Source: Gammaproteobacteria bacterium AqS3
GTDB taxonomy: Bacteria; Pseudomonadota; Gammaproteobacteria; MEIF01; AqS3
DNA length: 64,000 nt
Direction: 5' to 3'
Assembly (NCBI GenBank): GCA_001750645.1
Contig: MEIF01000004.1
Span: 1-64,000, forward strand
The notes under the pieces were generated by a model. That model saw only the letters and a list, made by a program, of their open reading frames with translations, had not been told where the DNA came from and made no database searches. This document shows, in pieces, positions 1 to 64,000 of the stretch. How positions within the stretch are numbered: position 1 is the stretch's first letter; each line of letters starts with the position of its first letter. Position numbers and translations under genes: made by a program.

Positions 1-1032
1 CTGCTCGTAGAGGTCGACGGCGAAGCCGCAGTCGTCCCCGCCGACATCGAGCCAGAGGTAGAAGCCCCCGCAGGGCCGGCGGCAGTCGAGTTCGGCGAGG
101 GCGGCGTCGAAGCGCTCCTGATAAGCCCGGCGGGTGCGCTCGACGTGGACCTCGTCGCTCCAGGCGGCGATCGAGGCGCGCTGCACCGGAACCGGCAGCG
201 TCACGCCGTGGTAGGTGCGATAGCGCGCCATGGCGTCGATGAGCCCGGCACCGCCTGCGACGAAGCCCGAGCGCAGCCCGGCCAGCGACGAGCGCTTCGA
301 CAGGCTGTGGAACACCAGGGCGCGGTCGCAGGCGGCGTCGCCCAGGCGGGCAGAGGCCTGCAGCAGCCCGCACGGCGGGGTCCCGTCCGGGGGGTAGATC
401 TCGCTGTAGCACTCATCGGCGGCGACGACAAAGTCAAAGCGCTCGGCCAGATGCAGCACCCGCTCCAGGGCTGCAGGCGGCAGCACCGAACCGGTCGGGT
501 TGTTGGGCGAGCACAGGTAGAGCAGCTGGCAGTCGCCCCAGACCGCCTCGGGCACCGCCGCCAGCGCCTCCAGAAAGTCATCGGCCTCGACGCCGGTCGA
601 CAGCGGGTAGGGGCGGGCGCCGGCCATGAAGGCGGCGCCCTCGTAGATCTTGTAGAACGGGTTGGGCACCACGACGGTCGGGTTGGGTCGGGTCGGGTCG
701 ATCAGCGCCTGGGCGCAGCAGAACAGCCCCTCGCGCGTCCCGCCCAGCGGCAGCACCTGGGTGTCGGGGTCGAGCTCCGCGGCAAAGCGCCGGCCCAGCC
801 AGGCCGCCGCCGCCTGCCGCAGCTCGGGCAGCCCCCGGGAGGGCGGGTATGCGGCGAATTCGTGCAGGTGGCTGTGCAGGACTTCCAGCACCGCCTCGGG
901 CGGGGCCAGCCCGGGCTCGCCGACGGTCATCTTCAGCGGCGGCAGATCGGCATTGGGGGTCACCGAGGCGCGCAGCCGTGCCAGGGTCTCGAACGGATAG
1001 GGGAGCAGTCGCCGCAGGTTGGGGTTGAGCAA
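1..1032 (-). CDS. dapC: Succinyldiaminopimelate aminotransferase DapC-like, partial
   Basis: Fold-type I PLP aminotransferase that would transfer the amino group to N-succinyl-2-amino-6-oxopimelate in lysine/peptidoglycan (diaminopimelate) synthesis. The frame runs open from about 1032 to the left window edge (344 codons), so the C-terminus is missing. Visible are the N-terminal LNPNLRRLLPYPFE block typical of DapC, the SPNNPTG motif, the ADECYSEIY motif that contacts the cofactor, and HSLSKRSSLAGLRSGF carrying the Schiff-base lysine. The TTG at 1032 fits the family's N-terminus, but there is no clear ribosome site and a start further upstream is possible. It is divergent from the giant surface-protein gene. 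Assignment to DapC rather than a related aminotransferase rests on recognised motifs only. Confidence 0.82.
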   Translation of the reverse strand, partial: MLNPNLRRLLPYPFETLARLRASVTPNADLPPLKMTVGEPGLAPPEAVLEVLHSHLHEFAAYPPSRGLPELRQAAAAWLGRRFAAELDPDTQVLPLGGTREGLFCCAQALIDPTRPNPTVVVPNPFYKIYEGAAFMAGARPYPLSTGVEADDFLEALAAVPEAVWGDCQLLYLCSPNNPTGSVLPPAALERVLHLAERFDFVVAADECYSEIYPPDGTPPCGLLQASARLGDAACDRALVFHSLSKRSSLAGLRSGFVAGGAGLIDAMARYRTYHGVTLPVPVQRASIAAWSDEVHVERTRRAYQERFDAALAELDCRRPCGGFYLWLDVGGDDCGFAVDLYEQ

Positions 1033-1402
1033 GTCGGCCGGCCGGCTCTGCGGGGCGGGCAGTTTAGCCAACCCCGCCCCGGCGTCATGGGTAAAATGCC
1101 GCCGCTTGGAAATCCGGAGCGAACCATTCTGAGAAGTTCCGTCCAACACAGAATAGACAGTAGTAGAATGCCCCGCTCGCTAGGGTGCTGTTCGGCGACG
1201 ACAACATGATTCACAGGGAAGTGACAGGCTCGGTTGTTGGCAGGGTTGCAGCCGAACCCGATGCCTGGCGATGCCCCCCGCACCTGAATGCGCACTGTCC
1301 CGTGCTGTCCCACTGTTCCCCCAAGCCGTGAATTTTGACGGGTCGCTCCGTTTCAGGGAGGGCTGGCCGCAGCGTCTGGCGGGGCTGCCGCCGGTGTCCA
1401 AG
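1033..1402. other. Divergent intergenic region, dapC / giant adhesin
   Basis: About 370 bases between two divergent genes. Two -10-like hexamers can be read on the plus strand (TAAAAT near 1092 and TAGAAT near 1163), each followed by a GC-rich stretch, but neither has a convincing -35. The giant gene's reading frame extends upstream into this region as far as an ATG at 1271, but that extension looks non-coding and precedes the signal peptide. No RNA gene or repeat was seen. Confidence 0.4.
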
Positions 1403-4400
1403 ATGCTGAAAAAAGCCGGCGGCTGCCTGACCGCCGCAGTCCTGCTCATCGGCCTTGCAGCCCTGGCCGGACAGTCCCCCACGGCCTCGGCCCAGTCCCT
1501 GCCGGCGGTGAATTCATGCTTCCGTATCAATCAAAGCGTAGATAACGGCGTGAGTACGACGGGCTTTACAAATGATTGCACCCGATCTGTAAAGGTCTCA
1601 GGCTACAGGGGCGCCGCTGGTGAAAGTTTCGGCCCCATAACGGTCGATGCCGGCGGCACCTATCCCGGAACCAATTTGAGCAATGTGCATGCGTGTTTTG
1701 AGTACTACTACGCTGACGACACTTTTAGCCCTTACGAGACCTGTCCCAGAGGTGTGAGCAATTACCCGACTCGCGATAAGTCTTTTGGGGAGTTCTTTTC
1801 CGCAGTTACAAGGAGGTCGAAGACCCTCCTTCCATATGTGAGTGAATATCATGAGGATTCCAGGGCCACAATTCCTGTCCGCCTGTGGACCTTCCCTGAC
1901 GACAACGTCACAGTCACGGTGCAGTATTACGTGCCCGATGATCAAAGGAACCGGTTAAGACTCGATAACGATCCGAACACTCCGGGAGATCAGAACCCAG
2001 CTCTCACTTTCACTGCGGCAAATTGGGACCGATATCAGGATGTGCATCTCGTCTTCATTCCAGACGATGATGCAGTCCAGGACAATACGAAAATCGGCTA
2101 CACCATTACAGGCGGCGGTTTCACTGCATCTGGCGGTCAGATTTCTAACTTGACAGTGCGTGAAAGAAACACGGTGTCTCTGGTGACCAGCCCGACCACC
2201 CTGGATGTGGCGCAGGGCGGCACAGGCGCCTTCACGGTGAAGCTGGGCGTCAAACCGAAGGCGAGTGTGACGGTGACCATTGCCCAGCCGGCGTCGAGCA
2301 CCGGCGTGTCGGTTGACACCACGCCGGGCAGCAGCGGCAACAGCAACACCCTGAGGTTCACGCCCGAAAGCTGGAATGCCGAGCAGGCGGTGAGAGTCTT
2401 GGCCACCGGCAGCGCCCCCGTGCAGAGCGGCGCCGCCACCCTCAGCCTGAGCGGTCGTCTGACCCCGGTGCGCTCCAGCACGGTATCCGACGTCACCGGC
2501 AGCGTCGCTGTGAATGTCGGGAATGCCAATAACCAGCTGCTGCTCAGTACGACGCAGCTGCTGATAACCGAGGCGCAAAGCAGAACCTTTGATGTCAGGC
2601 TGGCCTCCCAGCCGAGCAGCGATGTGACTGTGGCGATCCGCGTGCAGCCGTCAAGCGCAGGAGTGACGGTCGACACCGATTCAGACACGGCGGGCAGCCA
2701 GACCGAGCTGGTCTTCACCGGCAGCAACTGGAATGACAATCAGACGGTGACTGTCTCTGCAGCCCATGACGATGACCGAAGCGACCATCTCGCGACCATT
2801 ACGTTCACGACCTCGGGCAGCGGGGCGCCGTCGGCGAGCGGCGCCCAGGTCAGCGTCATTGTCGAGGACGATGACGACTCCATAGGCTCCGAACTCCCCG
2901 CCAATTGCGTTTCCGGCAATTACATAACGGGGCAGCCCGTCATCTTGACGAACCACTGCCGGGATCAGGTGAAGGTGACGGGTTATTACTGGACCGGCAA
3001 CACCGTTACCACGCTGCCGAGCAGCAAGAGGCGCATCAACTCCGGCGCCTCGGTCGAGTACGACTACGACACCATCTCACTGTGTGTTGATTACAACGAC
3101 GCAAACGTTCAGCGCCAGACCGGCTATTCACCCTGTCCCACTCTGAGCAATGCCAACTACTCCCGACCGTCAAGAGCCTGGAGGGTGCGTTTTCCATCGA
3201 CGATAACCAACCATGGCAGGGTGCCGGCCGCTCTGAAATTGTCCGTGTCCAGCTTCACGCTGGTCGAGGGGGAGTCAGGCCAGTTCAATATCGCTCTGGC
3301 GCTCCCGCCCGCCTCCGGCTCCGCCAACAACGTGACGGTCACCATTCCCCAGCCGCTGAACAGCACCGTGAGGTTTGACACCGATCCGTCCCGGAGCGGC
3401 GATCAGAACACCCTGACCTTCACCAGCGACAACTGGAGCCTGCCGCAGAGGGTCTACGTCCGATCCAGCGAGGACGACGATGCCGCGGAGATTTCCGAGA
3501 CGATCACGCTGAGCGCCAGCGGCGGGGGGTCGGGCAACACCAGCTACGCCAATGTCACCGGCAGCCTGGCCCTCCGGGTGACCGAGACCGACACGGCGAG
3601 CCTGGATATCAGCTCGACCAGCCTGACCGTGGGGCAGGGCAACACGGACGGCTTCTCGGTGAGGCTGGGCGCAAAGCCGGTCTCGAATGTGACGCTGACC
3701 ATTCCCCAGCCGGCGGCGAGCACCGGTGTCACTATCGACACCGAGCCGGGCATGATCGACGATCAGAACACCCTGACCTTCACCCCCAGAAACTGGAATC
3801 TCGCGCGGGCGGTGAGGGTCTCGGCCTCCGACACTGCACCCGTGCAGAACAGCGCCGCCACCCTCAGCCTGACCGCCTCGGGTTCCGCTGAATACTCCAG
3901 CATGACCGGCAGCGTCAGCATCAGTGTCGGGAATATGTTCAGCCAGCTGATGGTCACACCGGCGGGGCTGGCGCTGATCGAGGGCGAAAAGCGCGCCTTC
4001 ACGGTCAGTCTGGCCTCCCGGCCGCTCGGCGATGTGCGCGTGAGCATGAGTTTGTCCCCGTCGGACACTGATGTGATGATCGACGCCGATCCGGTTGAGA
4101 ACGATGCCCAGGTCGAGCTGACCCTGAACGACAGCAACTGGAATACCGGTCAGATGGTGACCGTCCTTGCGGGGCATGACAGTGACCAAGACGACGATGC
4201 CGCGACCATTTCGTTCTCGGCTGTCGGCAGGAATGCACCCTCGGGGATGGGCACCGAGGTCAGCGTCATCGTGACGGACGATGACTTCGACCCAATGCCC
4301 CGGCTGCCCGCTGACTGCGTAACCATTGCAGCCGGCAATCTCCGCAACACCTGCCCGGAGGAGATGGCGATTGAGGGCTATTCTGCCAGCAGCAATAATC

Positions 4401-7400
4401 AAACACAGCGGATTACGGGTGCCAATGCCTCCATTCCCGGCGGCGGCAGCCGCAGCATTGCGACCCAGGGCGTGCACGCCTGCATTCAATACAGGGACGC
4501 AGCCCTGCAGAGCGCCACCGGCTACGGATCCTGCCCCGATGCCGGCAACAGCGGCAACTATTCGCTCAGCGCCCCGGATGCCGCCCCGATCATTTACTTC
4601 CCGTCGACCAGGCCGACAAATCTGGGCGGACCTATCCGAGCCGGCGCCGGCCTGAAGCTGTCCCTGACCAGCATCACGCTGGTGGAGGGCGAGTCAAACG
4701 AGTTCAATGTCAGCCTGACCTCCCCGCCGGCCAGCGGCTCGGCCAACAATGTGACGGTGACCATTCCCCAGCCGTCGGATGGCAGCGTGAAGTTTGACAC
4801 CAACACGTCTCAGAGCGGCGATCAGAACACCCTGACCTTCACCAGCGACAACTGGAGCCGGCCGCAGAGTGTCAGGGTCACCACCCGCGCTGACGGCGAT
4901 GCCCTGCCGGTCTCTGAGACCATCACGCTGACCGCCAGCGGCGGCGGATCGGGCAACTCAAGCTATGCCGGCGTCACCCGGAACCTGACGCTCCGGGTGA
5001 CTGAAACGCACCGTGCCGGGCTGATCGTCAACCCGGAAGACCTGCAGGCGCCAAAAAATTCCAACAGCACCTTCACGGTGCGGCTGACAGCGCTGCCAAG
5101 TGCCAATGTGACGGTGAATGTGTCCGAGCCCACCGGCTTCGTCATCGACACCGACGGGACTTCGGGAGGCGCCAGACCGAAACAGCTGACCTTCACGACC
5201 GACAACTGGAGCGACCCGCAGACGGTGCTCCTCTTTCCCACCCTTTCTGCACCGCTGGGCAACAACGTCGCCACCGTCAACCTCTCCGCCTCGGGCGCCG
5301 GCGAGTACGCCGGAGTCACCGGCAGCATGACGGTTGATGTCGGGGAGGCGCCTTCCGCGGTGAGTGTCGGCCCCCAAAATATGCTGACCGTCACCGAGGG
5401 GCAGAAGGGAAGTTTCTATGTCGTATTGACCCGGCAGCCGACCGGCGATGTGCGGGTGAGGCTCAGGAGGACGAGCGGCAACTCCAAGGTATTCGCCGAC
5501 GCCGATCCGCTCCAGCAGGGCACGCAGGGCACGCTGATCTTCACGAGGGACAACTGGGCCATCAGGCAGACGGTGTCGGTATTCGTCGACCACGACGACG
5601 ACGCCAACCCCCCCGACCCCGCGACTGCGGAACTGACGCTGACCCCCTCGGGCGGCGGGGTCGACACCCAGGCGCCTATTGTGGTCGTGACCGTCAGGGA
5701 GGATGACTTCGAGGCAACCCCCTCTGCGTCCACCTGTTTCACTGTTCCGGGAAGCAGTACTGGCAATTTCGAGAACAGCTGCGCTCACGCCGTCAAGTTT
5801 GTGGGAAGTTACATAATTCCGTCGACAGGTAACGTGTCGCAATTTAGTTTGACATGGGCTCCCGGCAGTACAGGTGCCATTTACCCCAATGCAAATGCGT
5901 GCATTCAGTACAGGGACGACAGCATCCAGCGTGACACCGGCTTTGGACTGTGCCCCGCCCGCACCAATCAGAACTACACGCCGACCGATCCTCCGACGTA
6001 CTACTTCCCATCGACCCGGCCCACGAACCTTGGCGGCCCCATCAGAGCGACTGCCGGATTCAGGGATCTGCCCTCGACGTTCACGGTGGATGAGGGCGAG
6101 ACCGGCCAGCTCAATGTCCGGCTGACCACCCCGCCCGGCGACGACGTGACGGTGACCCTGGCCCAGCCGGCGGCCAGCACCGGCGTGAATGTCTACACCG
6201 GCAAGGCGGCGGGGGGTCAGAACACCCTGACCTTCACCGATGACAACTGGGGCACGACCCAGACTTTCTTCATCGAAACCGAGGATGACGACACGGCCGA
6301 TCAGCAGGCCAACGTGACCCTCAGCTTTTCGGCCTCCGGCGGGGGCGGCACGAACGGGATCAGCTACGCCGGCGTCAGCGACACCGTGACGCTGGTCGTG
6401 CGCGAGAAGAACGCCGCCGATTTTGTGCTCAGCACCGGAGACACCGGCCTTGATCTGATCAAGGGCGGCAGCAATACCTTCACCGTGCGGCTGGCGTCGA
6501 AGCCGACTGCGAATCTCACGGCGACCCTGGTGCAGCCGCCGGCGAGCACCGGCGTGACGCTCGACACCGACCCGGACACGGACGACGACCAGAACACCCT
6601 GGCCTTCACGACCGGCAATTGGAATGCCGCACAGACGGTGACCGTCAGCGCCGCCGGCAATGCCCCCGTCAACAACAACGTGAACATTGCACTCAGCGCC
6701 GCCGGCGCCGCTGAATACGCTTCCGCCACCGGCAGCGTCATCGTCGCTGTGCGGGAGCCGGATGTCACGCTGGTGCTCAGCAAGACCTCGGTGGACGTGG
6801 CCGAGGGCGGCCAGGGCAGCTTCACCGTCAGGCTGAGCGAGCGCCCGGCGGGCAGTGTCACGCTGACGGCGACCCAGCCGAGCAACACCGATGTCACCGT
6901 CGATGTCGACGACGAGGTCAAGGGTGATCAGACCACGCTGACCTTCACGAGGGACAACTGGGACACCGCGCGGACGGTGACCGTCGCCGCCGCCCACGAC
7001 GCCGATGAGTTCTCCGACAGCGCCACCGTCGCCCTGGCGATCACGGGCGACAGCGTCCAGGTCGGCGTGTCCGTGACGGACGACGACTTCTCCTCGGTGG
7101 GGGAGAGCCTGTCGGAGCTGGGATGCCTTAGCCACGAGATCAAGCGGGAGAGCGGTGGCAGGCTAGACATGAAGTTGGACAACAACTGCACCCGCACTGT
7201 GTATTACAAGGGCTATGTGACCGGCCACTCAAGGATCCCCAACCGCTCGTTAAATGCAAGTCTCAAGCCGGGTGCGTCTGTACAATTTGCAGCAGTTTAT
7301 GGAAGGGTTTGCGCCCAGTTTTCCGACGAGGAGCAGCGCAACTCCGGCTATGGCACCTGCCCGTATGGCCAATATTCCAACTACAACGAACCCTCATTCC

Positions 7401-10400
7401 CCACGCCTCCCGTATTCGCTCTCCCGGCCAAGCTGAGCGCCGGCTTCAGGGATCTCCCCTCAAGCATCACGGTGGCCGAGGGGTCGACCGGCCAGTTCAG
7501 CGTCAGGCTGACCACCTCGCCCAGGCAGAATGCGGGCGATGCCAATGTGATGGTGACCATTGCCCAGCCGGCGGCGAGCACCGGCCTGAGGGTCGACACC
7601 GACCCCAGCACGCCGGGCGACCAGAACACCCTGACCTTCAGCGGCGACAACTGGAGCACGACCCAGAGCGTGTATGTCAGGTCCACCGATGACGACGATG
7701 CCGTCATGCAGCCCGACGTGAGGCTCGACCTGAGCGCCAGCGGCGGGGGGTCGGGCGACTACAGCTACGCCGGCGCCACCGGCAGCGTCGACGTTAGCGT
7801 GCAGGAGAGCGACAGAGCCCTCTTTGTCCTCTCTGCGGAACGTGTGACCGTATCCCAGGGCCAGATCGCAACCTTCAGTGTGAGGCTGAGCTCACAGCCG
7901 TCCGAGACTGTCACGGCAACCCTGGCCCAGCCGTCCGCAGCCGCCGGCGTGATGATCGACACCGCCCCGAGCATGAGCGGCCTGGACAACACCCTGACCT
8001 TCACCAGAAACAACTGGAACGCCGTGCAGAATGTGACCGTTCTGGCCGAAGCCGACGCCATTGCCGGCAGCAACGTCGCGGTCGTCGCCCTCAGCACCTC
8101 GGGCGCCGACGAATACGCCGACACCACAGCCAGCCTCTCGGTCAGCGTTGAGGAATCATCTCTCGCCGTGCAGATCTCCCCGCGGAGGCTGACCGTTCAG
8201 GAGGGCGGGACGGCAACCTTCACGATCCGCACCAGCGCGCCGCCGTCCCAGCAGGCGAGCAGCACCGTGGCCTGGAGCACTCCCGCCGGCGCCGATGTGA
8301 CGGTGCTCGCCGCAGGCGGCGATGAGGAGGTGACCATCAACCAGACCAACTGGAGCACGGAGCAGGTCGTGACGGTCTCTGCGCCGCACGACAGCGACGG
8401 GCTCGACGAGCGCATCTTCCTCCGCTTCAGCGGCACCAACGAGCTGGCCGGCATCAACGGCGCCATCGATATCATCGTCGAGGACGATGAGGACTACAGC
8501 ATCACCGTCTCGCCTGATGAGTGGGTGATGTCCGAGGGCACCGTGCTTCGGGGCTCGGGCGGACAGTCGACCACCACGCAGCTCGATGGCGTGCGAATCA
8601 GCCTGTCGGAAGCCGGCAACTTCCAGCTTCACCTTGACCCGCATCCCGCCAACCCCGCATTGCTCAAGGTCGGCGATGACGATGACGGGGTTCTCCTGTC
8701 ATTCAGCAGCGCCAATGCAACCACACCCCGGAGCCTCAAAGAATTGGCGAGCGCCGGCGGGGGGGCCAGTTCCGCCGTGATACTGGAGGCGCTTGACGAC
8801 AGCAACACCGCCGATGAAACCTATACCCTGACCATCAGAGGCAGGGACAGCTTCGCCGGCGCCGGCAGCTTTTCCGGCATCAGCAGGGAGGTCAAGCTGA
8901 CCGTGCTCGACGACGACATCGGCGTCGTCGATGTGTCGACGGAGAGCCTCACATTGACCGAGGGCGACACGACCGACAGCACCCTGATGGTGCGGCTGAG
9001 GAACCAGCCGAGCGCCAATACCAGCGTCCAGGTCGAGCTTGAGGACGACGCCAACCAGGGCACGGCGCCCACCCTGGTCTCGGCGTCGGGAACGCTGAGC
9101 CTGACCTTCACGACCGACAACTGGAGCAGGCCGCAGAGCGTGGGGATCGCCGTGGCGGAGGACACCGACCTCCTGGACTACCAGGGCACCATCAAGCTGA
9201 CCGCGAGCAACTCCTCCAACGACACCTTCAGAGACGGCGAGGTGCGCCTGATCGTTCAGGACAACGACGACATCGAGCTGGCGGTGTCGGAGGATGAGCT
9301 GACCATCGAGGAGGGCGACTTCGCGACCTTTACGATCCAGCTGGAGGACGACCCCGGCGGCGACAGGACGGTCATGCTGGAATCCAGCAACTCCGATGTC
9401 ACGTTCAGGCCGGCCTCGCTGAAATTCGACCGGGACGACTGGGACGATCCCCAGACCGTGCGCATCAGCGTGGCCCAGGACAGCGACACCGAGGACGAAA
9501 CCGCCGAAGTCGACATCACCGGCGACAGGCTTGAATCCGCATCGCTGACGGTGACGATCAGCGACGATGAGAACTTCCCGCTGACCCTGTCTCGTGCGGC
9601 GCTGAATCTCACCGAGGGGACGAGCGAGAACTTTACGGTGAGCTACGACGAGGACCCCGGAAGCAGCGGTGTGACGTTTGCCCTGTCGTCCAACGACTCC
9701 GCTTCCGCCATCACGATCAGCCCGACCACGCTGACCTTCACCAGCGGCAACTGGGAGACTCCGCAGACCGTCACGCTCACCGCAGCCGAGGACGCCGACG
9801 AGGAGGACGCCAGCGAGCGCATCGACCTCACCCTCAGCGCTGTCGCCTCGGCATCGGCGGTGGCCTCGGTGGAGGTGTCCATATTCGACAACGACGGCAC
9901 CCCGATGACCGCGACCCCCACCACACTGGCCTTGGCCGAGGGTGCAGACGGAACCTTCACTGTCCGGCCGCAGTCGGATCCGGGGGGCAGCCTGACCGTC
10001 AATGTCACCTCGGACAACGCCGATGTCACGGTCGACACGGATGCCGTCGCGGCCGGCAGTCAGACCTCGCTGACCTTTGACAGCTCCAACTGGACCACCG
10101 CCCGCACTGTGAGCGTCACCGCCGGCCATGACGCCGACCGCAGCAATGACACCGCCAATGTTGTCGTCAACGCCATCGGCGCTGTGGCCGCCATCGTGGT
10201 GGTGAGCGTCACCGATGACGACCCCCTGGGGCTGGAACTGTCCGCCTCGAGCGTGGACATCGTCGAGGAGGGCACGGAGAGCATCACGGTGCGCCTCGAC
10301 AAGCAGCCCAGCGACACTGTGGTGATCGGGTTCACCGCCGACAGTGCCGACCTCACATTCGAGAGCGGCAACCCGATGACCTTCAACTCCGGCAACTGGA

Positions 10401-13400
10401 GCGTCATGCAGACCCTGACCTTCAGTGCCGCCCGGGACAGCGACATGACGGACGACTCGATTTCCGTGACGGCCGCCTGCGACACCGGACGCAGCGACGA
10501 CTGCACCGGCGTCAGCGGTGACAGCTTCACCGTCGAGGTGGACGAGGTCGTCAAGCCGGTGCTGTCCGATGAGGAGCTGCAGATCAGGGAGGGGCAGAGT
10601 GCGACGTTCATGGTCAGGCTTGACCAGCAGCCGGCGGGCAACGTCAATGCAATCTACAACCTGAGAACCGACAGCAGCGCCATCGACCTCAACCCCGGCT
10701 CGCTGGAGTTCACCTCGGCCAACTGGGGAGACGATCAGCCCATCACCATCACCACCACCGAGGACGCCACAAAGGACGACGCCGGCACCGAGATCAGGCT
10801 GGAAGGCACCGACGGGCGCTCCGCCGGGGCATCGATCAGCCTGCAGCTCTACGACGACGACATCGGCCTCACTGCCCCCGCGCGGCTCACGGTCAGTGAG
10901 GACGACTCGGAGGTCTTCAACGTGGTCATGGACACCGAGCCGCTCTGGGGCAGGACGGTCAACCTGAGATCCGACAGCAGCGCCGTCACGGTGACGAACG
11001 CCCAGAGCGCCACCCAGTCAACCACACTCACATTCACGCCCGACGACTGGAACGTCGCCCAGGGCGTGCAGGTCAGCGCCGCCCGGGACAATAACTCGGC
11101 CAACGAAACCGCAACGGTCACGCTCGGCGAGGCGAACGGATACCTGCAGTCGGCCTCGGTCGGGGTCACCGTGGAGGACAACTACTCCAGGCTCATCATC
11201 GTTGAGCCCACCGAGATCGATGCCCCGGAGGGCGAAACCCTTGTCTCATCCAGCGAATTCCCCCTGACAGTCAGGCTGTCGGACCGGCCCTCGGGCAATG
11301 TCAGGGTCAGGCTGGTCGAGGCCGCCGACAACCCCGCAGGACTCACGATCGGTCCCCGGGGCAATGGGATCACCATGAACTTCAGCCCGAGCGACTGGGA
11401 GACTCCGAAGAGCTTCAGCCTGGGCGGCGTCAACACCATCAGGCTGTCGGAGGAGAACGCCGACAGCCAGGACACGGACTATGACCTGATCGTGCAAAAC
11501 GAGACCGGATCCGGGCTGGTTGACGACTACGAGGGGGCGGTCTCGGAAACCGTCACCCTGACCGTGCTGGACAACGACGCATCAAGGCCGGTGCTGCCCA
11601 GTGCTGCGGTCGCTGTCAGCGAGGGCGGCACTGCGGAATTCGGGATCCGGCTCGACAGAAGCCCGGGCGCCGCCGGCCTGACGGTGACGCTGACGCAGCC
11701 GAGCAACACCGATGTGACGATAGACACCGACCCCGGCACACCGGGCGACCAGCTCACGCTGAACTTCACGGCCTCCACCTTTGGCACTCCCCAGGCCGTG
11801 ACCGTCACCGCCGGCCAGGATGACGACGCCCTGGACGACATGGCCGAAATCGGCATCAGCCCCTTCGCACTCAGCGCCGGCGCCAGGGACGATTCAATCT
11901 CCGTGATCGTCGACGACGACGAGGTCGGCTTTGTCCTGTCGAGCGACGCCCTGATGGTGGACGAGGGCGCCTCGACCAACTTCTCTGTCGCACTCAGCCG
12001 ATCCCCCGGAAGCGACAAGACCGTCACCCTGGGCACGGCACACCCCGACCTCACGCTCAGCTCGACCACGCTGGAGTTCACCTCGGGCAACTGGAGCACC
12101 GCCCAGAGCGTGACGCTCAACGTCGCCCAGGACCCCGATGCCGCCGACGAAACCGCCGAGATCAGCTTCTCCGCCCAGGATGTCGTGGGGCGCTCGCTGC
12201 CGGTGTCGATTGACGACGACGAAGTCCTGGGCATCATCACCACCGGCGGCCCGCTGGAGATAGAAGAGGGACAGAACGGAACCTTCACGGTCAGGCTGAG
12301 TCAGGATCCGAGCCTGGACACCACGGTGTTGCTGCAATCCGACAACACCGAAGTCACGATCAGCCCGACAACGCTCGACTTCACCTCGGCCAACTGGCAG
12401 ACGCCCCGGACCGTGACCGTCACCACCGTCGAGGATGAGGATGCCCTGGAGGATAAGGCGCAGATCAGCCTGACGGCCGAGGGCTCAGGGGCGCTGCCGA
12501 GTGCACTGTCGGTCACCGTGCTCGACAATGACGGGGTCAACCTGGTCTTCACCGGGACGCCGGTGACGGTGCAGGAGGGCGGCCTGAAGGAGTTCACGGT
12601 CGTCCTGGACGCCAACCCGACAGTCACCACCTTAATGCGCTTCGACGTGAGCGGCGACGCTGACGTGCGGATTGACCGGAGAAGCTACGCCTTCGGCGCC
12701 GCCAACTGGAATCAGCCCATCACCATAACGGTCAGCGCCGCCAATGACAGCGACACGGACAACGACACTGCCGAGATCCTCTTCACCGGCCCGGGGGTCG
12801 GAGAGCGGAGGGTGTCCGTGACGGTCGAGGACAAAGATTCCCTGGCCTTCGTCGTGGAGGCGCCGCAATCGCCGCTGGAGCTGGACGAGGGCGCCTCCAA
12901 GGAGTTCGAGGTCAGGCTGAGCGCCCGCCCCCCCGGCGACATCAATGTGGTCCTGGTCTCCGACAACTCCGACATCACGCTCACCCCCGCCGCGCTCTCC
13001 TTCGATGTCAACAACTGGCAGGCCAATCAGTCCGTCAGGGTCATCGCCGGGCAGGACAACGATGCCGGGCCGGACAGTGCCACCATCAGTCTGACGGCTG
13101 ACGGTGTGGCCGACGCCTCGCTGAGCGTGGAGGTGGAGGACGACGAGGCCAATACGCTCGACCTCGTCGTGTCGAGAGCCAGCGTGCTTGTCGAGGAGGG
13201 CGCCACCGCCACCTTCACCGTCGCCCTGAACACCAGCTATGGCGAAAGCGACTTCGTCGTGACGCTGGCCCAGCCGGAGGCATCGCAGAACAGCGATGTC
13301 ACGTTCAGCCCGACAGAGCTGACCTTCGCCGGGGACAGCTGGAACACGCCGCAGACCGTCACGGTCACTGCCGCCCAGGACGACAATGCGGTGGACGACG

Positions 13401-16400
13401 AGGCGACCATCGTGCTGACCGCACCGGATCCGGTCCAGTCCGAGAGGGTGATCGTGAGCGTCGATGACGACGAGACCCAGGGGGTGGTGGCCAACCCCGA
13501 ATCGGTGTCGATCAGCGAGGGCGAGCAGGGGACCTTCGGGGTTCGGCTGGTCATTGATCCGGGGGTCGATACGAGTGTCAGTCTGATCGTCAGCGACCCG
13601 AGCATTGTCACGGCTGACACCGATGCCGACACCCCGGGCAACCAGATCACGCTGGACTTCACCGCCGGCGATGACGGCAACTGGAACAGGCTGCAGACCG
13701 TCACGGTCACCGCCGCCAGTGACGATGACGCCGCAGACGAGTCGGCCATCATCCGCCTCATCGCCGCCAGTGAGGGTGTTGCACCCTTTGAGGTCGAAAT
13801 CTCGGTGGACGACACCGACGTGCTTGGATTCAACCTGCCCGAGCAGCCCTCAAACAGCCCGCTGCCGCAGATTACCGAGGGCACCCAGCAGACCTTTGAC
13901 GTCTCGCTGAGCCTCGACCCGGGCGTCACCAAGACGGTCACCGTCGAGCCCAGCACGCCCAGCATCACCGTCAGCCCGACGACGCTGACCTTCACCCCGG
14001 ACAACTGGGATGCCGAACAGACGATCACGATCACCGCACCCGAGGATGCCGACGCCAGCGGCGACACGGTGAGCATCAACCTGACGGCGCCGGGCGTGGA
14101 AAGCGGCGTCTACAGCGTGGAAGTGGTCGACAACGACTCCACCTTTGTCGTGGAGCCGGGGTCGCCCTCGGTGAACGAGGGCGGCACCTCCTCTTTCACG
14201 GTCGCCCTGAGCCTGCAGCCGGCCGGCAATCAGAGGGCGACCCTGCGCTCGGGCAGCTCCAAATTCGATTTCAGTCCCACCTCCCTGAGGTTCACGACGG
14301 ACAACTGGAACCAGCCTCAGAGGATCACGGTCAACGGCCTCGAGGATAACGACGCCGAAAACGATAGCGGCACAATCGAACTGTCGGCGTCGGGTGTGGT
14401 CGACAGCGAAGTGATTGTTGAGGTGGTCGACGATGAGGTCGCCTTTGTCCTGGAGCCGAGCCGAGTGCCGGTGAAGGAGGGCGCCACGGCCAGCTTCCAG
14501 GTCAGGCTGAATCGCTTCCCCGGCAGCGATCAGTCCGTCACGCTGACCCCCAGCAACTCGAAAATCACGGTCAGCCCGGACAGCGCTGAGTTCACGACCA
14601 GCAACTGGAACGTCCTCCAAAGATTCACCATCACGTCGATTGCTGATGATGATTCCCAAGATGAAAACCTGGTTGTCGACCTGAGTGCATCGGGCGTGCT
14701 GGGTGCATCCCTGCTGGTGAGTGTCGAAGACAACGATACCGCCGGGATCACAACGTCCGAGGACACGCTGCTGCTCAATGAGGGAGAGAGCCAAACCTTC
14801 AACGTGGTGCTCACTGCCGAGCCCACCGGGGACGTGACGGTGTCACTGTCAAGCAGCGACCCGTCCGTGTCGGCATTGCCCCTCAGCCTGGTCTTCGATG
14901 CAGGGAACTGGAACAGGCCCCAGACCGTGACGGTCACCGCCGTCGACGATGACGACGCCGTAGACCCGGGGCGCGTGACGATCACGCTGAGCGCCGCCGG
15001 CGGAGGCTTTGACGGTGAGTCCAGCGAAGTGAGCGTGACGGTGACGGACAACGATGAAAGGGGTCTGGACCTGCCCGAGGATGCGGTCAGCGTCCGTGAG
15101 GAGGGCGCCCCCGCCACCTTTGCAGCCAAACTGAAGACGCGGCCCAGCGAGGAGGTCATCCTGACCTTTGTGCAGCCGGAAAACACCGATGTGACCGTCG
15201 ACACCGACACCGTCGCCGACGGTCTGCAGAACACCCTGACTTTCACGACCGACAACTGGAACACCGAGCAGATGGTCACCGTGCTGGCCGGACACGATGA
15301 CGATGCCGTCAACGACACCGCCACCATTAATGTGACGGCCAGCGGCGGTGACTACAGCTTTGATGTCAGCGGCCAGATCAGCGTCGAGGTCACCGATGAC
15401 GACATCGCCGACATCACCCTGATCGGCACTGGCGGCGTCAACCTGTACGAGGGCCAGATCGCATACTTCTCGGTGCAGCTGACCACACTGCCCTCCACTG
15501 ACATCGAGATCCGGATTGCCAGCGATGACGAGTTTGCGGTCAGCACCAGTTCCGGGGCGGTCGGCAACCCGGAGAGCGTTGATTCATACATCATCGAGTT
15601 CACTGACTCCAACTGGAACATCCCGCAGCGGGTGCAGCTTTCGGCCGCCCGGGATGCCGACCGCAACGACGAGGAGGTGATCATTACGGTATCGGCTCAG
15701 GGCGCTGAGTACTCCGGCGTGTCCAAGAGGTTCAGGGTGACGGTCAAGGACGACGACGCCAGCGCCCGCCCGGAGCGGGAGCGCCAGGCGGCCAAGCTGG
15801 TGCTGGCCGAGATTGCCAGCGCCATCCACTCCTCGACCAGCGACGCCATCAGCCTGCGCTTTGACAGCTCGCGGGACGAGCGCAGCGCCACCGTGGCGGG
15901 GCACCAGATCGCCCTCGACCGCTCGCTCACCAGCGACCTGGCCGCTGGCTTTGCCGGTCGTGCCGGGGCCCAGGACACCTCGCTGGGGCGCTTTGCCGAT
16001 GACCGCTTCGGCGCCGACCGCTTCGGCAGCGACTGGCTCGGCGGCGTCCCGCTGCAGGACGGCCGCCCGCTGCGCTCCGGCGACACGGGCGGGGGCTCGG
16101 GCCCGAACCGCGCCGCCCTGCTCAGCAGCTTCTCCTACGCCATAACCCCGCTCCCGCTCGGCGGCGGCAACCCGGGCTGGTCGATCTGGGGACGCGCCGA
16201 CAGCCGCGAGTTCTCCGGGATCGTCGACGGCATCGATTACGACGGCATGCAGACCAACGCCTGGATCGGCTTTGACCGCCGCGCCGACAGCGGCATCCTG
16301 TTCGGGCTGGCCTTCTCGTCGGCCAACGGCGACGCCGACTACACCCTCGACTCGTTCAACGCCAGCCTTGAGACCAACATGTCCACCGTGCTGCCCTACA

Positions 16401-17323
16401 TCGAGGTCACCACCGACACCGGGGCGAGCGGGCGCATGATGCTCGGCATCGGCAACGGCGAGGTGACCCTCAACCAGACCGACGGGCTCGAGGGCACCGC
16501 AGACCTGACCATGCAGCTGGTGTCCATCGGCGGGCGCTGGCCGGCGGCCAGGCTGGAGGACAGCACGCTGTCGTGGTCGGGCGACTTTGGCTTCAACATC
16601 CTCCAGACGCCCAAGGCCACCGATGCGGAAATCGAGGCCGCCGCGGTCGATGCCGGCAATGTGCTGCTGGACTCGCTCGACGACCTGAATGTCAGGAACA
16701 TCCGCGTCAGGGGCGGGCTTGAGCTGGTGCACAACGGCATGGGCGAGACCTGGAAGGCGGCGCCGCGCATCGGCCTGCTGGTGCGGCACGACGCCGGCGA
16801 CGGGGTCACCGGCACCGGCGTTGAGCTCGTCGCCGGGCTGCAGATGCGCTCGGCCGCCGAGCGCTTCAGCATCGACTTCAACGTGCGCGCACTCGGGGCG
16901 CACACTTCCGAGGAGCTCACCGACTGGGGCGCCGGCCTGATGCTGCGCATGAGCTCGCGCAACGACGGCGAGGGGCTTGAGTTTGCCGTCGGGCCGCACT
17001 GGGGCGACATCAATGACGACCTGCTCGAACGCGAGGAGGCCTTCAAGCTGGATGAGTCCGACATCAGACGCCGGCAGCTGAACCGGCAGACCCGGGGCAT
17101 GAGCGCCAACATCGCCTACGGGCTGCGCACCTTCGGCGGCATGCTGACGCCGTACTCCGAGTACCGCTTCACCAGCGGCGAATCCGGTCAGACCAACCAG
17201 GTCACCGGGCTGCGCTACATCGGCAGGGAGGCGCTGGAGCTGCGCCTGTTCAGCGAGCGGCAGATCTCGGCACGGGGCGAGTCCCAGTCGAAGCTGGGGC
17301 TTGAGCTGAACAAGCGGTTCTAG
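1403..17323 (+). CDS. Giant repeat adhesin with C-terminal autotransporter-type barrel
   Basis: A secreted outer-membrane-anchored protein of about 5306 residues, probably an adhesin. The ATG at 1403 is chosen because a clean signal peptide follows (MLKKAGG start, hydrophobic core, ASA cleavage near residue 30). An in-frame ATG at 1271 would add 44 residues of poor quality. Residues about 38-4780 contain roughly 37 beta-sandwich repeats of 90-130 residues. Each has a VxEG strand, a central LTFTxxNWxxxQxVTV motif and a closing acidic DDD turn, resembling Calx-beta-type repeats. Five four-cysteine modules begin near residues 38, 502, 972, 1445 and 1908. Residues about 4900-5306 form a barrel rich in alternating strands, ending LELNKRF with the terminal Phe expected of a BAM signal. 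The function (adhesion, biofilm, predation or contact) is inferred. Repeat expansion has clearly shaped the gene. Confidence 0.9.
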   Translation: MLKKAGGCLTAAVLLIGLAALAGQSPTASAQSLPAVNSCFRINQSVDNGVSTTGFTNDCTRSVKVSGYRGAAGESFGPITVDAGGTYPGTNLSNVHACFEYYYADDTFSPYETCPRGVSNYPTRDKSFGEFFSAVTRRSKTLLPYVSEYHEDSRATIPVRLWTFPDDNVTVTVQYYVPDDQRNRLRLDNDPNTPGDQNPALTFTAANWDRYQDVHLVFIPDDDAVQDNTKIGYTITGGGFTASGGQISNLTVRERNTVSLVTSPTTLDVAQGGTGAFTVKLGVKPKASVTVTIAQPASSTGVSVDTTPGSSGNSNTLRFTPESWNAEQAVRVLATGSAPVQSGAATLSLSGRLTPVRSSTVSDVTGSVAVNVGNANNQLLLSTTQLLITEAQSRTFDVRLASQPSSDVTVAIRVQPSSAGVTVDTDSDTAGSQTELVFTGSNWNDNQTVTVSAAHDDDRSDHLATITFTTSGSGAPSASGAQVSVIVEDDDDSIGSELPANCVSGNYITGQPVILTNHCRDQVKVTGYYWTGNTVTTLPSSKRRINSGASVEYDYDTISLCVDYNDANVQRQTGYSPCPTLSNANYSRPSRAWRVRFPSTITNHGRVPAALKLSVSSFTLVEGESGQFNIALALPPASGSANNVTVTIPQPLNSTVRFDTDPSRSGDQNTLTFTSDNWSLPQRVYVRSSEDDDAAEISETITLSASGGGSGNTSYANVTGSLALRVTETDTASLDISSTSLTVGQGNTDGFSVRLGAKPVSNVTLTIPQPAASTGVTIDTEPGMIDDQNTLTFTPRNWNLARAVRVSASDTAPVQNSAATLSLTASGSAEYSSMTGSVSISVGNMFSQLMVTPAGLALIEGEKRAFTVSLASRPLGDVRVSMSLSPSDTDVMIDADPVENDAQVELTLNDSNWNTGQMVTVLAGHDSDQDDDAATISFSAVGRNAPSGMGTEVSVIVTDDDFDPMPRLPADCVTIAAGNLRNTCPEEMAIEGYSASSNNQTQRITGANASIPGGGSRSIATQGVHACIQYRDAALQSATGYGSCPDAGNSGNYSLSAPDAAPIIYFPSTRPTNLGGPIRAGAGLKLSLTSITLVEGESNEFNVSLTSPPASGSANNVTVTIPQPSDGSVKFDTNTSQSGDQNTLTFTSDNWSRPQSVRVTTRADGDALPVSETITLTASGGGSGNSSYAGVTRNLTLRVTETHRAGLIVNPEDLQAPKNSNSTFTVRLTALPSANVTVNVSEPTGFVIDTDGTSGGARPKQLTFTTDNWSDPQTVLLFPTLSAPLGNNVATVNLSASGAGEYAGVTGSMTVDVGEAPSAVSVGPQNMLTVTEGQKGSFYVVLTRQPTGDVRVRLRRTSGNSKVFADADPLQQGTQGTLIFTRDNWAIRQTVSVFVDHDDDANPPDPATAELTLTPSGGGVDTQAPIVVVTVREDDFEATPSASTCFTVPGSSTGNFENSCAHAVKFVGSYIIPSTGNVSQFSLTWAPGSTGAIYPNANACIQYRDDSIQRDTGFGLCPARTNQNYTPTDPPTYYFPSTRPTNLGGPIRATAGFRDLPSTFTVDEGETGQLNVRLTTPPGDDVTVTLAQPAASTGVNVYTGKAAGGQNTLTFTDDNWGTTQTFFIETEDDDTADQQANVTLSFSASGGGGTNGISYAGVSDTVTLVVREKNAADFVLSTGDTGLDLIKGGSNTFTVRLASKPTANLTATLVQPPASTGVTLDTDPDTDDDQNTLAFTTGNWNAAQTVTVSAAGNAPVNNNVNIALSAAGAAEYASATGSVIVAVREPDVTLVLSKTSVDVAEGGQGSFTVRLSERPAGSVTLTATQPSNTDVTVDVDDEVKGDQTTLTFTRDNWDTARTVTVAAAHDADEFSDSATVALAITGDSVQVGVSVTDDDFSSVGESLSELGCLSHEIKRESGGRLDMKLDNNCTRTVYYKGYVTGHSRIPNRSLNASLKPGASVQFAAVYGRVCAQFSDEEQRNSGYGTCPYGQYSNYNEPSFPTPPVFALPAKLSAGFRDLPSSITVAEGSTGQFSVRLTTSPRQNAGDANVMVTIAQPAASTGLRVDTDPSTPGDQNTLTFSGDNWSTTQSVYVRSTDDDDAVMQPDVRLDLSASGGGSGDYSYAGATGSVDVSVQESDRALFVLSAERVTVSQGQIATFSVRLSSQPSETVTATLAQPSAAAGVMIDTAPSMSGLDNTLTFTRNNWNAVQNVTVLAEADAIAGSNVAVVALSTSGADEYADTTASLSVSVEESSLAVQISPRRLTVQEGGTATFTIRTSAPPSQQASSTVAWSTPAGADVTVLAAGGDEEVTINQTNWSTEQVVTVSAPHDSDGLDERIFLRFSGTNELAGINGAIDIIVEDDEDYSITVSPDEWVMSEGTVLRGSGGQSTTTQLDGVRISLSEAGNFQLHLDPHPANPALLKVGDDDDGVLLSFSSANATTPRSLKELASAGGGASSAVILEALDDSNTADETYTLTIRGRDSFAGAGSFSGISREVKLTVLDDDIGVVDVSTESLTLTEGDTTDSTLMVRLRNQPSANTSVQVELEDDANQGTAPTLVSASGTLSLTFTTDNWSRPQSVGIAVAEDTDLLDYQGTIKLTASNSSNDTFRDGEVRLIVQDNDDIELAVSEDELTIEEGDFATFTIQLEDDPGGDRTVMLESSNSDVTFRPASLKFDRDDWDDPQTVRISVAQDSDTEDETAEVDITGDRLESASLTVTISDDENFPLTLSRAALNLTEGTSENFTVSYDEDPGSSGVTFALSSNDSASAITISPTTLTFTSGNWETPQTVTLTAAEDADEEDASERIDLTLSAVASASAVASVEVSIFDNDGTPMTATPTTLALAEGADGTFTVRPQSDPGGSLTVNVTSDNADVTVDTDAVAAGSQTSLTFDSSNWTTARTVSVTAGHDADRSNDTANVVVNAIGAVAAIVVVSVTDDDPLGLELSASSVDIVEEGTESITVRLDKQPSDTVVIGFTADSADLTFESGNPMTFNSGNWSVMQTLTFSAARDSDMTDDSISVTAACDTGRSDDCTGVSGDSFTVEVDEVVKPVLSDEELQIREGQSATFMVRLDQQPAGNVNAIYNLRTDSSAIDLNPGSLEFTSANWGDDQPITITTTEDATKDDAGTEIRLEGTDGRSAGASISLQLYDDDIGLTAPARLTVSEDDSEVFNVVMDTEPLWGRTVNLRSDSSAVTVTNAQSATQSTTLTFTPDDWNVAQGVQVSAARDNNSANETATVTLGEANGYLQSASVGVTVEDNYSRLIIVEPTEIDAPEGETLVSSSEFPLTVRLSDRPSGNVRVRLVEAADNPAGLTIGPRGNGITMNFSPSDWETPKSFSLGGVNTIRLSEENADSQDTDYDLIVQNETGSGLVDDYEGAVSETVTLTVLDNDASRPVLPSAAVAVSEGGTAEFGIRLDRSPGAAGLTVTLTQPSNTDVTIDTDPGTPGDQLTLNFTASTFGTPQAVTVTAGQDDDALDDMAEIGISPFALSAGARDDSISVIVDDDEVGFVLSSDALMVDEGASTNFSVALSRSPGSDKTVTLGTAHPDLTLSSTTLEFTSGNWSTAQSVTLNVAQDPDAADETAEISFSAQDVVGRSLPVSIDDDEVLGIITTGGPLEIEEGQNGTFTVRLSQDPSLDTTVLLQSDNTEVTISPTTLDFTSANWQTPRTVTVTTVEDEDALEDKAQISLTAEGSGALPSALSVTVLDNDGVNLVFTGTPVTVQEGGLKEFTVVLDANPTVTTLMRFDVSGDADVRIDRRSYAFGAANWNQPITITVSAANDSDTDNDTAEILFTGPGVGERRVSVTVEDKDSLAFVVEAPQSPLELDEGASKEFEVRLSARPPGDINVVLVSDNSDITLTPAALSFDVNNWQANQSVRVIAGQDNDAGPDSATISLTADGVADASLSVEVEDDEANTLDLVVSRASVLVEEGATATFTVALNTSYGESDFVVTLAQPEASQNSDVTFSPTELTFAGDSWNTPQTVTVTAAQDDNAVDDEATIVLTAPDPVQSERVIVSVDDDETQGVVANPESVSISEGEQGTFGVRLVIDPGVDTSVSLIVSDPSIVTADTDADTPGNQITLDFTAGDDGNWNRLQTVTVTAASDDDAADESAIIRLIAASEGVAPFEVEISVDDTDVLGFNLPEQPSNSPLPQITEGTQQTFDVSLSLDPGVTKTVTVEPSTPSITVSPTTLTFTPDNWDAEQTITITAPEDADASGDTVSINLTAPGVESGVYSVEVVDNDSTFVVEPGSPSVNEGGTSSFTVALSLQPAGNQRATLRSGSSKFDFSPTSLRFTTDNWNQPQRITVNGLEDNDAENDSGTIELSASGVVDSEVIVEVVDDEVAFVLEPSRVPVKEGATASFQVRLNRFPGSDQSVTLTPSNSKITVSPDSAEFTTSNWNVLQRFTITSIADDDSQDENLVVDLSASGVLGASLLVSVEDNDTAGITTSEDTLLLNEGESQTFNVVLTAEPTGDVTVSLSSSDPSVSALPLSLVFDAGNWNRPQTVTVTAVDDDDAVDPGRVTITLSAAGGGFDGESSEVSVTVTDNDERGLDLPEDAVSVREEGAPATFAAKLKTRPSEEVILTFVQPENTDVTVDTDTVADGLQNTLTFTTDNWNTEQMVTVLAGHDDDAVNDTATINVTASGGDYSFDVSGQISVEVTDDDIADITLIGTGGVNLYEGQIAYFSVQLTTLPSTDIEIRIASDDEFAVSTSSGAVGNPESVDSYIIEFTDSNWNIPQRVQLSAARDADRNDEEVIITVSAQGAEYSGVSKRFRVTVKDDDASARPERERQAAKLVLAEIASAIHSSTSDAISLRFDSSRDERSATVAGHQIALDRSLTSDLAAGFAGRAGAQDTSLGRFADDRFGADRFGSDWLGGVPLQDGRPLRSGDTGGGSGPNRAALLSSFSYAITPLPLGGGNPGWSIWGRADSREFSGIVDGIDYDGMQTNAWIGFDRRADSGILFGLAFSSANGDADYTLDSFNASLETNMSTVLPYIEVTTDTGASGRMMLGIGNGEVTLNQTDGLEGTADLTMQLVSIGGRWPAARLEDSTLSWSGDFGFNILQTPKATDAEIEAAAVDAGNVLLDSLDDLNVRNIRVRGGLELVHNGMGETWKAAPRIGLLVRHDAGDGVTGTGVELVAGLQMRSAAERFSIDFNVRALGAHTSEELTDWGAGLMLRMSSRNDGEGLEFAVGPHWGDINDDLLEREEAFKLDESDIRRRQLNRQTRGMSANIAYGLRTFGGMLTPYSEYRFTSGESGQTNQVTGLRYIGREALELRLFSERQISARGESQSKLGLELNKRF
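1515..8160 (+). repeat. Five-fold higher-order repeat inside the adhesin (~1.4 kb units)
   Basis: Each unit is one four-cysteine module (pattern Cys, about 15-30 residues, Cys with KxxGY after it, then C-x-x-Y-x-D, TGYG-x-C-P), a short FPST-type linker, and three beta-sandwich repeats. First cysteines of the five modules lie at about 1515, 2906, 4317, 5735 and 7124, giving spacings of 1391, 1411, 1418 and 1389 bp. The period is therefore regular at about 465-473 codons. After the fifth unit the cysteine modules stop and only beta-sandwich repeats continue. Confidence 0.85.
8160..15750 (+). repeat. Run of ~22 beta-sandwich repeats without cysteine modules
   Basis: From residue about 2253 to 4780 of the giant protein the NW/LTFT signature recurs about 22 times with a spacing near 100 residues. 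Examples are SLTFTTDNW near 9100, TLTFTPDNW near 13990 and TLTFTTDNW near 15235. One repeat near 8500-8900 is divergent and has lost the Trp. Units end in Asp-rich turns that may bind calcium; this is inferred from composition. Confidence 0.8.
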
Positions 17324-17333
17324 CTTCCCGTCC

Positions 17334-17362
17334 CGCTGTCGGGGCCGGCGGCAGCGCTTTTT
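17334..17362 (+). terminator. Rho-independent terminator of the giant adhesin
   Basis: A 7-bp stem (CGCTGTC with GGCAGCG, one G-T pair) around a 9-base GC-rich loop, followed directly by CTTTTT. It begins 11 bp after the adhesin stop codon. Confidence 0.75.
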
Positions 17363-17636
17363 CGATACCTCGATACCTTGATGCTTTGACACCTCGATGA
17401 CCGCAGGGCTGCTCCGCTGCGGCGGATTCGGGCGGGCTCGTCGGCTCGGCGATGTGATGCCGGTGTCGGGGGGCTGCGACCGGCCGAGGGTGCGGGGACA
17501 GTCCTGACCCTTGCCCGGGCGGCGCCGAGTGGCGAAACCGATGCGCGGCGCTCCCGTCCGCCCTCGGGCAAAGGGGTTCGGTTCGGGACTTCGGGGCGTG
17601 TATCATCGCCGCCACGGACGAGTTGGGATCGACCGA
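17363..17636. other. Intergenic region before the MAPEG-like gene
   Basis: The 313-base gap between the adhesin and the next gene holds the terminator described separately. After it come a few imperfect copies of a CGATACCT/CGATGAC-like motif near 17364-17400, and a -10-like TATCAT about 30 bp before the next start, followed by a GCCGCC stretch. No gene was seen. Confidence 0.4.
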
Positions 17637-18200
17637 ATGCACCACGCCAAAGAAGAAGACCCGCCCCCCGCCCAGACCGATGTGCCCGCCGATGATGCCG
17701 CCGCGGCGGAAGCCGCAGCCGGGCTGGGTCAGGCCATTGACATGGACCGCAGCTTCGAGGCGCTGGCCGAGAACAACGCCCTGATGTTTGACCTGGCGCT
17801 GCCCGCTGCGGCGCTGATCGGCTGGACGCTCGCGGTCCTGCTCGTCATGGTCTGCATCCGCGTCGGCCGTGCCCGGCGCGACCCCTCGGTGCTGCCCTAC
17901 TACGGGGTCTACGACGGCGAAAACCCCGGCAGCAGGACGCTCAAGCGCATTGAGCGGCAGTTCGCCAACCTGCTGGAGGTGCCGCTGCTGTTCTACGCCC
18001 TGATCGCCCTGGCGCTGATTCTGGGGATCGCCGATGGCGTCTTTGTCGTGCTCGCCTGGGTCTTTGTCGGGCTGCGCATCCTGCACAGCATCTGGCACAT
18101 CGCCGTCAACTCCGTCCCGATCCGGGGCCTGATCTGGGGTCTTGCGACCATCGTGCTGATCTGGATGTGGGTGCGGGTGATGGGGCTGATCATTTTCTAG
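17637..18200 (+). CDS. MAPEG-family integral membrane protein
   Basis: 187 residues. After an acidic, Ala-rich N-terminal 50 residues come four hydrophobic segments (about 58-80, 120-137, 140-155, 165-185). Between the first two is a loop ending in RQFANLLEVPLLFYAL, the conserved MAPEG segment in which the Asn and Glu lie at the membrane edge. Bacterial MAPEG members are small four-helix proteins related to glutathione S-transferases and eicosanoid enzymes; most have no assigned substrate, and none can be given here. The ATG at 17637 is preferred over upstream in-frame starts because it sits just after a -10-like TATCAT and gives a normal-length protein. The stop lies one base before the rsmD GTG, so co-transcription is likely. 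Confidence 0.8.
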   Translation: MHHAKEEDPPPAQTDVPADDAAAAEAAAGLGQAIDMDRSFEALAENNALMFDLALPAAALIGWTLAVLLVMVCIRVGRARRDPSVLPYYGVYDGENPGSRTLKRIERQFANLLEVPLLFYALIALALILGIADGVFVVLAWVFVGLRILHSIWHIAVNSVPIRGLIWGLATIVLIWMWVRVMGLIIF

Positions 18201-18201
18201 G

Positions 18202-18756
18202 GTGAGCCTGCGCATCATTTCCGGTCGCTGGAGAGGGCGGCGGCTGACCGTCTCGGGGCCGCCGGGCCTGCGCCCGACCTCGGATCGCGTGCGCGAAACC
18301 CTGTTCAACTGGCTCGCCCCCGACATCGTCGGGGCGCGCTGCCTCGACCTGTTCTGCGGAACCGGCGCGCTCGGGCTCGAGGCGCTCTCGCGCGGGGCGG
18401 CCTACTGCACCAGCGTCGACAGCGACCGGCGCTGCTGCGGCCGCCTGAGGCAGGTCGGGCAGGAGTGGGGCGCCGAGGGGCTGTGCGTCCACCGGCGCGA
18501 CGCCATCGCCTGGCTGTGCAGCGCCGCGGAGTCCGACTTTCGCTGCGACATCGCCTTCCTCGACGCCCCCTTCTTCGAGGCCGATCTGCTGCTGAGCGCG
18601 CTCACCCGCCTGCCCCCGGTGCTGAGTCCCGGCGGGCTGGTCTACTGCGAGAGCGCCGGCGACGACTTCACCCGCCAGCAGGGCTGGAATGTGGTGCGCA
18701 GCAGCCGCACCGGTGCGGTGTGCTTCGGCCTGCTGCGGCGGGCGACCCGCTCTTGA
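18202..18756 (+). CDS. rsmD: 16S rRNA (guanine(966)-N2)-methyltransferase RsmD
   Basis: Class I SAM-dependent methyltransferase of 184 residues that modifies G966 of 16S rRNA during 30S assembly. The N-terminal RIISGRWRGRRL and RPTSDRVRETLFNWL blocks are family hallmarks, and the SAM-binding motif I is LDLFCGTGALGLEALSRGA (about residues 49-67). Motif IV, which in the family is (N/D)PP(F/Y), reads DAPF here; the Ala for Pro is unusual. Start is GTG, one base after the MAPEG stop. The stop overlaps the TTG start of hemD by four bases, so the two are probably translationally coupled. Role assignment is firm; catalytic competence with DAPF is unproven. Confidence 0.85.
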   Translation: MSLRIISGRWRGRRLTVSGPPGLRPTSDRVRETLFNWLAPDIVGARCLDLFCGTGALGLEALSRGAAYCTSVDSDRRCCGRLRQVGQEWGAEGLCVHRRDAIAWLCSAAESDFRCDIAFLDAPFFEADLLLSALTRLPPVLSPGGLVYCESAGDDFTRQQGWNVVRSSRTGAVCFGLLRRATRS

Positions 18757-19499
18757 GCGGGCCGGTTCTCGTCGTGCGCGGGCTCGGCGACGCCGGGGCG
18801 AGTGCGCGCGCCCTGGTCGAGCTGGGCGTTCCCGCCGAGGCGCTGCCGGTTTACGCCTTTGAGACGATCGCACCGCCGCGGGAGCTCCTGGAGCGGGTGC
18901 GGGCGCGCCGTTGGGATCTCGGCATTGCGGTCAGCCCGCGCGGCGTGCGGGCTCTGAATGCCCTGAAACTCGCCCCCGCAGAGCTTGCCGGCCAGTGGCT
19001 CGCAGTCGGTCCGCGCAGCGCCCGGGCGCTCGCCGAGGGCGGGGTTGCCTCGGAGCGCATCGCCGTCCCGGAGGTCTTCAGCAGCGAGGGGCTGCTCGGG
19101 ACGCCGCTGCTGCACGGGCTGGGCGGGCACTCGGCGCTGCTGGTCTGCGGGCGAGGCGGCCGGCGCCTGATTCAGGATCGCCTCGATGCGCGGGGGGCGG
19201 ACTGGCTGGAACTGAAGGTCTACAGGCGCATCCCGGAGGCGTTCAATCCGGAGCGATTCGCCCAGGCAGTCGAGCGCGCCGGCGCCCTCATGCTGACCAG
19301 CATTTACGGGGTGGCCCGACTGACCATGCAGGCCGAGATGTCCGGCTGCAGGCGGTCGCTCTGCCGCCTGCCCGCCTTCGCCCTGTCCGAGCGCATCGCC
19401 GAGGCCGCCCGCTCCGAGGGCTTTGCCCGCTGCAGCGTCGCCGCCGACAGCAGCATCGACTCGCTGCACCGGCTGATCGCCGAGCGCCTGCGCGGCTAG
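18753..19499 (+). CDS. hemD: Uroporphyrinogen-III synthase
   Basis: Cyclises hydroxymethylbilane to uroporphyrinogen III in tetrapyrrole synthesis. The protein is 248 residues, the normal size, with the two-lobed HemD layout: an N-terminal VVRG block, AVSPRGVRALNAL (about 50-62), AVGPRSARAL (about 83-92), a mid-protein KVYRR strand, LMLTSIYGVARL, and a C-terminal ASIDSLHRLI-like end in the form DSSIDSLHRLIAERL. Sequence identity across HemD is always low, so the call rests on this ordered set of motifs. The TTG start at 18753 overlaps the rsmD TGA. No hemC is adjacent in the window, which departs from the common hemCD pairing. Confidence 0.78.
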   Translation: MSGPVLVVRGLGDAGASARALVELGVPAEALPVYAFETIAPPRELLERVRARRWDLGIAVSPRGVRALNALKLAPAELAGQWLAVGPRSARALAEGGVASERIAVPEVFSSEGLLGTPLLHGLGGHSALLVCGRGGRRLIQDRLDARGADWLELKVYRRIPEAFNPERFAQAVERAGALMLTSIYGVARLTMQAEMSGCRRSLCRLPAFALSERIAEAARSEGFARCSVAADSSIDSLHRLIAERLRG

Positions 19500-20149
19500 T
19501 CGTGGGCGTCGTGGGCGTCGTGGGTGTCGCACCCGGCGGGCATGTCGTCCCAGGGCAGCGTCCGGGCGAGCAAGCCGAACCAGCCGTACATCAGCAGCGC
19601 CAGCCACCACTCGAACAGGTTTTCGAGCCAGTCGTCGTCCTCGACCAGGGCGAACGCCGGCAGGGCGGAAAAGCCGACCGCGAGGATGCCGATGGCGCAG
19701 GCGTTCAGCGAGCGGGAGCCGCACCCCCGGCGGTGCAGCAGCCGGGTCGTCCAGCACTGCGCAATCAGCAGGCCGACGAAGAAGAAGTAGATCCCAAAGC
19801 GGCGCATCCAGCGGTACAGCGTCCCGTCAATGCCCAGGGCGATGATGTAGATCAGCAGAAATCCCCCGGCGATGAGTCCGAGCACGGCCAGGCCGCCCCG
19901 CTTGAGCTGCTCGGCCGTGCGCATCCAGAACAGCACGAGGCAGACGATGCAGGCGACCGACACGACCTTGAACCAGACGATCGCCGGCCAGCTGCGCCCG
20001 ACCTTGCTGATCGAGGCACAGCCGTCCCAGAACGGCATGCAGGGCTCGATGGCGCCCGAGGCATTGGCGATGACGAGGGCGCCCCAGATGCCCAGCAGCG
20101 AGCCGATCCAAATCGAGTGGGCGAGGGCGGCCAGGGGAATGCTGCGCAT
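19496..20149 (-). CDS. Multi-pass membrane protein of unknown function
   Basis: 217 residues with about six hydrophobic segments (about 10-30, 55-75, 85-105, 115-135, 150-165, 180-195), an extracytoplasmic-looking loop with two cysteines (EPCMPFWDGCASIS), and a C-terminal run of Asp-Ala-His triplets (DAHDAHD). It vaguely resembles Frag1/DRAM/Sfk1-type membrane proteins in layout, but I do not recognise a specific family. The His/Asp-rich tail could bind metal; that is inference. It is convergent with hemD, and the stop codons overlap by three bases. The tail is encoded by a short GTGGGCGTC-type tandem repeat near 19502-19528, so its length may vary between strains. Confidence 0.7.
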   Translation of the reverse strand: MRSIPLAALAHSIWIGSLLGIWGALVIANASGAIEPCMPFWDGCASISKVGRSWPAIVWFKVVSVACIVCLVLFWMRTAEQLKRGGLAVLGLIAGGFLLIYIIALGIDGTLYRWMRRFGIYFFFVGLLIAQCWTTRLLHRRGCGSRSLNACAIGILAVGFSALPAFALVEDDDWLENLFEWWLALLMYGWFGLLARTLPWDDMPAGCDTHDAHDAHD

Positions 20150-20667
20150 GCGGGTCGGGACGGGGCCGGATCGGGGTCGTTAGCATAGCCCGCCGAGATG
20201 CTCCGGCCAGGTGCGCCGTCTTGATTCGGACGAGCCGCGTGCCGCCCCCCGGCGGTGCAGAGGCGTCGCACGACGGGCCGGCTTGGCGGGGGATGTCCCC
20301 GCCGGTCGGGGAGGCTGCCCGCACCGCTTGCGTCAGATGGTTCGGGTTGGGCGGTCAATGCCCGTCATGGGATGGATTTCGGATGGCGTGCGGCGATCTG
20401 AATTGCATATTGGCTGGGCTGGAATTGAATATGCACATATACAAAGGGCATCGTAGAAATATTCGCACCTGCATAGCCAAAGAACACAATGATTTGGCAG
20501 TTTTGTTTTCAGTATTTACGAGTGAGCCAACAAAAAATGGGCAGTGATGAGAAGTCTTTTTTCGAGAAGTTTGGCATGCCCTGTCGTCCAATTTTTTCCG
20601 CCATGCCAATGAAATCTCAAAATTCTAATACGTATAATCCCGGCAGAAAAAAGCGGTTGGTCTCAAA
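20150..20667. other. Gene-poor intergenic DNA
   Basis: About 520 bases with no convincing gene. The first 220 are GC-rich like the chromosome; from about 20390 the sequence turns AT-rich (for example around 20405-20630). Short open frames here lack ribosome sites and recognisable products. It may be remnant DNA beside the tRNA-like element that follows. Confidence 0.4.
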
Positions 20668-20738
20668 GGTGGAGCTTACGGGGATCGAACCCGTGGCCGT
20701 GCAGGGTGAGAAGTCTGCGGCATTCCAACTAGAAGCCC
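20668..20738 (-). other. Degenerate tRNA-like element (tRNA 3'-half intact)
   Basis: The minus strand carries a perfect T-arm (ACGGG, loop TTCGATC, CCCGT) followed by AAGCTCC-ACC, a typical tRNA 3' end. Upstream there is a D-arm-like TAGTTGG and an anticodon-arm-like GCAG...CTGC hairpin. The acceptor pairs imperfectly (GGGCTTC against AAGCTCC), the anticodon loop has the wrong size, the element is about 71 bases long, and the terminal CCA is CCT. It could be a tRNA pseudogene or the 3' copy left by an integrating element. Confidence 0.45.
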
Positions 20739-21265
20739 GGCTCTTTGCCCCTCTCGCTCTCAGCATGGGAGCGGGAGGGGATTTTAGTCAGTGTCTAGGT
20801 TTCAACTGGTCGTCAGTCAGGTGCTTATCTATTGGTCTGGATGCGGTATTGCCTGCCTTAAACATAGTGGACTAATGCCGCAAGTTATAGTGTCCTGACC
20901 TGCGAACTCATCAACACAGTGTTGCAGATGGTCGCAATTCATTAGGTACTAAGTGCGAATATAGTCCCGTTTCAGAAGCACCCGGAATGCTCAATGTCGT
21001 TTGCATGCCCCATTCCTCGGACATATTCGTTGACGCTATGAATGACTGTCCCGTGCAATTGACCCATTGTCAAACAATTGGCGCGGGCTGCACTTGACGA
21101 GATCCTGCAATGATTCGCTGTTGGCAAAAAAGGGATGTCCCTGTCTCCTGACGAGCGGGCTTCAATCAGCCGTCGGCACCCTGATCAGGTCCGGCGCTTT
21201 GCGCCTCTTGTCGCTTCGGCGGGGGATGAGTCTTGGTCGCGGGGGCGGCAGCACCTGAAGCCCGC
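20739..21265. other. Intergenic DNA between tRNA-like element and tRNA-fMet
   Basis: About 530 bases, AT-richer than the flanks, with no gene, repeat or RNA that I can support. I looked for a tmRNA body on the minus strand, because the tRNA-like end resembles a tmRNA terminus, but found neither the tag reading frame nor the 5' end. Confidence 0.4.
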
Positions 21266-21302
21266 AAAAAAGCCCCCGAAAACGGCGAAGTCTTCGGGGG
21301 CC
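21266..21302 (-). terminator. Rho-independent terminator of tRNA-fMet
   Basis: On the minus strand a stem of GCCCCCGAA with TTCGGGGGC encloses a short loop and is followed by TTTTTT. It begins six bases after the tRNA's CCA end, so the tRNA is a single-gene transcript. Confidence 0.85.
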
Positions 21303-21306
21303 GAGT

Positions 21307-21384
<78 letters not shown>

Positions 21385-21630
21385 CTAGGGTTTCCGGCCT
21401 GACACCCCGCAGGAGGGGGCGAACAGGGCGTACATCCTATCACAGATGCGCCGTGATCAGCCCGCAGCGGCGCTCTTCGGGGTCAATCGCCGGGCGGCAT
21501 GCGACCGGGCAGAGATCGTCCCGCACCGATGAAAAGGGGCGCAGTTGGAGGCCGGTCGGGCTGTGCCTCCCGGCGCCAAACCAAACCGCAGACAAAACCG
21601 GTGCAAATCCGGACGAGCGCCTTTGCCCCA
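21385..21630. other. Divergent spacer, tRNA-fMet / rpoH
   Basis: Roughly 300 bases between the divergent tRNA and rpoH; only the rpoH promoter (listed separately) and a weak tRNA promoter are visible. A CCGGTGCAAATCCGG string at about 21598-21612 is reminiscent of part of a cobalamin riboswitch, but the rest of that motif is absent. Confidence 0.4.
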
Positions 21631-21658
21631 TTGATTTTCGAAAAAGCGCCCCCATAAT
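21631..21658 (+). promoter_or_regulatory. Sigma-70-type promoter of rpoH
   Basis: TTGATT (21631-21636), a 16-base spacer and CATAAT (21653-21658) match the vegetative -35/-10 pattern. The rpoH start lies about 26 bases after the predicted transcription start. Confidence 0.6.
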
Positions 21659-21690
21659 TACCCCCGTAGCCACCCTCTTGGGAGACTTCC

Positions 21691-22563
21691 TTGAGCTCAC
21701 TGGCCCTGACGAATAACGCTTACCTGCCCAGCGCCCCCGGCGACAGTCTGCAGGCTTATCTGGATCGCATTCACGAGATTGAAATCCTCACGCCCGAGCA
21801 GGAGCGGGGGCTGGCCGAGGACTACCGCCAACACAACGACCTTGAAGCCGCCCGCCGTCTGGTGATGGCGCACCTGCGCTTCGTGGTGATGGTCAGCCGC
21901 AACTATCAGGGCTACGGGCTGCCGCTGATCGACCTCATCCAGGAGGGCAACATCGGGCTGATGAAGGCGGTCAAGCGCTTCGACCCCGACCGGGGGGTGC
22001 GGCTGATGACCTTCGCCGTGCACTGGATCCGCGCCGAGATCCACGAGTTCATCCTGCGCAACTGGCGCATCGTCAAGATCGGCACCACCAAGGCGCAGCG
22101 CAAGCTCTTCTTCAACCTGCGCAGCATGAAAAAGCGCCTGGCCCGGCTGACCGGCGAGGAGGCCCGGGAAATCGCCGAGGACCTCGATGTCCCGGTCGGC
22201 GAGGTGCTCAAGATGGATCACCGCATGAGCGCCCACGATGTGTCCATTGACGTCGAGCCGGACGACGAAAGCGAAAACGCCACTCCGGCCTTCCAGCTGG
22301 CCTCCTCGGTGCCCACGCCCGAGGAGGAGCTGATCGCCTCCGAGGGTGACGGCGGGCGGCTGGAGCAGATGCGCAGCGCCCTGAAGAACCTCGACGAGCG
22401 CAGCAGGGACATCCTGATGCGCCGCCGCATGAGCGAGACCAAGACCTCGCTGCAGGAGCTGGCCGCCGAATACGGCATCTCCGCCGAGCGGGTGCGCCAG
22501 ATCGAGAGCCGCGCCATTGACCGGCTGCGCAGCGAGCTGGCGCCGGCGGCGCTCCAGCAGTAG
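21691..22563 (+). CDS. rpoH: Heat-shock sigma factor RpoH (sigma-32)
   Basis: Alternative sigma factor directing RNA polymerase to heat-shock promoters. 290 residues, the usual length. Region 2 (HLRFVVMVSRNYQGYG, LIDLIQEGNIGLMKAV, FAVHWIRAEIHEFILRNWRIVK) and region 4 (ERSRDILMRR to SAERVRQIESRAIDRLR) are clear. Between them lies the RpoH box TKAQRKLFFNLR, which separates RpoH from other group 3 sigmas. The TTG start at 21691 has GGGAG about six bases upstream and gives the family N-terminus (SSLALTNN). It is followed at 55 bp by a Sco-family gene, probably a separate function in the same direction. RpoH mRNA in enterobacteria is a thermosensor; I cannot verify that here. Confidence 0.95.
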   Translation: MSSLALTNNAYLPSAPGDSLQAYLDRIHEIEILTPEQERGLAEDYRQHNDLEAARRLVMAHLRFVVMVSRNYQGYGLPLIDLIQEGNIGLMKAVKRFDPDRGVRLMTFAVHWIRAEIHEFILRNWRIVKIGTTKAQRKLFFNLRSMKKRLARLTGEEAREIAEDLDVPVGEVLKMDHRMSAHDVSIDVEPDDESENATPAFQLASSVPTPEEELIASEGDGGRLEQMRSALKNLDERSRDILMRRRMSETKTSLQELAAEYGISAERVRQIESRAIDRLRSELAPAALQQ

Positions 22564-22618
22564 CGCCCATCCCGACCCGCAGCGCCGTTCCCACCCTCGA
22601 TGCCGGGATGCTGAGCCG

Positions 22619-23281
22619 GTGAGCCTGAAGATCTCCAAGACCGCGCAATACGCCCTGATGATCGCAGCCTTTGTGCTGGGCGTGATGGCGCTGACGGTCT
22701 GGCGCATGCAGCAGTTTCAGGTGCTGAACTCCGAGGAATTGCGCGACTACGGAGTCGTTCTGGTGCCCGAGCACCGCAGCGTGCGCCCGTTTGAGCTGCT
22801 CGACCACAGCGGGGAGCCGTTCACGCAGGACTCATTCAGGGGCGCCTGGACGCTGGTGTTCTTCGGCTTCACCCACTGCCCGGATATATGCCCGCTGGCG
22901 CTGGGGTCGCTGGCCGTGAAATGGGACGAGGTCCAGCAGGGCATCGGGGCGGATCAGACCCTGCGCGCCGCCATGGTCACCGTAGACCCCGGGCGCGACA
23001 CGGTCGAGCGCCTCGCCGGCTACGTCCCGGCCTTCAACCCCGACTTCACCGGCATCACCGGCGACATCGCGACCATCTACAATCTCTCGGTCGACCTGGC
23101 CTCGCCCTTCATGCCGGTCGCCCCCGAGGACGCCGTCGGCCGCTACAACGTCGAGCACGCCATCCACTACTCCATCGTCAACCCCTGCGGCCACTACGTC
23201 GGCTTCCTGCGCAACCCCGTCGATGTCAAGACCCTGCCGCGGGCGATGGCCTCGCTGGTGCACCAGCCGAGGGGCTGCTAG
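22619..23281 (+). CDS. SCO1/SenC/PrrC-family copper chaperone-like protein
   Basis: Membrane-anchored thioredoxin-fold protein of 220 residues, family members of which deliver copper to the CuA site of cytochrome oxidase. There is one N-terminal transmembrane helix (about 10-28). The copper-binding CxxxC is in FGFTHCPDICP (Cys87, Cys91), and a VEHAIHYS segment near residue 180 supplies the expected distal His. The GTG start at 22619 gives a compact N-terminus. It lies between rpoH and a retropepsin-like gene, six bases from the latter. No cytochrome oxidase genes are in the window, so the client enzyme is unknown. Confidence 0.88.
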   Translation: MSLKISKTAQYALMIAAFVLGVMALTVWRMQQFQVLNSEELRDYGVVLVPEHRSVRPFELLDHSGEPFTQDSFRGAWTLVFFGFTHCPDICPLALGSLAVKWDEVQQGIGADQTLRAAMVTVDPGRDTVERLAGYVPAFNPDFTGITGDIATIYNLSVDLASPFMPVAPEDAVGRYNVEHAIHYSIVNPCGHYVGFLRNPVDVKTLPRAMASLVHQPRGC

Positions 23282-23287
23282 AGCGCC

Positions 23288-23779
23288 GTGGCCAGGCAGT
23301 CCGCCGGAATGTGGCTGCTCGGCTGGATCCTGATCATCGCCGCCCTGACGTTCTACTTCAGCAGCCAGGAGGAGCGCACCGTGGTGCAGTACTCGCCCGA
23401 GGGCGACATCGAGGTCGTCATTCCGCGGCGCTTCGGGCACTATGAGATCGACGGGGAGATCAACGGGGTCGTCGCCAGCATGATGGTCGACACCGGGGCG
23501 ACGAGCATCTCCATCCCCGAGGCGCTGGCCGATCAGATGAACCTGGAGCGCGGCAGGGAGATCGTCGCCCTGACAGCCGGCGGCCCCATCGCGGTCTACC
23601 AGACGCGCATCGACCGCCTCAGGCTGGGCGAGATCGTGCTCTACGACGTGCGCGCGACCATCAACCCCGAGCCCGACGTGAACTCCGTGCTGCTGGGCAT
23701 GTCGGCGCTGGCGGCGCTGGAGTTCGAGCAGAGAGGCAACACCCTCGTGCTGCGCCAGCGGGGGCGCCCGAAGGGCTGA
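23288..23779 (+). CDS. Retropepsin-like aspartic protease, membrane-anchored
   Basis: 163 residues: an N-terminal transmembrane helix (about 8-25), then a single-lobed aspartic protease domain of the bacterial TIGR02281 type. The catalytic motif is MMVDTGATSISIPEALA (Asp68-Thr-Gly). The C-terminal VLLGMSALAALEF segment corresponds to the second conserved hydrophobic-Gly block. Such proteins are expected to act as dimers with the catalytic domain on the outer face of the inner membrane; substrates are unknown. The GTG start lies six bases after the Sco-family stop, suggesting one transcript. Confidence 0.85.
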   Translation: MARQSAGMWLLGWILIIAALTFYFSSQEERTVVQYSPEGDIEVVIPRRFGHYEIDGEINGVVASMMVDTGATSISIPEALADQMNLERGREIVALTAGGPIAVYQTRIDRLRLGEIVLYDVRATINPEPDVNSVLLGMSALAALEFEQRGNTLVLRQRGRPKG

Positions 23780-23822
23780 GGCGGCGGCGGTTCGGCTCGG
23801 AGCAATCCGCAGAGACAGGGGG

Positions 23823-23866
23823 TTTTCGGAGGCCGAAAAGCGGGGGAGATTGAAATGTGGTAGGCT
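23823..23866 (+). promoter_or_regulatory. Palindrome and -10 upstream of first tail-anchored gene
   Basis: A perfect inverted repeat TTTTCGG-AGG-CCGAAAA (23823-23839) is centred about 42 bp before the start site predicted from the -10-like TAGGCT (23861-23866). It could equally act as a weak hairpin ending the upstream transcript. Confidence 0.35.
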
Positions 23867-23921
23867 CGCAAAACTTTCTGCTTTCGCAGAACCAGAGTCA
23901 GCTCGAAGGAGGACAGTCCAA

Positions 23922-24155
23922 ATGAGCAACCCCAGAAACCCGGCAGACGACGCCCCTGACAGGATCAGCAGTGATCCAAGAGGGCGCAATTCACAGTCTG
24001 CCGCCGCCGCCGAGGAGACCCCGGAGGAGCGCCAAGCCCGAATCAACGAATCTTTTGACCGCATGGACAGAAAGTGGCGCGTGATTGGGTTTGTCAACTG
24101 GAGCCTTACTCTTATCATGCTGGCTCTTTGGATTAAAGTCTTATTCTTCACCTAA
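23922..24155 (+). CDS. Small tail-anchored membrane protein A
   Basis: 77 residues. The first 45 are polar and disordered-looking (Asn, Pro, Asp, Glu rich), followed by a short amphipathic segment (RQARINESFDRMDRKWR) and one C-terminal transmembrane helix (about 55-74), so the N-terminus should face the cytoplasm. A strong GAAGGAGG ribosome site lies about 10 bases before the ATG at 23922. No family recognised. It shares its leader sequence and overall design with the next gene, so the two look like diverged duplicates. Confidence 0.7.
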   Translation: MSNPRNPADDAPDRISSDPRGRNSQSAAAAEETPEERQARINESFDRMDRKWRVIGFVNWSLTLIMLALWIKVLFFT

Positions 24156-24206
24156 TCGGGTCGGCCTGGCATTAATTGATGCCTGCCGCCCGCAAAGACA
24201 CGGGCC

Positions 24207-24248
24207 GTGATCCGGATCACAGTGTCAGGGCGGCGGTTCCGCTAGCAT
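24207..24248 (+). promoter_or_regulatory. CRP-like operator and -10 of second tail-anchored gene
   Basis: The perfect 14-bp palindrome GTGATCCGGATCAC (24207-24220) matches the core of a CRP/Clp-type site. The -10-like TAGCAT (24243-24248) puts the predicted transcription start near 24255, so the palindrome centre falls at about -41.5, the class II activator position. There is no -35, which suits an activated promoter. Confidence 0.5.
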
Positions 24249-24290
24249 CACAAAACTTTCAGCAAATCGGCCCGAGGAGGGTCAGCCCAA

Positions 24291-24596
24291 ATGAGCGATG
24301 AGCACAACCCCAAAGACGACACGCTTCACCGAGACGGCAGCGATCTGGCAGAGCACAGGTCACAGCACACCGAAGACAGGCGTGCCTCGGACGGGAGGAT
24401 GGATGCCCTGCAGAGGGACATGGCAGACCTGAGGGTCAGCCAGGCAAGGTTGGAGGCCAAGGCGGAGGAGCTGGAAAAGAATATGGACAGGGTGCACTCC
24501 AGATTGGACAGGATGGAGAACATGATCATGATTCCCCTGTGGAGCGCTGTTTTGAGCGTCATCGGCCTTCTGATCAGGATGACCTTTTTCGGCTGA
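24291..24596 (+). CDS. Small tail-anchored coiled-coil protein B
   Basis: 101 residues: a charged N-terminus, a heptad-containing coiled coil (about 34-72, DALQRDMADLRVSQ onward) and a C-terminal transmembrane helix (about 78-98). The design, like protein A, suggests an inner-membrane protein with a cytoplasmic oligomerising domain. GAGGAGG lies about 11 bases before the ATG at 24291. No known family is recognised. The 5' leaders of A and B share a CAAAACTTTC block, a purine-rich ribosome site and GTCAGCCCAAATGAGC-like sequence up to the start. The CRP-like site upstream suggests cAMP/CRP-type control (inferred). Confidence 0.68.
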   Translation: MSDEHNPKDDTLHRDGSDLAEHRSQHTEDRRASDGRMDALQRDMADLRVSQARLEAKAEELEKNMDRVHSRLDRMENMIMIPLWSAVLSVIGLLIRMTFFG

Positions 24597-24674
24597 TCGG
24601 GCCGGCCTGGCAGCCTCTCCCTTCGATAATTCGCACCCGCATCGGCGGCGGGCGTCGCCCGCCCAGAGGGACTG

Positions 24675-26129
24675 TCAGGACTGCGGGTCGCCGCCGGGCT
24701 GATCCAGCCGCTCTCGCATCAGGCGGTTGACGGTCTTGGCATCGGCGGTTCCGCCGGTGGCCTGCATGACCTGGCCGATCAGATACCCCAGCACTTTGGT
24801 GCGCCCCGCCCGGTACTGCTCGACCTGTCCGGGGTTGCCGGCGATGACGGCCTCGACGGCGTCCTTCAGGGCGTCGCTGTCGGTGAGCGCCCGCAGCCCG
24901 AGTCGGTCGATGCGCTCATCGACCGAGCCCGGCTCGCTCCAGAGCGACTCGAATATTTTCTTGGCGGCGCTGGAGCTGATGCCGCCCTGGACCAGGGTGC
25001 GCAGCAGCTCGCCCAGGGTCTCGGCCGGCATCGGGCAGCGCTCCAGCTCGAGGCCGTCCCGGTGCAGCGCCCCGGTCAGCGCCCCGGCCATCCAGTTGCC
25101 CGCCAGGGCGGCGTCGCCGCACAGGGTGCGCACGCGGTCAAAGTAGTCCATCGAATGCACGTCTGCGGCGACCTGCCGGGCGACCTGGTCGGTCAGGCCG
25201 AACTCCTCCTCGTAGCGGCGGATGACCTCGTCCTGCGGCGCCGGCATCCCGCTGCGCAGCTCCTCGAGCCAGTCGTCATCGACGTATACCGGCAGCAGGT
25301 CGGGGTCGGGGAAGTAGCGGTAGTCGCTCTCGGTGTCCTTTTCGCGCATGGGCTGGACGATGTCCCGGTCGGGGTCGAACAGCAGCGTCTGCGGCGCCAC
25401 CTCGCCCCCGGATTTGAGTATCCGGAGCTGCCGTGCAGCCTCGATCTCGATGGCACGGCCGATGAAGCGGAAGGAGTTGATGTTCTTCAGCTCGGTGCGC
25501 GTCCCCAGCGGCGCCTCGGGATCGGGGCGCACCGAGACGTTGGCGTCGCAGCGCAGCTCGCCGCGCGACAGGTTGCCGCTGCAGATGCCCAGGTAGCGAA
25601 CGATGCGGTGCAGCGCGCGCGCGTAGGCGACGGCCTCCTCGGGGCTGTGCATGTCGGGCTCCGAGACGACCTCGATCAGCGGGACGCCGGCGCGGTTCAG
25701 ATCGACGGCGCTGCGCTCGGCAAAGACGTCGTGCACCAGCCGGCCGGCGTCCTCCTCCAGGTGGGCGTGGTTGATGCGCACGCTGAGCGTGCCGCCGTCG
25801 GGCATCGGCACCTCGACCGTCCCGGCGCCGAACACCGGCTCCTGCAGCTGGCTGATCTGGTAGTTCTTGGGCAGGTCGGGGTAGAAGTAGTTCTTGCGCA
25901 CGAACACGGAGGTGCGGTTGATCTCGGCGCCCAGCGCCAGCCCCAGCTGCACCGCCATGCCGACGGCCTCCCGGTTGATCACCGGCAGCGTCCCGGGCAG
26001 GGCGCTGTCGACCTCGCCGGCCCGGCTGTTGGGGGCGCCGCCAAAGGCGTTGGGGCTGCCGCAGAACAGCTTGCTGCGGGTGTGCAGCTGGATGTGCAGC
26101 TCCAGGCCGATGACGGTCTGCCAGCTCAC
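24675..26129 (-). CDS. gatB: Asp-tRNA(Asn)/Glu-tRNA(Gln) amidotransferase subunit B
   Basis: tRNA-binding and kinase/transamidase subunit of GatCAB, which converts misacylated Glu-tRNA(Gln) or Asp-tRNA(Asn) to the amide. 484 residues with the GatB core motifs VIGLELHIQL, KNYFYPDLPKNYQISQ, HLEEDAGRLVHD, NRAGVPLIEVVSEPD and RCDANVSVRP, and a C-terminal YqeY-like tail that ends in DAKTVNRLMRERL. The GTG at 26129 overlaps the gatA TGA (GTGA), showing translational coupling. Gene order on the minus strand is gatC-gatA-gatB. The presence of GatCAB suggests indirect Gln- and/or Asn-tRNA synthesis in this organism. Confidence 0.95.
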   Translation of the reverse strand: MSWQTVIGLELHIQLHTRSKLFCGSPNAFGGAPNSRAGEVDSALPGTLPVINREAVGMAVQLGLALGAEINRTSVFVRKNYFYPDLPKNYQISQLQEPVFGAGTVEVPMPDGGTLSVRINHAHLEEDAGRLVHDVFAERSAVDLNRAGVPLIEVVSEPDMHSPEEAVAYARALHRIVRYLGICSGNLSRGELRCDANVSVRPDPEAPLGTRTELKNINSFRFIGRAIEIEAARQLRILKSGGEVAPQTLLFDPDRDIVQPMREKDTESDYRYFPDPDLLPVYVDDDWLEELRSGMPAPQDEVIRRYEEEFGLTDQVARQVAADVHSMDYFDRVRTLCGDAALAGNWMAGALTGALHRDGLELERCPMPAETLGELLRTLVQGGISSSAAKKIFESLWSEPGSVDERIDRLGLRALTDSDALKDAVEAVIAGNPGQVEQYRAGRTKVLGYLIGQVMQATGGTADAKTVNRLMRERLDQPGGDPQS

Positions 26130-27592
26130 GCCCCGTCTCCGCTGAATCCCGGCGGGGTGCGCAGGTGCCAGTCGGTGTGCTGCTGGTAGCGGTGGGCGAG
26201 GCTGAGGATGCGACCCTCCTCGAGCGCGCGGCCGATCAGCTGCACCCCCACCGGAAGGCCGTCGACAAACCCGACCGGCATCGACAGCCCGGGCAGCCCG
26301 GCGAGGTTGGCGCCGACGGTGTAGAGGTCCTCGAGGTAGAGGTCGGTCGGGTCGTCGGTGAGCTTTTCGCCGAGGCGGAAGGCCGGGGCGCGCACCGTCG
26401 GGGTCAGGATGACATCGCACCGGGTGAAGGCGCTCTGATAGTCCCGCAGCACCAGCCGGCGGCACTTCTGCGCCTGCAGGTAGTAGGCGTCGTAGAACCC
26501 GCGCGCCAGGACGTGCGCCCCGACCATGATGCGCCTGCGCACCTCCTCGCCAAAGCCCTCGCTGCGCGAGCGCCGGTAGAGATCCTGCAGGTCGGCGGGG
26601 TTCTCGCAGCGGTGCCCGTAGTGGACGCCGTCGTAGCGGGCCAGGTTGGCCGAGGCCTCGGCCGGGGCGATGACGTAGTAGATCGCAATGCCCAGGTCGG
26701 CGTTGGGCAGCTGCACCGAAACCGTCTCGGCTCCGAGCGAGCGCAGCTGCTCAATGCAGGCTTCCAGCAGCTCGCGGTAGGCCGGGGCGATGGCGTGGCC
26801 ATCGCCGAAGTCGGGCAGGCCGATGCGCACGCCCTCCAGCGGCGTCCGCAGCTCGGCGAGATAGTCGGGCACCGGGGCGTTGATGCAGGTGGCGTCGCGG
26901 GCATCGTGACCGGCAATGACCTGCAGCAGGGCGGCGGCGTCCTCGGCATTGCGCGTCAGCACCCCGCCCTGGTCGAGGCTGGAGGCGAACGCCACCATGC
27001 CGTAGCGCGACACCCGCCCGTAGGACGGCTTGATGCCCAGCAGGTTGCACAGTGCGGCGGGCTGGCGGATTGACCCGCCGGTGTCGGTTCCGGTCGCACC
27101 GGGCACGATGCCCGCCGCCACTGCGGCCGCCGAACCGCCGGAGGAGCCGCCCGGGCTGCACCGCAGGTCCCAGGGGTTGTGCACCGCGCCGTAGTAGCTG
27201 TTCTCATTGGACGAGCCCATGGCGAACTCGTCCATGTTGAGCTTGCCGATCACCGGCATGCGCGCGGCCTTGACGCGCTCGACGACGTGGGCGTCGTAGG
27301 GCGGGATGAAGTTGTCCAGCATGCGCGAGCCGCAGGTGGTGCGGATCCCCTCGGTGCAGAACAGGTCCTTGTGGGCCATGGGCACGCCGGCCAGCGGCCC
27401 CAGAGCGGCGCCGGCGGCGCGCTCGGCGTCGACGCTGCGGGCCTCGGCCAGGGCTTCGTCGGGGCACAGCGTCACGAAGGCGTTGAGATCGTCCTGGGCG
27501 GCTCTGGCGCGCGTCAGTGCGGCCTCGGTCAGCGCCTCCGAAGTGGTTTCGCCCTGCCGCAGGGAGCGGGCGAGCTGCATCAGGGTCTGCAC
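26126..27592 (-). CDS. gatA: Asp-tRNA(Asn)/Glu-tRNA(Gln) amidotransferase subunit A
   Basis: Glutaminase subunit of GatCAB, an amidase-signature enzyme of 488 residues that releases ammonia from glutamine and channels it to GatB. The Ser-cisSer-Lys triad region is intact: Lys75 in MAHKDLFC, then the glycine-rich SPGGSSGGSAAAVAAG and GTDTGGSIRQPAALCN blocks. The GTG start at 27592 overlaps the last base of the gatC TAG, and the stop overlaps the gatB start. No irregularities were seen. Confidence 0.96.
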   Translation of the reverse strand: MQTLMQLARSLRQGETTSEALTEAALTRARAAQDDLNAFVTLCPDEALAEARSVDAERAAGAALGPLAGVPMAHKDLFCTEGIRTTCGSRMLDNFIPPYDAHVVERVKAARMPVIGKLNMDEFAMGSSNENSYYGAVHNPWDLRCSPGGSSGGSAAAVAAGIVPGATGTDTGGSIRQPAALCNLLGIKPSYGRVSRYGMVAFASSLDQGGVLTRNAEDAAALLQVIAGHDARDATCINAPVPDYLAELRTPLEGVRIGLPDFGDGHAIAPAYRELLEACIEQLRSLGAETVSVQLPNADLGIAIYYVIAPAEASANLARYDGVHYGHRCENPADLQDLYRRSRSEGFGEEVRRRIMVGAHVLARGFYDAYYLQAQKCRRLVLRDYQSAFTRCDVILTPTVRAPAFRLGEKLTDDPTDLYLEDLYTVGANLAGLPGLSMPVGFVDGLPVGVQLIGRALEEGRILSLAHRYQQHTDWHLRTPPGFSGDGA

Positions 27593-27885
27593 TAGGGGAT
27601 GACCTTGGGAACGGTGTAGAAGCCGTCCTCGGTTTCCGGGGCGCCGCCGTCCTGCATCCAGTCCCGCAGGCTGCGCGCAGGCTCGTCCGGGATGTCGCTG
27701 CGCAGCACGGTGTGGATTTCCAGCGGGTGCGCCAGCGGCTCCACACCCTCGGTGTCGGCCTGGACCACCTGGTCGATCATTTCCATGACCGATCCCAGTT
27801 TTTCCTCGATTCCGGTGCGCTCTTCCGGCTTGATGTTGAGGCGCATCAGCTGGGCCAGGTAGTCCAGATCAAAGGATGCACTCAT
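27592..27885 (-). CDS. gatC: Asp-tRNA(Asn)/Glu-tRNA(Gln) amidotransferase subunit C
   Basis: Small structural subunit (97 residues) that wraps between GatA and GatB. Typical features are the N-terminal helix (DLDYLAQLMRLNI), the MEMIDQVVQADTEGVEPLAHPLE block and the C-terminal VLRSDIPDE and FYTVPKVI motifs. The ATG at 27885 gives the usual length. First gene of the gatCAB operon; its promoter overlaps that of the divergent HD-domain gene. Confidence 0.93.
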   Translation of the reverse strand: MSASFDLDYLAQLMRLNIKPEERTGIEEKLGSVMEMIDQVVQADTEGVEPLAHPLEIHTVLRSDIPDEPARSLRDWMQDGGAPETEDGFYTVPKVIP

Positions 27886-27902
27886 CGGCCGGTTCGGGTG
27901 AG

Positions 27903-27920
27903 TAGAATGCGCCCATTCTA
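27903..27920. promoter_or_regulatory. Face-to-face -10 elements between gatC and HD gene
   Basis: TAGAATG (27903-27909), CGCC, CATTCTA (27914-27920) is a perfect inverted repeat that presents the -10-like TAGAAT on both strands. It sits about 18 bp before gatC and 26 bp before the HD gene, a sensible place for overlapping divergent promoters. No convincing -35 on either side. Confidence 0.4.
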
Positions 27921-27945
27921 TACAGGGTGTATCTGAAAGCCGCAG

Positions 27946-28806
27946 ATGTCCGCCCGCGCCGCAAAACAACTGATCGATGCCGCTCTGGGGGCTGCGCTCT
28001 GCTCCCGTCCGGGCGAAATAGACTACGACGAAACCGCCCAGCTGGTCGATATTCCCCAGCGGGATGGGGCGGCTGAAGTGGATCGGCAGACGATCCGGGC
28101 GGCGCTGATCGAAGCCCTGGATGCCGCACCGCACCGCTTTTTCGCACAGCTGCGCCGGGACGGTCTGCTGGGGCCGCTATTCCCCGAGATCGACGCAATG
28201 TTTGGCGTCCCCCAGCCGGAGCACCACCACCCCGAGATCGACACCGGCGTGCACAGCCTGCTGGTGCTGGCCCAGGCCGAGCGGCTCAGCCGGCGCGCCT
28301 GCTGGCGTTTTGCGGCGCTGACGCACGATCTCGGCAAGGCGCGCACGCCGGCGTCCCTGCTGCCGCGTCATCACGGCCACGAGGCGCGCGGCATTGCCCC
28401 GCTGCGGGCGCTGGTCAATCGCTATTGCCTGCCGGTGTCCTGGGGGCGGTGTGCCGAGCTGGCCGTGTTGTGGCACACTCACTGCCACAAAAGTTTAGAA
28501 CTGCGTCCTGCGACTTTGCTGAAACTGATTGAACGGCTTGGCGCTGAGCGCCACCCCATGCGCCTTGAGGGGTTTCTGTCGGCCTGCGAGGCCGATGCCC
28601 GAGGTCGCCCGGGTTATGAGAATTGCGACTATCCCCAGGTTGAATATCTGCGCCGTGCGGCGAGCGCCGTGCGCGAAGTGCGCAGCCGCCACGAACCCTC
28701 CAACAGCACGCCCGTCAGGCGCATCCAGCGCTCTGAAATCCTGAGCGTGCTGCAGCGTCACCGCAGCGACCACGGGGTCGGTTCAATCGTGAGATCGGCG
28801 GCTTGA
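27946..28806 (+). CDS. Stand-alone HD domain protein related to CCA-adding enzyme tail
   Basis: 286 residues matching only the C-terminal half of bacterial tRNA CCA nucleotidyltransferase (Cca): PHRFFAQLRRDGLLGPLFPEIDAMFGVPQPE, then HHHPEIDTGVHSLLVL, the HD signature ALTHDLGK and HHGHEARG. (These are separate segments.) In Cca this HD domain has metal-dependent phosphohydrolase/2',3'-cyclic phosphodiesterase activity. The head domain, with its GGxxRD and DxD nucleotidyltransferase motifs, is absent: the frame is closed by a stop 18 bp before the ATG at 27946, and the N-terminal 60 residues do not resemble it. So this is either a split cca, a decayed one, or a purpose-made HD hydrolase. It overlaps the next gene by one base (TGATG). 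Confidence 0.75.
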   Translation: MSARAAKQLIDAALGAALCSRPGEIDYDETAQLVDIPQRDGAAEVDRQTIRAALIEALDAAPHRFFAQLRRDGLLGPLFPEIDAMFGVPQPEHHHPEIDTGVHSLLVLAQAERLSRRACWRFAALTHDLGKARTPASLLPRHHGHEARGIAPLRALVNRYCLPVSWGRCAELAVLWHTHCHKSLELRPATLLKLIERLGAERHPMRLEGFLSACEADARGRPGYENCDYPQVEYLRRAASAVREVRSRHEPSNSTPVRRIQRSEILSVLQRHRSDHGVGSIVRSAA

Positions 28807-31364
28807 TGCGCCAGTCGCTGCCGATCGCCCTGCTCGGAGTGCTGCTGCTGGGCGCTGCTGCGGGCAGCGCAGTTCTGGCGCCGGCGCAGGACGATGCCGA
28901 GTCCCAGGCCCAGGCCGAGCTGCTCGAACAGCTCGAACAGCAGGAGCGGGAGGAGCGGGAAGCCGAAGCCCTCGAAAAGCAGCGGCGCGATCAGGAAGAC
29001 GCCGAGGAGGCGGCCTTTGACGAGGAGGCTGAAAAGGAGCTGCTCAGGCAGAGGGAGCGCGAACTCCGGGAGGCCGAAAAGGCTGAGAAGCGCAGGGCCC
29101 GGGATAGAGAGCGCGCACTCAGGGAGGCCGCCAAGGCCGAGGAGAGATTGGCCAAGCGCAGGGAGCGAGAGGCCCGGGAAGCCGCCAGGCTTGAACAGGA
29201 GCAGGCCAGGCGGGAGGCCAGAGAGGCTGAAGAGGCGGCCAGACTTGAAGAGGAAATGGCCAGGCTTGAGGAGGAGCGCGCCAAGCAGGAGGCCGAGGAA
29301 GCCGAGGAAATGGCCAGGCGCGAGCAGGAAGAGGCCGAAGAGGCCGCCAGGGAAGCCGCCAAGCTTGAGGAGAGGCGAGCCAAGGAGGCGGCCAAGGAGG
29401 CCGAGAGAATGGCCAAGCTGGAAGAGAAGCGCGCCAGGCAGGCCGTCAAGGACGCTGAGAAAGCCGCCAAACTCGAAGAGAGGCAGGCCAGGGAGGCAGT
29501 CAAAGAGGCCGAGAGAATGGCCAAACTCGAGGAGGAGCAGGCCAGACAGGCCGCCAAGGACGCTGAGAGAGCCGCCAAACTTGAGGAGCAGCAGGCCAAG
29601 CAGGCCGCCAAGGATGCCGAGTTGGCCGCCAAGCAGAGGGAGCGCGATGCCGAGAGAGCCGCCAAGCTCGAGGAGATCAGAGCCAAGCAGCAGGAACTCG
29701 AAGAGCGCTACAGGGAGAGGTATGAGGCGGCTGTGGCCAGGGAAAAACAGCGGGAGGCCGACGAGGCCGCCAAAAACGAGCAAAGAATGATCAAGCTGAA
29801 GGAGCGCCAGCAGAGGGACGCCGTCAAAAATGCCGAAAAAATGGCCAAGCAGAAGGAGAAGGACAGCCGCAAGGCCATCAAGAACGCCGAAAAAATGGCC
29901 AAGCAGAGAATCAAGGAAGAGCAGGACAAGGCCAAGCAGATGGCCAAGCAGGAAGAGCGCGATCAGCGTCTGTCAGAGAAAATCCGGGAGGGGCTGGCCA
30001 AGCTCAATGAGCGCACCAGAGACCTCGAGTCGGAGCTGCGGGAGAAGCTGGCCGAGCTGCGGGAGAAACACGCCGAGACCGCCATGAAGGAAGAGGAGCG
30101 CGCGACCGAGCTCAAGGAGAAGGAAGAAGCCCAGGTGATCAAGGATGAGGAGGCTCTGGCCAAGATCAAGCAGGATGCCGAGGAGGCTGAAGACGACAAG
30201 CAGAGGCAGCGGGCCGCCGATAAGGAGCAGAAGCTGCTCGATGAAATCAAGGAGCGCAAGGAGGAGGCCGAGCGCGACGCCATCGAGCGGGCTGAGGAAA
30301 TCAAAATGGCGCAGGCGGATGCCGAGCGCACCCTGCGCGAAAAATATGCCGACAAGGTGGCCAAAGTGCGGCGCAAGGCGTTTGAGCAGTCCTACGAGGG
30401 CAATGAGGACGGCATGCGCATCAACAACGCCAGCCTGCGCCAGCGCTTTTCCCAGTTCTTTAGGATCCTGAATGAGCAGAGCAGTGCCCTGGGCGACTAC
30501 GAGCACCGTCTGCGCTACATCTCCGAGCCCGAACCCATCCCGCTGGGCATGCGCGACATCCCGCCCTGGGAGCAGCAGCGGGTCGGCCTGGTCAGCGGCG
30601 AGCGCGTCTACTTCATCTCGCCGAAGATGCCGGTTGAAAGCCGCCGCACCGACAACCTCATCTACATGCAGCTCCAGGGCGAATCGTCCAATGTCCAGCT
30701 GACCCCGGGGGCGCCGTTCGTGTTCTTCATCGCACTGCCCGAGGGTGTCCTGCCCGAGTCGACCCTGCAGCTGCTGCGGCTGGAGGCCTCCGAGGAGGAT
30801 CGCTACGCCCAGGTCGAGAGCAGCATGCTCAGCGTCCGCAACGAGCGCAAGATGGAGATTTCCAGGGGCTGCCGACCCTACGGCTATGACGAGGATGCAG
30901 ACCCGGAACCCGAAGCCGTCGCTGAGGACGCAGAGATCGCCGAAGGGGAGGGGGAAGCGGAAAATGCCGAGGGCGCCGAGGGCAGCCAGACGGTCGAGGC
31001 GGCCGTTATCGGAGAGGATGCCGGATCCGCACCGGATGAATCGGCGCTCGCCGGAATCCTGGATCTGGAGGAGTGCACCGAGCTCAGGGCCGCAGAGGAA
31101 TGCCAGAAACACGGCATGTGCCCGAGGTGGGTTTCCAAGCCCAGCATTCCCGATCTGCCCACCGCACCCGACGGGTTTATTATCTGGGAAGTCACGGCCG
31201 GGGACACCCTGTTTGACGGCGAATACGCCATCATGCTGCGAATGCCCAGGGGCGAAACCGAGTCGGAGCGCCTGCGCAGCAACTATCTCTACAGGCGCTT
31301 TCCCCGGGTGCGGCACCAGTCCAACCTGTTCTTCTACGATTTTTCGATCAAGCCGAGCTTCTAG
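28806..31364 (+). CDS. Secreted long coiled-coil protein with C-terminal globular domain
   Basis: 852 residues. An N-terminal signal peptide (MRQSLPIALLGVLLLG, cleavage near residue 27) directs export. Residues about 30-535 are almost pure charged helix rich in Ala, Lys, Glu and Arg, including an exact 18-residue tandem repeat (KEAERMAKLEEKRARQAV type). Such 18-residue periods equal five helical turns and suggest a rigid single helix or coiled coil. Residues about 540-690 and 750-852 are globular and beta-rich, with a YFISPKMP segment and a four-Cys stretch (ECTELRAAEECQKHGMC); between them lies an acidic spacer. No family recognised. A periplasm-spanning strut or envelope tether is a reasonable inference. 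ATG 28806 overlaps the HD gene's TGA. Confidence 0.75.
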   Translation: MRQSLPIALLGVLLLGAAAGSAVLAPAQDDAESQAQAELLEQLEQQEREEREAEALEKQRRDQEDAEEAAFDEEAEKELLRQRERELREAEKAEKRRARDRERALREAAKAEERLAKRREREAREAARLEQEQARREAREAEEAARLEEEMARLEEERAKQEAEEAEEMARREQEEAEEAAREAAKLEERRAKEAAKEAERMAKLEEKRARQAVKDAEKAAKLEERQAREAVKEAERMAKLEEEQARQAAKDAERAAKLEEQQAKQAAKDAELAAKQRERDAERAAKLEEIRAKQQELEERYRERYEAAVAREKQREADEAAKNEQRMIKLKERQQRDAVKNAEKMAKQKEKDSRKAIKNAEKMAKQRIKEEQDKAKQMAKQEERDQRLSEKIREGLAKLNERTRDLESELREKLAELREKHAETAMKEEERATELKEKEEAQVIKDEEALAKIKQDAEEAEDDKQRQRAADKEQKLLDEIKERKEEAERDAIERAEEIKMAQADAERTLREKYADKVAKVRRKAFEQSYEGNEDGMRINNASLRQRFSQFFRILNEQSSALGDYEHRLRYISEPEPIPLGMRDIPPWEQQRVGLVSGERVYFISPKMPVESRRTDNLIYMQLQGESSNVQLTPGAPFVFFIALPEGVLPESTLQLLRLEASEEDRYAQVESSMLSVRNERKMEISRGCRPYGYDEDADPEPEAVAEDAEIAEGEGEAENAEGAEGSQTVEAAVIGEDAGSAPDESALAGILDLEECTELRAAEECQKHGMCPRWVSKPSIPDLPTAPDGFIIWEVTAGDTLFDGEYAIMLRMPRGETESERLRSNYLYRRFPRVRHQSNLFFYDFSIKPSF
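29394..29640 (+). repeat. 54-bp tandem repeat in the coiled-coil gene
   Basis: Copies start at 29394, 29448, 29502, 29556 and 29610 (exactly 54 bp apart), each encoding an 18-residue K-(E/D)-A-E-x-(M/A)-A-K-L-E-E unit. The last copy is partial. Looser versions of the unit extend on both sides. Copy number is likely to vary between strains. Confidence 0.85.
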
Positions 31365-31505
31365 CGCATCGGTGGACCCCGCCCAGTCCGAAACAGGCCG
31401 AAAACCCCCGCGATTTGGGGCGGCAAAAACCGCCGGAAAGGCCGTGCTTTTGGGGGGCTGTGCAATAATCCGCGCCTCGTTCTGCACACCGCAGAGCAGG
31501 TTGAT

Positions 31506-33311
31506 ATGAACGAAAACGCACCGCTGGCCGAGGAGGCCGCACGGGAACAGCCGCAGCTGCCGCAGGTGTCCGGCGGCGATGCGCTGATTCGCGCCCTCAA
31601 AGAGGTCGGCGTTGACAGCGTCTGGGGCTATCCCGGCGGGGCGGCGCTGCACATCTACGACGCCCTGTTCAAGCAGAATTCGATCGAGCACATTCTGGTG
31701 CGGCACGAGCAGGCCGCCGTTCACGCCGCCGACGGCTATGCCCGCGCCACCGGACGCTGCGGCGTGGTGCTGGTGACCTCCGGCCCGGGCGCCACCAACA
31801 CGCTGACCGGCATCGCCACGGCCTACATGGACTCGATCCCGCTGGTGGTGATCTCGGGTCAGGTGCGCACCCAGCTGATCGGCACGGACTGCTTTCAGGA
31901 GACCGACATGGTCGGCTGCTCCCGGCCGGTCGTGAAGCACAGCTTTCTCGTCAAGAAGGCCGAGGACATCCCCGCCGCCGTGCGCCGCGCCTTCTACATT
32001 GCCACCACGGGACGGCCGGGACCGGTCGTCGTCGACATCCCCAAGGACTGCACCGAGCCCAACCAAACCTTTGAGTACCGCATGCCCGAGGCGCACGAGA
32101 CCGAGATGCGCTCCTACACCCCGGTCAAGCGCGCCGCCTCCGACCAGATCAGGCGGGCCGTTGAGCTGCTGCGGCAGGCCGAGCGTCCGGTGGCCTACCT
32201 CGGCGGCGGCGTGGTCCAGGGCGAGGCCGCAGAGGTGGCGACCGAGCTGTGCCGCCGGCTGCACCTGCCGACCACCTGCACGCTGATGGGGCTGGGCGGC
32301 TATCCCGGCAGCCTTGAGGACCCCAATTGGCTGGGCATGCTGGGCATGCACGGGACCTACGAGGCCAACATGGCCATGCACCACTCCGACGTCATCCTCG
32401 GGGTCGGCGTGCGCTTTGACGACCGCATCACCAACTCGCCGGACAAGTTCTGCCCCGGGGCGCAGATCATTCACATTGACATCGACCCGGCCAGCATCGA
32501 CAAGATCATCCGCCCGGATCTGGCCATCGTCGGGCCCGCCGACGAGGTGCTGGGGGACATGCTGAAGGCGCTCGACTCCGGCGGCGAGTCCGAGGAGGAT
32601 GTCCGGGAGCGCCGGCTGCCGTGGCGCGAGCGCATCAGCGGCTGGCGCAGCGCGCACGGCCTCAATCACCACTGCGTCCCCGAGGACGAAACCCCCGGGC
32701 GCATCAGTCCGCAGCGCGTCATTCAGGCGCTCTACCGCCTCACGGGGGGCAGCGCCTACATCACCTCGGATGTCGGCCAGCACCAGATGTTTGCCGCGCA
32801 GTACTACCCGTTCGCCCGGCCGCGCCGCTGGATCAACTCCGGCGGACTGGGCACGATGGGCTTCGGGTTTCCGGCGGCAATGGGGGTCCAGTACGCCTTT
32901 CCCGACGCCGAGGTCATCTGCGTCACCGGCGAGGGCAGCATCCAGATGTGCCTGCAGGAGCTGGCGACCTGCATCCAGTACAACCTGCCGGTGAAGATCG
33001 TCAACCTCAACAACGCCGCACTCGGCATGGTCAAGCAGTGGCAGGACATGCAGTACGCCGGCCGGCACTCGCACAGCACCTACAGCGACTCGCTGCCGGA
33101 TTTTGTCAAGCTGGTCGAGGCCTACGGGCACGTCGGTGCGCGCATCGAGGCGCCCGAGGACCTGGAACCCGAGCTTGAGAAGGCGCTGGGGCAGCGCGAC
33201 CGGCTGGTGTTTGTCGACATCGCCGTCGACCCCGACGAGCACGTCTACCCGATGCAGATCGCCCCGGGCGCCGTCAATGACCTGTGGCTCAGCCGCACCG
33301 AGCGCAGCTGA
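31506..33311 (+). CDS. ilvB: Acetolactate synthase large subunit
   Basis: ThDP- and FAD-dependent acetohydroxyacid synthase catalytic subunit, first common step of valine/leucine/isoleucine synthesis. 601 residues. The N-terminal domain carries GVDSVWGYPGGAALHIYDAL and the ThDP-activating Glu in RHEQAAVHAADGYARATG. The SGPGATNTLTGIATAYMDS and C-terminal ThDP-binding GEGSIQMCLQELATCIQYNLPV blocks are intact. Start ATG 31506 follows AGCAGG about eight bases upstream. The ilvI/ilvB distinction cannot be made from sequence alone. The stop overlaps the small-subunit start by one base. A -10-like CAATAAT lies near 31464. Confidence 0.94.
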   Translation: MNENAPLAEEAAREQPQLPQVSGGDALIRALKEVGVDSVWGYPGGAALHIYDALFKQNSIEHILVRHEQAAVHAADGYARATGRCGVVLVTSGPGATNTLTGIATAYMDSIPLVVISGQVRTQLIGTDCFQETDMVGCSRPVVKHSFLVKKAEDIPAAVRRAFYIATTGRPGPVVVDIPKDCTEPNQTFEYRMPEAHETEMRSYTPVKRAASDQIRRAVELLRQAERPVAYLGGGVVQGEAAEVATELCRRLHLPTTCTLMGLGGYPGSLEDPNWLGMLGMHGTYEANMAMHHSDVILGVGVRFDDRITNSPDKFCPGAQIIHIDIDPASIDKIIRPDLAIVGPADEVLGDMLKALDSGGESEEDVRERRLPWRERISGWRSAHGLNHHCVPEDETPGRISPQRVIQALYRLTGGSAYITSDVGQHQMFAAQYYPFARPRRWINSGGLGTMGFGFPAAMGVQYAFPDAEVICVTGEGSIQMCLQELATCIQYNLPVKIVNLNNAALGMVKQWQDMQYAGRHSHSTYSDSLPDFVKLVEAYGHVGARIEAPEDLEPELEKALGQRDRLVFVDIAVDPDEHVYPMQIAPGAVNDLWLSRTERS

Positions 33312-33820
33312 TGCGCGAGGGCACCCGCCACGTGCTCGCAATACTGCTGGAGAACGAGCCCGGGGCGCTCTCGCGCGTGGTCGGGCTGTTCTCGCAGCGG
33401 GGCTACAACATCGACAGCCTGTCCGTGGCGCCGACCCACGATGAGACGCTCTCCCGCCTGACCGTCAGCACCTGGGGGGACGAGCGCACCGTGGCGCAGA
33501 TCGTCAAGCACCTCAACCGCCTCATCGATGTCGTCCAGGTCGCGGACCTCAGCGAGGGCGATCATCTCGAGCGCGAAATCCTGCTGCTCAAGGTGGGCGC
33601 CGTCGGCGGCGAGCAGCGCGCCGAGATCGCGCGCACCGTGAGCATCTTCGACGGCAAGATCGTCGACACACATCCAGAGCAGTACACGCTGCAGATCAGC
33701 GGGCGCAGCGACAAGCTCGACGCCTTCATCCAGGCGCTCGGCAGCGTCTCGATTCTGGAATACGTGCGCTCGGGCATCATCGGCATGTCGCGCAGCGAAG
33801 AGGATATTTTGCCCGGCTGA
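33311..33820 (+). CDS. ilvH: Acetolactate synthase small (regulatory) subunit
   Basis: 169 residues; ACT-domain regulatory subunit that activates the large subunit and mediates valine feedback inhibition. The N-terminal ACT domain has LENEPGALSRVVGLFSQRGYNIDSL, and the C-terminal domain has the SGRSDKLDAFIQALG and EYVRSGIIGMSR motifs. ATG 33311 overlaps the large-subunit TGA, indicating coupled translation of the two chains. Length and motifs match the ilvH/ilvN family. Confidence 0.94.
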   Translation: MREGTRHVLAILLENEPGALSRVVGLFSQRGYNIDSLSVAPTHDETLSRLTVSTWGDERTVAQIVKHLNRLIDVVQVADLSEGDHLEREILLLKVGAVGGEQRAEIARTVSIFDGKIVDTHPEQYTLQISGRSDKLDAFIQALGSVSILEYVRSGIIGMSRSEEDILPG

Positions 33821-33847
33821 CGGTGCCGGGCCCTGACGGAGAACGCT

Positions 33848-34873
33848 ATGACCACCATCAACATGCTGTATGACAAGGATGCCGAATTGAGCATCATCCA
33901 GGGGATGAAGGTGGCCGTGATCGGCTACGGCTCGCAGGGGCATGCCCACGCCCTCAACCTCAGGGACACCGGCGTGAGCGTGACGGTCGGCCTGCGCGCG
34001 GGCTCCAGCTCGGGCGCCAAGGCCGAAAAAGCCGGGCTGGCGGTGGCGCCGGTCTCCGAGGCGGTCGACGGCGCCGACCTGGTCATGCTGCTGGTGCCCG
34101 ACGAGCTGCAGGCCAAGGTCTACTACAGCGAGGTCGAGCCCAATCTCAAGCAGGGGGCGACGCTGGCCTTTGCGCACGGCTTCAACATTCACTTTCAGTG
34201 CATCGAGCCGCGCGCCGACCTGGATGTCGTCATGGTCGCCCCCAAGGGGCCGGGGCACACCGTGCGCTCGAACTACCAGCAGGGCGGGGGCGTCCCGGCG
34301 CTGATTGCGGTGCACAGCGACGCCGGCAGCCGCGCGCGCGACATCGCCCTGTCCTATGCCTGCGCCATCGGTGCCGGCACCGCCGGCATCATCGAGACCA
34401 GCTTTCGGGAGGAGGTCGAGACCGACCTGTTCGGCGAGCAGGCCGTGCTCTGCGGCGGCCTGGCCGAGCTGATCCTGGCCGGGTTTGAGACCCTGGTCGA
34501 GGCTGGCTACAGCCCCGAAATGGCCTACTTTGAATGCCTGCACGAGACCAAGCTGATCATCGACCTGATCTACGAGGGCGGGCTGGCCAACATGAACTAC
34601 TCGATCTCCAACACCGCCGAGTACGGCGGCTACCTCACCGGGCCGAAGGTCATCGATGCGGGCGTGCGCGAGCGCATGCGGGAGGCGCTCGGGCGCATCC
34701 AGCGCGGCGAGTTTGCCCGCGAATTCGTGCAGGAGTGCGAGTCGGGCCAGCTGGTCATGAAGGCCATACGCCGGCGCCAGCGCGAGCACCCGGTCGAGCA
34801 GGTCGGCGAGCACCTGCGGGCGATGATGCCGTGGATTGCCCAGCAGCGGCTGGTGGATCGCGATGTCAACTGA
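33848..34873 (+). CDS. ilvC: Ketol-acid reductoisomerase (NADP+), class I
   Basis: Isomerises and reduces acetolactate/acetohydroxybutyrate in branched-chain amino-acid synthesis. 341 residues, the short class I form. The Rossmann motif [15 protein letters not shown] (about residues 24-38), the [10 protein letters not shown] block and the metal-binding Asp/Glu residues in the knotted C-terminal domain ([31 protein letters not shown]) are intact. GGAGA lies about seven bases before the ATG at 33848. It forms one run with the acetolactate synthase genes; the pssA start lies inside its end. Confidence 0.96.
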
Positions 34874-35723
34874 ATCCGACCGGTCGGAGCACGAGGCGGC
34901 GCCCGAGGCGCCCGAGACCGCTGCGGCGCCGCCGAAGCGGGTCGGCGGCCGGCTGCGCGGGGGCGTGCATCTGCTGCCCAACATCCTGACCACCGGCACG
35001 CTGTTCTCCGGCTTCTACACCATCACCGCCTCGATACAGGGCAACTTTCTGCCCGCCGCCTTTGCGATCTTCTTCGCCATGGCGTTCGACGCCACCGACG
35101 GCCGCGTGGCGCGCTGGACCCACACGCAGAGTGAGTTCGGCCAGGAGTACGACAGCCTCTCCGACCTGGTCGCCTTCGGCATCGCCCCGGCCGTCATGAT
35201 GTTCACCTGGGGGCTGTCGCAGCTGGGCGACTGGGGCTGGCTGCTGGCCGCCTTCTACGTGCTGTCGACCTCGCTGCGGCTGGCGCGCTTCAACCTCGGC
35301 GACAGCTCCGAGTGGCCCGGGCACTACTTCCAGGGGCTGCCCAGCCCAGCCGCTGCGGGCCTGATGGCGACCACGATCTGGGCCATGAACTCGACCGGCT
35401 TCGACCTGGGCGAGGCCTTTGCCACCGCGATCACCGGGCTGCTGCTGGCGCTGTCCTCGGTGGCGATGATGTCGCGCTTTCCCTACCTCAGCTTCAAGGG
35501 CTTTGACGTCAAGGACAAGGTTCCGATCAAGGGGCTGCTCTGGACCGCCTTCGGGATCTCCTGCCTGATCGTCCTGCCCGCCAGCATCCTGATGCTGCTG
35601 GCCATCATCTACCTGTTCTCCGGCCCGGTGATGTGGCTGATGGGCATCGGTCGGGAGCCCAAAGCCGGCGCCGCAGAGGGTTCAGCCGACGGTGACGGCA
35701 AAGACGATCAGCTGTTCAACTAG
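34863..35723 (+). CDS. pssA: CDP-diacylglycerol-serine O-phosphatidyltransferase
   Basis: Makes phosphatidylserine from CDP-diacylglycerol and serine, the route to phosphatidylethanolamine. 286 residues with about eight transmembrane helices. The CDP-alcohol phosphotransferase motif is complete: Asp76, Asp79-Gly80, Ala83-Arg84, Gly93, Asp97 and Asp101, within [11 protein letters not shown] and [12 protein letters not shown]. The ATG at 34863 overlaps the ilvC end by 11 bases. The ilv-pssA order is also seen in pseudomonads. The first 30 residues are acidic/Ala-rich and probably cytoplasmic. Confidence 0.93.
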
Positions 35724-35735
35724 ACCGGCACCCCC

Positions 35736-36476
35736 GTGACCTGGCTGATCGCGGCGGCGGGGGTGTTTGCCACCTCGCTGCTCTCGGCGGTGTTCGGCAT
35801 GGCGGGCGGGGTGGTGCTGCTCTGGCTGCTGATCAGCCTGTTCAGCGTCCCAGTCGCCATGGTGCTGCACGGCATCATCCAGCTGTGCGCCAACGGCTAC
35901 CGCTGCTTCCTGCTGCGCGAGCACATCTACGGTGCGGCGCTGCTGCCCTATGCCGCAGGATCGCTGCTGGCGCTCGGCGCCCTGGTGGCGCTGGCCTTTG
36001 TTCCGGACCGCGCACTGGTGCTGATCATCGTCGGGCTGGTCCCCGTCGTCACCGAGCTGCTGCGCCCGCTGGTGCGGCTGCGCATCGAGCACCGGCCGAC
36101 CGCGCTCGCCGCCGGTGCGGTCTGCACCGGCATCCAGGTCGTCGGCGTCTCCGGCCCGCTGCTCGACGCCTTCTACGCCCACAGCAGCCTCGGCCGTCAC
36201 CAGGTGGTTGCGACCAAGGCGCTGACCCAGTCGCTCGGCCACGCCGTGCGCATCGGCTACTGGCTGGTGTTCACCGGGCAGATGGCGCTGCAGGAGATCG
36301 ACGCGCTGCTGCTGGTCGGCCTGATTGTCTGCTCGGTCCTGGGGACTTCGCTCGGGCGGCGCATGCTCGACCTGCTCGACGACGCCCGCTTCGGCCGCTA
36401 CACCCGGATTCTGGTGCTGCTGCTCGGCCTCGGCTGCCTCGGCCAGGGACTCTGGCTGCTGGCGGCGGAAGCGTGA
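35736..36476 (+). CDS. TauE/SafE-family membrane transporter
   Basis: 246 residues in about eight transmembrane helices, with the two-fold internal repeat typical of the sulfite-exporter TauE/SafE family. The first repeat has SAVFGMAGGVVLLWLL and the second GVSGPLLDAFY followed by the ATKALTQSLGH helix. Members export organosulfonates or sulfite, or take up sulfur compounds; the substrate here is unknown. The GTG start lies 12 bases after pssA, and the stop overlaps the following gene's GTG by four bases. Confidence 0.82.
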   Translation: MTWLIAAAGVFATSLLSAVFGMAGGVVLLWLLISLFSVPVAMVLHGIIQLCANGYRCFLLREHIYGAALLPYAAGSLLALGALVALAFVPDRALVLIIVGLVPVVTELLRPLVRLRIEHRPTALAAGAVCTGIQVVGVSGPLLDAFYAHSSLGRHQVVATKALTQSLGHAVRIGYWLVFTGQMALQEIDALLLVGLIVCSVLGTSLGRRMLDLLDDARFGRYTRILVLLLGLGCLGQGLWLLAAEA

Positions 36477-37573
36477 GCGAGGTCTCGCTGAGTCGCGCCT
36501 TCGCCCTGCAGGGTTCGGCCTGCAGCCATCTGGGTTCGCCCTTCACCGGGCAGCTGTGCGCGCTGTTTGCCGAGCGCTGGACGCCCCGCAGCGATGCCGT
36601 CGCCGAGCGGCTGTTCGACTGGGACGGCGATGTCACCAGCGCCGGCGACAACCTGCCGCTGCGCCTGGCCGGAGCCCTGCACCACTGGGCGCTGACCGAC
36701 CGGGACGCCGGCCTGAAACGCTGCTGGCCGCCGCACACGGCCGATGCCGATGCGATCTGGGACAGCGTCTCCAGAGTGCTCAAAGCCGACGCCCAAGACA
36801 TCCTCGCCTTCTGCCGGAACCCGCCCCAGACCAATGAGGTCGGGCGCTCGGCGGCGCTGATGCCCGTGCTGCTGACGCTTGCCGCGCGCTTTGCGGGGCT
36901 GCCGCTGGCGCTGTTCGAGGTCGGCGCCAGCGCCGGGCTCAACCTCTGCCTCGACCGCTGGGGCTACCGCCTCGGCGGGCGGGTCTGCGGCGATGCCGAC
37001 TCCGCACTGCAGCTGACCCCGCAGTGGCGGGGCGCACCGCTGGGCGCCGGTTTTGAGGGGGCGCGGCTGCACATCGCCGAGCGCCGGGGCTGCGACATCG
37101 CCCCGATCGACGTGCGCTCCGAGGCCGGATGTGCGCGCCTGATGTCCTATATCTGGCCCGACCAGCGGGAGCGCCTCGAGCGCACCCGCAGCGCCGTCGA
37201 AATCGCGCGCTCGCTGGACGTGCGCCTCGACACCTGCGGCGCCGGGGAATGGCTTGAGCAGCGGCTGACCCCCTCGCCCGGCGAACAGCTGCGCGTGGTC
37301 TACTCGACCGTCGCCTGGCAGTATTTCAGCCGGGCCGATCAGCAGCGGGGACGGGACCGGATCCGCCGCATCGGCGAGGGCGGCGGGGACAGGGCGCCGC
37401 TGGCCTGGCTGCGCGTCGAAGCCGACGAAGCCAGCCAGAGGGGGCAGGGTGCGGCGATCATTCTGGCGCTCTGGTGCGGCGGGGCATCGGACGGCGTCGA
37501 GCGCGAGCTGGGGCGCGCCGACTTCCACGGTCGCTGGGTCGAGTGGGGCGGTGCGTCCCCCGGGGAGCTCTAG
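36473..37573 (+). CDS. DUF2332 family protein
   Basis: 366 residues recognised as DUF2332 from the ordered blocks LQGSACSHLGSPFTGQLCAL, EVGRSAALMPVLLTLA, LFEVGASAGLNLCLDRWGY, DVRSEAGCARLMSYIWPDQRERLER and VVYSTVAWQYF. The EVGASAGLNL segment looks like a SAM-binding glycine loop of a methyltransferase-like fold, but no activity is established for the family. The GTG at 36473 overlaps the transporter stop (GTGA). It is convergent with the next gene, 34 bp away. Confidence 0.82.
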   Translation: MSEVSLSRAFALQGSACSHLGSPFTGQLCALFAERWTPRSDAVAERLFDWDGDVTSAGDNLPLRLAGALHHWALTDRDAGLKRCWPPHTADADAIWDSVSRVLKADAQDILAFCRNPPQTNEVGRSAALMPVLLTLAARFAGLPLALFEVGASAGLNLCLDRWGYRLGGRVCGDADSALQLTPQWRGAPLGAGFEGARLHIAERRGCDIAPIDVRSEAGCARLMSYIWPDQRERLERTRSAVEIARSLDVRLDTCGAGEWLEQRLTPSPGEQLRVVYSTVAWQYFSRADQQRGRDRIRRIGEGGGDRAPLAWLRVEADEASQRGQGAAIILALWCGGASDGVERELGRADFHGRWVEWGGASPGEL

Positions 37574-37607
37574 CCGGCGGAAGGCTTGCGGTCGGCGGGC
37601 GGGGGGA

Positions 37608-38042
37608 CTAGGCTCTTCGGTAGATCTTGGCGGCGGCTTCTCGGATCTCATCGACCAGAAAGGTCTTGTCCTCGTGTCCCAGATAGAACTCGCCGTAATT
37701 GTTGGTGCGCAGCCAGACCGAGGCAATGCAGGCCAGGCGCGAGGGCGCCGGGCGCTCCTCGGTGCAGCGCGTCAGATGAAAGTGACCGGCATAGGGGTGC
37801 GAGGCCCAGAGCGCCACCATGCGGCGGCCCTTTTCGTCGGTCTTGTCCTCGAGCGCCAGCACGAAGTGTGCGCCCTTGGAATCGAGGAAGGTGTCCAGGT
37901 CGACCCGCCCCTCCTCGACGCCCGTGATGCGACCCTGATAGGGCTTGAGCTCGCGGTGCAGCATCTCGGAGACATCCTGGAACAGCTCGGCCAGCCTGCC
38001 CTCCCGCAGCGATTTCGACTTCGACTGATCGACCGCGCTCAT
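37608..38042 (-). CDS. Conserved hypothetical protein
   Basis: 144 residues, probably cytoplasmic (no signal or membrane segment). Amino-terminal helices (LREGRLAELFQDVSEML) are followed by an alternating strand region (HFVLALEDKTDEKGRRMVALW, SHPYAGHFHLTRC) and a closing helix (VDEIREAAAKIYRR). I do not recognise a family. It lies 48 bp downstream of the short FKBP gene in the same direction and may share its transcript. Codon use matches the chromosome, so it looks like a resident gene. Confidence 0.65.
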   Translation of the reverse strand: MSAVDQSKSKSLREGRLAELFQDVSEMLHRELKPYQGRITGVEEGRVDLDTFLDSKGAHFVLALEDKTDEKGRRMVALWASHPYAGHFHLTRCTEERPAPSRLACIASVWLRTNNYGEFYLGHEDKTFLVDEIREAAAKIYRRA

Positions 38043-38090
38043 CCGGCCAGCCCCCGCACCTTGCAGGACCCCGTTCTCCTGCGGGTCGGC

Positions 38091-38489
38091 CTAGCGGATC
38101 TTGATCAGATCGACGTGGAAGATCAGCGTCTCATCCGGCCCGATGCCGCCGGGCGAGCCCCGCTTGCCGTAGGCCAGATCGGGCGGAATGACCAGCTCAA
38201 TGGTGCCGCCCTCGCCAATCAGCTGCAGCCCCTCGGTCCAGCCGGCGATCACGCCGCCCAGCGGAAAGGTCGCGGTGCGGTTGCGGCTCCACGAGCTGTC
38301 AAACTCGGTCCCGTCGATCAGCGTCCCGCGGTAGTGCACCTCGACCGTGTCGCTGGCCGTGGGGCGACGCTCCCCGCCGGGACTCTCGATGCGGTACATC
38401 AGGCCGGAGTCGGTGGTTTTCACGTCGGGTTTGGCGGCGTATTCCTCGCGGAATTTCTCGCCCTTGTGCTCGTTCATGTGTTTGCTCAT
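38091..38489 (-). CDS. FKBP-type peptidyl-prolyl isomerase, cytoplasmic
   Basis: 132 residues with no signal sequence. The FKBP fold motifs are VEVHYRGTLIDGTEFDSS, FPLGGVIAGWTEGLQLIGEGG and ELVIPPDLAYG, with the drug/proline-pocket Tyr, Phe, Asp and Trp residues present. Catalyses cis-trans isomerisation of Xaa-Pro bonds in folding. ATG 38489 follows GGAG on the minus strand. It is closely related, even at the DNA level, to the C-terminal domain of the lipoprotein FKBP 62 bp upstream, so this looks like a duplication that lost the export and dimerisation parts. Confidence 0.9.
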   Translation of the reverse strand: MSKHMNEHKGEKFREEYAAKPDVKTTDSGLMYRIESPGGERRPTASDTVEVHYRGTLIDGTEFDSSWSRNRTATFPLGGVIAGWTEGLQLIGEGGTIELVIPPDLAYGKRGSPGGIGPDETLIFHVDLIKIR

Positions 38490-38551
38490 GGGGTGCTCCT
38501 CTGGTCGGTGTGCGAATGGCTGGGTGGGGCAGAGCGGAGACCGGGTTCGGC

Positions 38552-39322
38552 TCAGGCTCTGGAGGGCTCGATGGCGATCAGCTCGACCTCAAAAATCAGG
38601 GTGTCGCCCGGGCCGATGATCTCGCCGACGCTGCGATCACCGTAGCCCAGATCGGGGGGGATGACCAGCTCGATGGTGCCGCCCTCGCCGATCAGCTGCA
38701 GCCCCTCGGTCCAGCCGGCGATGACACCGCCGAGCGGGAAGGTCGCGGTCTGGTTGCGCGAGTGGGAGCTGTCAAACTCGGTGCCGTCGACCAGCGTGCC
38801 CCGGTAGTGAACCTCGACGGTGTTGGAGGGCTTGGGGCGCAGCTTCGAGCCGGGCTTGATGATGCGGTACATCAGGCCGGTGCTGGTGGTCTTGACGCCG
38901 TCCCGCTTGGCGTACTCGGTGCGGAAGGCATCGCCCCGCAGGGTGTTGGAGGCCAGCTTGATGCTGTCCTCCTCGGCTTTCCTGGCCATCATCTCGGCGG
39001 CGCGCTCGGCCTGTGCCTCCTCATAGGCCGCCATCAGCTTTTTGGTCTCCTCCTCGCCGAGCTGCGAGGGGCGGTCATTGATGGCGTCGATGAAGCCCTT
39101 CTGAAAGCCTGCGGGGTTGATGCTGAGATCTTGGATGGTCTGTCTGGACTCTTGGCCGAACTGGTGGCCGATGACGTAGCCGGTGCGCTCCAGCTCCTCC
39201 TGGCCAACCTCATTGCTGTTGCTCTCGGCGGGGGGGACACAGCCGGCCAGCAGCAAAGCCAGGGCCGGAATGGAAAAAATAATGCGAATCAGGGGCGAGG
39301 CGCCCGTCAGTGAATATTTCAA
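38552..39322 (-). CDS. FkpA/Mip-like FKBP-type isomerase, lipoprotein
   Basis: 256 residues. The signal peptide ends in the lipobox LLAGC (Cys near residue 28), so the protein should be lipid-anchored facing the periplasm. Residues about 40-125 are the helical N-terminal domain used for dimerisation in FkpA/Mip proteins (YVIGHQFGQESRQTIQ, MAAYEEAQAERAAEMM). Residues about 140-250 form the FKBP domain (VEVHYRGTLVDGTEFDSS, PPDLGYGDR). It assists periplasmic folding. It is divergent from pckA and heads a run with the cytoplasmic paralogue. Confidence 0.9.
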   Translation of the reverse strand: MKYSLTGASPLIRIIFSIPALALLLAGCVPPAESNSNEVGQEELERTGYVIGHQFGQESRQTIQDLSINPAGFQKGFIDAINDRPSQLGEEETKKLMAAYEEAQAERAAEMMARKAEEDSIKLASNTLRGDAFRTEYAKRDGVKTTSTGLMYRIIKPGSKLRPKPSNTVEVHYRGTLVDGTEFDSSHSRNQTATFPLGGVIAGWTEGLQLIGEGGTIELVIPPDLGYGDRSVGEIIGPGDTLIFEVELIAIEPSRA

Positions 39323-39356
39323 GATGCACCTGCTTGTCGGGCGACAAAAGCGGCGA

Positions 39357-39362
39357 ATGATA
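39357..39362 (-). promoter_or_regulatory. Possible -10 of the FKBP operon
   Basis: Minus-strand TATCAT followed by a GCCGC discriminator, 35 bp before the lipoprotein start. No clear -35. Confidence 0.35.
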
Positions 39363-39426
39363 CATCACGGCCTTTTGTGATCACGTCCGTCTTTGGCTGC
39401 AAAAAAGCGCTCCGAGCGCATCTGTA

Positions 39427-39432
39427 TATAAT
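39427..39432 (+). promoter_or_regulatory. -10 element of pckA
   Basis: Consensus TATAAT followed by GCCGCCG, 31 bp before the pckA ATG. There is no consensus -35 at the proper distance, so activation by a regulator is possible. Confidence 0.5.
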
Positions 39433-39463
39433 CGCCGCCGCTGTGCACTGCCGGGAAGATTGA

Positions 39464-41002
39464 ATGGCGGATGACGCCCCCCGGACGCACCACAATCTCC
39501 TCCCCTCCGAACTGATCAGCCACGCGATTACGCGCGGCGAGGGTGTGCTCACCGATGCCGGCGCGCTCAGCGTCAACACCGGCAAGCGCACCGGTCGCAG
39601 TCCGAAGGACCGCTTCATCGTTCACGAGCCCAGCACCTGCGACGACATCGAGTGGGGTCCGGTCAACCAGCCGGTCAGCTCGGAGATATTCGACGCACTC
39701 TGGGACAAGGGTCAGGAGTACATCGGTCAGTGCGATCACTACGTCGCCGACCTGCACGTCGGCGCCGACGGCGAGGACTACATCCCGCTCAACGTCACCA
39801 CCGAAACCGCCTGGCACAACCTGTTCGCCCGCAACATCTTCGTGCGCCCGAGCAACTACAACCCCAAGACCAAGGGCGAGTGGAAGCTGCTCAACCTGCC
39901 CAATTTTCATTGCGACCCCAAGGTCGACGGCACCAACTCCGAGAGCGTGGTCATGATCAACTTCGCCCGCCGCAAGGTGTTCATCGCCGGCATCGGCTAC
40001 GCCGGCGAGATGAAGAAGGCCATGTTCTCGGTGCAGAACTTCCTGCTGCCGGCGAAGGACGTCCTGCCGATGCACTGCGGCGCCAACGTCGCCAAGAACG
40101 GCAGCGTCTGCCTGTTCTTCGGGCTCTCCGGCACCGGCAAGACGACGCTGTCCTCGGACCCAGCCTCGCAGCTCATCGGCGACGACGAGCACGGCTGGGG
40201 CGAGAACCGCGTCTTCAACTTTGAGGGCGGCTGCTACGCCAAGTGCATCGGCCTCTCGCGCGACCGGGAGCCGCTGATCTGGCAGGCGATCCGCTTCGGC
40301 GCCGTGCTCGAAAACGTCGTCCTCGACGACCGTCGCACGCCAGACTACAACGACGGCAGCATCACCGAGAACACGCGCTCGTGCTACCCGCTCGAGCACA
40401 TCGACCAGCGCGTGGTCGCCAACACCTGCGGCGAGCCCGAGTCGATCATCTTCCTGACCTGCGACGTCAACGGCCTGTTCCCGCCGGTCTCGGTGCTCTC
40501 GCCCGAGGCCGCCGCCTACCACTTCATCAGCGGCTACACCGCCCTGGTCGGCTCGACCGAGGTCGGCTCGGCGGCGCGCATCCGCTCGACCTTCTCGACC
40601 TGCTTCGGGGCGCCGTTCTTTCCGCGCCCGGCGCGCGTCTACGCCGACCTGCTGATGCACCGCGTGCGCGAGTTCGGCAGCCAGGTCTATCTGGTCAACA
40701 CCGGCTGGACCGGCGGCGGCTACGAAGTCGGCGAGCGCTTTGAGATTCCGGTGACGCGCAGCATCGTCACGGCCATCCAGACCGGCGAGCTCAAGGATGC
40801 CGAAACCGAGTACTTCGCCCCGCTGAACCTGCAGATTCCGCTCGCCGTCCGCGGGGTCAGCTCCGACATCCTCAACCCGCGCGGGACGTGGGAGGACAAG
40901 GACGCCTACGACGCCGCAGTCGCCAAACTGGTCACGCAGTTCCGCGAGAACATCGCACGCTACGAAAACCTCCCCGAGGAAATCCTCAAAGCCGGTCCGT
41001 AA
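39464..41002 (+). CDS. pckA: Phosphoenolpyruvate carboxykinase (ATP)
   Basis: Gluconeogenic enzyme converting oxaloacetate and ATP to PEP, CO2 and ADP. 512 residues. N-terminal [12 protein letters not shown] binds oxaloacetate. The kinase motif [14 protein letters not shown] lies near residues 220-233 and is followed by the metal-binding [21 protein letters not shown]. The [12 protein letters not shown] and [16 protein letters not shown] blocks complete the ATP-type family signature, distinct from the GTP-dependent class. The ATG at 39464 gives the normal length. gshA starts 17 bp downstream. Confidence 0.96.
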
Positions 41003-41019
41003 CCGGCGCACACCGCACC

Positions 41020-42567
41020 GTGCTGAGCATTGACGCCGCACGTCTCGACACTCTCCGACAGCAGGGCCAACTGACACGCCGCGCGCGCCGCGGCATCGAG
41101 CGCGAGAGCCTGCGCGTCACCGAGGGCGGCGACATCTCGATGCGGGACCACCCGAAATCGCTGGGCGAGCCGCTGGTGCACCCGCACATCACGCTCGACT
41201 TCGGCGAGGCGCAGATCGAATGGGTCAGCAGCGTCCACAGCAGCATCCCCGACATGCTGGAGCAGATGAGGCAGCTGCTGGCCTTTACCCAGAGCCGGCT
41301 CGAGCCGGGCCGCGAACGGCTCTGGGGGCTGAGCGTCCCCTGTCCAATCCGCGACGAGGACCGCTTTCTGCACGCCTACTCGCAGGACACCCGAGACACC
41401 CACCAGGGGCTGCTGGCGCAGCTCTACCGCGTCGGCCTGCGGCACCGCTACGGTGCGATGATGCAGGCCGTCTGCGGGGTGCACTACAACTTCTCATTCC
41501 CCAAAGCGCTCTGGCCGCACCTGGGCGTGGAGCGCAACGAGGGCTATCTGGCCGCAGTCCGCAATGTCCGCCGCCACCTGTGGTCGCTGATCTACCTCTA
41601 CGGAGCCTCGCCGCTGGTGCATCCCACTTTTGTCGACAAGCGCAGCCACCGCCTCGAGCCGGTCGGTGCGGACGCCCTCGGGCTGCCCGGCGCCACCAGC
41701 CTGCGCATCGGCGACCTGGGCTACAGCAGCCGGGCGCAGGACGGCATGGGGCTGGCCTTCAACAGCCTTGAGAGCTACACCGGGGAGGTCGAACGCGGCC
41801 TGACGACACCCTGGCCGGCCTTTGTCGAAATCGACCGGCTCGGTCGCGAGGCCGGACGGCGCCTGCAGATCAGCCCCGCCATCCTGCAGCTGGAAAACGA
41901 GCTCTATGCGCAGATCCGCCTCAAGCCCGAAGTCCGCCCCGACGTGCGCGTGCTCGACGGCCTCAGGCGCCACGGCATCGGCTACCTGGAAATCCGCACG
42001 CTCGACCTGAACCCGTTCTCCGAAGTCGGCATCGACAGCGAGCAGGCGCACTTCATCGAGGTGCTGCTGTGGGCCGGGGCGCTGGCCGACAGCCCCGAGC
42101 TGAGCGGGGATGAGCGCACCCGGCTGACCCTGGAGTTCCGCCAGATCAGCGAGTGCGGGCGCGACCCCGGATTGGTGCTGCCCAGCACGGGGGCAGCCGT
42201 CCCGGAAAGCGGCGAGGCGCTCTGCGACGCCCTGGAGCCGGTCGCCGACCTGCTCGATGCCGCCTGCGATCAGAGCCCGCACCGGCAGGCGCTGGACGCC
42301 GCGCGCCGGCGTTTCTCGGGAAAACTGCCGACCCTGTCCGAACAGGTCATCGAAGATGCGAAACAGCACGGCGGGCTGGTGGCGCTGGGCAATCACCTGG
42401 CGCTGAGGCAGCGCCAACGGCTGCTGGACTGCACCTCGACGTTCAGTGCGGCGCCGCACGAGGTGCAGGCGGCCGCCTCGCGCGAAACCCTTGAGCAGCT
42501 CAGGCGGCAGAGCGCCGGGCAGTCCTTTGAGAGCTATCTGCAAACCCACCTGCTCAGTCGGGGCTGA
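41020..42567 (+). CDS. gshA: Glutamate-cysteine ligase
   Basis: First step of glutathione synthesis: ATP-dependent joining of Glu (gamma-carboxyl) to Cys. 515 residues, matching gammaproteobacterial GshA length. Conserved blocks are RGIERESLRV, HPHITLDFGEAQIEWVSSV, GVHYNFSFP, the TSLRIGDLGYSS stretch, and YLEIRTLDLNPF with the metal-ligand Glu. The GTG at 41020 is 17 bp after pckA and has only a weak ribosome site, so a slightly different start is possible. Likely co-transcribed with pckA. Confidence 0.93.
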   Translation: MLSIDAARLDTLRQQGQLTRRARRGIERESLRVTEGGDISMRDHPKSLGEPLVHPHITLDFGEAQIEWVSSVHSSIPDMLEQMRQLLAFTQSRLEPGRERLWGLSVPCPIRDEDRFLHAYSQDTRDTHQGLLAQLYRVGLRHRYGAMMQAVCGVHYNFSFPKALWPHLGVERNEGYLAAVRNVRRHLWSLIYLYGASPLVHPTFVDKRSHRLEPVGADALGLPGATSLRIGDLGYSSRAQDGMGLAFNSLESYTGEVERGLTTPWPAFVEIDRLGREAGRRLQISPAILQLENELYAQIRLKPEVRPDVRVLDGLRRHGIGYLEIRTLDLNPFSEVGIDSEQAHFIEVLLWAGALADSPELSGDERTRLTLEFRQISECGRDPGLVLPSTGAAVPESGEALCDALEPVADLLDAACDQSPHRQALDAARRRFSGKLPTLSEQVIEDAKQHGGLVALGNHLALRQRQRLLDCTSTFSAAPHEVQAAASRETLEQLRRQSAGQSFESYLQTHLLSRG

Positions 42568-42593
42568 AACCGCCCGACGCTGCGGGTCGGTGC

Positions 42594-42599
42594 TATATT
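42594..42599 (+). promoter_or_regulatory. -10 element of quinone oxidoreductase gene
   Basis: TATATT followed by a GCCGCC stretch, about 40 bp before the ATG. The -35 region is poor. A strong AAGGAGGG ribosome site follows. Confidence 0.4.
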
Positions 42600-42639
42600 T
42601 GCCGCCCTCGACGCCACTCGAGACACAAAGGAGGGGGCA

Positions 42640-43617
42640 ATGCGCGCATGGCTTTGCAAGGAATACGGTCCGCCGGAGAAACTGGTTCTGGAGGAAGTGC
42701 CCAACCTGGAGCCCGGCCCGGGACAGGTCGTCGTCAACGTCAAGGCCGTCGGCATTAACTTCCCCGATGTTCTGATCATTCAGGGCCTGTACCAGTTCAA
42801 GCCCGACTTTCCCTTCGCCCCCGGCGGCGAGATCTCAGGCGAAGTCGCCGCGCTCGGCGAGGGCGTTGACGGCGTGCAGGTCGGCCAGCGGGTCATGGCG
42901 CTGGTCGGCAACGGCGGACTGGCCGAGCAGGTCGTGCTGGACGCCGGCGCGCTCATGCCGGTTCCCGACGGCGTCTCGGACACCGTCGCCGCCGGCTTTT
43001 CAATGACCTATGGCACCACCTACCACGCCCTCGTGCAGCGCGCCGAACTGCGCTCCGGCGAAAACCTGCTGGTGCTGGGCGCCGCCGGCGGGGTCGGCAT
43101 CACCGCAGTCGAGCTCGGCAAGCTGCTCGGCGCCCGCGTCATCGCCGCCGCCAGCAGCGCCGAAAAACTCGAGGTCGCCCGCCGTGCCGGCGCCGACGAA
43201 GTCGTCAACTACAGCGAGGAATCGCTCAAGGACCGCGTCAAGGAACTCACCGGCGGCAACGGCGCGGATGTCATCTACGACCCCGTCGGCGGCGATCTCT
43301 TCAGCCAGTGCATGAGCTGCATCAACTGGAAGGGCAGGCTGCTGGTGATCGGCTTTGCCTCGGGCGACATCCCCAGCCTCGCCATCAACCGCGTGCTGCT
43401 CAAGGGCTGCCAGGTCGTCGGCGTGTTCTGGGGCGCCTTCACCGGTCGCGAACCCGACCGCAACCGTCAGAATTTCGCCGAGCTGTTTGAGCTGCTGAAG
43501 GCCGGCAAAATCGACCCGCTGATCTCCGAGACATTCCCCTTTGAGCGCGGCCCCGAGGCCATCAGCCACCTGGGAGCGCGCAAGGCCGTCGGCAAGGTGG
43601 TCGTCGAGGTCGCCTGA
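42640..43617 (+). CDS. NADPH:quinone oxidoreductase, zinc-free MDR family
   Basis: 325-residue medium-chain dehydrogenase/reductase without zinc ligands. The N-terminal catalytic half has VNVKAVGINFPDVLIIQGLY and FPFAPGGEISGEV, and the cofactor half has the Rossmann motif LVLGAAGGVGITAVELGKLLGA. The family reduces quinones or acyl-CoA/enal substrates with NADPH; the physiological substrate is unknown. AAGGAGGG lies about eight bases before ATG 42640. glmS begins one base after its stop, so the two are co-transcribed. Confidence 0.88.
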   Translation: MRAWLCKEYGPPEKLVLEEVPNLEPGPGQVVVNVKAVGINFPDVLIIQGLYQFKPDFPFAPGGEISGEVAALGEGVDGVQVGQRVMALVGNGGLAEQVVLDAGALMPVPDGVSDTVAAGFSMTYGTTYHALVQRAELRSGENLLVLGAAGGVGITAVELGKLLGARVIAAASSAEKLEVARRAGADEVVNYSEESLKDRVKELTGGNGADVIYDPVGGDLFSQCMSCINWKGRLLVIGFASGDIPSLAINRVLLKGCQVVGVFWGAFTGREPDRNRQNFAELFELLKAGKIDPLISETFPFERGPEAISHLGARKAVGKVVVEVA

Positions 43618-43618
43618 T

Positions 43619-45439
<1,821 letters not shown>

Positions 45440-45463
45440 GGGTGGTGGGAGGGGAGAAATAAC

Positions 45464-46681
45464 ATGAGTGCTTGGCTGGCACAGTTGGAGCCCCTGCATT
45501 ACGTTTCGATATTGTCAATAGGTGCGCTGTTTTATTTCGCATATAAGGGCCTAGATGAAGAAGATGGAATGAGGGCGCAGATCGCAGGCATGGCACCGAC
45601 CCTGCTTACTTCGTTGGGAATATTCTTTACTTTTCTGGGCGTATTGATTTCGCTGCTTAATTTTGACGTCAAGGACATCAACGACTCTGTTCCTGAATTT
45701 CTCAGCGGCCTCAAATTGGCATTTTTGTCGTCCGTCTTGGGACTTGGACTGTCTTTGGTATTTCGCTGGCTCCAAGCCTCAAAAAATAAAGATCAAGGGC
45801 CTGAAGAAGTTACAGGCAGAGACTTATTGAATGAACTTAAAGAGATGAACGCTAATACCCTATTAGTGCGGGATGCACTGATAGGAGAGGGCGATGCGAG
45901 CCTGTCCACGCAGTTTGGAAAGCTGCGCAATGACTTCAGAGACTTTGCAGAAAAAATGCAGCAGGATGGCACAGATGCATTGATCAAAGCACTTGAGGAA
46001 GTCATCAAAGACTTTAATGCAAAGATATCTGAGCAATTTGGTGAAAACTTTAAGCAGCTAAATGAAGCGGTGGGCGCTCTTCTTGAGTGGCAAAAGCAGC
46101 ATAAAGAGCAGGTTGAAATCCTAACCCGGGCTTTTGAAGAAATTCGAACAGGTATAGAGAAGATCGAGAATTCCACGTCTCAAATCCCAGAGCACATGGA
46201 AAAGCTGGAGGGGGTTTTAGATCAGACAGAAGAACATCTAACAGGACTTTATGAAGGAATAAGCAGTCTGGCGGAGATGAGAAAAAGTGCTGAAAATGCG
46301 GTTCCTGAACTTCGGGAGTCCATAGATACTGTGACTTCAGGAATGAAAGAATCAATAGATCAGCAGACTGACAGCATAAATCAACAAATTGAAGCTATGA
46401 ATCAGACAATGCTAAGTATTCAAGATACAGTTAATAATTTTTTAGAGACTCAGGCAGAAACTGCTAATGAGGTTCAATCTAGAATCACACAATCGCTTGC
46501 AGACAATGTTGAAACCATGCAGAGAACTCTACGGGCCCTTGACGATGAGATGCAGAAGCAACTGCAAAGTGCTCTTGACAGAATGGGCAATAATTTAACT
46601 TCCATCACCGAAAAATTCTTGGAAATATATGAAGAAGCTTCACGAAGAACAATGGATCCTGACAATTCGCCTGACCGATGA
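45464..46681 (+). CDS. zorA: Zorya anti-phage system ZorA (MotA/TolQ-like channel)
   Basis: 405 residues. Three hydrophobic segments (about 12-30, 45-66, 82-103) match the MotA/ExbB/TolQ-type proton-channel core, with TSLGIFFTFLGVLISL in the second. The rest (about 130-395) is a long helical cytoplasmic tail, as in ZorA, where it couples ion flow to an effector. It is followed by zorB with a 4-bp overlap and then an HNH gene, the order of type II Zorya. The DNA is clearly AT-richer than the upstream glmS, from which it is only 24 bp away; no dedicated promoter is evident. Assignment rests on fold pattern plus gene order. Confidence 0.88.
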   Translation: MSAWLAQLEPLHYVSILSIGALFYFAYKGLDEEDGMRAQIAGMAPTLLTSLGIFFTFLGVLISLLNFDVKDINDSVPEFLSGLKLAFLSSVLGLGLSLVFRWLQASKNKDQGPEEVTGRDLLNELKEMNANTLLVRDALIGEGDASLSTQFGKLRNDFRDFAEKMQQDGTDALIKALEEVIKDFNAKISEQFGENFKQLNEAVGALLEWQKQHKEQVEILTRAFEEIRTGIEKIENSTSQIPEHMEKLEGVLDQTEEHLTGLYEGISSLAEMRKSAENAVPELRESIDTVTSGMKESIDQQTDSINQQIEAMNQTMLSIQDTVNNFLETQAETANEVQSRITQSLADNVETMQRTLRALDDEMQKQLQSALDRMGNNLTSITEKFLEIYEEASRRTMDPDNSPDR

Positions 46682-47382
46682 ACAAAGGTGCATTGATCGG
46701 CTCTAAAAAATCTGAGGACGATGAATGGATCTCTGTTTCGGATATGATGGCGGGCTTGATGATGATCTTTTTATTCATATCCATTTTTTACATTCAGAAT
46801 ATCAGCAATTACTTTGAAAATGTAAGTGAGGAGCGCGATGAAATTTGCTCCGATCTGGAGAGAGAATTTCATGAAGATGCGCAAAAGTGGGACATGTCAA
46901 TTTGTGAGAGCGGTCTGTTAATCACCTTTCAAAATGATTCCAATTTCGAAACAGATAGCGCTGAACTCTCGACTCAGTTTAAGAAAATTTTATCCGAATT
47001 TTTTCCTCGCCTAATGTCAGTTGTCTTGAAACATAGCGAATCGATTAGTGAGCTTAGAATTGAAGGACACACTGACAGTTCTATTAGAAGAGGCGACACT
47101 CAACTTTCCGGGTATCTTTACAACACAAAATTGTCTCAAGAGCGCTCGCGAAATGTCATGAGTTACTCATTAAACTTATCTGAGATTGTGGCAAACCAAT
47201 CTCTAATGGAATGGACATACTCTCACGTTACAGCGCATGGCATGTCATCCAGTAATAGGATTTTTGATGAAGGCGACACAGAAAATTTTGACGCCTCTCG
47301 CCGCGTAGAGTTCCGTATCAGAACTTCTGCAGAAGACAGTCTTCTCAATCTTGTTTCAGAGCTAAGATCCGATGAAAATTAG
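46678..47382 (+). CDS. zorB: Zorya anti-phage system ZorB (MotB-like, OmpA domain)
   Basis: 234 residues. One transmembrane helix (about 22-41) begins with a conserved Asp (Asp22 in ISVSDMMAGLMMIF), equivalent to the proton-carrying Asp of MotB. The periplasmic part is an OmpA/MotB peptidoglycan-binding domain with LRIEGHTDSS and TKLSQERSRNVMSY, and a final RRVEFRI. ZorA and ZorB together form the proton-driven stator-like complex that senses phage infection. The ATG overlaps the zorA stop (ATGA) and the stop overlaps the next gene by 11 bases. Confidence 0.9.
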   Translation: MNKGALIGSKKSEDDEWISVSDMMAGLMMIFLFISIFYIQNISNYFENVSEERDEICSDLEREFHEDAQKWDMSICESGLLITFQNDSNFETDSAELSTQFKKILSEFFPRLMSVVLKHSESISELRIEGHTDSSIRRGDTQLSGYLYNTKLSQERSRNVMSYSLNLSEIVANQSLMEWTYSHVTAHGMSSSNRIFDEGDTENFDASRRVEFRIRTSAEDSLLNLVSELRSDEN

Positions 47383-48256
47383 AGATCCTTTTGGAGAGTT
47401 AGAGCAGCTTCGCAAGCGAATCGGAGGAAGAGAGCACTCTAATTCTTTTAACATAGATTCTGGGTTGAAAGGGTTTCAGCAACAGTTAGAAATTTCTGAG
47501 AAAAAAGTCAAAAACGTTGCTGATCTTCAACAAGTTGGGCCATATCTTACTTACAAGGGAGAGATTCTTGTCATTCTCTATATATTTAACTCCAGTGCAA
47601 CTTCTCTGAACTTAAAAGATAATTCTCCCAGCTCAGCAGCCACTCCAAAATTTCATTTTGCATGGTGTTCAACACTCGACAATATGCAGCGTAAGGACCG
47701 CATAGAGCGTTATGTAATTTCAAGATCCAAGTCGAATCGTTTCAGGATAGAGGCAAGAGAGCTTGGGAAAAGAGGGGCCGGAGAATATGGCCGTCGGCAT
47801 ATTCTTGAAAACATTCGACTTTATCCCTGTCAAAATTGTCTTTCTGAATTGCGGTATCACGGTTTCGGCAGTCATTTGGATAAGGCTCTGCGATTCAAGC
47901 AGGTGGAAGAATTTTCAATAGAGGAATTTCTAAAAGAACATGACGGAAATTTGGTCAAGATGAAACAGATGCCCAAAAGATATGAGGAAAGTGCGGGTCC
48001 GGTGGATTACACCTCGGATTGGAGTGAGATCTCTGATAAATTTCGAGAAGAGAATGATTGGAGGTGTTCAAAATGTGGCGTCTGTATGCGTGACATGCCG
48101 AAAGGCCTTCATACTCATCACATTAATGGAATAAAGTCCAACAACAATCTGGCTAATCTTCAAGCTCTCTGTGCTCTTTGCCATAAAGAAGTTCACCCTG
48201 GCATGCGTGTTGATCCGGAAGTTGAATGCTTTATTACAAAGAACAGAGCTTATTAA
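47372..48256 (+). CDS. zorE: Zorya type II effector ZorE-like HNH nuclease
   Basis: 294 residues. The C-terminal HNH domain (about 228-280) has CSKCGVC, then THHINGIKSNNN and LCALCHKEVHPG: two Cys-x2-Cys pairs holding zinc and the catalytic His-His pair plus Asn. The N-terminal 200 residues are not recognisable but contain another Cys pair (YPCQNCLSEL) and could sense DNA or the ZorAB tail. In type II Zorya, ZorE is the HNH effector in the zorA-zorB-zorE order seen here. The ATG overlaps zorB. The gene ends exactly where the convergent GIY-YIG gene ends. Confidence 0.85.
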   Translation: MKIRDPFGELEQLRKRIGGREHSNSFNIDSGLKGFQQQLEISEKKVKNVADLQQVGPYLTYKGEILVILYIFNSSATSLNLKDNSPSSAATPKFHFAWCSTLDNMQRKDRIERYVISRSKSNRFRIEARELGKRGAGEYGRRHILENIRLYPCQNCLSELRYHGFGSHLDKALRFKQVEEFSIEEFLKEHDGNLVKMKQMPKRYEESAGPVDYTSDWSEISDKFREENDWRCSKCGVCMRDMPKGLHTHHINGIKSNNNLANLQALCALCHKEVHPGMRVDPEVECFITKNRAY

Positions 48257-48877
48257 CTAGTCAGCCTCATCCGACTGCTCCAGCCGCAACCGGCGCTCTG
48301 TGAGCGTCTCGCCTTCAAACAGCCAAAAATCCGGCCCTCGGACTGATTCTTGTTCCCTGCCGTAGAGTGTTTTGAAAATCTTCAGAGTGGCCTTGTTCAG
48401 TGATGTCACTTCACCCTCAAACTCAACCTCACGGTCTCCGGCAATGCGGCAGGTGATGGATTCGTTTTTGAGAAAGTTTAGCTCTGCACCAACCGGTATA
48501 TCAATCATCGAAAAACGGATTGCAGGTCTTCGGGCGCGGGCGCGTTTGAGCGTTGCGGCATCGCTTTCATCCTCAACAATGTCGGAAGTCGGGGTGACAT
48601 CCCTGCCATATCCTTCAAGGATCATCTTTATGCGCTCGGGGTTAATCGAGAAGAACTCTCTTTTGGGGTTGTATCTGTGGTCGCCAAAGCCAAAGTGAAG
48701 GCGTTTTTCGATGTCGGCGCTGTCGTCCACCTCGCAGGCGAAATAGCATTCAAAGGGAGCCGGAACACCTGCGTGAAAGGATAGGGAGCGAATGCGCTCT
48801 TCCAAGTTGGTTGTCCGCCCAACCTTGATGAGGTCGGGAATCGCAGGATTCGTGAGAATGTAGACAATTTCAGCCAT
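48257..48877 (-). CDS. GIY-YIG (T5orf172/MUG113-type) protein with C-terminal RAMA-like domain
   Basis: 206 residues. The N-terminal 90 resemble the T5orf172 branch of GIY-YIG nucleases: VYILTN, KVGRT, then a helix with EERIRSL, the conserved FECYFACEVDD and a DIEKRLHFGF block ending in KREFF. The C-terminal part (about 115-185, IPVGAELNFLKNESITCRI to VEFEGEVTSLNKATLKIFK) resembles the domain often found with restriction enzymes and called RAMA/DUF4357-like. It probably binds or cuts DNA, perhaps in a modification-sensitive way (inferred). It abuts zorE tail to tail and could be an accessory of Zorya or an independent defence gene. Confidence 0.72.
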   Translation of the reverse strand: MAEIVYILTNPAIPDLIKVGRTTNLEERIRSLSFHAGVPAPFECYFACEVDDSADIEKRLHFGFGDHRYNPKREFFSINPERIKMILEGYGRDVTPTSDIVEDESDAATLKRARARRPAIRFSMIDIPVGAELNFLKNESITCRIAGDREVEFEGEVTSLNKATLKIFKTLYGREQESVRGPDFWLFEGETLTERRLRLEQSDEAD

Positions 48878-49060
48878 GTCGCTTCCTTAAATCGAACGCC
48901 AACCAGCCTTGATTGATCAGGCGGGGCAGTGCTGCAAAAGGCGGATGAGCTGCGTAGTTTACGTCAGGCTGTGTAGATTTGTCTGTACTCAGGGCTGCTT
49001 TCTACTCACTCCCGAGGCTTTGAGACTATATTGCTCCGCTTGACGGCTTTCACACCTCTT

Positions 49061-49873
49061 ATGAACTGGCTGATCAAACGAGTAAAAAGCAAGAGCGCCG
49101 TGCTTGGAGTGATATTGGTGATACTGTTCGGTTTGCTGCGCGTGGGTTATATGTTTAAGGAGGAAATCCTGGGCCCCGAATTGGCTGATAAATGGTTTGG
49201 AAGCGGTGAATACGTCGGTGAATACCAGTATGGCGAGCGGCACGGTCAGGGAGTCCTAAAGTTTGAAAGCGGAACAATATATATCGGCGAGTTTTATAGG
49301 GGCAGTATTCAGGGGCAGGGGACGATGACTTTATCCAGCGGAAACGTATATTCTGGCGAATTCAGGGATGGGGAGATACATGGGCAGGGAACCTTGAAGT
49401 TTAAAAGCGGCTCCGAATATGTCGGCGAATTTTATGAAGGCCGCATTAATGGGCTGGGAGTTTTGGTCTTTTATGACGGGGACGAATATTTTGGTGAATT
49501 CAAAGAAGGCGGCTGGCACGGACAGGGAATTTTAACCCTGTCCGGCGGTCAAAAATATGAGGGTGAATTCAGAAAGAGCAAATTTCACGGACAGGGAGCT
49601 CGGAGCTATCCAAACGGCGACGAATACGTCGGTCAATTCAGTGATGGTAAATATCACGGGCAGGGGGTCAAAGCATTTGCCGATGGCGGAAAATATATCG
49701 GCGAATTTCGGCACGGCAGCATGAATGGTCAGGGAACCATGACATTGGCCAGCGGCGTCAAATACGTCGGTGAATTTAGATCCGGCAACTTTCACGGACA
49801 AGGCGCCATTACATATTCTGACGGAAGCGTGAAGAAGGGCACCTGGGTGAACGGCAAGTTTCAAGAGAAGTAG
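49061..49873 (+). CDS. Membrane-anchored MORN-repeat protein 1
   Basis: 270 residues. The start at 49061 is set by its paralogues, all of which begin MNW or MKLLNW. A basic N-terminus (KRVKSKS) leads into one transmembrane helix (about 12-31), a conserved linker (RVGYMFKEEILGPEL-DKWF pattern), and nine full MORN repeats of 23 residues (YVGEFxxGxxHGQGxxxxxxG) with a closing half repeat (KKGTWVNGKF). By the positive-inside rule the repeats face the periplasm. MORN arrays bind lipids or proteins; the partner is unknown. First of three genes in a row. Moderately AT-rich. Confidence 0.82.
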   Translation: MNWLIKRVKSKSAVLGVILVILFGLLRVGYMFKEEILGPELADKWFGSGEYVGEYQYGERHGQGVLKFESGTIYIGEFYRGSIQGQGTMTLSSGNVYSGEFRDGEIHGQGTLKFKSGSEYVGEFYEGRINGLGVLVFYDGDEYFGEFKEGGWHGQGILTLSGGQKYEGEFRKSKFHGQGARSYPNGDEYVGQFSDGKYHGQGVKAFADGGKYIGEFRHGSMNGQGTMTLASGVKYVGEFRSGNFHGQGAITYSDGSVKKGTWVNGKFQEK

Positions 49874-49881
49874 TTTCAACC

Positions 49882-51333
49882 ATGAACTGGATCATCAGGC
49901 TAGTCAAAAACAGGATGGCCGCACTTGGGCTGATATTCGCGGTGGCGGTTCTCAGCCTGCGCGTGGGTTATATGTTTAAGGAGGAAATCTTGCCCCCCGA
50001 ATTGGTCGATAAATGGTTCTTCGATCATGAATACATAGGCGAATACAGGGATGGAAAGTGGCATGGGTGGGGGACAATAAGGTTTCAAAGCGGAACGGAA
50101 TATGTCGGCGAATTTCACGAGGGCCTCTTTCATGGGCAGGGAACCATGAGCTTCTCCAGCGGAAGCGTATATTCTGGTGAATTTAAGGATGGCGATTGGG
50201 ATGGACAGGGAACCTTGGCTTTTTTCGATGGCGGCAAATATGTCGGTGGATTTAAGCATGGGGAATACCACGGGAGGGGAACCCGAACCTATGCAAGCGG
50301 CAGCGAATATGTCGGCGAATTTGAAAATGGCGAAGAGCATGGGCAGGGAACCTGGACCTTCAGCAGCGGATCTCAATATACCGGCGAGTTTAGAGATGGA
50401 AATTACAACGGACAGGGGGTATTCATCTATTTCAATGGCAGAAAATACGTCGGTGAATTTAAGGACGATGAATATCACGGGCAGGGGACCTTGACCCTTC
50501 CCGGCGGTGGCAAATACGTTGGTGAATTCAAGAACGATCAATATCATGGACAGGGAACTTTGCACCGCGCTGACGGCGGCAAATACGTCGGTGAATTTAG
50601 TGATGGTCAATTTCACGGGCAGGGAACTTTGGATTACCCTGATGGTGCCACATACACCGGCGGATTCAGGAACGGCAGATATCACGGCAAGGGAGTCAAA
50701 AAATACAACGACGGCGGAAAATATGAAGGCGAATTTCAGGATGGCAATAGGCATGGGCAGGGGACGTTGATCTTTCCCGATGGGAAAGATTTCTTCGGAG
50801 AATATGTCGGCGGATTCAAGAACAACAGATATGACGGGCAGGGAACGATTGTTTTTGCGCATGGCAAATACACGGGCGAATTCAAAGATGGCCACTGGCA
50901 TGGACAGGGCACTTTGACTGACCCCGATTTTGGCGAATATGTGGGCGGGTTTAGAAAAGGCAAATACCATGGGCAGGGCACGTTTGATTTTTCAAATCAC
51001 GATTGGTTTGATCGATACACAGGGCAATTCATCAACGGCTTTTGGCATGGGAGGGGAACGCTGACCTACAACAGCGGCAGCGAGTACGTCGGCGAATTCA
51101 GGTATGGAAAGTTTCACGGCGAGGGCGTTTACACCATCCAGGATGGTGGAAAGTACGTCGGCGGATTTCGCCGGGACGAGTACTACGGCCAGGGGACTTT
51201 TACCTACGTCGGCGGCGATGAATATGTCGGCGAATTCAGGGCTGGAAAATACCACGGCCAGGGCGTCAAGACCTATTCTGATGGAAGAGTGGAGGAGGGC
51301 ACCTGGATCTACGGCAAGTTTCAGGGGGAGTGA
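49882..51333 (+). CDS. Membrane-anchored MORN-repeat protein 2
   Basis: 483 residues, the longest of the four: N-terminal helix (about 10-30), the shared VGYMFKEEILPPELVDKWF linker, about 18 MORN repeats and a terminal half repeat (EEGTWIYGKFQGE). Two repeats near residues 295 and 370 carry insertions. The 8-bp spacer before it (TTTCAACC) is the same as that before protein 3, showing that the gene and its leader were duplicated together. Its last four repeats are almost identical in DNA to those of protein 3. Confidence 0.85.
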   Translation: MNWIIRLVKNRMAALGLIFAVAVLSLRVGYMFKEEILPPELVDKWFFDHEYIGEYRDGKWHGWGTIRFQSGTEYVGEFHEGLFHGQGTMSFSSGSVYSGEFKDGDWDGQGTLAFFDGGKYVGGFKHGEYHGRGTRTYASGSEYVGEFENGEEHGQGTWTFSSGSQYTGEFRDGNYNGQGVFIYFNGRKYVGEFKDDEYHGQGTLTLPGGGKYVGEFKNDQYHGQGTLHRADGGKYVGEFSDGQFHGQGTLDYPDGATYTGGFRNGRYHGKGVKKYNDGGKYEGEFQDGNRHGQGTLIFPDGKDFFGEYVGGFKNNRYDGQGTIVFAHGKYTGEFKDGHWHGQGTLTDPDFGEYVGGFRKGKYHGQGTFDFSNHDWFDRYTGQFINGFWHGRGTLTYNSGSEYVGEFRYGKFHGEGVYTIQDGGKYVGGFRRDEYYGQGTFTYVGGDEYVGEFRAGKYHGQGVKTYSDGRVEEGTWIYGKFQGE

Positions 51334-51341
51334 TTTCAACC

Positions 51342-52370
51342 ATGAACTGGATCGTCAAACTGGTCAAAAGCAGGATGACCACCTTTGGGTTGATATTCGC
51401 TGTGGCGGTTCTCAGCCTGCGTGTCGGCTATGAGTTCAAGGAGGGAATTCGGAGCCTTGAGTTGGTCGATAAATGGCTCTCAAACCATGAACACGTCGGC
51501 GAGTTTAAGCAGGGGGAATACAGCGGGCGGGGCGTGCGAGTCCACTCTGACGGCTCCGAATATGTCGGCGAATTTAAAGACGGCAAAGAGCATGGGCAGG
51601 GAACTTGGACATTCGGCAATGGTGCTCGATATACCGGCGAGTTGAGTGATGGCAAATACAGCGGACAGGGAACCATAACCTTTGCCGACGGCGGCAAATA
51701 CGTCGGCGGATTCAAGGACAATCAATACCACGGACGGGGAATTTTCTACTATGGCGACGGCAGGAAGTATGCCGGCGGATTCAAGGATGGTCGATATCAT
51801 GGACGGAGCATTTTGCACTACGCCAATGGCGCCTCATACATCGGTGAATTTAAGGACGGCAGACGTCACGGGCAGGGAGTAGAAACATACAGCGATGGCG
51901 GAAAATATGAAGGCGAATTTCAATATGGAAACAGGCATGGTCAGGGGAAACTGATCTTTCCAGATGGGGATGATTTCTTCGGAGAATATGTCGGCGGGTT
52001 CAGAAACGGTAAATATCATGGACAGGGGAAGGTTGTTTTTGCCGATAGCAAATACACGGGCGAATTCCAAGATGGTTACTGGCACGGGCAGGGGACTCTG
52101 ACCTACAACAGCGGCAGCGAGTATGTCGGTGAATTCAGGTATGGAAAGTTTCACGGCGAGGGGGTTTACACCATCCAAGATGGTGGAAAGTACGTCGGCA
52201 GATTTCTTCGCGGCAAGTACTACGGTCAGGGAACTTTAACCTACGCCAATGGCGATGAATATGTAGGCGAATTCGGGGATGGAACGCTCCACGGCAAAGG
52301 CGTCAAGACCTATTCTGATGGAAGAGTGGAGAAGGGCACTTGGGTATTTGGCGAGTTTCAGGGGGAGTGA
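51342..52370 (+). CDS. Membrane-anchored MORN-repeat protein 3
   Basis: 342 residues: the MNWIVKLVKSRM start, a transmembrane helix (about 12-30), a linker slightly changed from the others (YEFKEGIRSLELVDKW), about 12 MORN repeats and the terminal half repeat EKGTWVFGEFQGE. One repeat lacks the usual Gly (HGRSILHY). It lies eight bases after protein 2 and should be in the same transcript. Function unknown, as for its paralogues. Confidence 0.83.
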   Translation: MNWIVKLVKSRMTTFGLIFAVAVLSLRVGYEFKEGIRSLELVDKWLSNHEHVGEFKQGEYSGRGVRVHSDGSEYVGEFKDGKEHGQGTWTFGNGARYTGELSDGKYSGQGTITFADGGKYVGGFKDNQYHGRGIFYYGDGRKYAGGFKDGRYHGRSILHYANGASYIGEFKDGRRHGQGVETYSDGGKYEGEFQYGNRHGQGKLIFPDGDDFFGEYVGGFRNGKYHGQGKVVFADSKYTGEFQDGYWHGQGTLTYNSGSEYVGEFRYGKFHGEGVYTIQDGGKYVGRFLRGKYYGQGTLTYANGDEYVGEFGDGTLHGKGVKTYSDGRVEKGTWVFGEFQGE

Positions 52371-52419
52371 TTTTTTAGGGGCAGGGAATAGTGTAATCTG
52401 CGGTTCCCAGGTGCTTTGA

Positions 52420-53382
52420 TTATTTCATAGAGTTATATTTTTGCTCCAATAGGAACATGACATAATCCAGCTGCTCTGGCTTTTTCAAACTGATTTTGTA
52501 GGTATATCCCACGCCATCTTTGTTGTTGAAAGTCCTCGTGCCTTCTTTTGCCAAGCGTTTGGGATCATCAACGGTGAAATACCTTTTCGACTTTTCGCCA
52601 CTCTCTTTTATATTTCCTCTGTAAATCACGATGAAGATGTCAGATTTGCGAGGATTTATATGGCATATATGGGCCTTGCCGCGTTTCCAAGAGATGTACA
52701 CCTTGGTGGTTGAAAACGAAGTGTCTGGATATTCTTCCAAACGTTCCTTCAGCAAGTCCCAGAGCGGCTTCAGGCTCCCTCCAAATTTTTCGGTGTGGTC
52801 GTCTTCGGAAGGAACCTTCACCTGATCGGACACTTCTGACATCGCCGAATCGCTCTGAAAAGGCGACAGTTTTTCCATACTTTCATTGGAGTTTGATAGA
52901 TGCTGTTCCAATGCAATCAACCCATCTTCAAACTGTCTGATCTCATACAGCTCAAAGGGAAAGTCCTTGAAATTGACGCTGTTCTTCTGGAACTTATTGA
53001 ATGATTGGGATATGAATATCACGCGCGATGATTCCCAGTCGATTTCGCTCCGCTTTAGTTGCCTCCCCATTTTCTCGTTGTACTCGAGGATAAAGTCGGC
53101 CTTGTTCTCCAGCATTGCGGAGAGGTAGGAAAACCCTTGGTCGACTACCGATGAGTTACTGCCTTTCTTGTATTCCACGATCACAAATGACTTGCTCTCC
53201 AGGTCATAAGCCAAAGAATCCAAACGAAACTCACCGACGGCAAATCCAGAACTCACAAACTCCAACCCAAGCAGCGCATCCATGTTCTGCTCGACAAGCG
53301 ACTGGATGTTCTTCTTCAGCTTGAAGGAACCCTTCTCAATCGGCGTCAGTATTCCCTTGGCGTTCTTCTTAAACCACTGCAT
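52420..53382 (-). CDS. PD-(D/E)XK-fold protein with DUF5655-like C-terminus
   Basis: 320 residues. The N-terminal half has the nuclease-type core: Asp55 in FRLDSLAYD and Glu70-x-Lys72 in FVIVEYKKG, with a following helix (DQGFSYLSAM), the pattern of restriction-endonuclease-like folds. The C-terminal 105 residues (LWDLLKERLEEYPDT onward to QLDYVMFLLEQ) resemble DUF5655, often attached to such nucleases. The ATG at 53382 is chosen because GGGAGG lies about eight bases upstream and 44 upstream residues look non-coding. It sits between MORN genes, on the opposite strand. A stand-alone defence nuclease is the likeliest role (inference). Confidence 0.75.
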   Translation of the reverse strand: MQWFKKNAKGILTPIEKGSFKLKKNIQSLVEQNMDALLGLEFVSSGFAVGEFRLDSLAYDLESKSFVIVEYKKGSNSSVVDQGFSYLSAMLENKADFILEYNEKMGRQLKRSEIDWESSRVIFISQSFNKFQKNSVNFKDFPFELYEIRQFEDGLIALEQHLSNSNESMEKLSPFQSDSAMSEVSDQVKVPSEDDHTEKFGGSLKPLWDLLKERLEEYPDTSFSTTKVYISWKRGKAHICHINPRKSDIFIVIYRGNIKESGEKSKRYFTVDDPKRLAKEGTRTFNNKDGVGYTYKISLKKPEQLDYVMFLLEQKYNSMK

Positions 53383-53491
53383 GGATGGCCTCCCCAATAC
53401 CGTGAAAACGTGTGCTGTGATCGATCTTGCACCCTGAGCAGCACCGCCCCAACCGCTCGGCTTCCAAGCGGGCGGGCATTGCAAGCGGCGC

Positions 53492-53497
53492 ATTATA
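53492..53497 (-). promoter_or_regulatory. -10 element of the PD-(D/E)XK gene
   Basis: Minus-strand consensus TATAAT followed by GCGCC, about 110 bp before the start codon. The -35 region (TAAAAG) is poor. Confidence 0.45.
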
Positions 53498-53499
53498 TT

Positions 53500-53531
53500 G
53501 CCGCTGTTTGACATCTTTTAGCCGCTGTTTG
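53500..53531. repeat. 11-bp direct repeat GCCGCTGTTTG, 21-bp period
   Basis: Copies at 53500-53510 and 53521-53531, two helical turns apart, between the divergent PD-(D/E)XK and fourth MORN genes. The spacing suits a regulator binding two sites on one DNA face; this is inference. Confidence 0.45.
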
Positions 53532-53664
53532 GCCAGTCTGACCCCCGATTCACGTTCCGTAAACCACTGTTTTTGCGGTGCTTTTTGATGATGTGCTTCA
53601 GGGCGACCGTCTCAGCCGGGATGGTTGGGTCAATATTTCCGCCGATCCTCAGCGGCAAACCCTT

Positions 53665-54342
53665 ATGAAACTTTTGAACTGGATAGTGCGCTTCCTGCAA
53701 GACAGGACTGATGCATTTAAATTGGTGCTCGGCATTTTGATTGCAACCGTGGGCACGCTTGGTGCGATCCATTTATTAGAGGAGCACCTGATTGAGCGGT
53801 GGTACGAGGGCGGTGAATATCGCGGCCAGTACAAAGACGGAGAGAGACACGGGCACGGGGTTTTGCAGTTCCCCAAAGGCGCCAGATATTCCGGCAGCTT
53901 CCGTGATGGTCGCCCCGATGGCCAGGGGACTTTGATCCTCGAAAGCGGCTCAAAGTACGTCGGCAAATTCAAAGACGGCGAAATACACGGGAAAGGAACT
54001 TATAAGCTCAAGAACGGTGGACAATACATCGGTGAATTTAGAGATGGGGAGCTGCACGGCAGGGGAACCTTCATCTCCGGCGATGGCACCAAATACATCG
54101 GTGAATTCAGAGACAGCGACAAGCACGGGTGGGGAACATTCACCATCCCATCTGAGGCACAATATGTCGGCGAATTCAAGCGCGGAAGGATCTACGGCCA
54201 GGGCAGGCTCACCTTTTCCAGCGGCACCAGATATGTCGGCGGATTCAAGGATGGCGATTTTCATGGCGAAGGAACGCTCATACTCTTCGATGGAAGGGTG
54301 CAGAAGGGCACTTGGGTGGATGGAGAATATCAGGAGGAATAA
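53665..54342 (+). CDS. Membrane-anchored MORN-repeat protein 4
   Basis: 225 residues: MKLLNWIVRFLQDRTD start, a transmembrane helix (about 19-37), a linker (LEEHLIERWYEGGEY) and seven MORN repeats with the terminal half repeat QKGTWVDGEYQEE. It is the most diverged of the four and is separated from them by the minus-strand nuclease gene. The following membrane-protein gene starts six bases after its stop. ATG 53665 is chosen by alignment with the other family members. Confidence 0.8.
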   Translation: MKLLNWIVRFLQDRTDAFKLVLGILIATVGTLGAIHLLEEHLIERWYEGGEYRGQYKDGERHGHGVLQFPKGARYSGSFRDGRPDGQGTLILESGSKYVGKFKDGEIHGKGTYKLKNGGQYIGEFRDGELHGRGTFISGDGTKYIGEFRDSDKHGWGTFTIPSEAQYVGEFKRGRIYGQGRLTFSSGTRYVGGFKDGDFHGEGTLILFDGRVQKGTWVDGEYQEE

Positions 54343-54348
54343 TTTCAA

Positions 54349-54768
54349 ATGAACACAACGTCGCACAAAATCCTGTTCTTATGGTGTCTTTACGTCGGAT
54401 TCTTCGGCTTGGTTCTCTCCGCCGCCGCCTTTGAGCTGACAGAGGCGCCGATACATTTGATCCTCTCAATCCTAAACTCCAACCCCTACGAGCTGGACAA
54501 CAACATGAGATTCGGCCTCGGAATTCAGGGCTCGCTGTCCCTGGCGCTTGCCATATTTTTCTACGCCATTCTGAAGGCCGAGCAGCACTCGCCGCTGCCC
54601 AACTCGGTCTGGCGAACGGTGCTGCTGGGGCTGGCCGTTTGGTTCGTTGTGGACGGCGTCATCTCCTACGCCACCGGCTACACGCTCAACATTCTCTCCA
54701 ATGTCGTCATCCTGCTCTGGCTCGCCTGGCCGCTGTGGAAGGAGGGCAAGCTGGGTGGTTCCGGGTAA
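54349..54768 (+). CDS. Small four-helix membrane protein
   Basis: 139 residues with about four transmembrane helices (about 8-28, 55-75, 88-105, 112-128) and a polar loop (SNPYELDNNMR). The GGAGG ribosome site lies inside the end of the MORN 4 gene, about 12 bases before ATG 54349, so the two genes are probably translated from one message. No family recognised. GC content is closer to the chromosome than that of its neighbours. It may be the membrane partner of MORN protein 4. Confidence 0.7.
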   Translation: MNTTSHKILFLWCLYVGFFGLVLSAAAFELTEAPIHLILSILNSNPYELDNNMRFGLGIQGSLSLALAIFFYAILKAEQHSPLPNSVWRTVLLGLAVWFVVDGVISYATGYTLNILSNVVILLWLAWPLWKEGKLGGSG

Positions 54769-54810
54769 TCCTCTGGGGTGGCGAGGCGGGGCAAGTAGAT
54801 AGGAATAGAT

Positions 54811-57800
54811 CTAAGCAGCTATCAGATTCTCTGAAATTGCCTTCGCTTGTTGCAATACTAATATCACAGTCTCTCTTTGTTGATCATCCGGGTAGCTGTA
54901 TCTTCTCAGCAGTGCCCGGATCATTAGACGCATTTCTGCCATAACATTTTCCCGAACTGTCCAATCCACTGTATGCTTTTCGCGCAGTTTTTTCGCAATT
55001 TCACGCGCCAGCTCTACTAGAACCGCCTCTTCCATTAACTTTTGTGCGGATTGATTCTTAGCAATGGCGTCATAGAAGGCTTCTTCATCTGCATCTAAGT
55101 TATAGCTATTCCTAAGCTTCAGATCTTCTTGGAACTGCTTTGCTATAGCGATCATTTCTTCAATCACCTGGGCTGCTTCAATCACACGGTTGGCGTATCT
55201 ATTAAGTGTTTTTGAGAGCAGCTCACTGAACTTGTTTTGCATGACCATGTTGGTTTTGAATCTGCTTCTCACTTCATCTCTTATCAGTCGCCGCAACAAT
55301 TCAATCGCAAGATTCTTATGCGGCATATTCATGACCTCTCTGAGAAACTCATCTGAGAGTATGGAAATGTCTGGATTTTTTAGCCCTGCAAGTTTGAATA
55401 CATCTGCGACGCCTTCCCCCACTATGGCTTGGGAGAGCAGTCGTCTCAAGTGATGGTCAATATCGATCTCCTCATCTCCATCATCACTTCGGTCACCTTT
55501 GACCAAGGCGGCGCGAACTGCTTGGTGGAATGCTACTTTTCGGGACAATGCTAAAGCTTCATCCAATGTTCCGCAAAGTGCAAATGCCTTTGTCATTTGC
55601 AGGACGGCATCTGCATATCTTCGCTTGCCTTCATCTTGTTCAAGAATGCGGTCAAGGCATTCTGGGATTAACGCCAGTGCGCGGGTTTCAAATTGCTTCC
55701 AGTCCACTGGATGCAGAAGATCTCCTGCGACCTGGAGCTTTTCTTTAAGGATACGCAGCGCCTCATTGGAGTCAATGATGGGGCGGCCTTTGCCTCTTGC
55801 CGTGCTGTAAGTTGACAATGCTTCTCGGAGTTGAGGAGCGATGCCGATATAGTCGACTATTAGCCCTCCCAGCTTATTGTGAAAAACGCGGTTGACCCGG
55901 GCGATTGCTTGTGCAAGGTTGGCCCCGTGCATTGGTTTGTCGACATACATCGTGGCCAGGCAGGGGACATCAAAACCAGTCAGCCACATATCTCGCACGA
56001 TGACGATCTTGAGTTCATCATTCGAGTCTTTGAAGCGCTTTTCGAGATCCTTTTTTTGACCCTTATTGGAGTGATGTGGCTGTAAATGTGCTTCATCGGA
56101 AGCATCCGTAGTCATCACCACTTTGATCGCTCCCCCGGTGTGATCATCGGAGTGCCAATCCGGCTCCAATTCCACAATCTTTTCATATAGACGCACGCAG
56201 ATATCACGCGACATTGTGACGATCAAAGCCTTGCCGGGTTGAGTTTTGCTGCGATTTTTGTAGTGCTGTATCAGGTCTTCCGCAACTTCTTTTAGGCGTT
56301 CATCCGTGCCAACAACTGCTTCAAGAGCTGACCATTGTCTTTTGGCTTTTTCCTTTTCTCTCGGATTCGCCGATTCGCTGTCAAGGATGTCTTCGACTTC
56401 TTGGTCAACAACTGGTAATTCAGATTGAGCCAAGTCGATTTTGGCCAGTCTGGATTCGTAGTAAATGGGCACCGTCGCACCATCATCAACTGCCTGTTGG
56501 ATGTCATAGATGGACACATAGTTGCCGAAAACCGCCTGTGTATCGCGATCATTTTTCGAAATTGGAGTTCCTGTAAAGGCCAGGAAAGTTGCGTTGGGCA
56601 GTCCGTCCCTCAGTGATCTGGCAAGGCCGTATTTGAACTCGCCAGTCTCGCTGTCGAACTTGGCCTTGAAACCGTATTGGCTGCGATGGGCTTCATCCGC
56701 TATAACCACGATATTGTGGCGATCAGTTAGGACGGGGAATGTGTCCTCTTCAGGTTCCAGGCCAAATTTCTGAATGGTGGTGAAGATGATGCCGCCGGAG
56801 GGGCGGTTCATTAGATACTCCCGCAGTTCAGCTCGAGAATGTGCCTGCTTTGGCGTTTCGCTCAGCAATTCACCGGAATTGGCGAAGACACTGAATAGCT
56901 GGCCGTCCAGTTCTTGTCGGTCCGTAACTATCACAACAGTGGGGTTTTTCAGGCGAGGCTCTGCAATCAGACGGCCTGCCAGACATGCCATCTCAATGCT
57001 TTTCCCCGCACCTTGCGTATGCCACACAACACCGCCTTTTTTGTTGCCTTCTTGGGATGATGCGGACACAACACTCTCAACGGCTGACTGCACGGCATGG
57101 AACTGGTGGTAGCCGGCAATTTTTTTGTGGATGGCTCCCTCGTCTTCAAAGATGCAAAAGTAGCGCAGGTAGTTGAGGAAAATTTCTTTGTCGAACAGCC
57201 CTTTAACCAGGGTTTCAAGCTCTCGGTGCTTTCCAAGCGGATCGATCTCCTCGCCATCAATAGTGCGCCAGCGCATGAAGCGCTGCCTCTCTGCACTTAA
57301 CGAGCCCAGACGAGCGTGGATGCCGTCAGAGATGACCAGGCAGGTGTTGTAGTTAAAAAGATCGGGAATGTCATTTTTGTAGGTTTGCAGCTGGTTGTAT
57401 GCCTTTTTAATACAGGCCTGTTCATCTGCCGCATTTTTGAGCTCAATAACGGACAGCGGCAGGCCATTCAGAAATACCAGCACATCGGGACGTCGCGGTT
57501 GTTTGTGCCCCTCAAGGGTGAACTGATTGACAACCAGCCAGTCGTTGTTTTCAGGGTTGTCAAAATCAATGATTTTGAGTTGCTTTCCGAGTTCCTGATT
57601 GTCTTCGTGATAGGTCACTTGGAGACCCCTGGTTAGCCACGAATGGATCTGACGGTTGCACGACATCAAGGCGGGAATATTTGGGTTGAGAATTTGGGAC
57701 AGTGCAGAATTGATCGCTGTTAGGGGAATTTCGGGATTGAGTTGGGTAAGGGCAGAGAGCAAACGATCATGCAGAGTGACGGTTCGGTAGTCGGATCGTT

Positions 57801-57912
57801 CAGGAGCTTTACCGTCGTGCGCAATGTCAAATCCGCACTGATACTCATAGCCGAGTTCTTTAAAGAACTCGATGCATTGCTGTTCAACTTGGTCTTCAGT
57901 TATCAGTGCCAT
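54811..57912 (-). CDS. hsdR: Type I restriction enzyme subunit R
   Basis: 1033 residues; ATP-dependent translocase and nuclease of a type I restriction-modification complex. The N-terminal PD-(D/E)XK nuclease is visible as RRPDVLVFLNGLPLSVIELKNA (about 160-180). The helicase motor has WHTQGAGKS (motif I), DEAHRSQ (motif II) and FTGTPI (motif III). The C-terminal 300 residues are helical and bind the M2S core. Its ATG shares one base with the hsdS1 TAA, so it is the last gene of the minus-strand operon. It is the only hsdR seen for two hsdM/hsdS modules. Confidence 0.95.
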   Translation of the reverse strand: MALITEDQVEQQCIEFFKELGYEYQCGFDIAHDGKAPERSDYRTVTLHDRLLSALTQLNPEIPLTAINSALSQILNPNIPALMSCNRQIHSWLTRGLQVTYHEDNQELGKQLKIIDFDNPENNDWLVVNQFTLEGHKQPRRPDVLVFLNGLPLSVIELKNAADEQACIKKAYNQLQTYKNDIPDLFNYNTCLVISDGIHARLGSLSAERQRFMRWRTIDGEEIDPLGKHRELETLVKGLFDKEIFLNYLRYFCIFEDEGAIHKKIAGYHQFHAVQSAVESVVSASSQEGNKKGGVVWHTQGAGKSIEMACLAGRLIAEPRLKNPTVVIVTDRQELDGQLFSVFANSGELLSETPKQAHSRAELREYLMNRPSGGIIFTTIQKFGLEPEEDTFPVLTDRHNIVVIADEAHRSQYGFKAKFDSETGEFKYGLARSLRDGLPNATFLAFTGTPISKNDRDTQAVFGNYVSIYDIQQAVDDGATVPIYYESRLAKIDLAQSELPVVDQEVEDILDSESANPREKEKAKRQWSALEAVVGTDERLKEVAEDLIQHYKNRSKTQPGKALIVTMSRDICVRLYEKIVELEPDWHSDDHTGGAIKVVMTTDASDEAHLQPHHSNKGQKKDLEKRFKDSNDELKIVIVRDMWLTGFDVPCLATMYVDKPMHGANLAQAIARVNRVFHNKLGGLIVDYIGIAPQLREALSTYSTARGKGRPIIDSNEALRILKEKLQVAGDLLHPVDWKQFETRALALIPECLDRILEQDEGKRRYADAVLQMTKAFALCGTLDEALALSRKVAFHQAVRAALVKGDRSDDGDEEIDIDHHLRRLLSQAIVGEGVADVFKLAGLKNPDISILSDEFLREVMNMPHKNLAIELLRRLIRDEVRSRFKTNMVMQNKFSELLSKTLNRYANRVIEAAQVIEEMIAIAKQFQEDLKLRNSYNLDADEEAFYDAIAKNQSAQKLMEEAVLVELAREIAKKLREKHTVDWTVRENVMAEMRLMIRALLRRYSYPDDQQRETVILVLQQAKAISENLIAA

Positions 57913-58547
57913 TAGATGCCAGCCTCTTCTAAGAGTGTTTCTGCATCCGGAATTCGGAGTTCGCCTGAGATGAGTTTGGGGAGCAGGGTGTTTCGCAACT
58001 TTACGAGTGCAGAGCTCTCTCTATGGCTTATTTCAATTCTTTCGAATAGAGGCTTTAAGAGGATGTGAAATATTTGAAATAAGTCATCAGGAGGAAGGAT
58101 ACAGCGCGTATTGAGAATGCTTTGGTTGTCAACTTTGGGATAGGCCGTGCCATCTGCCAGTCGGGACAGCCTGTCTATGTTTGTGTCAGAGCAGACACAT
58201 AAATAGACAAATATTGCATAAATCTCTTGCTTTGGAGTGAGGACTGCAAAACCAGTGCTGCCCGTGAGGTACTCTCGCTGTATATACCCGAATGACTTAT
58301 TGCCCGGGCGTACAGTCCCAACTATCGTGTCGTTTATTGAAAGAATTCTTCGCGCACTGCTTGGGGCATCTTTCCATTGGTATAAATCAGTCCCTAAAAT
58401 GTTATTTTGTTTGATATTGCCCAGATTAAGAAAGTTAACTTCATTGGGATGGTTGTTCTTACGCCAACTGCTTTTGTTCAGTGTGGTTAACTCCTTGATA
58501 AAAGATAATTTCCAACCCTTTGGAATCCTGCCGATTTCTGAGTCCAC
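57912..58547 (-). pseudogene. hsdS: hsdS1, 3' part (second recognition domain), frameshifted or phase-off
   Basis: 211 codons from an internal GTG. SEIGRIPKGWKL marks the conserved start of the second target-recognition domain, and the end is KLRNTLLPKLISGELRIPDAETLLEEAG, the usual HsdS C-terminus. The same frame continues upstream, without stop, to the poly-G/C tract at 58636-58643, where it would join the 5' part if one base were added. So this is the second half of a single hsdS rather than an independent gene, although translation from the GTG cannot be excluded. It overlaps hsdR by one base. Confidence 0.8.
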
Positions 58548-58612
58548 AAACTCAGCGGGAAAGAGAACATCAATTTCATGCGGAAGCTTTGCAGATAATG
58601 CTTTCTTGTTAT

Positions 58613-59290
58613 TTATATCGTCTGGCAGTTTGGAAGGGGGGGGAAGGATGGGTTTTTAGCTTTCGCATACACAGGATCGAAGTCAACAAACCATGATTTG
58701 AATATTGCTTTGGCAATCTCTTCAAGGACTGTGATCTTTTTTTGATTGTGCTCGATTTTGTCGTCTAATGTGCCGAGGATATGAGCGATGGCTTTTTGAA
58801 GCTTAGAACTAGGAATTATTACTTCTATGGATTTTAGAACGCTCTTACTTATTTCTAAGAATGTGGAGCCGGAGGCATAAGATTTAATAGTTGGAGTTAT
58901 ATGCTTTAAAAGATAGTAAAAAAATTCCGGCTCATTTCCTTCTTGCAGGATTAAATTTTTGAAACCTTGATTTGTGGCAACCTCATTTTTCGCAATGGCA
59001 ATATAGCCAATAGGAGCTCTAGATGTAAATAAAACCGTATTCGGTGGTAATAGTTTTGCGGAACTTGAGTCAAGACCCTTCTGAGTAATAGAGCGTTCTC
59101 CATAACTGATATATCTTTCGTTATGAGAAGATAGATCTCTGGGAGTGATCCAGGATATTTCACCGTTGTAATTTTCAGAATTTTTGGTTGATGGTGTTCC
59201 TCCTGAAATTATTGAGGCAATATCTCCTAACCTAACTTTATGCCACGTATCTGACAGATGCCGCGTGGATTTGGGTATTGATGTCTTCAT
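58613..59290 (-). pseudogene. hsdS: hsdS1, 5' part (first recognition domain), ends at poly-C tract
   Basis: 225 codons: VRLGDIASIISGGTPS opens the first target-recognition domain, and the central conserved helix follows (AHILGTLDDKIEHNQKKI, then AIFKSWFVDFDPVYAKA). Seven codons after the run of eight C (minus strand) the frame hits TAA. With nine C the frame reads on through KLPDDINNKK into the 3' part, giving a 459-residue HsdS. The truncated form could still act as a half-subunit. The ATG at 59290 overlaps the stop of the HEPN gene (ATGA). Confidence 0.82.
58636..58643. repeat. G8/C8 homopolymer tract inside hsdS1
   Basis: Eight G on the plus strand (eight C in the coding strand) at the end of the conserved central helix region of HsdS. 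It sits exactly at the frame break, so slipped-strand changes would switch the gene between half-length and full-length forms. A sequencing error in the homopolymer would look the same. Confidence 0.8.
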
Positions 59291-59691
59291 TTTTCAGTGC
59301 TTATTGTTTTAAAAAATTGTTTTACACCACCAATGAATTCAGGAATTACACTTATTATGTTCTCTGTCAATTCTTTATTAAAATGACCGGGCAGGTATTT
59401 CCTAAGTTCTCTATATAGCAAACACTGTTCAGAATCAGAATGAAGCATTCTTAATTCATCTGCCCTTATAAATAATACCCTTGTGTCGGATACAGTCTCG
59501 CCGTATTCTTTTTCGATATAGGTTCGGAGCATCTTTTTAGTCGTTTCATAGCTGAGCTCAAACATCTTTATTAGCACCATGTCGGTACCAGTAGCATATA
59601 TGTCACTGCTTGCAGCCGAGCCATCCTGCCATTCTTTCCAGTAACGCTCTGGATTGGAATGGGCGCGTTGCATATTAATAAGATCTTTCAT
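59287..59691 (-). CDS. HEPN (HI0074-like) protein, paralogue without AMPylation Tyr
   Basis: 134 residues from ATG 59691, which overlaps the hsdM1 TGA (ATGA). It aligns with the HepT-like protein of the second module across its length: LIxxFExxYETxxKxLR near residues 40-56, then IPEFI near the C-terminus. The HEPN RNase motif is altered to Arg97-x5-His103, followed by Phe-Asn instead of x-Tyr, so the tyrosine that MntA-type enzymes AMPylate is missing. No nucleotidyltransferase is encoded next to it. It may be a regulatory or degenerate HEPN, or may use the enzyme fused to HsdS2. It is translationally coupled on both sides. Confidence 0.7.
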   Translation of the reverse strand: MKDLINMQRAHSNPERYWKEWQDGSAASSDIYATGTDMVLIKMFELSYETTKKMLRTYIEKEYGETVSDTRVLFIRADELRMLHSDSEQCLLYRELRKYLPGHFNKELTENIISVIPEFIGGVKQFFKTISTEK

Positions 59692-61232
59692 TGCTTGATC
59701 CACTCAAGGTTTTTGGCTATGTGAGCATCTAGGCTCTTTTCTTTCTCTTGCAGGTCTTGCAATTCTTGGGTTAGCCGATCAATTTTCAAGTTATAAGGTT
59801 CATCATCTTCTTGTTCAGGGGCGGTTCCAACGTACCTTCCCGGAGTCAGCACATATTCGTGTTTTGTTATCTCTTCTAAGGCGGCTGACCTGCAGAAGCC
59901 TGGAATATCTTTGTAATTCTCGCCAGTCTTCCATGCCCGAACGGTTTCGCTGATCTTGTCTCTATCCTCTTTGCTAAAGACCCGAAGAGTTCGTGTTTGC
60001 ATGGTTCCAAGATTTCGAGCATCAATGAACAAGGTTTCATTGCATCTGTCCCGACCATTTTTGGTTTTGTCATTGGTAAGAAACCAAAGGCATACTGGAA
60101 TTTGAGTGTTTAGAAACAATTGTCCCGGCAATGCAACCATTGCCTCAACCACATCATCACGAATCATTGCTTTGCGTATTTTGTTCTCACCGCTGGTGGC
60201 TGAGCTCATGGAGCCATTGGCCAAAAATACTCCAGCCTGACCTCCCGGTCGCAGTTTCCAAAGGATATGTTGCAGCCAGGCGTAGTTGGCATTGCCGATT
60301 GGCGGTCTGCCGAACCGCCAGCGAGGGTCACTCTCATATTTTTCACCGCCCCAATCTGAAATGTTGAAAGGGGGATTCGCGAGGATGTAGTCAAACTTGA
60401 GGTCGGGGAAATGATCGCGAGCAAAAGTGTCGGCTGGCTCTTTGCCCAAGTCGGTCGAGAAACCCCGAATTGCCATATTCATCGCGGCCAACCGCCAAGT
60501 TGTCGGATTGCTCTCCTGTCCATAAATGGAGATATCGTTTGTACGACCGCCATATGCTTTGATGAGTTCTTCGCTCTGGACAAACATCCCGCCCGATCCG
60601 CAACAGGGGTCATATACGCGCCCGGATGTGGGCGAAAGAATCGCCACAAGAATTTTGACCACATCTGAAGGAGTGTAAAACTGTCCGCCGTTTTGACCTT
60701 CTGCTGCTGCGAATTCTCCGAGAAAATACTCATAGACCTCACCTAGCAGATCGCCCTCATTGTAGTCCTTATTGAATCCGATAGTTGAGATAAGGTCAAT
60801 CAACTCCCCTAAGATCCTGGGATCCAACATCGTGCGTCCAAAGCGTTTGTCCAATTTCCCGCGCAAGGGAGGATTCTCTTGTTCAATCGTGGTTAAAGCA
60901 GCATCAACCAGGGCGCCGATATTCGGCTGTTTGGCTTTTTGTTTCAGTGTTTCCCAGCGCGCATCCTGCGGAACCCAGAACACATTATCCTTTGTGTAGT
61001 AGTCTCGCTCTTCAAGTTCTTTTTCGCATTCGGAAGGGTCTTTGCTGATGAAATAGTTCGATGACGGTTCTGAAACCATATCCCACACCCTGCCTCTCTG
61101 CCTTGCAAAGGTATCGGAGATGTATTTGAGAAAGATCAGGCCGAGAACAATGTGCTTGTACTCGGCGGCATCCATCTGCCCGCGCAGCTTGTCAGCTGCC
61201 TTCCAAAGCTTTCGTTTGAAGTCGGAGGTCAT
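59688..61232 (-). CDS. hsdM: Type I DNA methyltransferase subunit M (module 1)
   Basis: 514 residues; N6-adenine methyltransferase subunit. The start ATG at 61232 (MTSDFKRKLWKAADKLRG) follows GGGAG by about eight bases and gives the family N-terminus (KYISDTF). The SAM-binding motif I is DPCCGSGGMFVQSEEL, and the catalytic motif IV is NPPFNISDW. The QFYTPSDVVKILV stretch and NYAWLQHILWKLRPGGQAG are also typical. The C-terminus is helical and contacts HsdS. A 130-bp gap separates it from the MNT-HsdS gene upstream, so a separate internal promoter is possible, though none is obvious. Confidence 0.95.
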   Translation of the reverse strand: MTSDFKRKLWKAADKLRGQMDAAEYKHIVLGLIFLKYISDTFARQRGRVWDMVSEPSSNYFISKDPSECEKELEERDYYTKDNVFWVPQDARWETLKQKAKQPNIGALVDAALTTIEQENPPLRGKLDKRFGRTMLDPRILGELIDLISTIGFNKDYNEGDLLGEVYEYFLGEFAAAEGQNGGQFYTPSDVVKILVAILSPTSGRVYDPCCGSGGMFVQSEELIKAYGGRTNDISIYGQESNPTTWRLAAMNMAIRGFSTDLGKEPADTFARDHFPDLKFDYILANPPFNISDWGGEKYESDPRWRFGRPPIGNANYAWLQHILWKLRPGGQAGVFLANGSMSSATSGENKIRKAMIRDDVVEAMVALPGQLFLNTQIPVCLWFLTNDKTKNGRDRCNETLFIDARNLGTMQTRTLRVFSKEDRDKISETVRAWKTGENYKDIPGFCRSAALEEITKHEYVLTPGRYVGTAPEQEDDEPYNLKIDRLTQELQDLQEKEKSLDAHIAKNLEWIKQ

Positions 61233-61362
61233 CTGAACGGCTCCCTGAGATGACGTCTGCAGACGCAGAAGCCGGCATTTTACAGGAAGCAGCCTCAGCT
61301 CCCTTTGACCCGCAGTCTCAAGCAATATGAGGGTTGTCAATGCTTTCCGGCATTAAACGACG

Positions 61363-62937
61363 TTATTCGATATCAGCCTTGCCGAGAAATCGTTCGGCAT
61401 CTGAAACATCCAGCTCGCCCGAGATCAGCTTGGGCTGCACGGTGTCCCGGAGTTGTTGCAGCACGCGGGATTCCTGCTGAAGAACAATCTGTCGATCCAC
61501 CAGAGGCTGGAATATCTCCCCCAGTTTCTCAAGGGTCGGCAAATCCGGCACCGCGCATACGGCCCGCTGCAGTTCTCTTTTATCCACGTGTCTGATTACA
61601 GTTGATTTGATTTCAGACAGAAACAGCAGCTCAGGAATAAAGTGCTCGACCCAGCCCGCCACAAACCACAGCGGAACGCCCCTGCCTTCAACCTTGAAAA
61701 CAGACCGGCCCAATGCGCCCTTGTCACCTGCCCAGTATTTTGCAAAAACTGAACCCGTCCATGAAAACAGAAAATCTCCATCACCAACGATGAGATCAGC
61801 GGGAGCATTCGATGTATAAAAATCATCATCCGTGTGCCCCTTGAGCAGCTGTGTGGTGGTGATTAAGGGGATTCTGTCCTTGTCCTCCAAGTGGAGATGT
61901 TTGTGACGGCCAGTTCCCTTGATGAAGGAGCCTATTTCATCTAGCGATTTGCACTGCCATCCTTTCGGAATTTTTCCAATTTCCGAGCCTGTCCGCTCGT
62001 CGGGCAACAGCTTCTTGAGTTCTGGAGCAAGACCGTATAGCGGGGAATCTGTTTCAGCATAGACGGGGTTAAAATCAACGAACCAGGATTTGAAAACAAC
62101 TTTGAAAGTTTCCTTCAAAATTTTCACTTTCTTATGATTATGATTGGTCTTATTTTCTAGTATATCGAGAGTACTAATAATTATTTTCTGTTTTTCAAGG
62201 GAAGGAAACTTTACAGGAATATCTAGGAATGCACTGGGTTCTAGCAAATTTACTGTTGACCAAACAGCCGTTGATAGCCAATAGCTTAGATACTGATCTA
62301 GATAATAGAAGAGAAATTTGGTTTGGACTTTATTTTCTGATTTAGATGTTATGCAATAGGCTGTTTGGTAAAGATTAAAATCACCTGAAACATACTGAAG
62401 AGAAACATCTTTATAATTACTTGAAACGATGATCACGGGACAGTCAAATAAATACTTGTTGCTTTTTCTGGTCGTGCCTAATTGAGGATATACATTACTT
62501 TTCCCGGCATTTTTTCTGGTGGGACTTTCGGCGGCAACATTCGCTATATCTCCCAATTTCACCTCGCACCACTCACTTGAAAGGGGACTGAGTAGCAACT
62601 TCTTTTGCAAGACATAGTGTGCTTTTTGTATGTTTGGTTTGAAGTGTTCAGGAATGTCATTCCACACTAATACATCCACCTCAAAAGGAAGATTGCTTTC
62701 TTCAAATGCTTCGCGTAGATTGTTTACCTCGCGTTGTTGAATTTTATCAGTAAAGACTGCTAGGTCTAGGTCTGAGGTGGGGCGGGACTGGAAAGTTATT
62801 CGTGATCCAAAAGCCCAAACTAGGGTGTTGGGCAGGTGAATGTTCAATAATTGTTTGACGAGCTGATAGTGCCCCGTTGTTAAATCAATATTGTCGAATT
62901 CTTTCACCTCCACTGACTTGGCCGCTAGCTTTCCCAC
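61363..62937 (-). CDS. hsdS: MntA-like nucleotidyltransferase fused to HsdS specificity subunit
   Basis: 524 residues. Residues about 20-115 are a minimal nucleotidyltransferase (MNT): Gly44-Ser45 with Asp56 and Asp58 (exact GSx10DxD) and a third Asp at 88 in FEVDVLV. From about 118 onward it is a full HsdS: first recognition domain (CEVKLGDIANVAAES), central helix with VVFKSWFVDFNPVYAE, second domain from SEIGKIPKGWQ, and the end TVQPKLISGELDVSDAERFL. The frame is open throughout with no stop between the parts. MntA-type enzymes AMPylate and silence the HEPN toxin HepT; the HEPN gene is directly upstream and overlaps this one by 13 bases. The start (GTG 62937) is uncertain; a GTG about 30 bases downstream has a better ribosome site. 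Fusion of these functions is unusual. Confidence 0.88.
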   Translation of the reverse strand: MGKLAAKSVEVKEFDNIDLTTGHYQLVKQLLNIHLPNTLVWAFGSRITFQSRPTSDLDLAVFTDKIQQREVNNLREAFEESNLPFEVDVLVWNDIPEHFKPNIQKAHYVLQKKLLLSPLSSEWCEVKLGDIANVAAESPTRKNAGKSNVYPQLGTTRKSNKYLFDCPVIIVSSNYKDVSLQYVSGDFNLYQTAYCITSKSENKVQTKFLFYYLDQYLSYWLSTAVWSTVNLLEPSAFLDIPVKFPSLEKQKIIISTLDILENKTNHNHKKVKILKETFKVVFKSWFVDFNPVYAETDSPLYGLAPELKKLLPDERTGSEIGKIPKGWQCKSLDEIGSFIKGTGRHKHLHLEDKDRIPLITTTQLLKGHTDDDFYTSNAPADLIVGDGDFLFSWTGSVFAKYWAGDKGALGRSVFKVEGRGVPLWFVAGWVEHFIPELLFLSEIKSTVIRHVDKRELQRAVCAVPDLPTLEKLGEIFQPLVDRQIVLQQESRVLQQLRDTVQPKLISGELDVSDAERFLGKADIE

Positions 62938-63347
62938 TCTATACCGGTTACTGCTTGATACAGTTCTATCGCATCTGCGATAAATTTGGGAATCAGTTCT
63001 AATACGTATAGAAGTTTTTCCAGGCTGTAATCATGTGAGGTTGTGTTACGCGCATCAACATAATTGAGCCAGCGATCAAGATTTTTGCTTAGCAGTCCAT
63101 TGTCACCAGCTGTTCTGAACATAAGTTTGGCTCCGTTGCCCGGGTCGGTTACTCCTAGATCTTCCGTAAGGTGGCGTCTTAGAGCCTTTAATATTGTTTC
63201 ATAGCATACTTCAAAGGACTGGATCAAGCCCATCTGGGCAAGTTCTTCAAGGTCATTGCTATCAGCGAGATGCTTGCCACCTTTGTAGGCTTCATGATAG
63301 CGTTGAAGGTTTTTCAGTGAATTTTCAAAGTCAGAGTAGTCAATCAT
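62925..63347 (-). CDS. HepT-like HEPN toxin (HI0074 family)
   Basis: 140 residues, all-helical. Motif Arg100-x4-His105-x-Tyr107 (in DARNTTSHDYS) is the Rx4HxY signature of HepT-type HEPN RNases, including the tyrosine modified by MntA. LIQSFEVCYETILKALRRHL is the conserved core helix. HEPN proteins with this motif cut RNA when freed from the antitoxin. The ATG at 63347 overlaps the upstream hsdM2 stop by eight bases, and the stop overlaps the MNT-HsdS frame. It is thus inserted between the M and S genes of a restriction operon. Confidence 0.85.
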   Translation of the reverse strand: MIDYSDFENSLKNLQRYHEAYKGGKHLADSNDLEELAQMGLIQSFEVCYETILKALRRHLTEDLGVTDPGNGAKLMFRTAGDNGLLSKNLDRWLNYVDARNTTSHDYSLEKLLYVLELIPKFIADAIELYQAVTGIEWES

Positions 63348-64000
63348 GGTTCGCCCTCAGTAGCTTGAAGTTTTTGATTATCTGAATGTCTAAATCTTTT
63401 CCCTCATTTTGCAAGGTGCCCCATTCTTTCGATAACCGGGTCATTTTTTCATCGTATGCCTCTTCTTCTTTTTCTTGAGGGGGTGCCATTCCAACATATC
63501 TTCCCGGATGTAATAAATAGTCATTCTTTTCAATATCTTCCAGAGAGGCTGCTTTGCAGAATCCTTTTATGTTCCGGTGGTCTTCGCTGGTTCTCCATAC
63601 CTGCACAGTATTTTTGATTTTAGCTATATCATCATCATCAAGGGATCGAAGAAAAGGGGTTTGCATGGAACCCAGCCTGCGGGCATCAATGAACAAAGTT
63701 TCACCGCGGCGATCACGGCCGTTGGCAGTTTTATCTTTGGTGAGGATCCATAAACACACTGGGGCGCCAGTATTTAGATAAATTTTATCAGGCAGAGTAA
63801 TTATTATTTCGACTGCATCACTATTGATCATTGACTTGCGAATTTTTCTTTCATTATCAGGACGAATAATTAAGGAACGGTTGCTCAGTACCACACCTGC
63901 CTGTCCATTTGGTCGAAGCTTCCAAAAAATATGTTGTAGCCAGGCATAATCAGTATTATTCAATGACGGCCGACCGAATTGCCAGCGCGGGTTATCTTCG
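63340..64000 (-). CDS. hsdM: Type I DNA methyltransferase subunit M (module 2), partial
   Basis: The C-terminal 219 codons of a second HsdM; the frame stays open to the right window edge. NPRWQFGRPSLNNTDYAWLQHIFWKLRPNGQAG aligns with hsdM1 of module 1 (as separate short blocks), as do ETLFIDARRLGSMQT, NIKGFCKAASLEDIEKNDYLLHPGRYVG and the helical tail. The catalytic motifs lie outside the window. Divergence from hsdM1 suggests separate origin or an old duplication rather than a recent copy. Stop overlaps the HepT-like start by eight bases. Confidence 0.92.
   Translation of the reverse strand, partial: EDNPRWQFGRPSLNNTDYAWLQHIFWKLRPNGQAGVVLSNRSLIIRPDNERKIRKSMINSDAVEIIITLPDKIYLNTGAPVCLWILTKDKTANGRDRRGETLFIDARRLGSMQTPFLRSLDDDDIAKIKNTVQVWRTSEDHRNIKGFCKAASLEDIEKNDYLLHPGRYVGMAPPQEKEEEAYDEKMTRLSKEWGTLQNEGKDLDIQIIKNFKLLRANHD

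Follow-up and report, generated by a model that had tools for sequence, protein, structure and literature searches.

A type I restriction-modification operon in the 64,000-nucleotide stretch of Gammaproteobacteria bacterium AqS3 analysed here (the window) contains an hsdS gene that is broken at a run of eight C's, and its anatomy, read from the sequence, makes it likely that this gene is a slipped-strand specificity switch of the NgoAV kind and part of a combinatorial restriction-modification (RM) repertoire. Similar runs were found in about 20 other RM genes of the same genome, mostly out of frame, so that much of the arsenal is apparently subject to random switching.

Results

The tract, C8 on the minus strand (G8 on the plus strand), occupies positions 58636..58643 in the inter-TRD linker of hsdS and lies at the frame break. 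The first half of the gene is an ORF of 225 aa with an ATG start that encodes TRD1 and a conserved helix (59290..58613, minus strand), and the second half is an open frame of 247 codons that encodes TRD2 and the C-terminal conserved region (58655..57912, minus strand); both are Pfam Methylase_S domains, with E values of 2e-36 and 3.5e-5, respectively. Neither half has an internal stop, 226 and 247 codons being open, and the two frames overlap around the tract, the upstream one meeting a stop 20 nt past it and the downstream one opening 12 nt ahead of it; the earliest ATG, GTG or TTG of the second half is a GTG at 58547. A sequence-only reading of this DNA had placed the two parts of hsdS in different frames at an eight-base tract and had predicted that one added C would restore a subunit of 459 residues, and both statements hold, as the C8 run sits at the break and the computed read-through with one more C is a single subunit of 459 residues. 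The gene has a GC content of 41% in a window of 60.5%, and a first-order model predicts only about 0.01 C/G runs of at least 8 within it, before any coincidence with a frame break is required. Residues 12-197 of the half-subunit can be aligned with either half of 1yf2, an S subunit of known structure, helix included (E 2e-60); the truncated HsdS retains a whole TRD and the conserved helix and is therefore equipped with the parts for self-pairing.

The full-length form on which the sequence-only reading depends does occur in relatives, since the hsdS homologues with both halves encode a single continuous ORF at 21 loci; the 93 nearest genomes compared share only the class with the host, none of them being of the same genus. 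In the aligned full-length relatives the linker has the form FVDFDPVRAKAEG..GLPPEISDLFP, and the window hsdS contains about 18 tract-bearing residues in its linker that are absent from them; its tract is thus placed in an added segment that is tolerant, outside the conserved sequence. Short half-HsdS ORFs in two other genomes (G108 and G055) lack such a run and were set aside as evidence, and a scan of viral contigs returned distant HsdS relatives only. Elsewhere in the host genome, on contig C100 (L030 5284-6162), a remnant between hsdM and hsdS consists of an HsdS N-terminus, closely resembling that of the window hsdS, and an HsdM C-terminal fragment, which suggests that RM loci have recombined.

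The operon around the broken gene is otherwise intact and tightly overlapping, in the order hsdM, NTase_sub_bind, hsdS and hsdR, all on the minus strand. The hsdM gene (59688..61232, 514 aa, HsdM_N and N6_Mtase domains) overlaps the NTase_sub_bind ORF by 16 nt, the latter (59287..59703, HI0074-like, PF08780, E 1.5e-9) overlaps hsdS by 4 nt, and the start codon of hsdR (54811..57912, 1033 aa, HSDR_N, SWI2_SNF2 and T1RH-like_C domains) shares 1 nt with the hsdS stop in the sequence TAATG. The diagnostic domains of HsdR, HsdM and HsdS are thus found in one operon, which identifies it as type I restriction-modification, and HsdM shares 70-75% identity with proteins from Pseudidiomarina, SAR116, Sphingomonadales and a gammaproteobacterial MAG. 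The NTase_sub_bind ORF has no nucleotidyltransferase partner within this operon. In a second type I operon of the window (61363-63347), where no C/G tract was found, HsdS is N-terminally fused to a Polbeta nucleotidyltransferase domain and the fusion gene overlaps an NTase_sub_bind/HepT-like ORF, an arrangement that resembles an MNT-HEPN pair incorporated in the specificity subunit. Genes for tandem MORN-repeat-like proteins (GEF/GQGT repeats) adjoin the RM island at 49031-54342.

We surveyed C/G runs of at least 8 in the single draft assembly of 234 contigs (3.16 Mb) and read all 73 tracts found in their context; 24 of them lie in restriction, methyltransferase or nuclease genes. Three of the five hsdS genes carry such a tract (C168; C100:26831; C163:1439), as do about 12 of the 24 N6_N4_Mtase genes, against 0.8 expected (Poisson ~1e-10). 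Ten of the latter are at C163:5276 and 6005, C1:37166, 39824 and 41751 (three consecutive mod-like genes, each with a tract), C133:4131, C144:14393, C56:6813, C166:18727 and C184:3761, and two more are fused to HNH (C162:13696; C167:19795). The remaining tracts are in two type ISP genes (C167:7020; C111:66416 and 70037), two Eco57I-family genes (C165:15972; C100:11758), a relative of the EcoRI methylase (C111:79781), a relative of MmeI (C143:140211), a GmrSD gene (C111:22749) and an HNH gene (C181:6152). Altogether, about 22 RM genes of the genome bear a tract, covering types I, II/IIG, III and ISP and a GmrSD-type gene; besides the window hsdS, about 20 RM or methyltransferase genes are spread over contigs C1, C56, C100, C111, C133, C143, C144, C162, C163, C165-C167 and C184 of the host assembly G000 (loci L030, L031, L033, L035, L046, L048, L049, L208, L209, L211, L212, L220 and L225-L229).

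The phase of the RM tracts could be assessed in 23 cases, with 18 at frame breaks, including three at the 5' end of the gene where the true start is uncertain (C162, the methyltransferase-HNH gene of C167, and C184), and five in frame. This distribution is compatible with one-third of the tracts being in frame (p 0.17), the share expected of random phases, and incompatible with 90% (2e-14). RM tract lengths span 8 to 11, the five in-frame tracts being of 8-9.

A genome-wide excess of C/G runs of at least 8 was considered and dropped, as 73 in 3.16 Mb falls within the range of class relatives, and the first-order expectation for a window of about 60% GC exceeds the count seen in it. Total tract density being unexceptional within the class, it is their placement alone that is informative. 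In control loci from other genomes of the class no C/G run of at least 8 was found in 414 kb, comprising hsdS loci (96 kb, about 2 expected), methyltransferase loci (102 kb, about 2 expected) and hsdS and mod homologues (216 kb, about 4 expected; all first-order), and 10 occur in the wider HsdM flanks, which amount to 912 kb from mixed phyla. Within the host genome, a strict frame-break criterion was met by 12 of the 73 C/G runs of at least 8, compared with 0/10 C/G7, 1/58 A/T7 and 0/7 A/T8+ runs.

The length of C/G tracts differs between near-identical sequences of this genome. Four adhesin-like paralogues with near-identical flanks have poly-C runs of 11 (L040 175), 16 (L041 92), 11 (L042 28) and 9 (L047 2883), a comparison of assembled sequences which shows that C/G tracts change length in this lineage. 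Tracts are present, too, close to the 5' ends of genes for other giant LapA/fn3-like repeat proteins.

Discussion

The data are best accounted for by slippage, although three other explanations of the broken hsdS have to be considered. The tract could in truth be in frame and hsdS an ordinary full-length gene, with the break a homopolymer miscall; miscalls of this kind do fall at homopolymers of 8 or more and the assembly is a draft, but we regard this as improbable, given that five RM tracts of 8-9 are already in frame and that C/G7, A/T7 and A/T8+ runs of the same assembly are almost never at breaks, on which ground general homopolymer error was rejected as the main cause. Moreover, error leaves unexplained why the tracts are concentrated in RM genes, about half of the methyltransferase genes having one and the 414 kb of control loci none, and even if the C8 were miscalled the tract would stay a candidate for phase variation.

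Plain decay, by which hsdS and the other RM genes would be pseudogenes left by one-off frameshifts, agrees with most of the tract-bearing RM genes being out of frame; however, both hsdS halves are fully open over their whole length, hsdM and hsdR are intact, and the breaks lie within tens of bases of the tracts in gene after gene and are not scattered, so that decay appears quite unlikely. Finally, programmed or transcriptional slippage can arise where a homopolymer spans a frame junction, and the C8 would then yield both the short and the long HsdS while the DNA sequence stayed the same. This is very unlikely in view of the variation in tract length, from 8 to 11 in RM genes and from 9 to 16 in the near-identical adhesin paralogues, and of the five RM tracts that are already in frame.

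We therefore favour homopolymer phase variation of hsdS, as the sequence-only reading had put forward together with the idea that the truncated form may itself pair, and the match of its anatomy to NgoAV lends that proposal support. In the mechanism that we propose, slippage at the C8 in the inter-TRD linker would toggle hsdS between a full-length subunit with two TRDs, made at an in-frame tract length, and the half-subunit of 225 aa with TRD1 and one helix that the assembled C8 would give. If NgoAV is a guide, two half-subunits most likely pair, giving an enzyme that would methylate a palindromic bipartite site, and the switch would then change specificity and not only turn it off. The second half of hsdS is probably silent in the truncated state, and translation of hsdR may drop when hsdS is truncated 0.7 kb upstream, since the two genes overlap at the TAATG. 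Since hsdS is one of about 22 RM genes with C/G tracts of at least 8, the organism probably runs a combinatorial phase-variable repertoire. That most of the restriction arsenal, these roughly 22 genes, is under independent poly-C/G switches, with hsdS switching specificity and a clone occupying very many states, is a broader claim towards which we lean with more reserve.

In NgoAV of Neisseria gonorrhoeae, HsdS is cut short at a polyG tract to 208 aa and in this form acts on GCAN8TGC; when the tract loses one G, hsdS1 and hsdS2 are fused and the site recognised becomes GCAN7STCA (PMC9577141; also PMC7394358). The window operon likewise has a G/C homopolymer where its two HsdS halves meet at a frame break, a first half of comparable kind (225 aa here, 208 aa there), a one-base change that fuses or separates the halves, and hsdM and hsdR, both intact here. 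Unlike NgoAV, the operon has an additional NTase_sub_bind ORF, its tract lies inside the extra linker residues, and the genome has many further tract-bearing RM genes; alternative specificity, dimerisation and length change are proposed features of this locus.

In Helicobacter pylori, homopolymers switch methyltransferases of type III, IIG and BcgI-like kinds, some specificities also changing (PMC3936762), and homopolymer tracts there frameshift several RM classes within one genome, as they do here, whereas the set described here adds type I hsdS, type ISP, a GmrSD gene and two methyltransferase-HNH fusions. Among REBASE entries, simple sequence repeats (SSRs) are present in 7.9% of the hsdS and in 17.4% of the type III mod genes (PMC7394358); the switch type of these phasevarions is the same, although here about half of the N6/N4 methyltransferase genes and three of five hsdS carry C/G tracts of at least 8. 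Slipped-strand switching of hsdS and mod is already established (PMC7394358; H. pylori, PMC3936762). The mechanism proposed for the hsdS locus is thus a known one in Neisseria and Helicobacter, and it is the breadth across one genome, as judged from one draft assembly, that appears unusual.

The best descriptions of phase-variable RM come from host-adapted pathogens, and a comparable environmental case was not found in the literature searched. The hsdS locus would be a close parallel to NgoAV outside Neisseria, but the genome-wide pattern, with around half of one genome's N6/N4 methyltransferases carrying a tract, outweighs any single locus and bears on the role of switching in population-level phage defence as well as in gene regulation. 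If the proposal is true, restriction and methylation states would be very numerous within a clonal population. The pattern is also a warning that gene callers will score many such tract-bearing systems as broken.

Tracts in promoter regions bear on the rate of switching. In five paralogous genes for secreted proteins, a C8 run separates TTGACA from a TACCTT-like element (L215 3064; L236 3003; L239 1274; L211 3028; L213 2981), an arrangement that resembles promoter-spacer phase variation. All five runs are exactly eight C's long although their flanks have diverged, so that a tract of this length may switch at a modest rate. The gap that precedes an ORF (L031 15469-17073), by eye a putative reverse transcriptase, holds a further C8 (L031 15182), which is possibly a transcriptional switch of a defence gene.

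Follow-up and report, generated by a model that had tools for sequence, protein, structure and literature searches.

In Gammaproteobacteria bacterium AqS3, a single open frame joins a minimal nucleotidyltransferase (MNT) to a complete specificity subunit (HsdS) of a type I restriction-modification (R-M) system, and this frame overlaps an upstream gene encoding a HEPN protein, here called HEPN1. The locus is likely to be a type I R-M operon that incorporates a toxin-antitoxin module of type VII (class I HEPN/MNT), whose antitoxin forms part of HsdS. By analogy with characterised pairs, HEPN1 is probably an RNase toxin that is disarmed by the HsdS-borne MNT. What is new is apparently the antitoxin-HsdS architecture, whereas type VII toxin-antitoxin modules and type I R-M systems are both known. 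The window considered here is the whole stretch of DNA analysed, 64,000 nucleotides long; it is part of a 67,660-base contig, from which the genes past position 64,000 were read.

The MNT-HsdS fusion protein

The fusion is encoded on the minus strand (61363..62937) by one open frame of 524 codons, whose GTG start overlaps the end of the HEPN1 gene. Residues 1-115 (62593..62937, minus strand) constitute an MNT of the MntA/HI0073 type and residues 121-524 (61366..62577, minus strand) the HsdS part, which comprises TRD1, a long helix (247-286), TRD2 and a second long helix (466-506); the MNT is joined directly ahead of TRD1 by a short linker. Against Pfam, residues 28-110 match Polbeta (5e-10) and NTP_transf_2 (3e-5, above the cut-off) and residues 121-271 match Methylase_S (4e-18), while the HsdS profiles of PADLOC reach residue ~520. 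One of the PADLOC profiles, PDLC03138 ('Type I specificity subunit'), is matched by the MNT alone over positions 2-100 of 485, and already takes in the MNT domain, unremarked.

The GSx10DxD motif of the MNT (62764..62808, minus strand, G44 to D58) is exact, with G44 and S45, D56 and D58, and the third acid is D88. The residues G44, S45, D56 and D58 are invariant across 56 fused homologues, of which G44 and S45 were included in the MNT search pattern, whereas D56 and D58 lay outside it. An AlphaFold model of the fusion, based on a 56-row alignment (mean pLDDT 83), displays the MNT fold followed by the two TRDs, each with a long helix after it. In Foldseek comparisons, alignments of more than 400 columns link this model to the solved HsdS chains 1yf2, EcoKI 2y7c, 5ybb and EcoR124I 7bst, and its MNT part matches HI0073 over ~100 columns (TMt 0.77) as well as the Legionella MNT. 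Profiles and model therefore both reveal the two TRDs and two conserved helices of an HsdS, and confirm the reading in the initial annotation of a 524-codon frame that joins a GSx10DxD nucleotidyltransferase to a complete HsdS.

HEPN1 and its assignment to the class I HEPN/MNT modules

The HEPN1 gene (62925..63347, minus strand) encodes a predicted RNase toxin of the HI0074/NTase_sub_bind type, 140 amino acids long (PF08780, 3.4e-21). Its active-site and AMP-acceptor motif (63027..63050, minus strand) reads R100-x4-H105-x-Y107, an exact Rx4HxY. Among 49 homologues R100 and H105 are invariant and Y107 is present in at least 90%, and HEPN1 departs from only 2 of 18 conserved HEPN columns. The best PDB matches of its model (pLDDT 91) are the Legionella HEPN toxins 8xdj, 8yuf and 8xeh, to which HEPN1 is also related by sequence (4.5e-5). 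As a bare 140-residue HEPN domain, it differs from PrrC-type proteins, in which an ABC-ATPase is fused to the HEPN.

According to Yao et al. (PMC7641770), class I HEPN/MNT modules are defined by the motifs RX4HXY and GSX10DXD. The locus combines both features, namely a PF08780 HEPN with Rx4HxY and an adjacent NTP_transf_2/Pol-beta MNT with GSx10DxD. The pair scores below the cut-offs of the curated families: HEPN1 reaches 18.7 bits against the NCBIfam equivalog HepT and the MNT 40 bits against MntA_antitoxin NF047752 (2.8e-10), both with a cut-off of 60, and HEPN1 scores 42 bits against the HI0074 subfamily, whose cut-off is 55.8. The MNT matches HI0073 (1no5) with 5e-16. On sequence grounds, HEPN1 and the MNT are thus members of the broader class I HEPN/MNT rather than curated HepT/MntA equivalogs.

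A tandem locus with complementary decay

The locus is a tandem of two units, and the MNT-HsdS fusion belongs to unit 1. This unit contains, in order on the minus strand, hsdM1, HEPN1 and the fusion, with unit 2 directly downstream and a TIR-domain gene (contig 65008-66012) upstream of hsdM1. The HEPN1 gene overlaps the start of MNT-HsdS by 13 bases and the stop of hsdM1 by 8 bases; promoter and terminator scans returned no more sites than shuffled sequences. The C-terminal 219 codons of hsdM1 lie within the window (63340..64000, minus strand) and the gene runs to contig position 64896, encoding 518 amino acids. In place of the NPPF of motif IV, HsdM1 carries NPLA (contig 64030-64041, just beyond the window), so that the (N/D)PPF motif of active HsdM is absent from unit 1. 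In all, HsdM1 deviates at 15 of 69 columns, motif IV included, in which 58 relatives show at least 95% conservation.

Unit 2 (54811-61232) shows the opposite pattern. Its hsdM2 gene (59688..61232, minus strand; the frame is open from 61340, and the start at 61232 is placed by homology) encodes an intact methyltransferase with NPPF (N6_Mtase 7e-104, HsdM_N 2e-27) that departs from none of the same 69 columns. HEPN2 (59287..59703, minus strand; PF08780, 1.6e-9) departs from 10 of the 18 conserved columns, including the catalytic His, replaced by Gly, and the acceptor Tyr, replaced by Phe. It is better called degenerate than dead, because an R-x5-H string persists in it and might in principle still function; plasmid records yielded no similarly degenerate relatives. 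The specificity gene hsdS2 lacks an MNT ahead of it and is split into an N half carrying TRD1 (58613..59290, minus strand; Methylase_S 2e-36) and a C half (57912..58547, minus strand), with a change of reading frame between them close to a C8 run. Behind unit 2 lies the sole hsdR of the locus, a shared downstream gene (54811..57912, minus strand) with HSDR_N (5e-49), SWI2_SNF2 (2e-76) and T1RH-like_C (4e-106) domains and a PADLOC REase_I score of 1110 bits, which supplies the operon with the HsdR of a type I system.

Decay in the two units is therefore complementary: HsdM1 has decayed in unit 1, where HEPN1 and MNT are intact, while in unit 2 HsdM2 is intact, HEPN2 has decayed and no MNT is present. 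HsdM2, with its NPPF, could serve unit 1 in trans. Unit 2 may, but need not, be a recent duplicate of unit 1: the two methyltransferases share 56-57% identity, but HsdM2 is closer (69%) to that of genome G282, whose operon is devoid of HEPN. An intact HEPN and MNT-HsdS are likewise present without an hsdM of their own in G115, so the argument from tandem decay draws on two loci, the window and G115. With regard to the initial annotation, the overlapping upstream HEPN gene with Rx4HxY and the preceding hsdM are confirmed, and the hsdM-HEPN-MNT-HsdS order stands; the NPLA of HsdM1 and the existence of a second unit, in which HEPN is degenerate, had been overlooked.

Distribution of the fusion in other genomes

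One scan of the GTDB species representatives with a single MNT pattern led to 80 MNT loci, which were annotated using HMMs derived from the examples found first. The MNT-HsdS fusion is present in 62 of these 80 loci, a figure that is not a prevalence because the search pattern favours one MNT subfamily. A HEPN gene lies at most 100 bases upstream of 59 of the 62 fusions, mostly with an overlap of 10 or 4 bases, and hsdM is found upstream of 58; further fusions with HEPN between hsdM and hsdS, for which the initial annotation had suggested searching the databases, thus exist in number. Three fusions (L109, L132 and L141) lack a recognisable HEPN. The motifs are well preserved, with Rx4HxY intact in 57 of the 59 HEPNs upstream of fusions and GSx10DxD in 60 of the 62 fused MNTs, the remaining two reading ADLD; motif IV, where detectable in the HsdM relatives, is ANPPF. 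Fusion-bearing loci with assigned taxonomy belong to at least 13 phyla. The sharing of the fusion by 62 of 80 independently retrieved loci means that it is not a product of chance, and its recurrence rules out an assembly or junction error. MNT-HsdS is a recurrent, maintained architecture.

Within the class to which the window belongs, 8 of 369 genomes bear the fusion, each with a HEPN directly upstream. In a sample of 60 further HEPN loci from this class, three adjoin hsdM and 57 are not linked to R-M genes. The module accompanies about one fifth of 54 close HsdM relatives, and in most of the others hsdM is directly followed by hsdS. Unfused HEPN/MNT pairs occupy the same slot in Acetobacter plasmids, where the order is hsdM-HEPN-MNT-hsdS-hsdR with MNT as a separate gene, and in G115, G147 and G168. 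The Zymomonas mobilis plasmid pZMOB01 encodes a fused MNT-HsdS whose annotation reads just 'restriction endonuclease subunit S', and no MNT-HsdS was found in phage records. Among individual loci, L045 contains an extra gene of the AAA_13 family, which includes PrrC/RloC-type proteins, and in L148 a further MNT is fused to HsdM.

Evolution of the module

On a tree built from HEPN and MNT (148 rows), the fused state changes 21 times, with at least 10 of the changes forced by well-supported branches; the fusion has therefore been gained or lost repeatedly. A single ancient fusion inherited by all is unsupported, as several MNT lineages are fused. HEPN and MNT distances are correlated (r=0.80, and 0.75 with HsdM held constant), and their correlations with HsdM distances are weaker (0.39 and 0.48). 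No correlation was found with TRD1 distances, a result that says little alone because TRD1 identity, at 18%, has reached saturation in this comparison. Near-identical pairs are more informative: their MNTs are 93-94% and their HEPNs 96-97% identical, yet identity falls to 21-30% in TRD1 and 31-42% in TRD2 (for L131 and L116: MNT 94%, HEPN 96%, TRD1 27% and TRD2 31%). DNA specificity has thus been exchanged behind an unchanged antitoxin domain.

A rule by which HEPN always dies once MNT is lost is not established by the 60 class loci, two of which (L205 and L225) have a broken or missing MNT and an intact HEPN motif. Because these two orphans keep the motif, a HEPN without MNT is not always lethal, which argues against strict lethality.

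Relation to known systems

Among the toxin-antitoxin modules predicted in prokaryotes, HEPN/MNT is reportedly the most abundant, and its biological role is unclear (PMC7641770). In the work of Yao et al. (PMC7641770), MntA poly-adenylylates the motif Tyr of HepT, in agreement with the initial annotation, and HEPN is the toxin in several pairs. HepT/MntA from Shewanella (SO_3166/SO_3165, PMC7641770) resembles the pair described here in its Rx4HxY HEPN, its GSx10DxD MNT and its adjacent, co-varying genes. The tested HepT/MntA pairs are free-standing with MNT upstream, whereas in this type I operon the HEPN gene leads and MNT forms one protein with HsdS. The Legionella pneumophila HEPN-MNT pair (8xdj, 8xeh, 8xeo) provides the closest tested toxin, in sequence and fold, and a similarly short MNT. 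In that pair the HEPN is an RNase AMPylated by the MNT, and an MNT without helix alpha4 binds weakly (PMC11586414). Unlike the fusion, the Legionella pair is free-standing and assembles as one MNT with four HEPNs. The fused MNT appears to be of the same short kind, with HsdS standing where helix alpha4 would be.

The closest PDB sequence relatives of both domains are HI0073 and HI0074 from Haemophilus influenzae (1no5 and 1jog, respectively), which are unfused, unlike MNT-HsdS. For these two proteins we know of no link to R-M systems and no test of function. PrrC-PrrI is similar in that the genes of a type I R-M system surround that of a HEPN RNase and the system keeps this RNase silent; it differs in that PrrC combines an ABC-ATPase with its HEPN and is restrained through binding, whereas here a bare HEPN is accompanied by an AMPylating antitoxin within HsdS. 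Ordinary type I systems share the complete HsdS, HsdM and HsdR of the locus, but they have neither an MNT domain nor an embedded HEPN gene.

In the available part of the text of Anantharaman et al. 2013 (PMC3710099), many HEPN families are linked to R-M operons with proposed PrrC-like roles, and R-M-associated HEPNs fuse to nucleases, helicases and ATPases rather than methylases; this part does not mention HsdS by name and no MNT-HsdS fusion was found in it, nor was any mention found in the part available of Makarova et al. 2009. In the main text of the openly readable papers searched, no description of the fusion was found, consistent with the impression of the initial annotation, and only the general linkage between HEPN and R-M systems is described.

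Proposed mechanism and alternative readings

In the proposed mechanism, HEPN1 would be a latent RNase, and the MNT at the N-terminus of HsdS would move AMP onto Tyr107 of HEPN1, keeping it off. Both the toxicity and the AMPylation are attributed to this pair from its relatives, and the literature searched yielded no toxicity, AMPylation or phage data for any R-M-linked pair. As the MNT is an enzyme, one copy per low-copy HsdS would presumably suffice. The HEPN would be made just before MNT-HsdS, from overlapping coding regions, and whenever HEPN is made without a folded HsdS, as a result of mutation, insertion or failed or blocked assembly, unmodified toxin would be present in the cell. Loss of HsdS would then lead to growth arrest, and HsdS, together with the operon that carries it, would become hard to lose. 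Rapid re-arming of HEPN is difficult to reconcile with a covalent modification, and the trigger of the toxin is conjectural.

A tentative extension, less likely than not, is that the antitoxin is gated by assembly, so that efficient AMPylation of HEPN by MNT would require HsdS to be folded together with HsdM and the cell would continuously test its methyltransferase. If this were true, newly made HEPN RNase would stop the cell once a phage or a mutation had eliminated or blocked the methyltransferase.

According to the initial annotation, the module would instead act as a guard, in which the complex holds HEPN off until anti-restriction proteins or damage free it and thereby abort the infection. 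The precedent is PrrC with the type Ic system PrrI (PMC3710099), the antitoxin sits physically on the DNA-recognition subunit, and the AAA_13 gene of L045 belongs to the PrrC/RloC-type family. Since AMPylation is covalent, however, loss of the complex alone would not re-arm a modified toxin and only newly made HEPN would be active; an inhibited complex is expected to leave modified HEPN inactive, in contrast to PrrC, which is held by binding. Moreover, nothing indicates that anti-restriction proteins block MNT, and the free exchange of TRDs without change in HEPN/MNT indicates no specific contact with the DNA-recognition domains. Simple release of HEPN upon phage inhibition, in the manner of PrrC, is thus unlikely, and the translation order and the decay pattern agree better with addiction to HsdS or with an assembly check.

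It is rather improbable that HEPN is a substrate-binding or adaptor protein instead of a toxin, with MNT-HsdS modifying another protein (e.g. HsdM or HsdR) or DNA and so regulating restriction. Such a role would suit the relationship to HI0074 and HI0073, first described as a two-protein nucleotidyltransferase, and the MNT fused to HsdM in L148, but the RNase His and acceptor Tyr, dispensable for an adaptor, are kept in 57 of 59 R-M-linked HEPNs, and in Legionella the related HEPN acts as an RNase that its own MNT AMPylates (PMC11586414). Little credence is given to HEPN as an effector activated by an encounter of the complex with unmodified DNA, which would set off RNA cleavage along with DNA cleavage: through the short MNT-TRD1 linker, movements of HsdS during HsdR translocation could act on MNT, but neither HEPN nor the linker was found to contain a conserved element for sensing DNA or nucleotides, and unit 1 kept HEPN and MNT although its own HsdM activity appears to be lost. 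A hitch-hiking origin, by which a mobile HEPN/MNT pair landed between hsdM and hsdS and read-through fusions arose as neutral by-products, would account for the unfused pairs in the same slot and for the 57 of 60 pairs of the class sample outside R-M loci, but is very doubtful given fusion in at least 10 supported places, its wide phyletic spread with intact motifs and the retention of MNT while both TRDs were replaced.

Significance

The presence of the fusion in many phyla gives HEPN/MNT a concrete setting and a testable role, either addiction to a restriction system or the guarding of it. Its occurrence further suggests that a protein-AMPylating domain is present in many proteins labelled simply restriction endonuclease subunit S. 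A toxin, if real, might also account for the resistance of some type I loci to deletion, and the architecture would represent a recurring means, apparently undescribed so far, of coupling DNA restriction to toxins that stop the cell.

Surroundings of the AqS3 modules

Upstream of hsdM1 and on the same (minus) strand, about 110 bases away and past the end of the window, lies a gene encoding a TIR_2 domain (match 1.9e-17; contig 65008-66012, equivalent to L009:3009-4013 in the extracted AqS3 locus), which may form one defence operon with hsdM1. Within unit 2, hsdS2 is made up of two frames that overlap at 58613-58655 on the minus strand and break at a run of eight C near 58640; the split could reflect phase variation, decay into a pseudogene or a fault in the assembly.

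Variation among related loci

A second tandem case is found in L081 (L081:8046-17002), where a first unit with HEPN and MNT-HsdS, but lacking its own hsdM and retaining an hsdR remnant of 76 aa, is followed by hsdM-HEPN-MNT-hsdS-hsdR, with a separate MNT. Defence-type genes are added between MNT-HsdS and hsdR in two other relatives: an AAA_13 ATPase in L045 (L045:6242-8566), and, in L046 (L046:9923-15011), an AAA ATPase resembling TrlF and two Schlafen-like genes, both types named by eye. HsdM and HsdS of L046 (L046:5177-7237 and 7699-9942) also carry large inserts, GIY-YIG-like and DUF559-like by eye.

The HEPN and MNT components themselves vary as well. L205 and L225, from the class sample, are HEPN orphans with Rx4HxY intact and MNT broken or missing. 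The Magnetococcales locus L148 (L148:3193-6882) contains two HEPNs and two MNTs: one HEPN accompanies a 687-aa MNT-HsdM fusion, so named because the methyltransferase subunit, too, bears the antitoxin in this locus, and after these come the other HEPN and an MNT that has only a short C-terminal part. At the Nitrospira locus L109 (L109:5447-7650), no HEPN was found, and the interval between hsdM and MNT-HsdS holds a DUF4258 gene and a cysteine-rich ORF of 80 aa, YgiT-like in appearance and without match in a Pfam search, as if a different toxin-antitoxin pair had taken over the HEPN slot.
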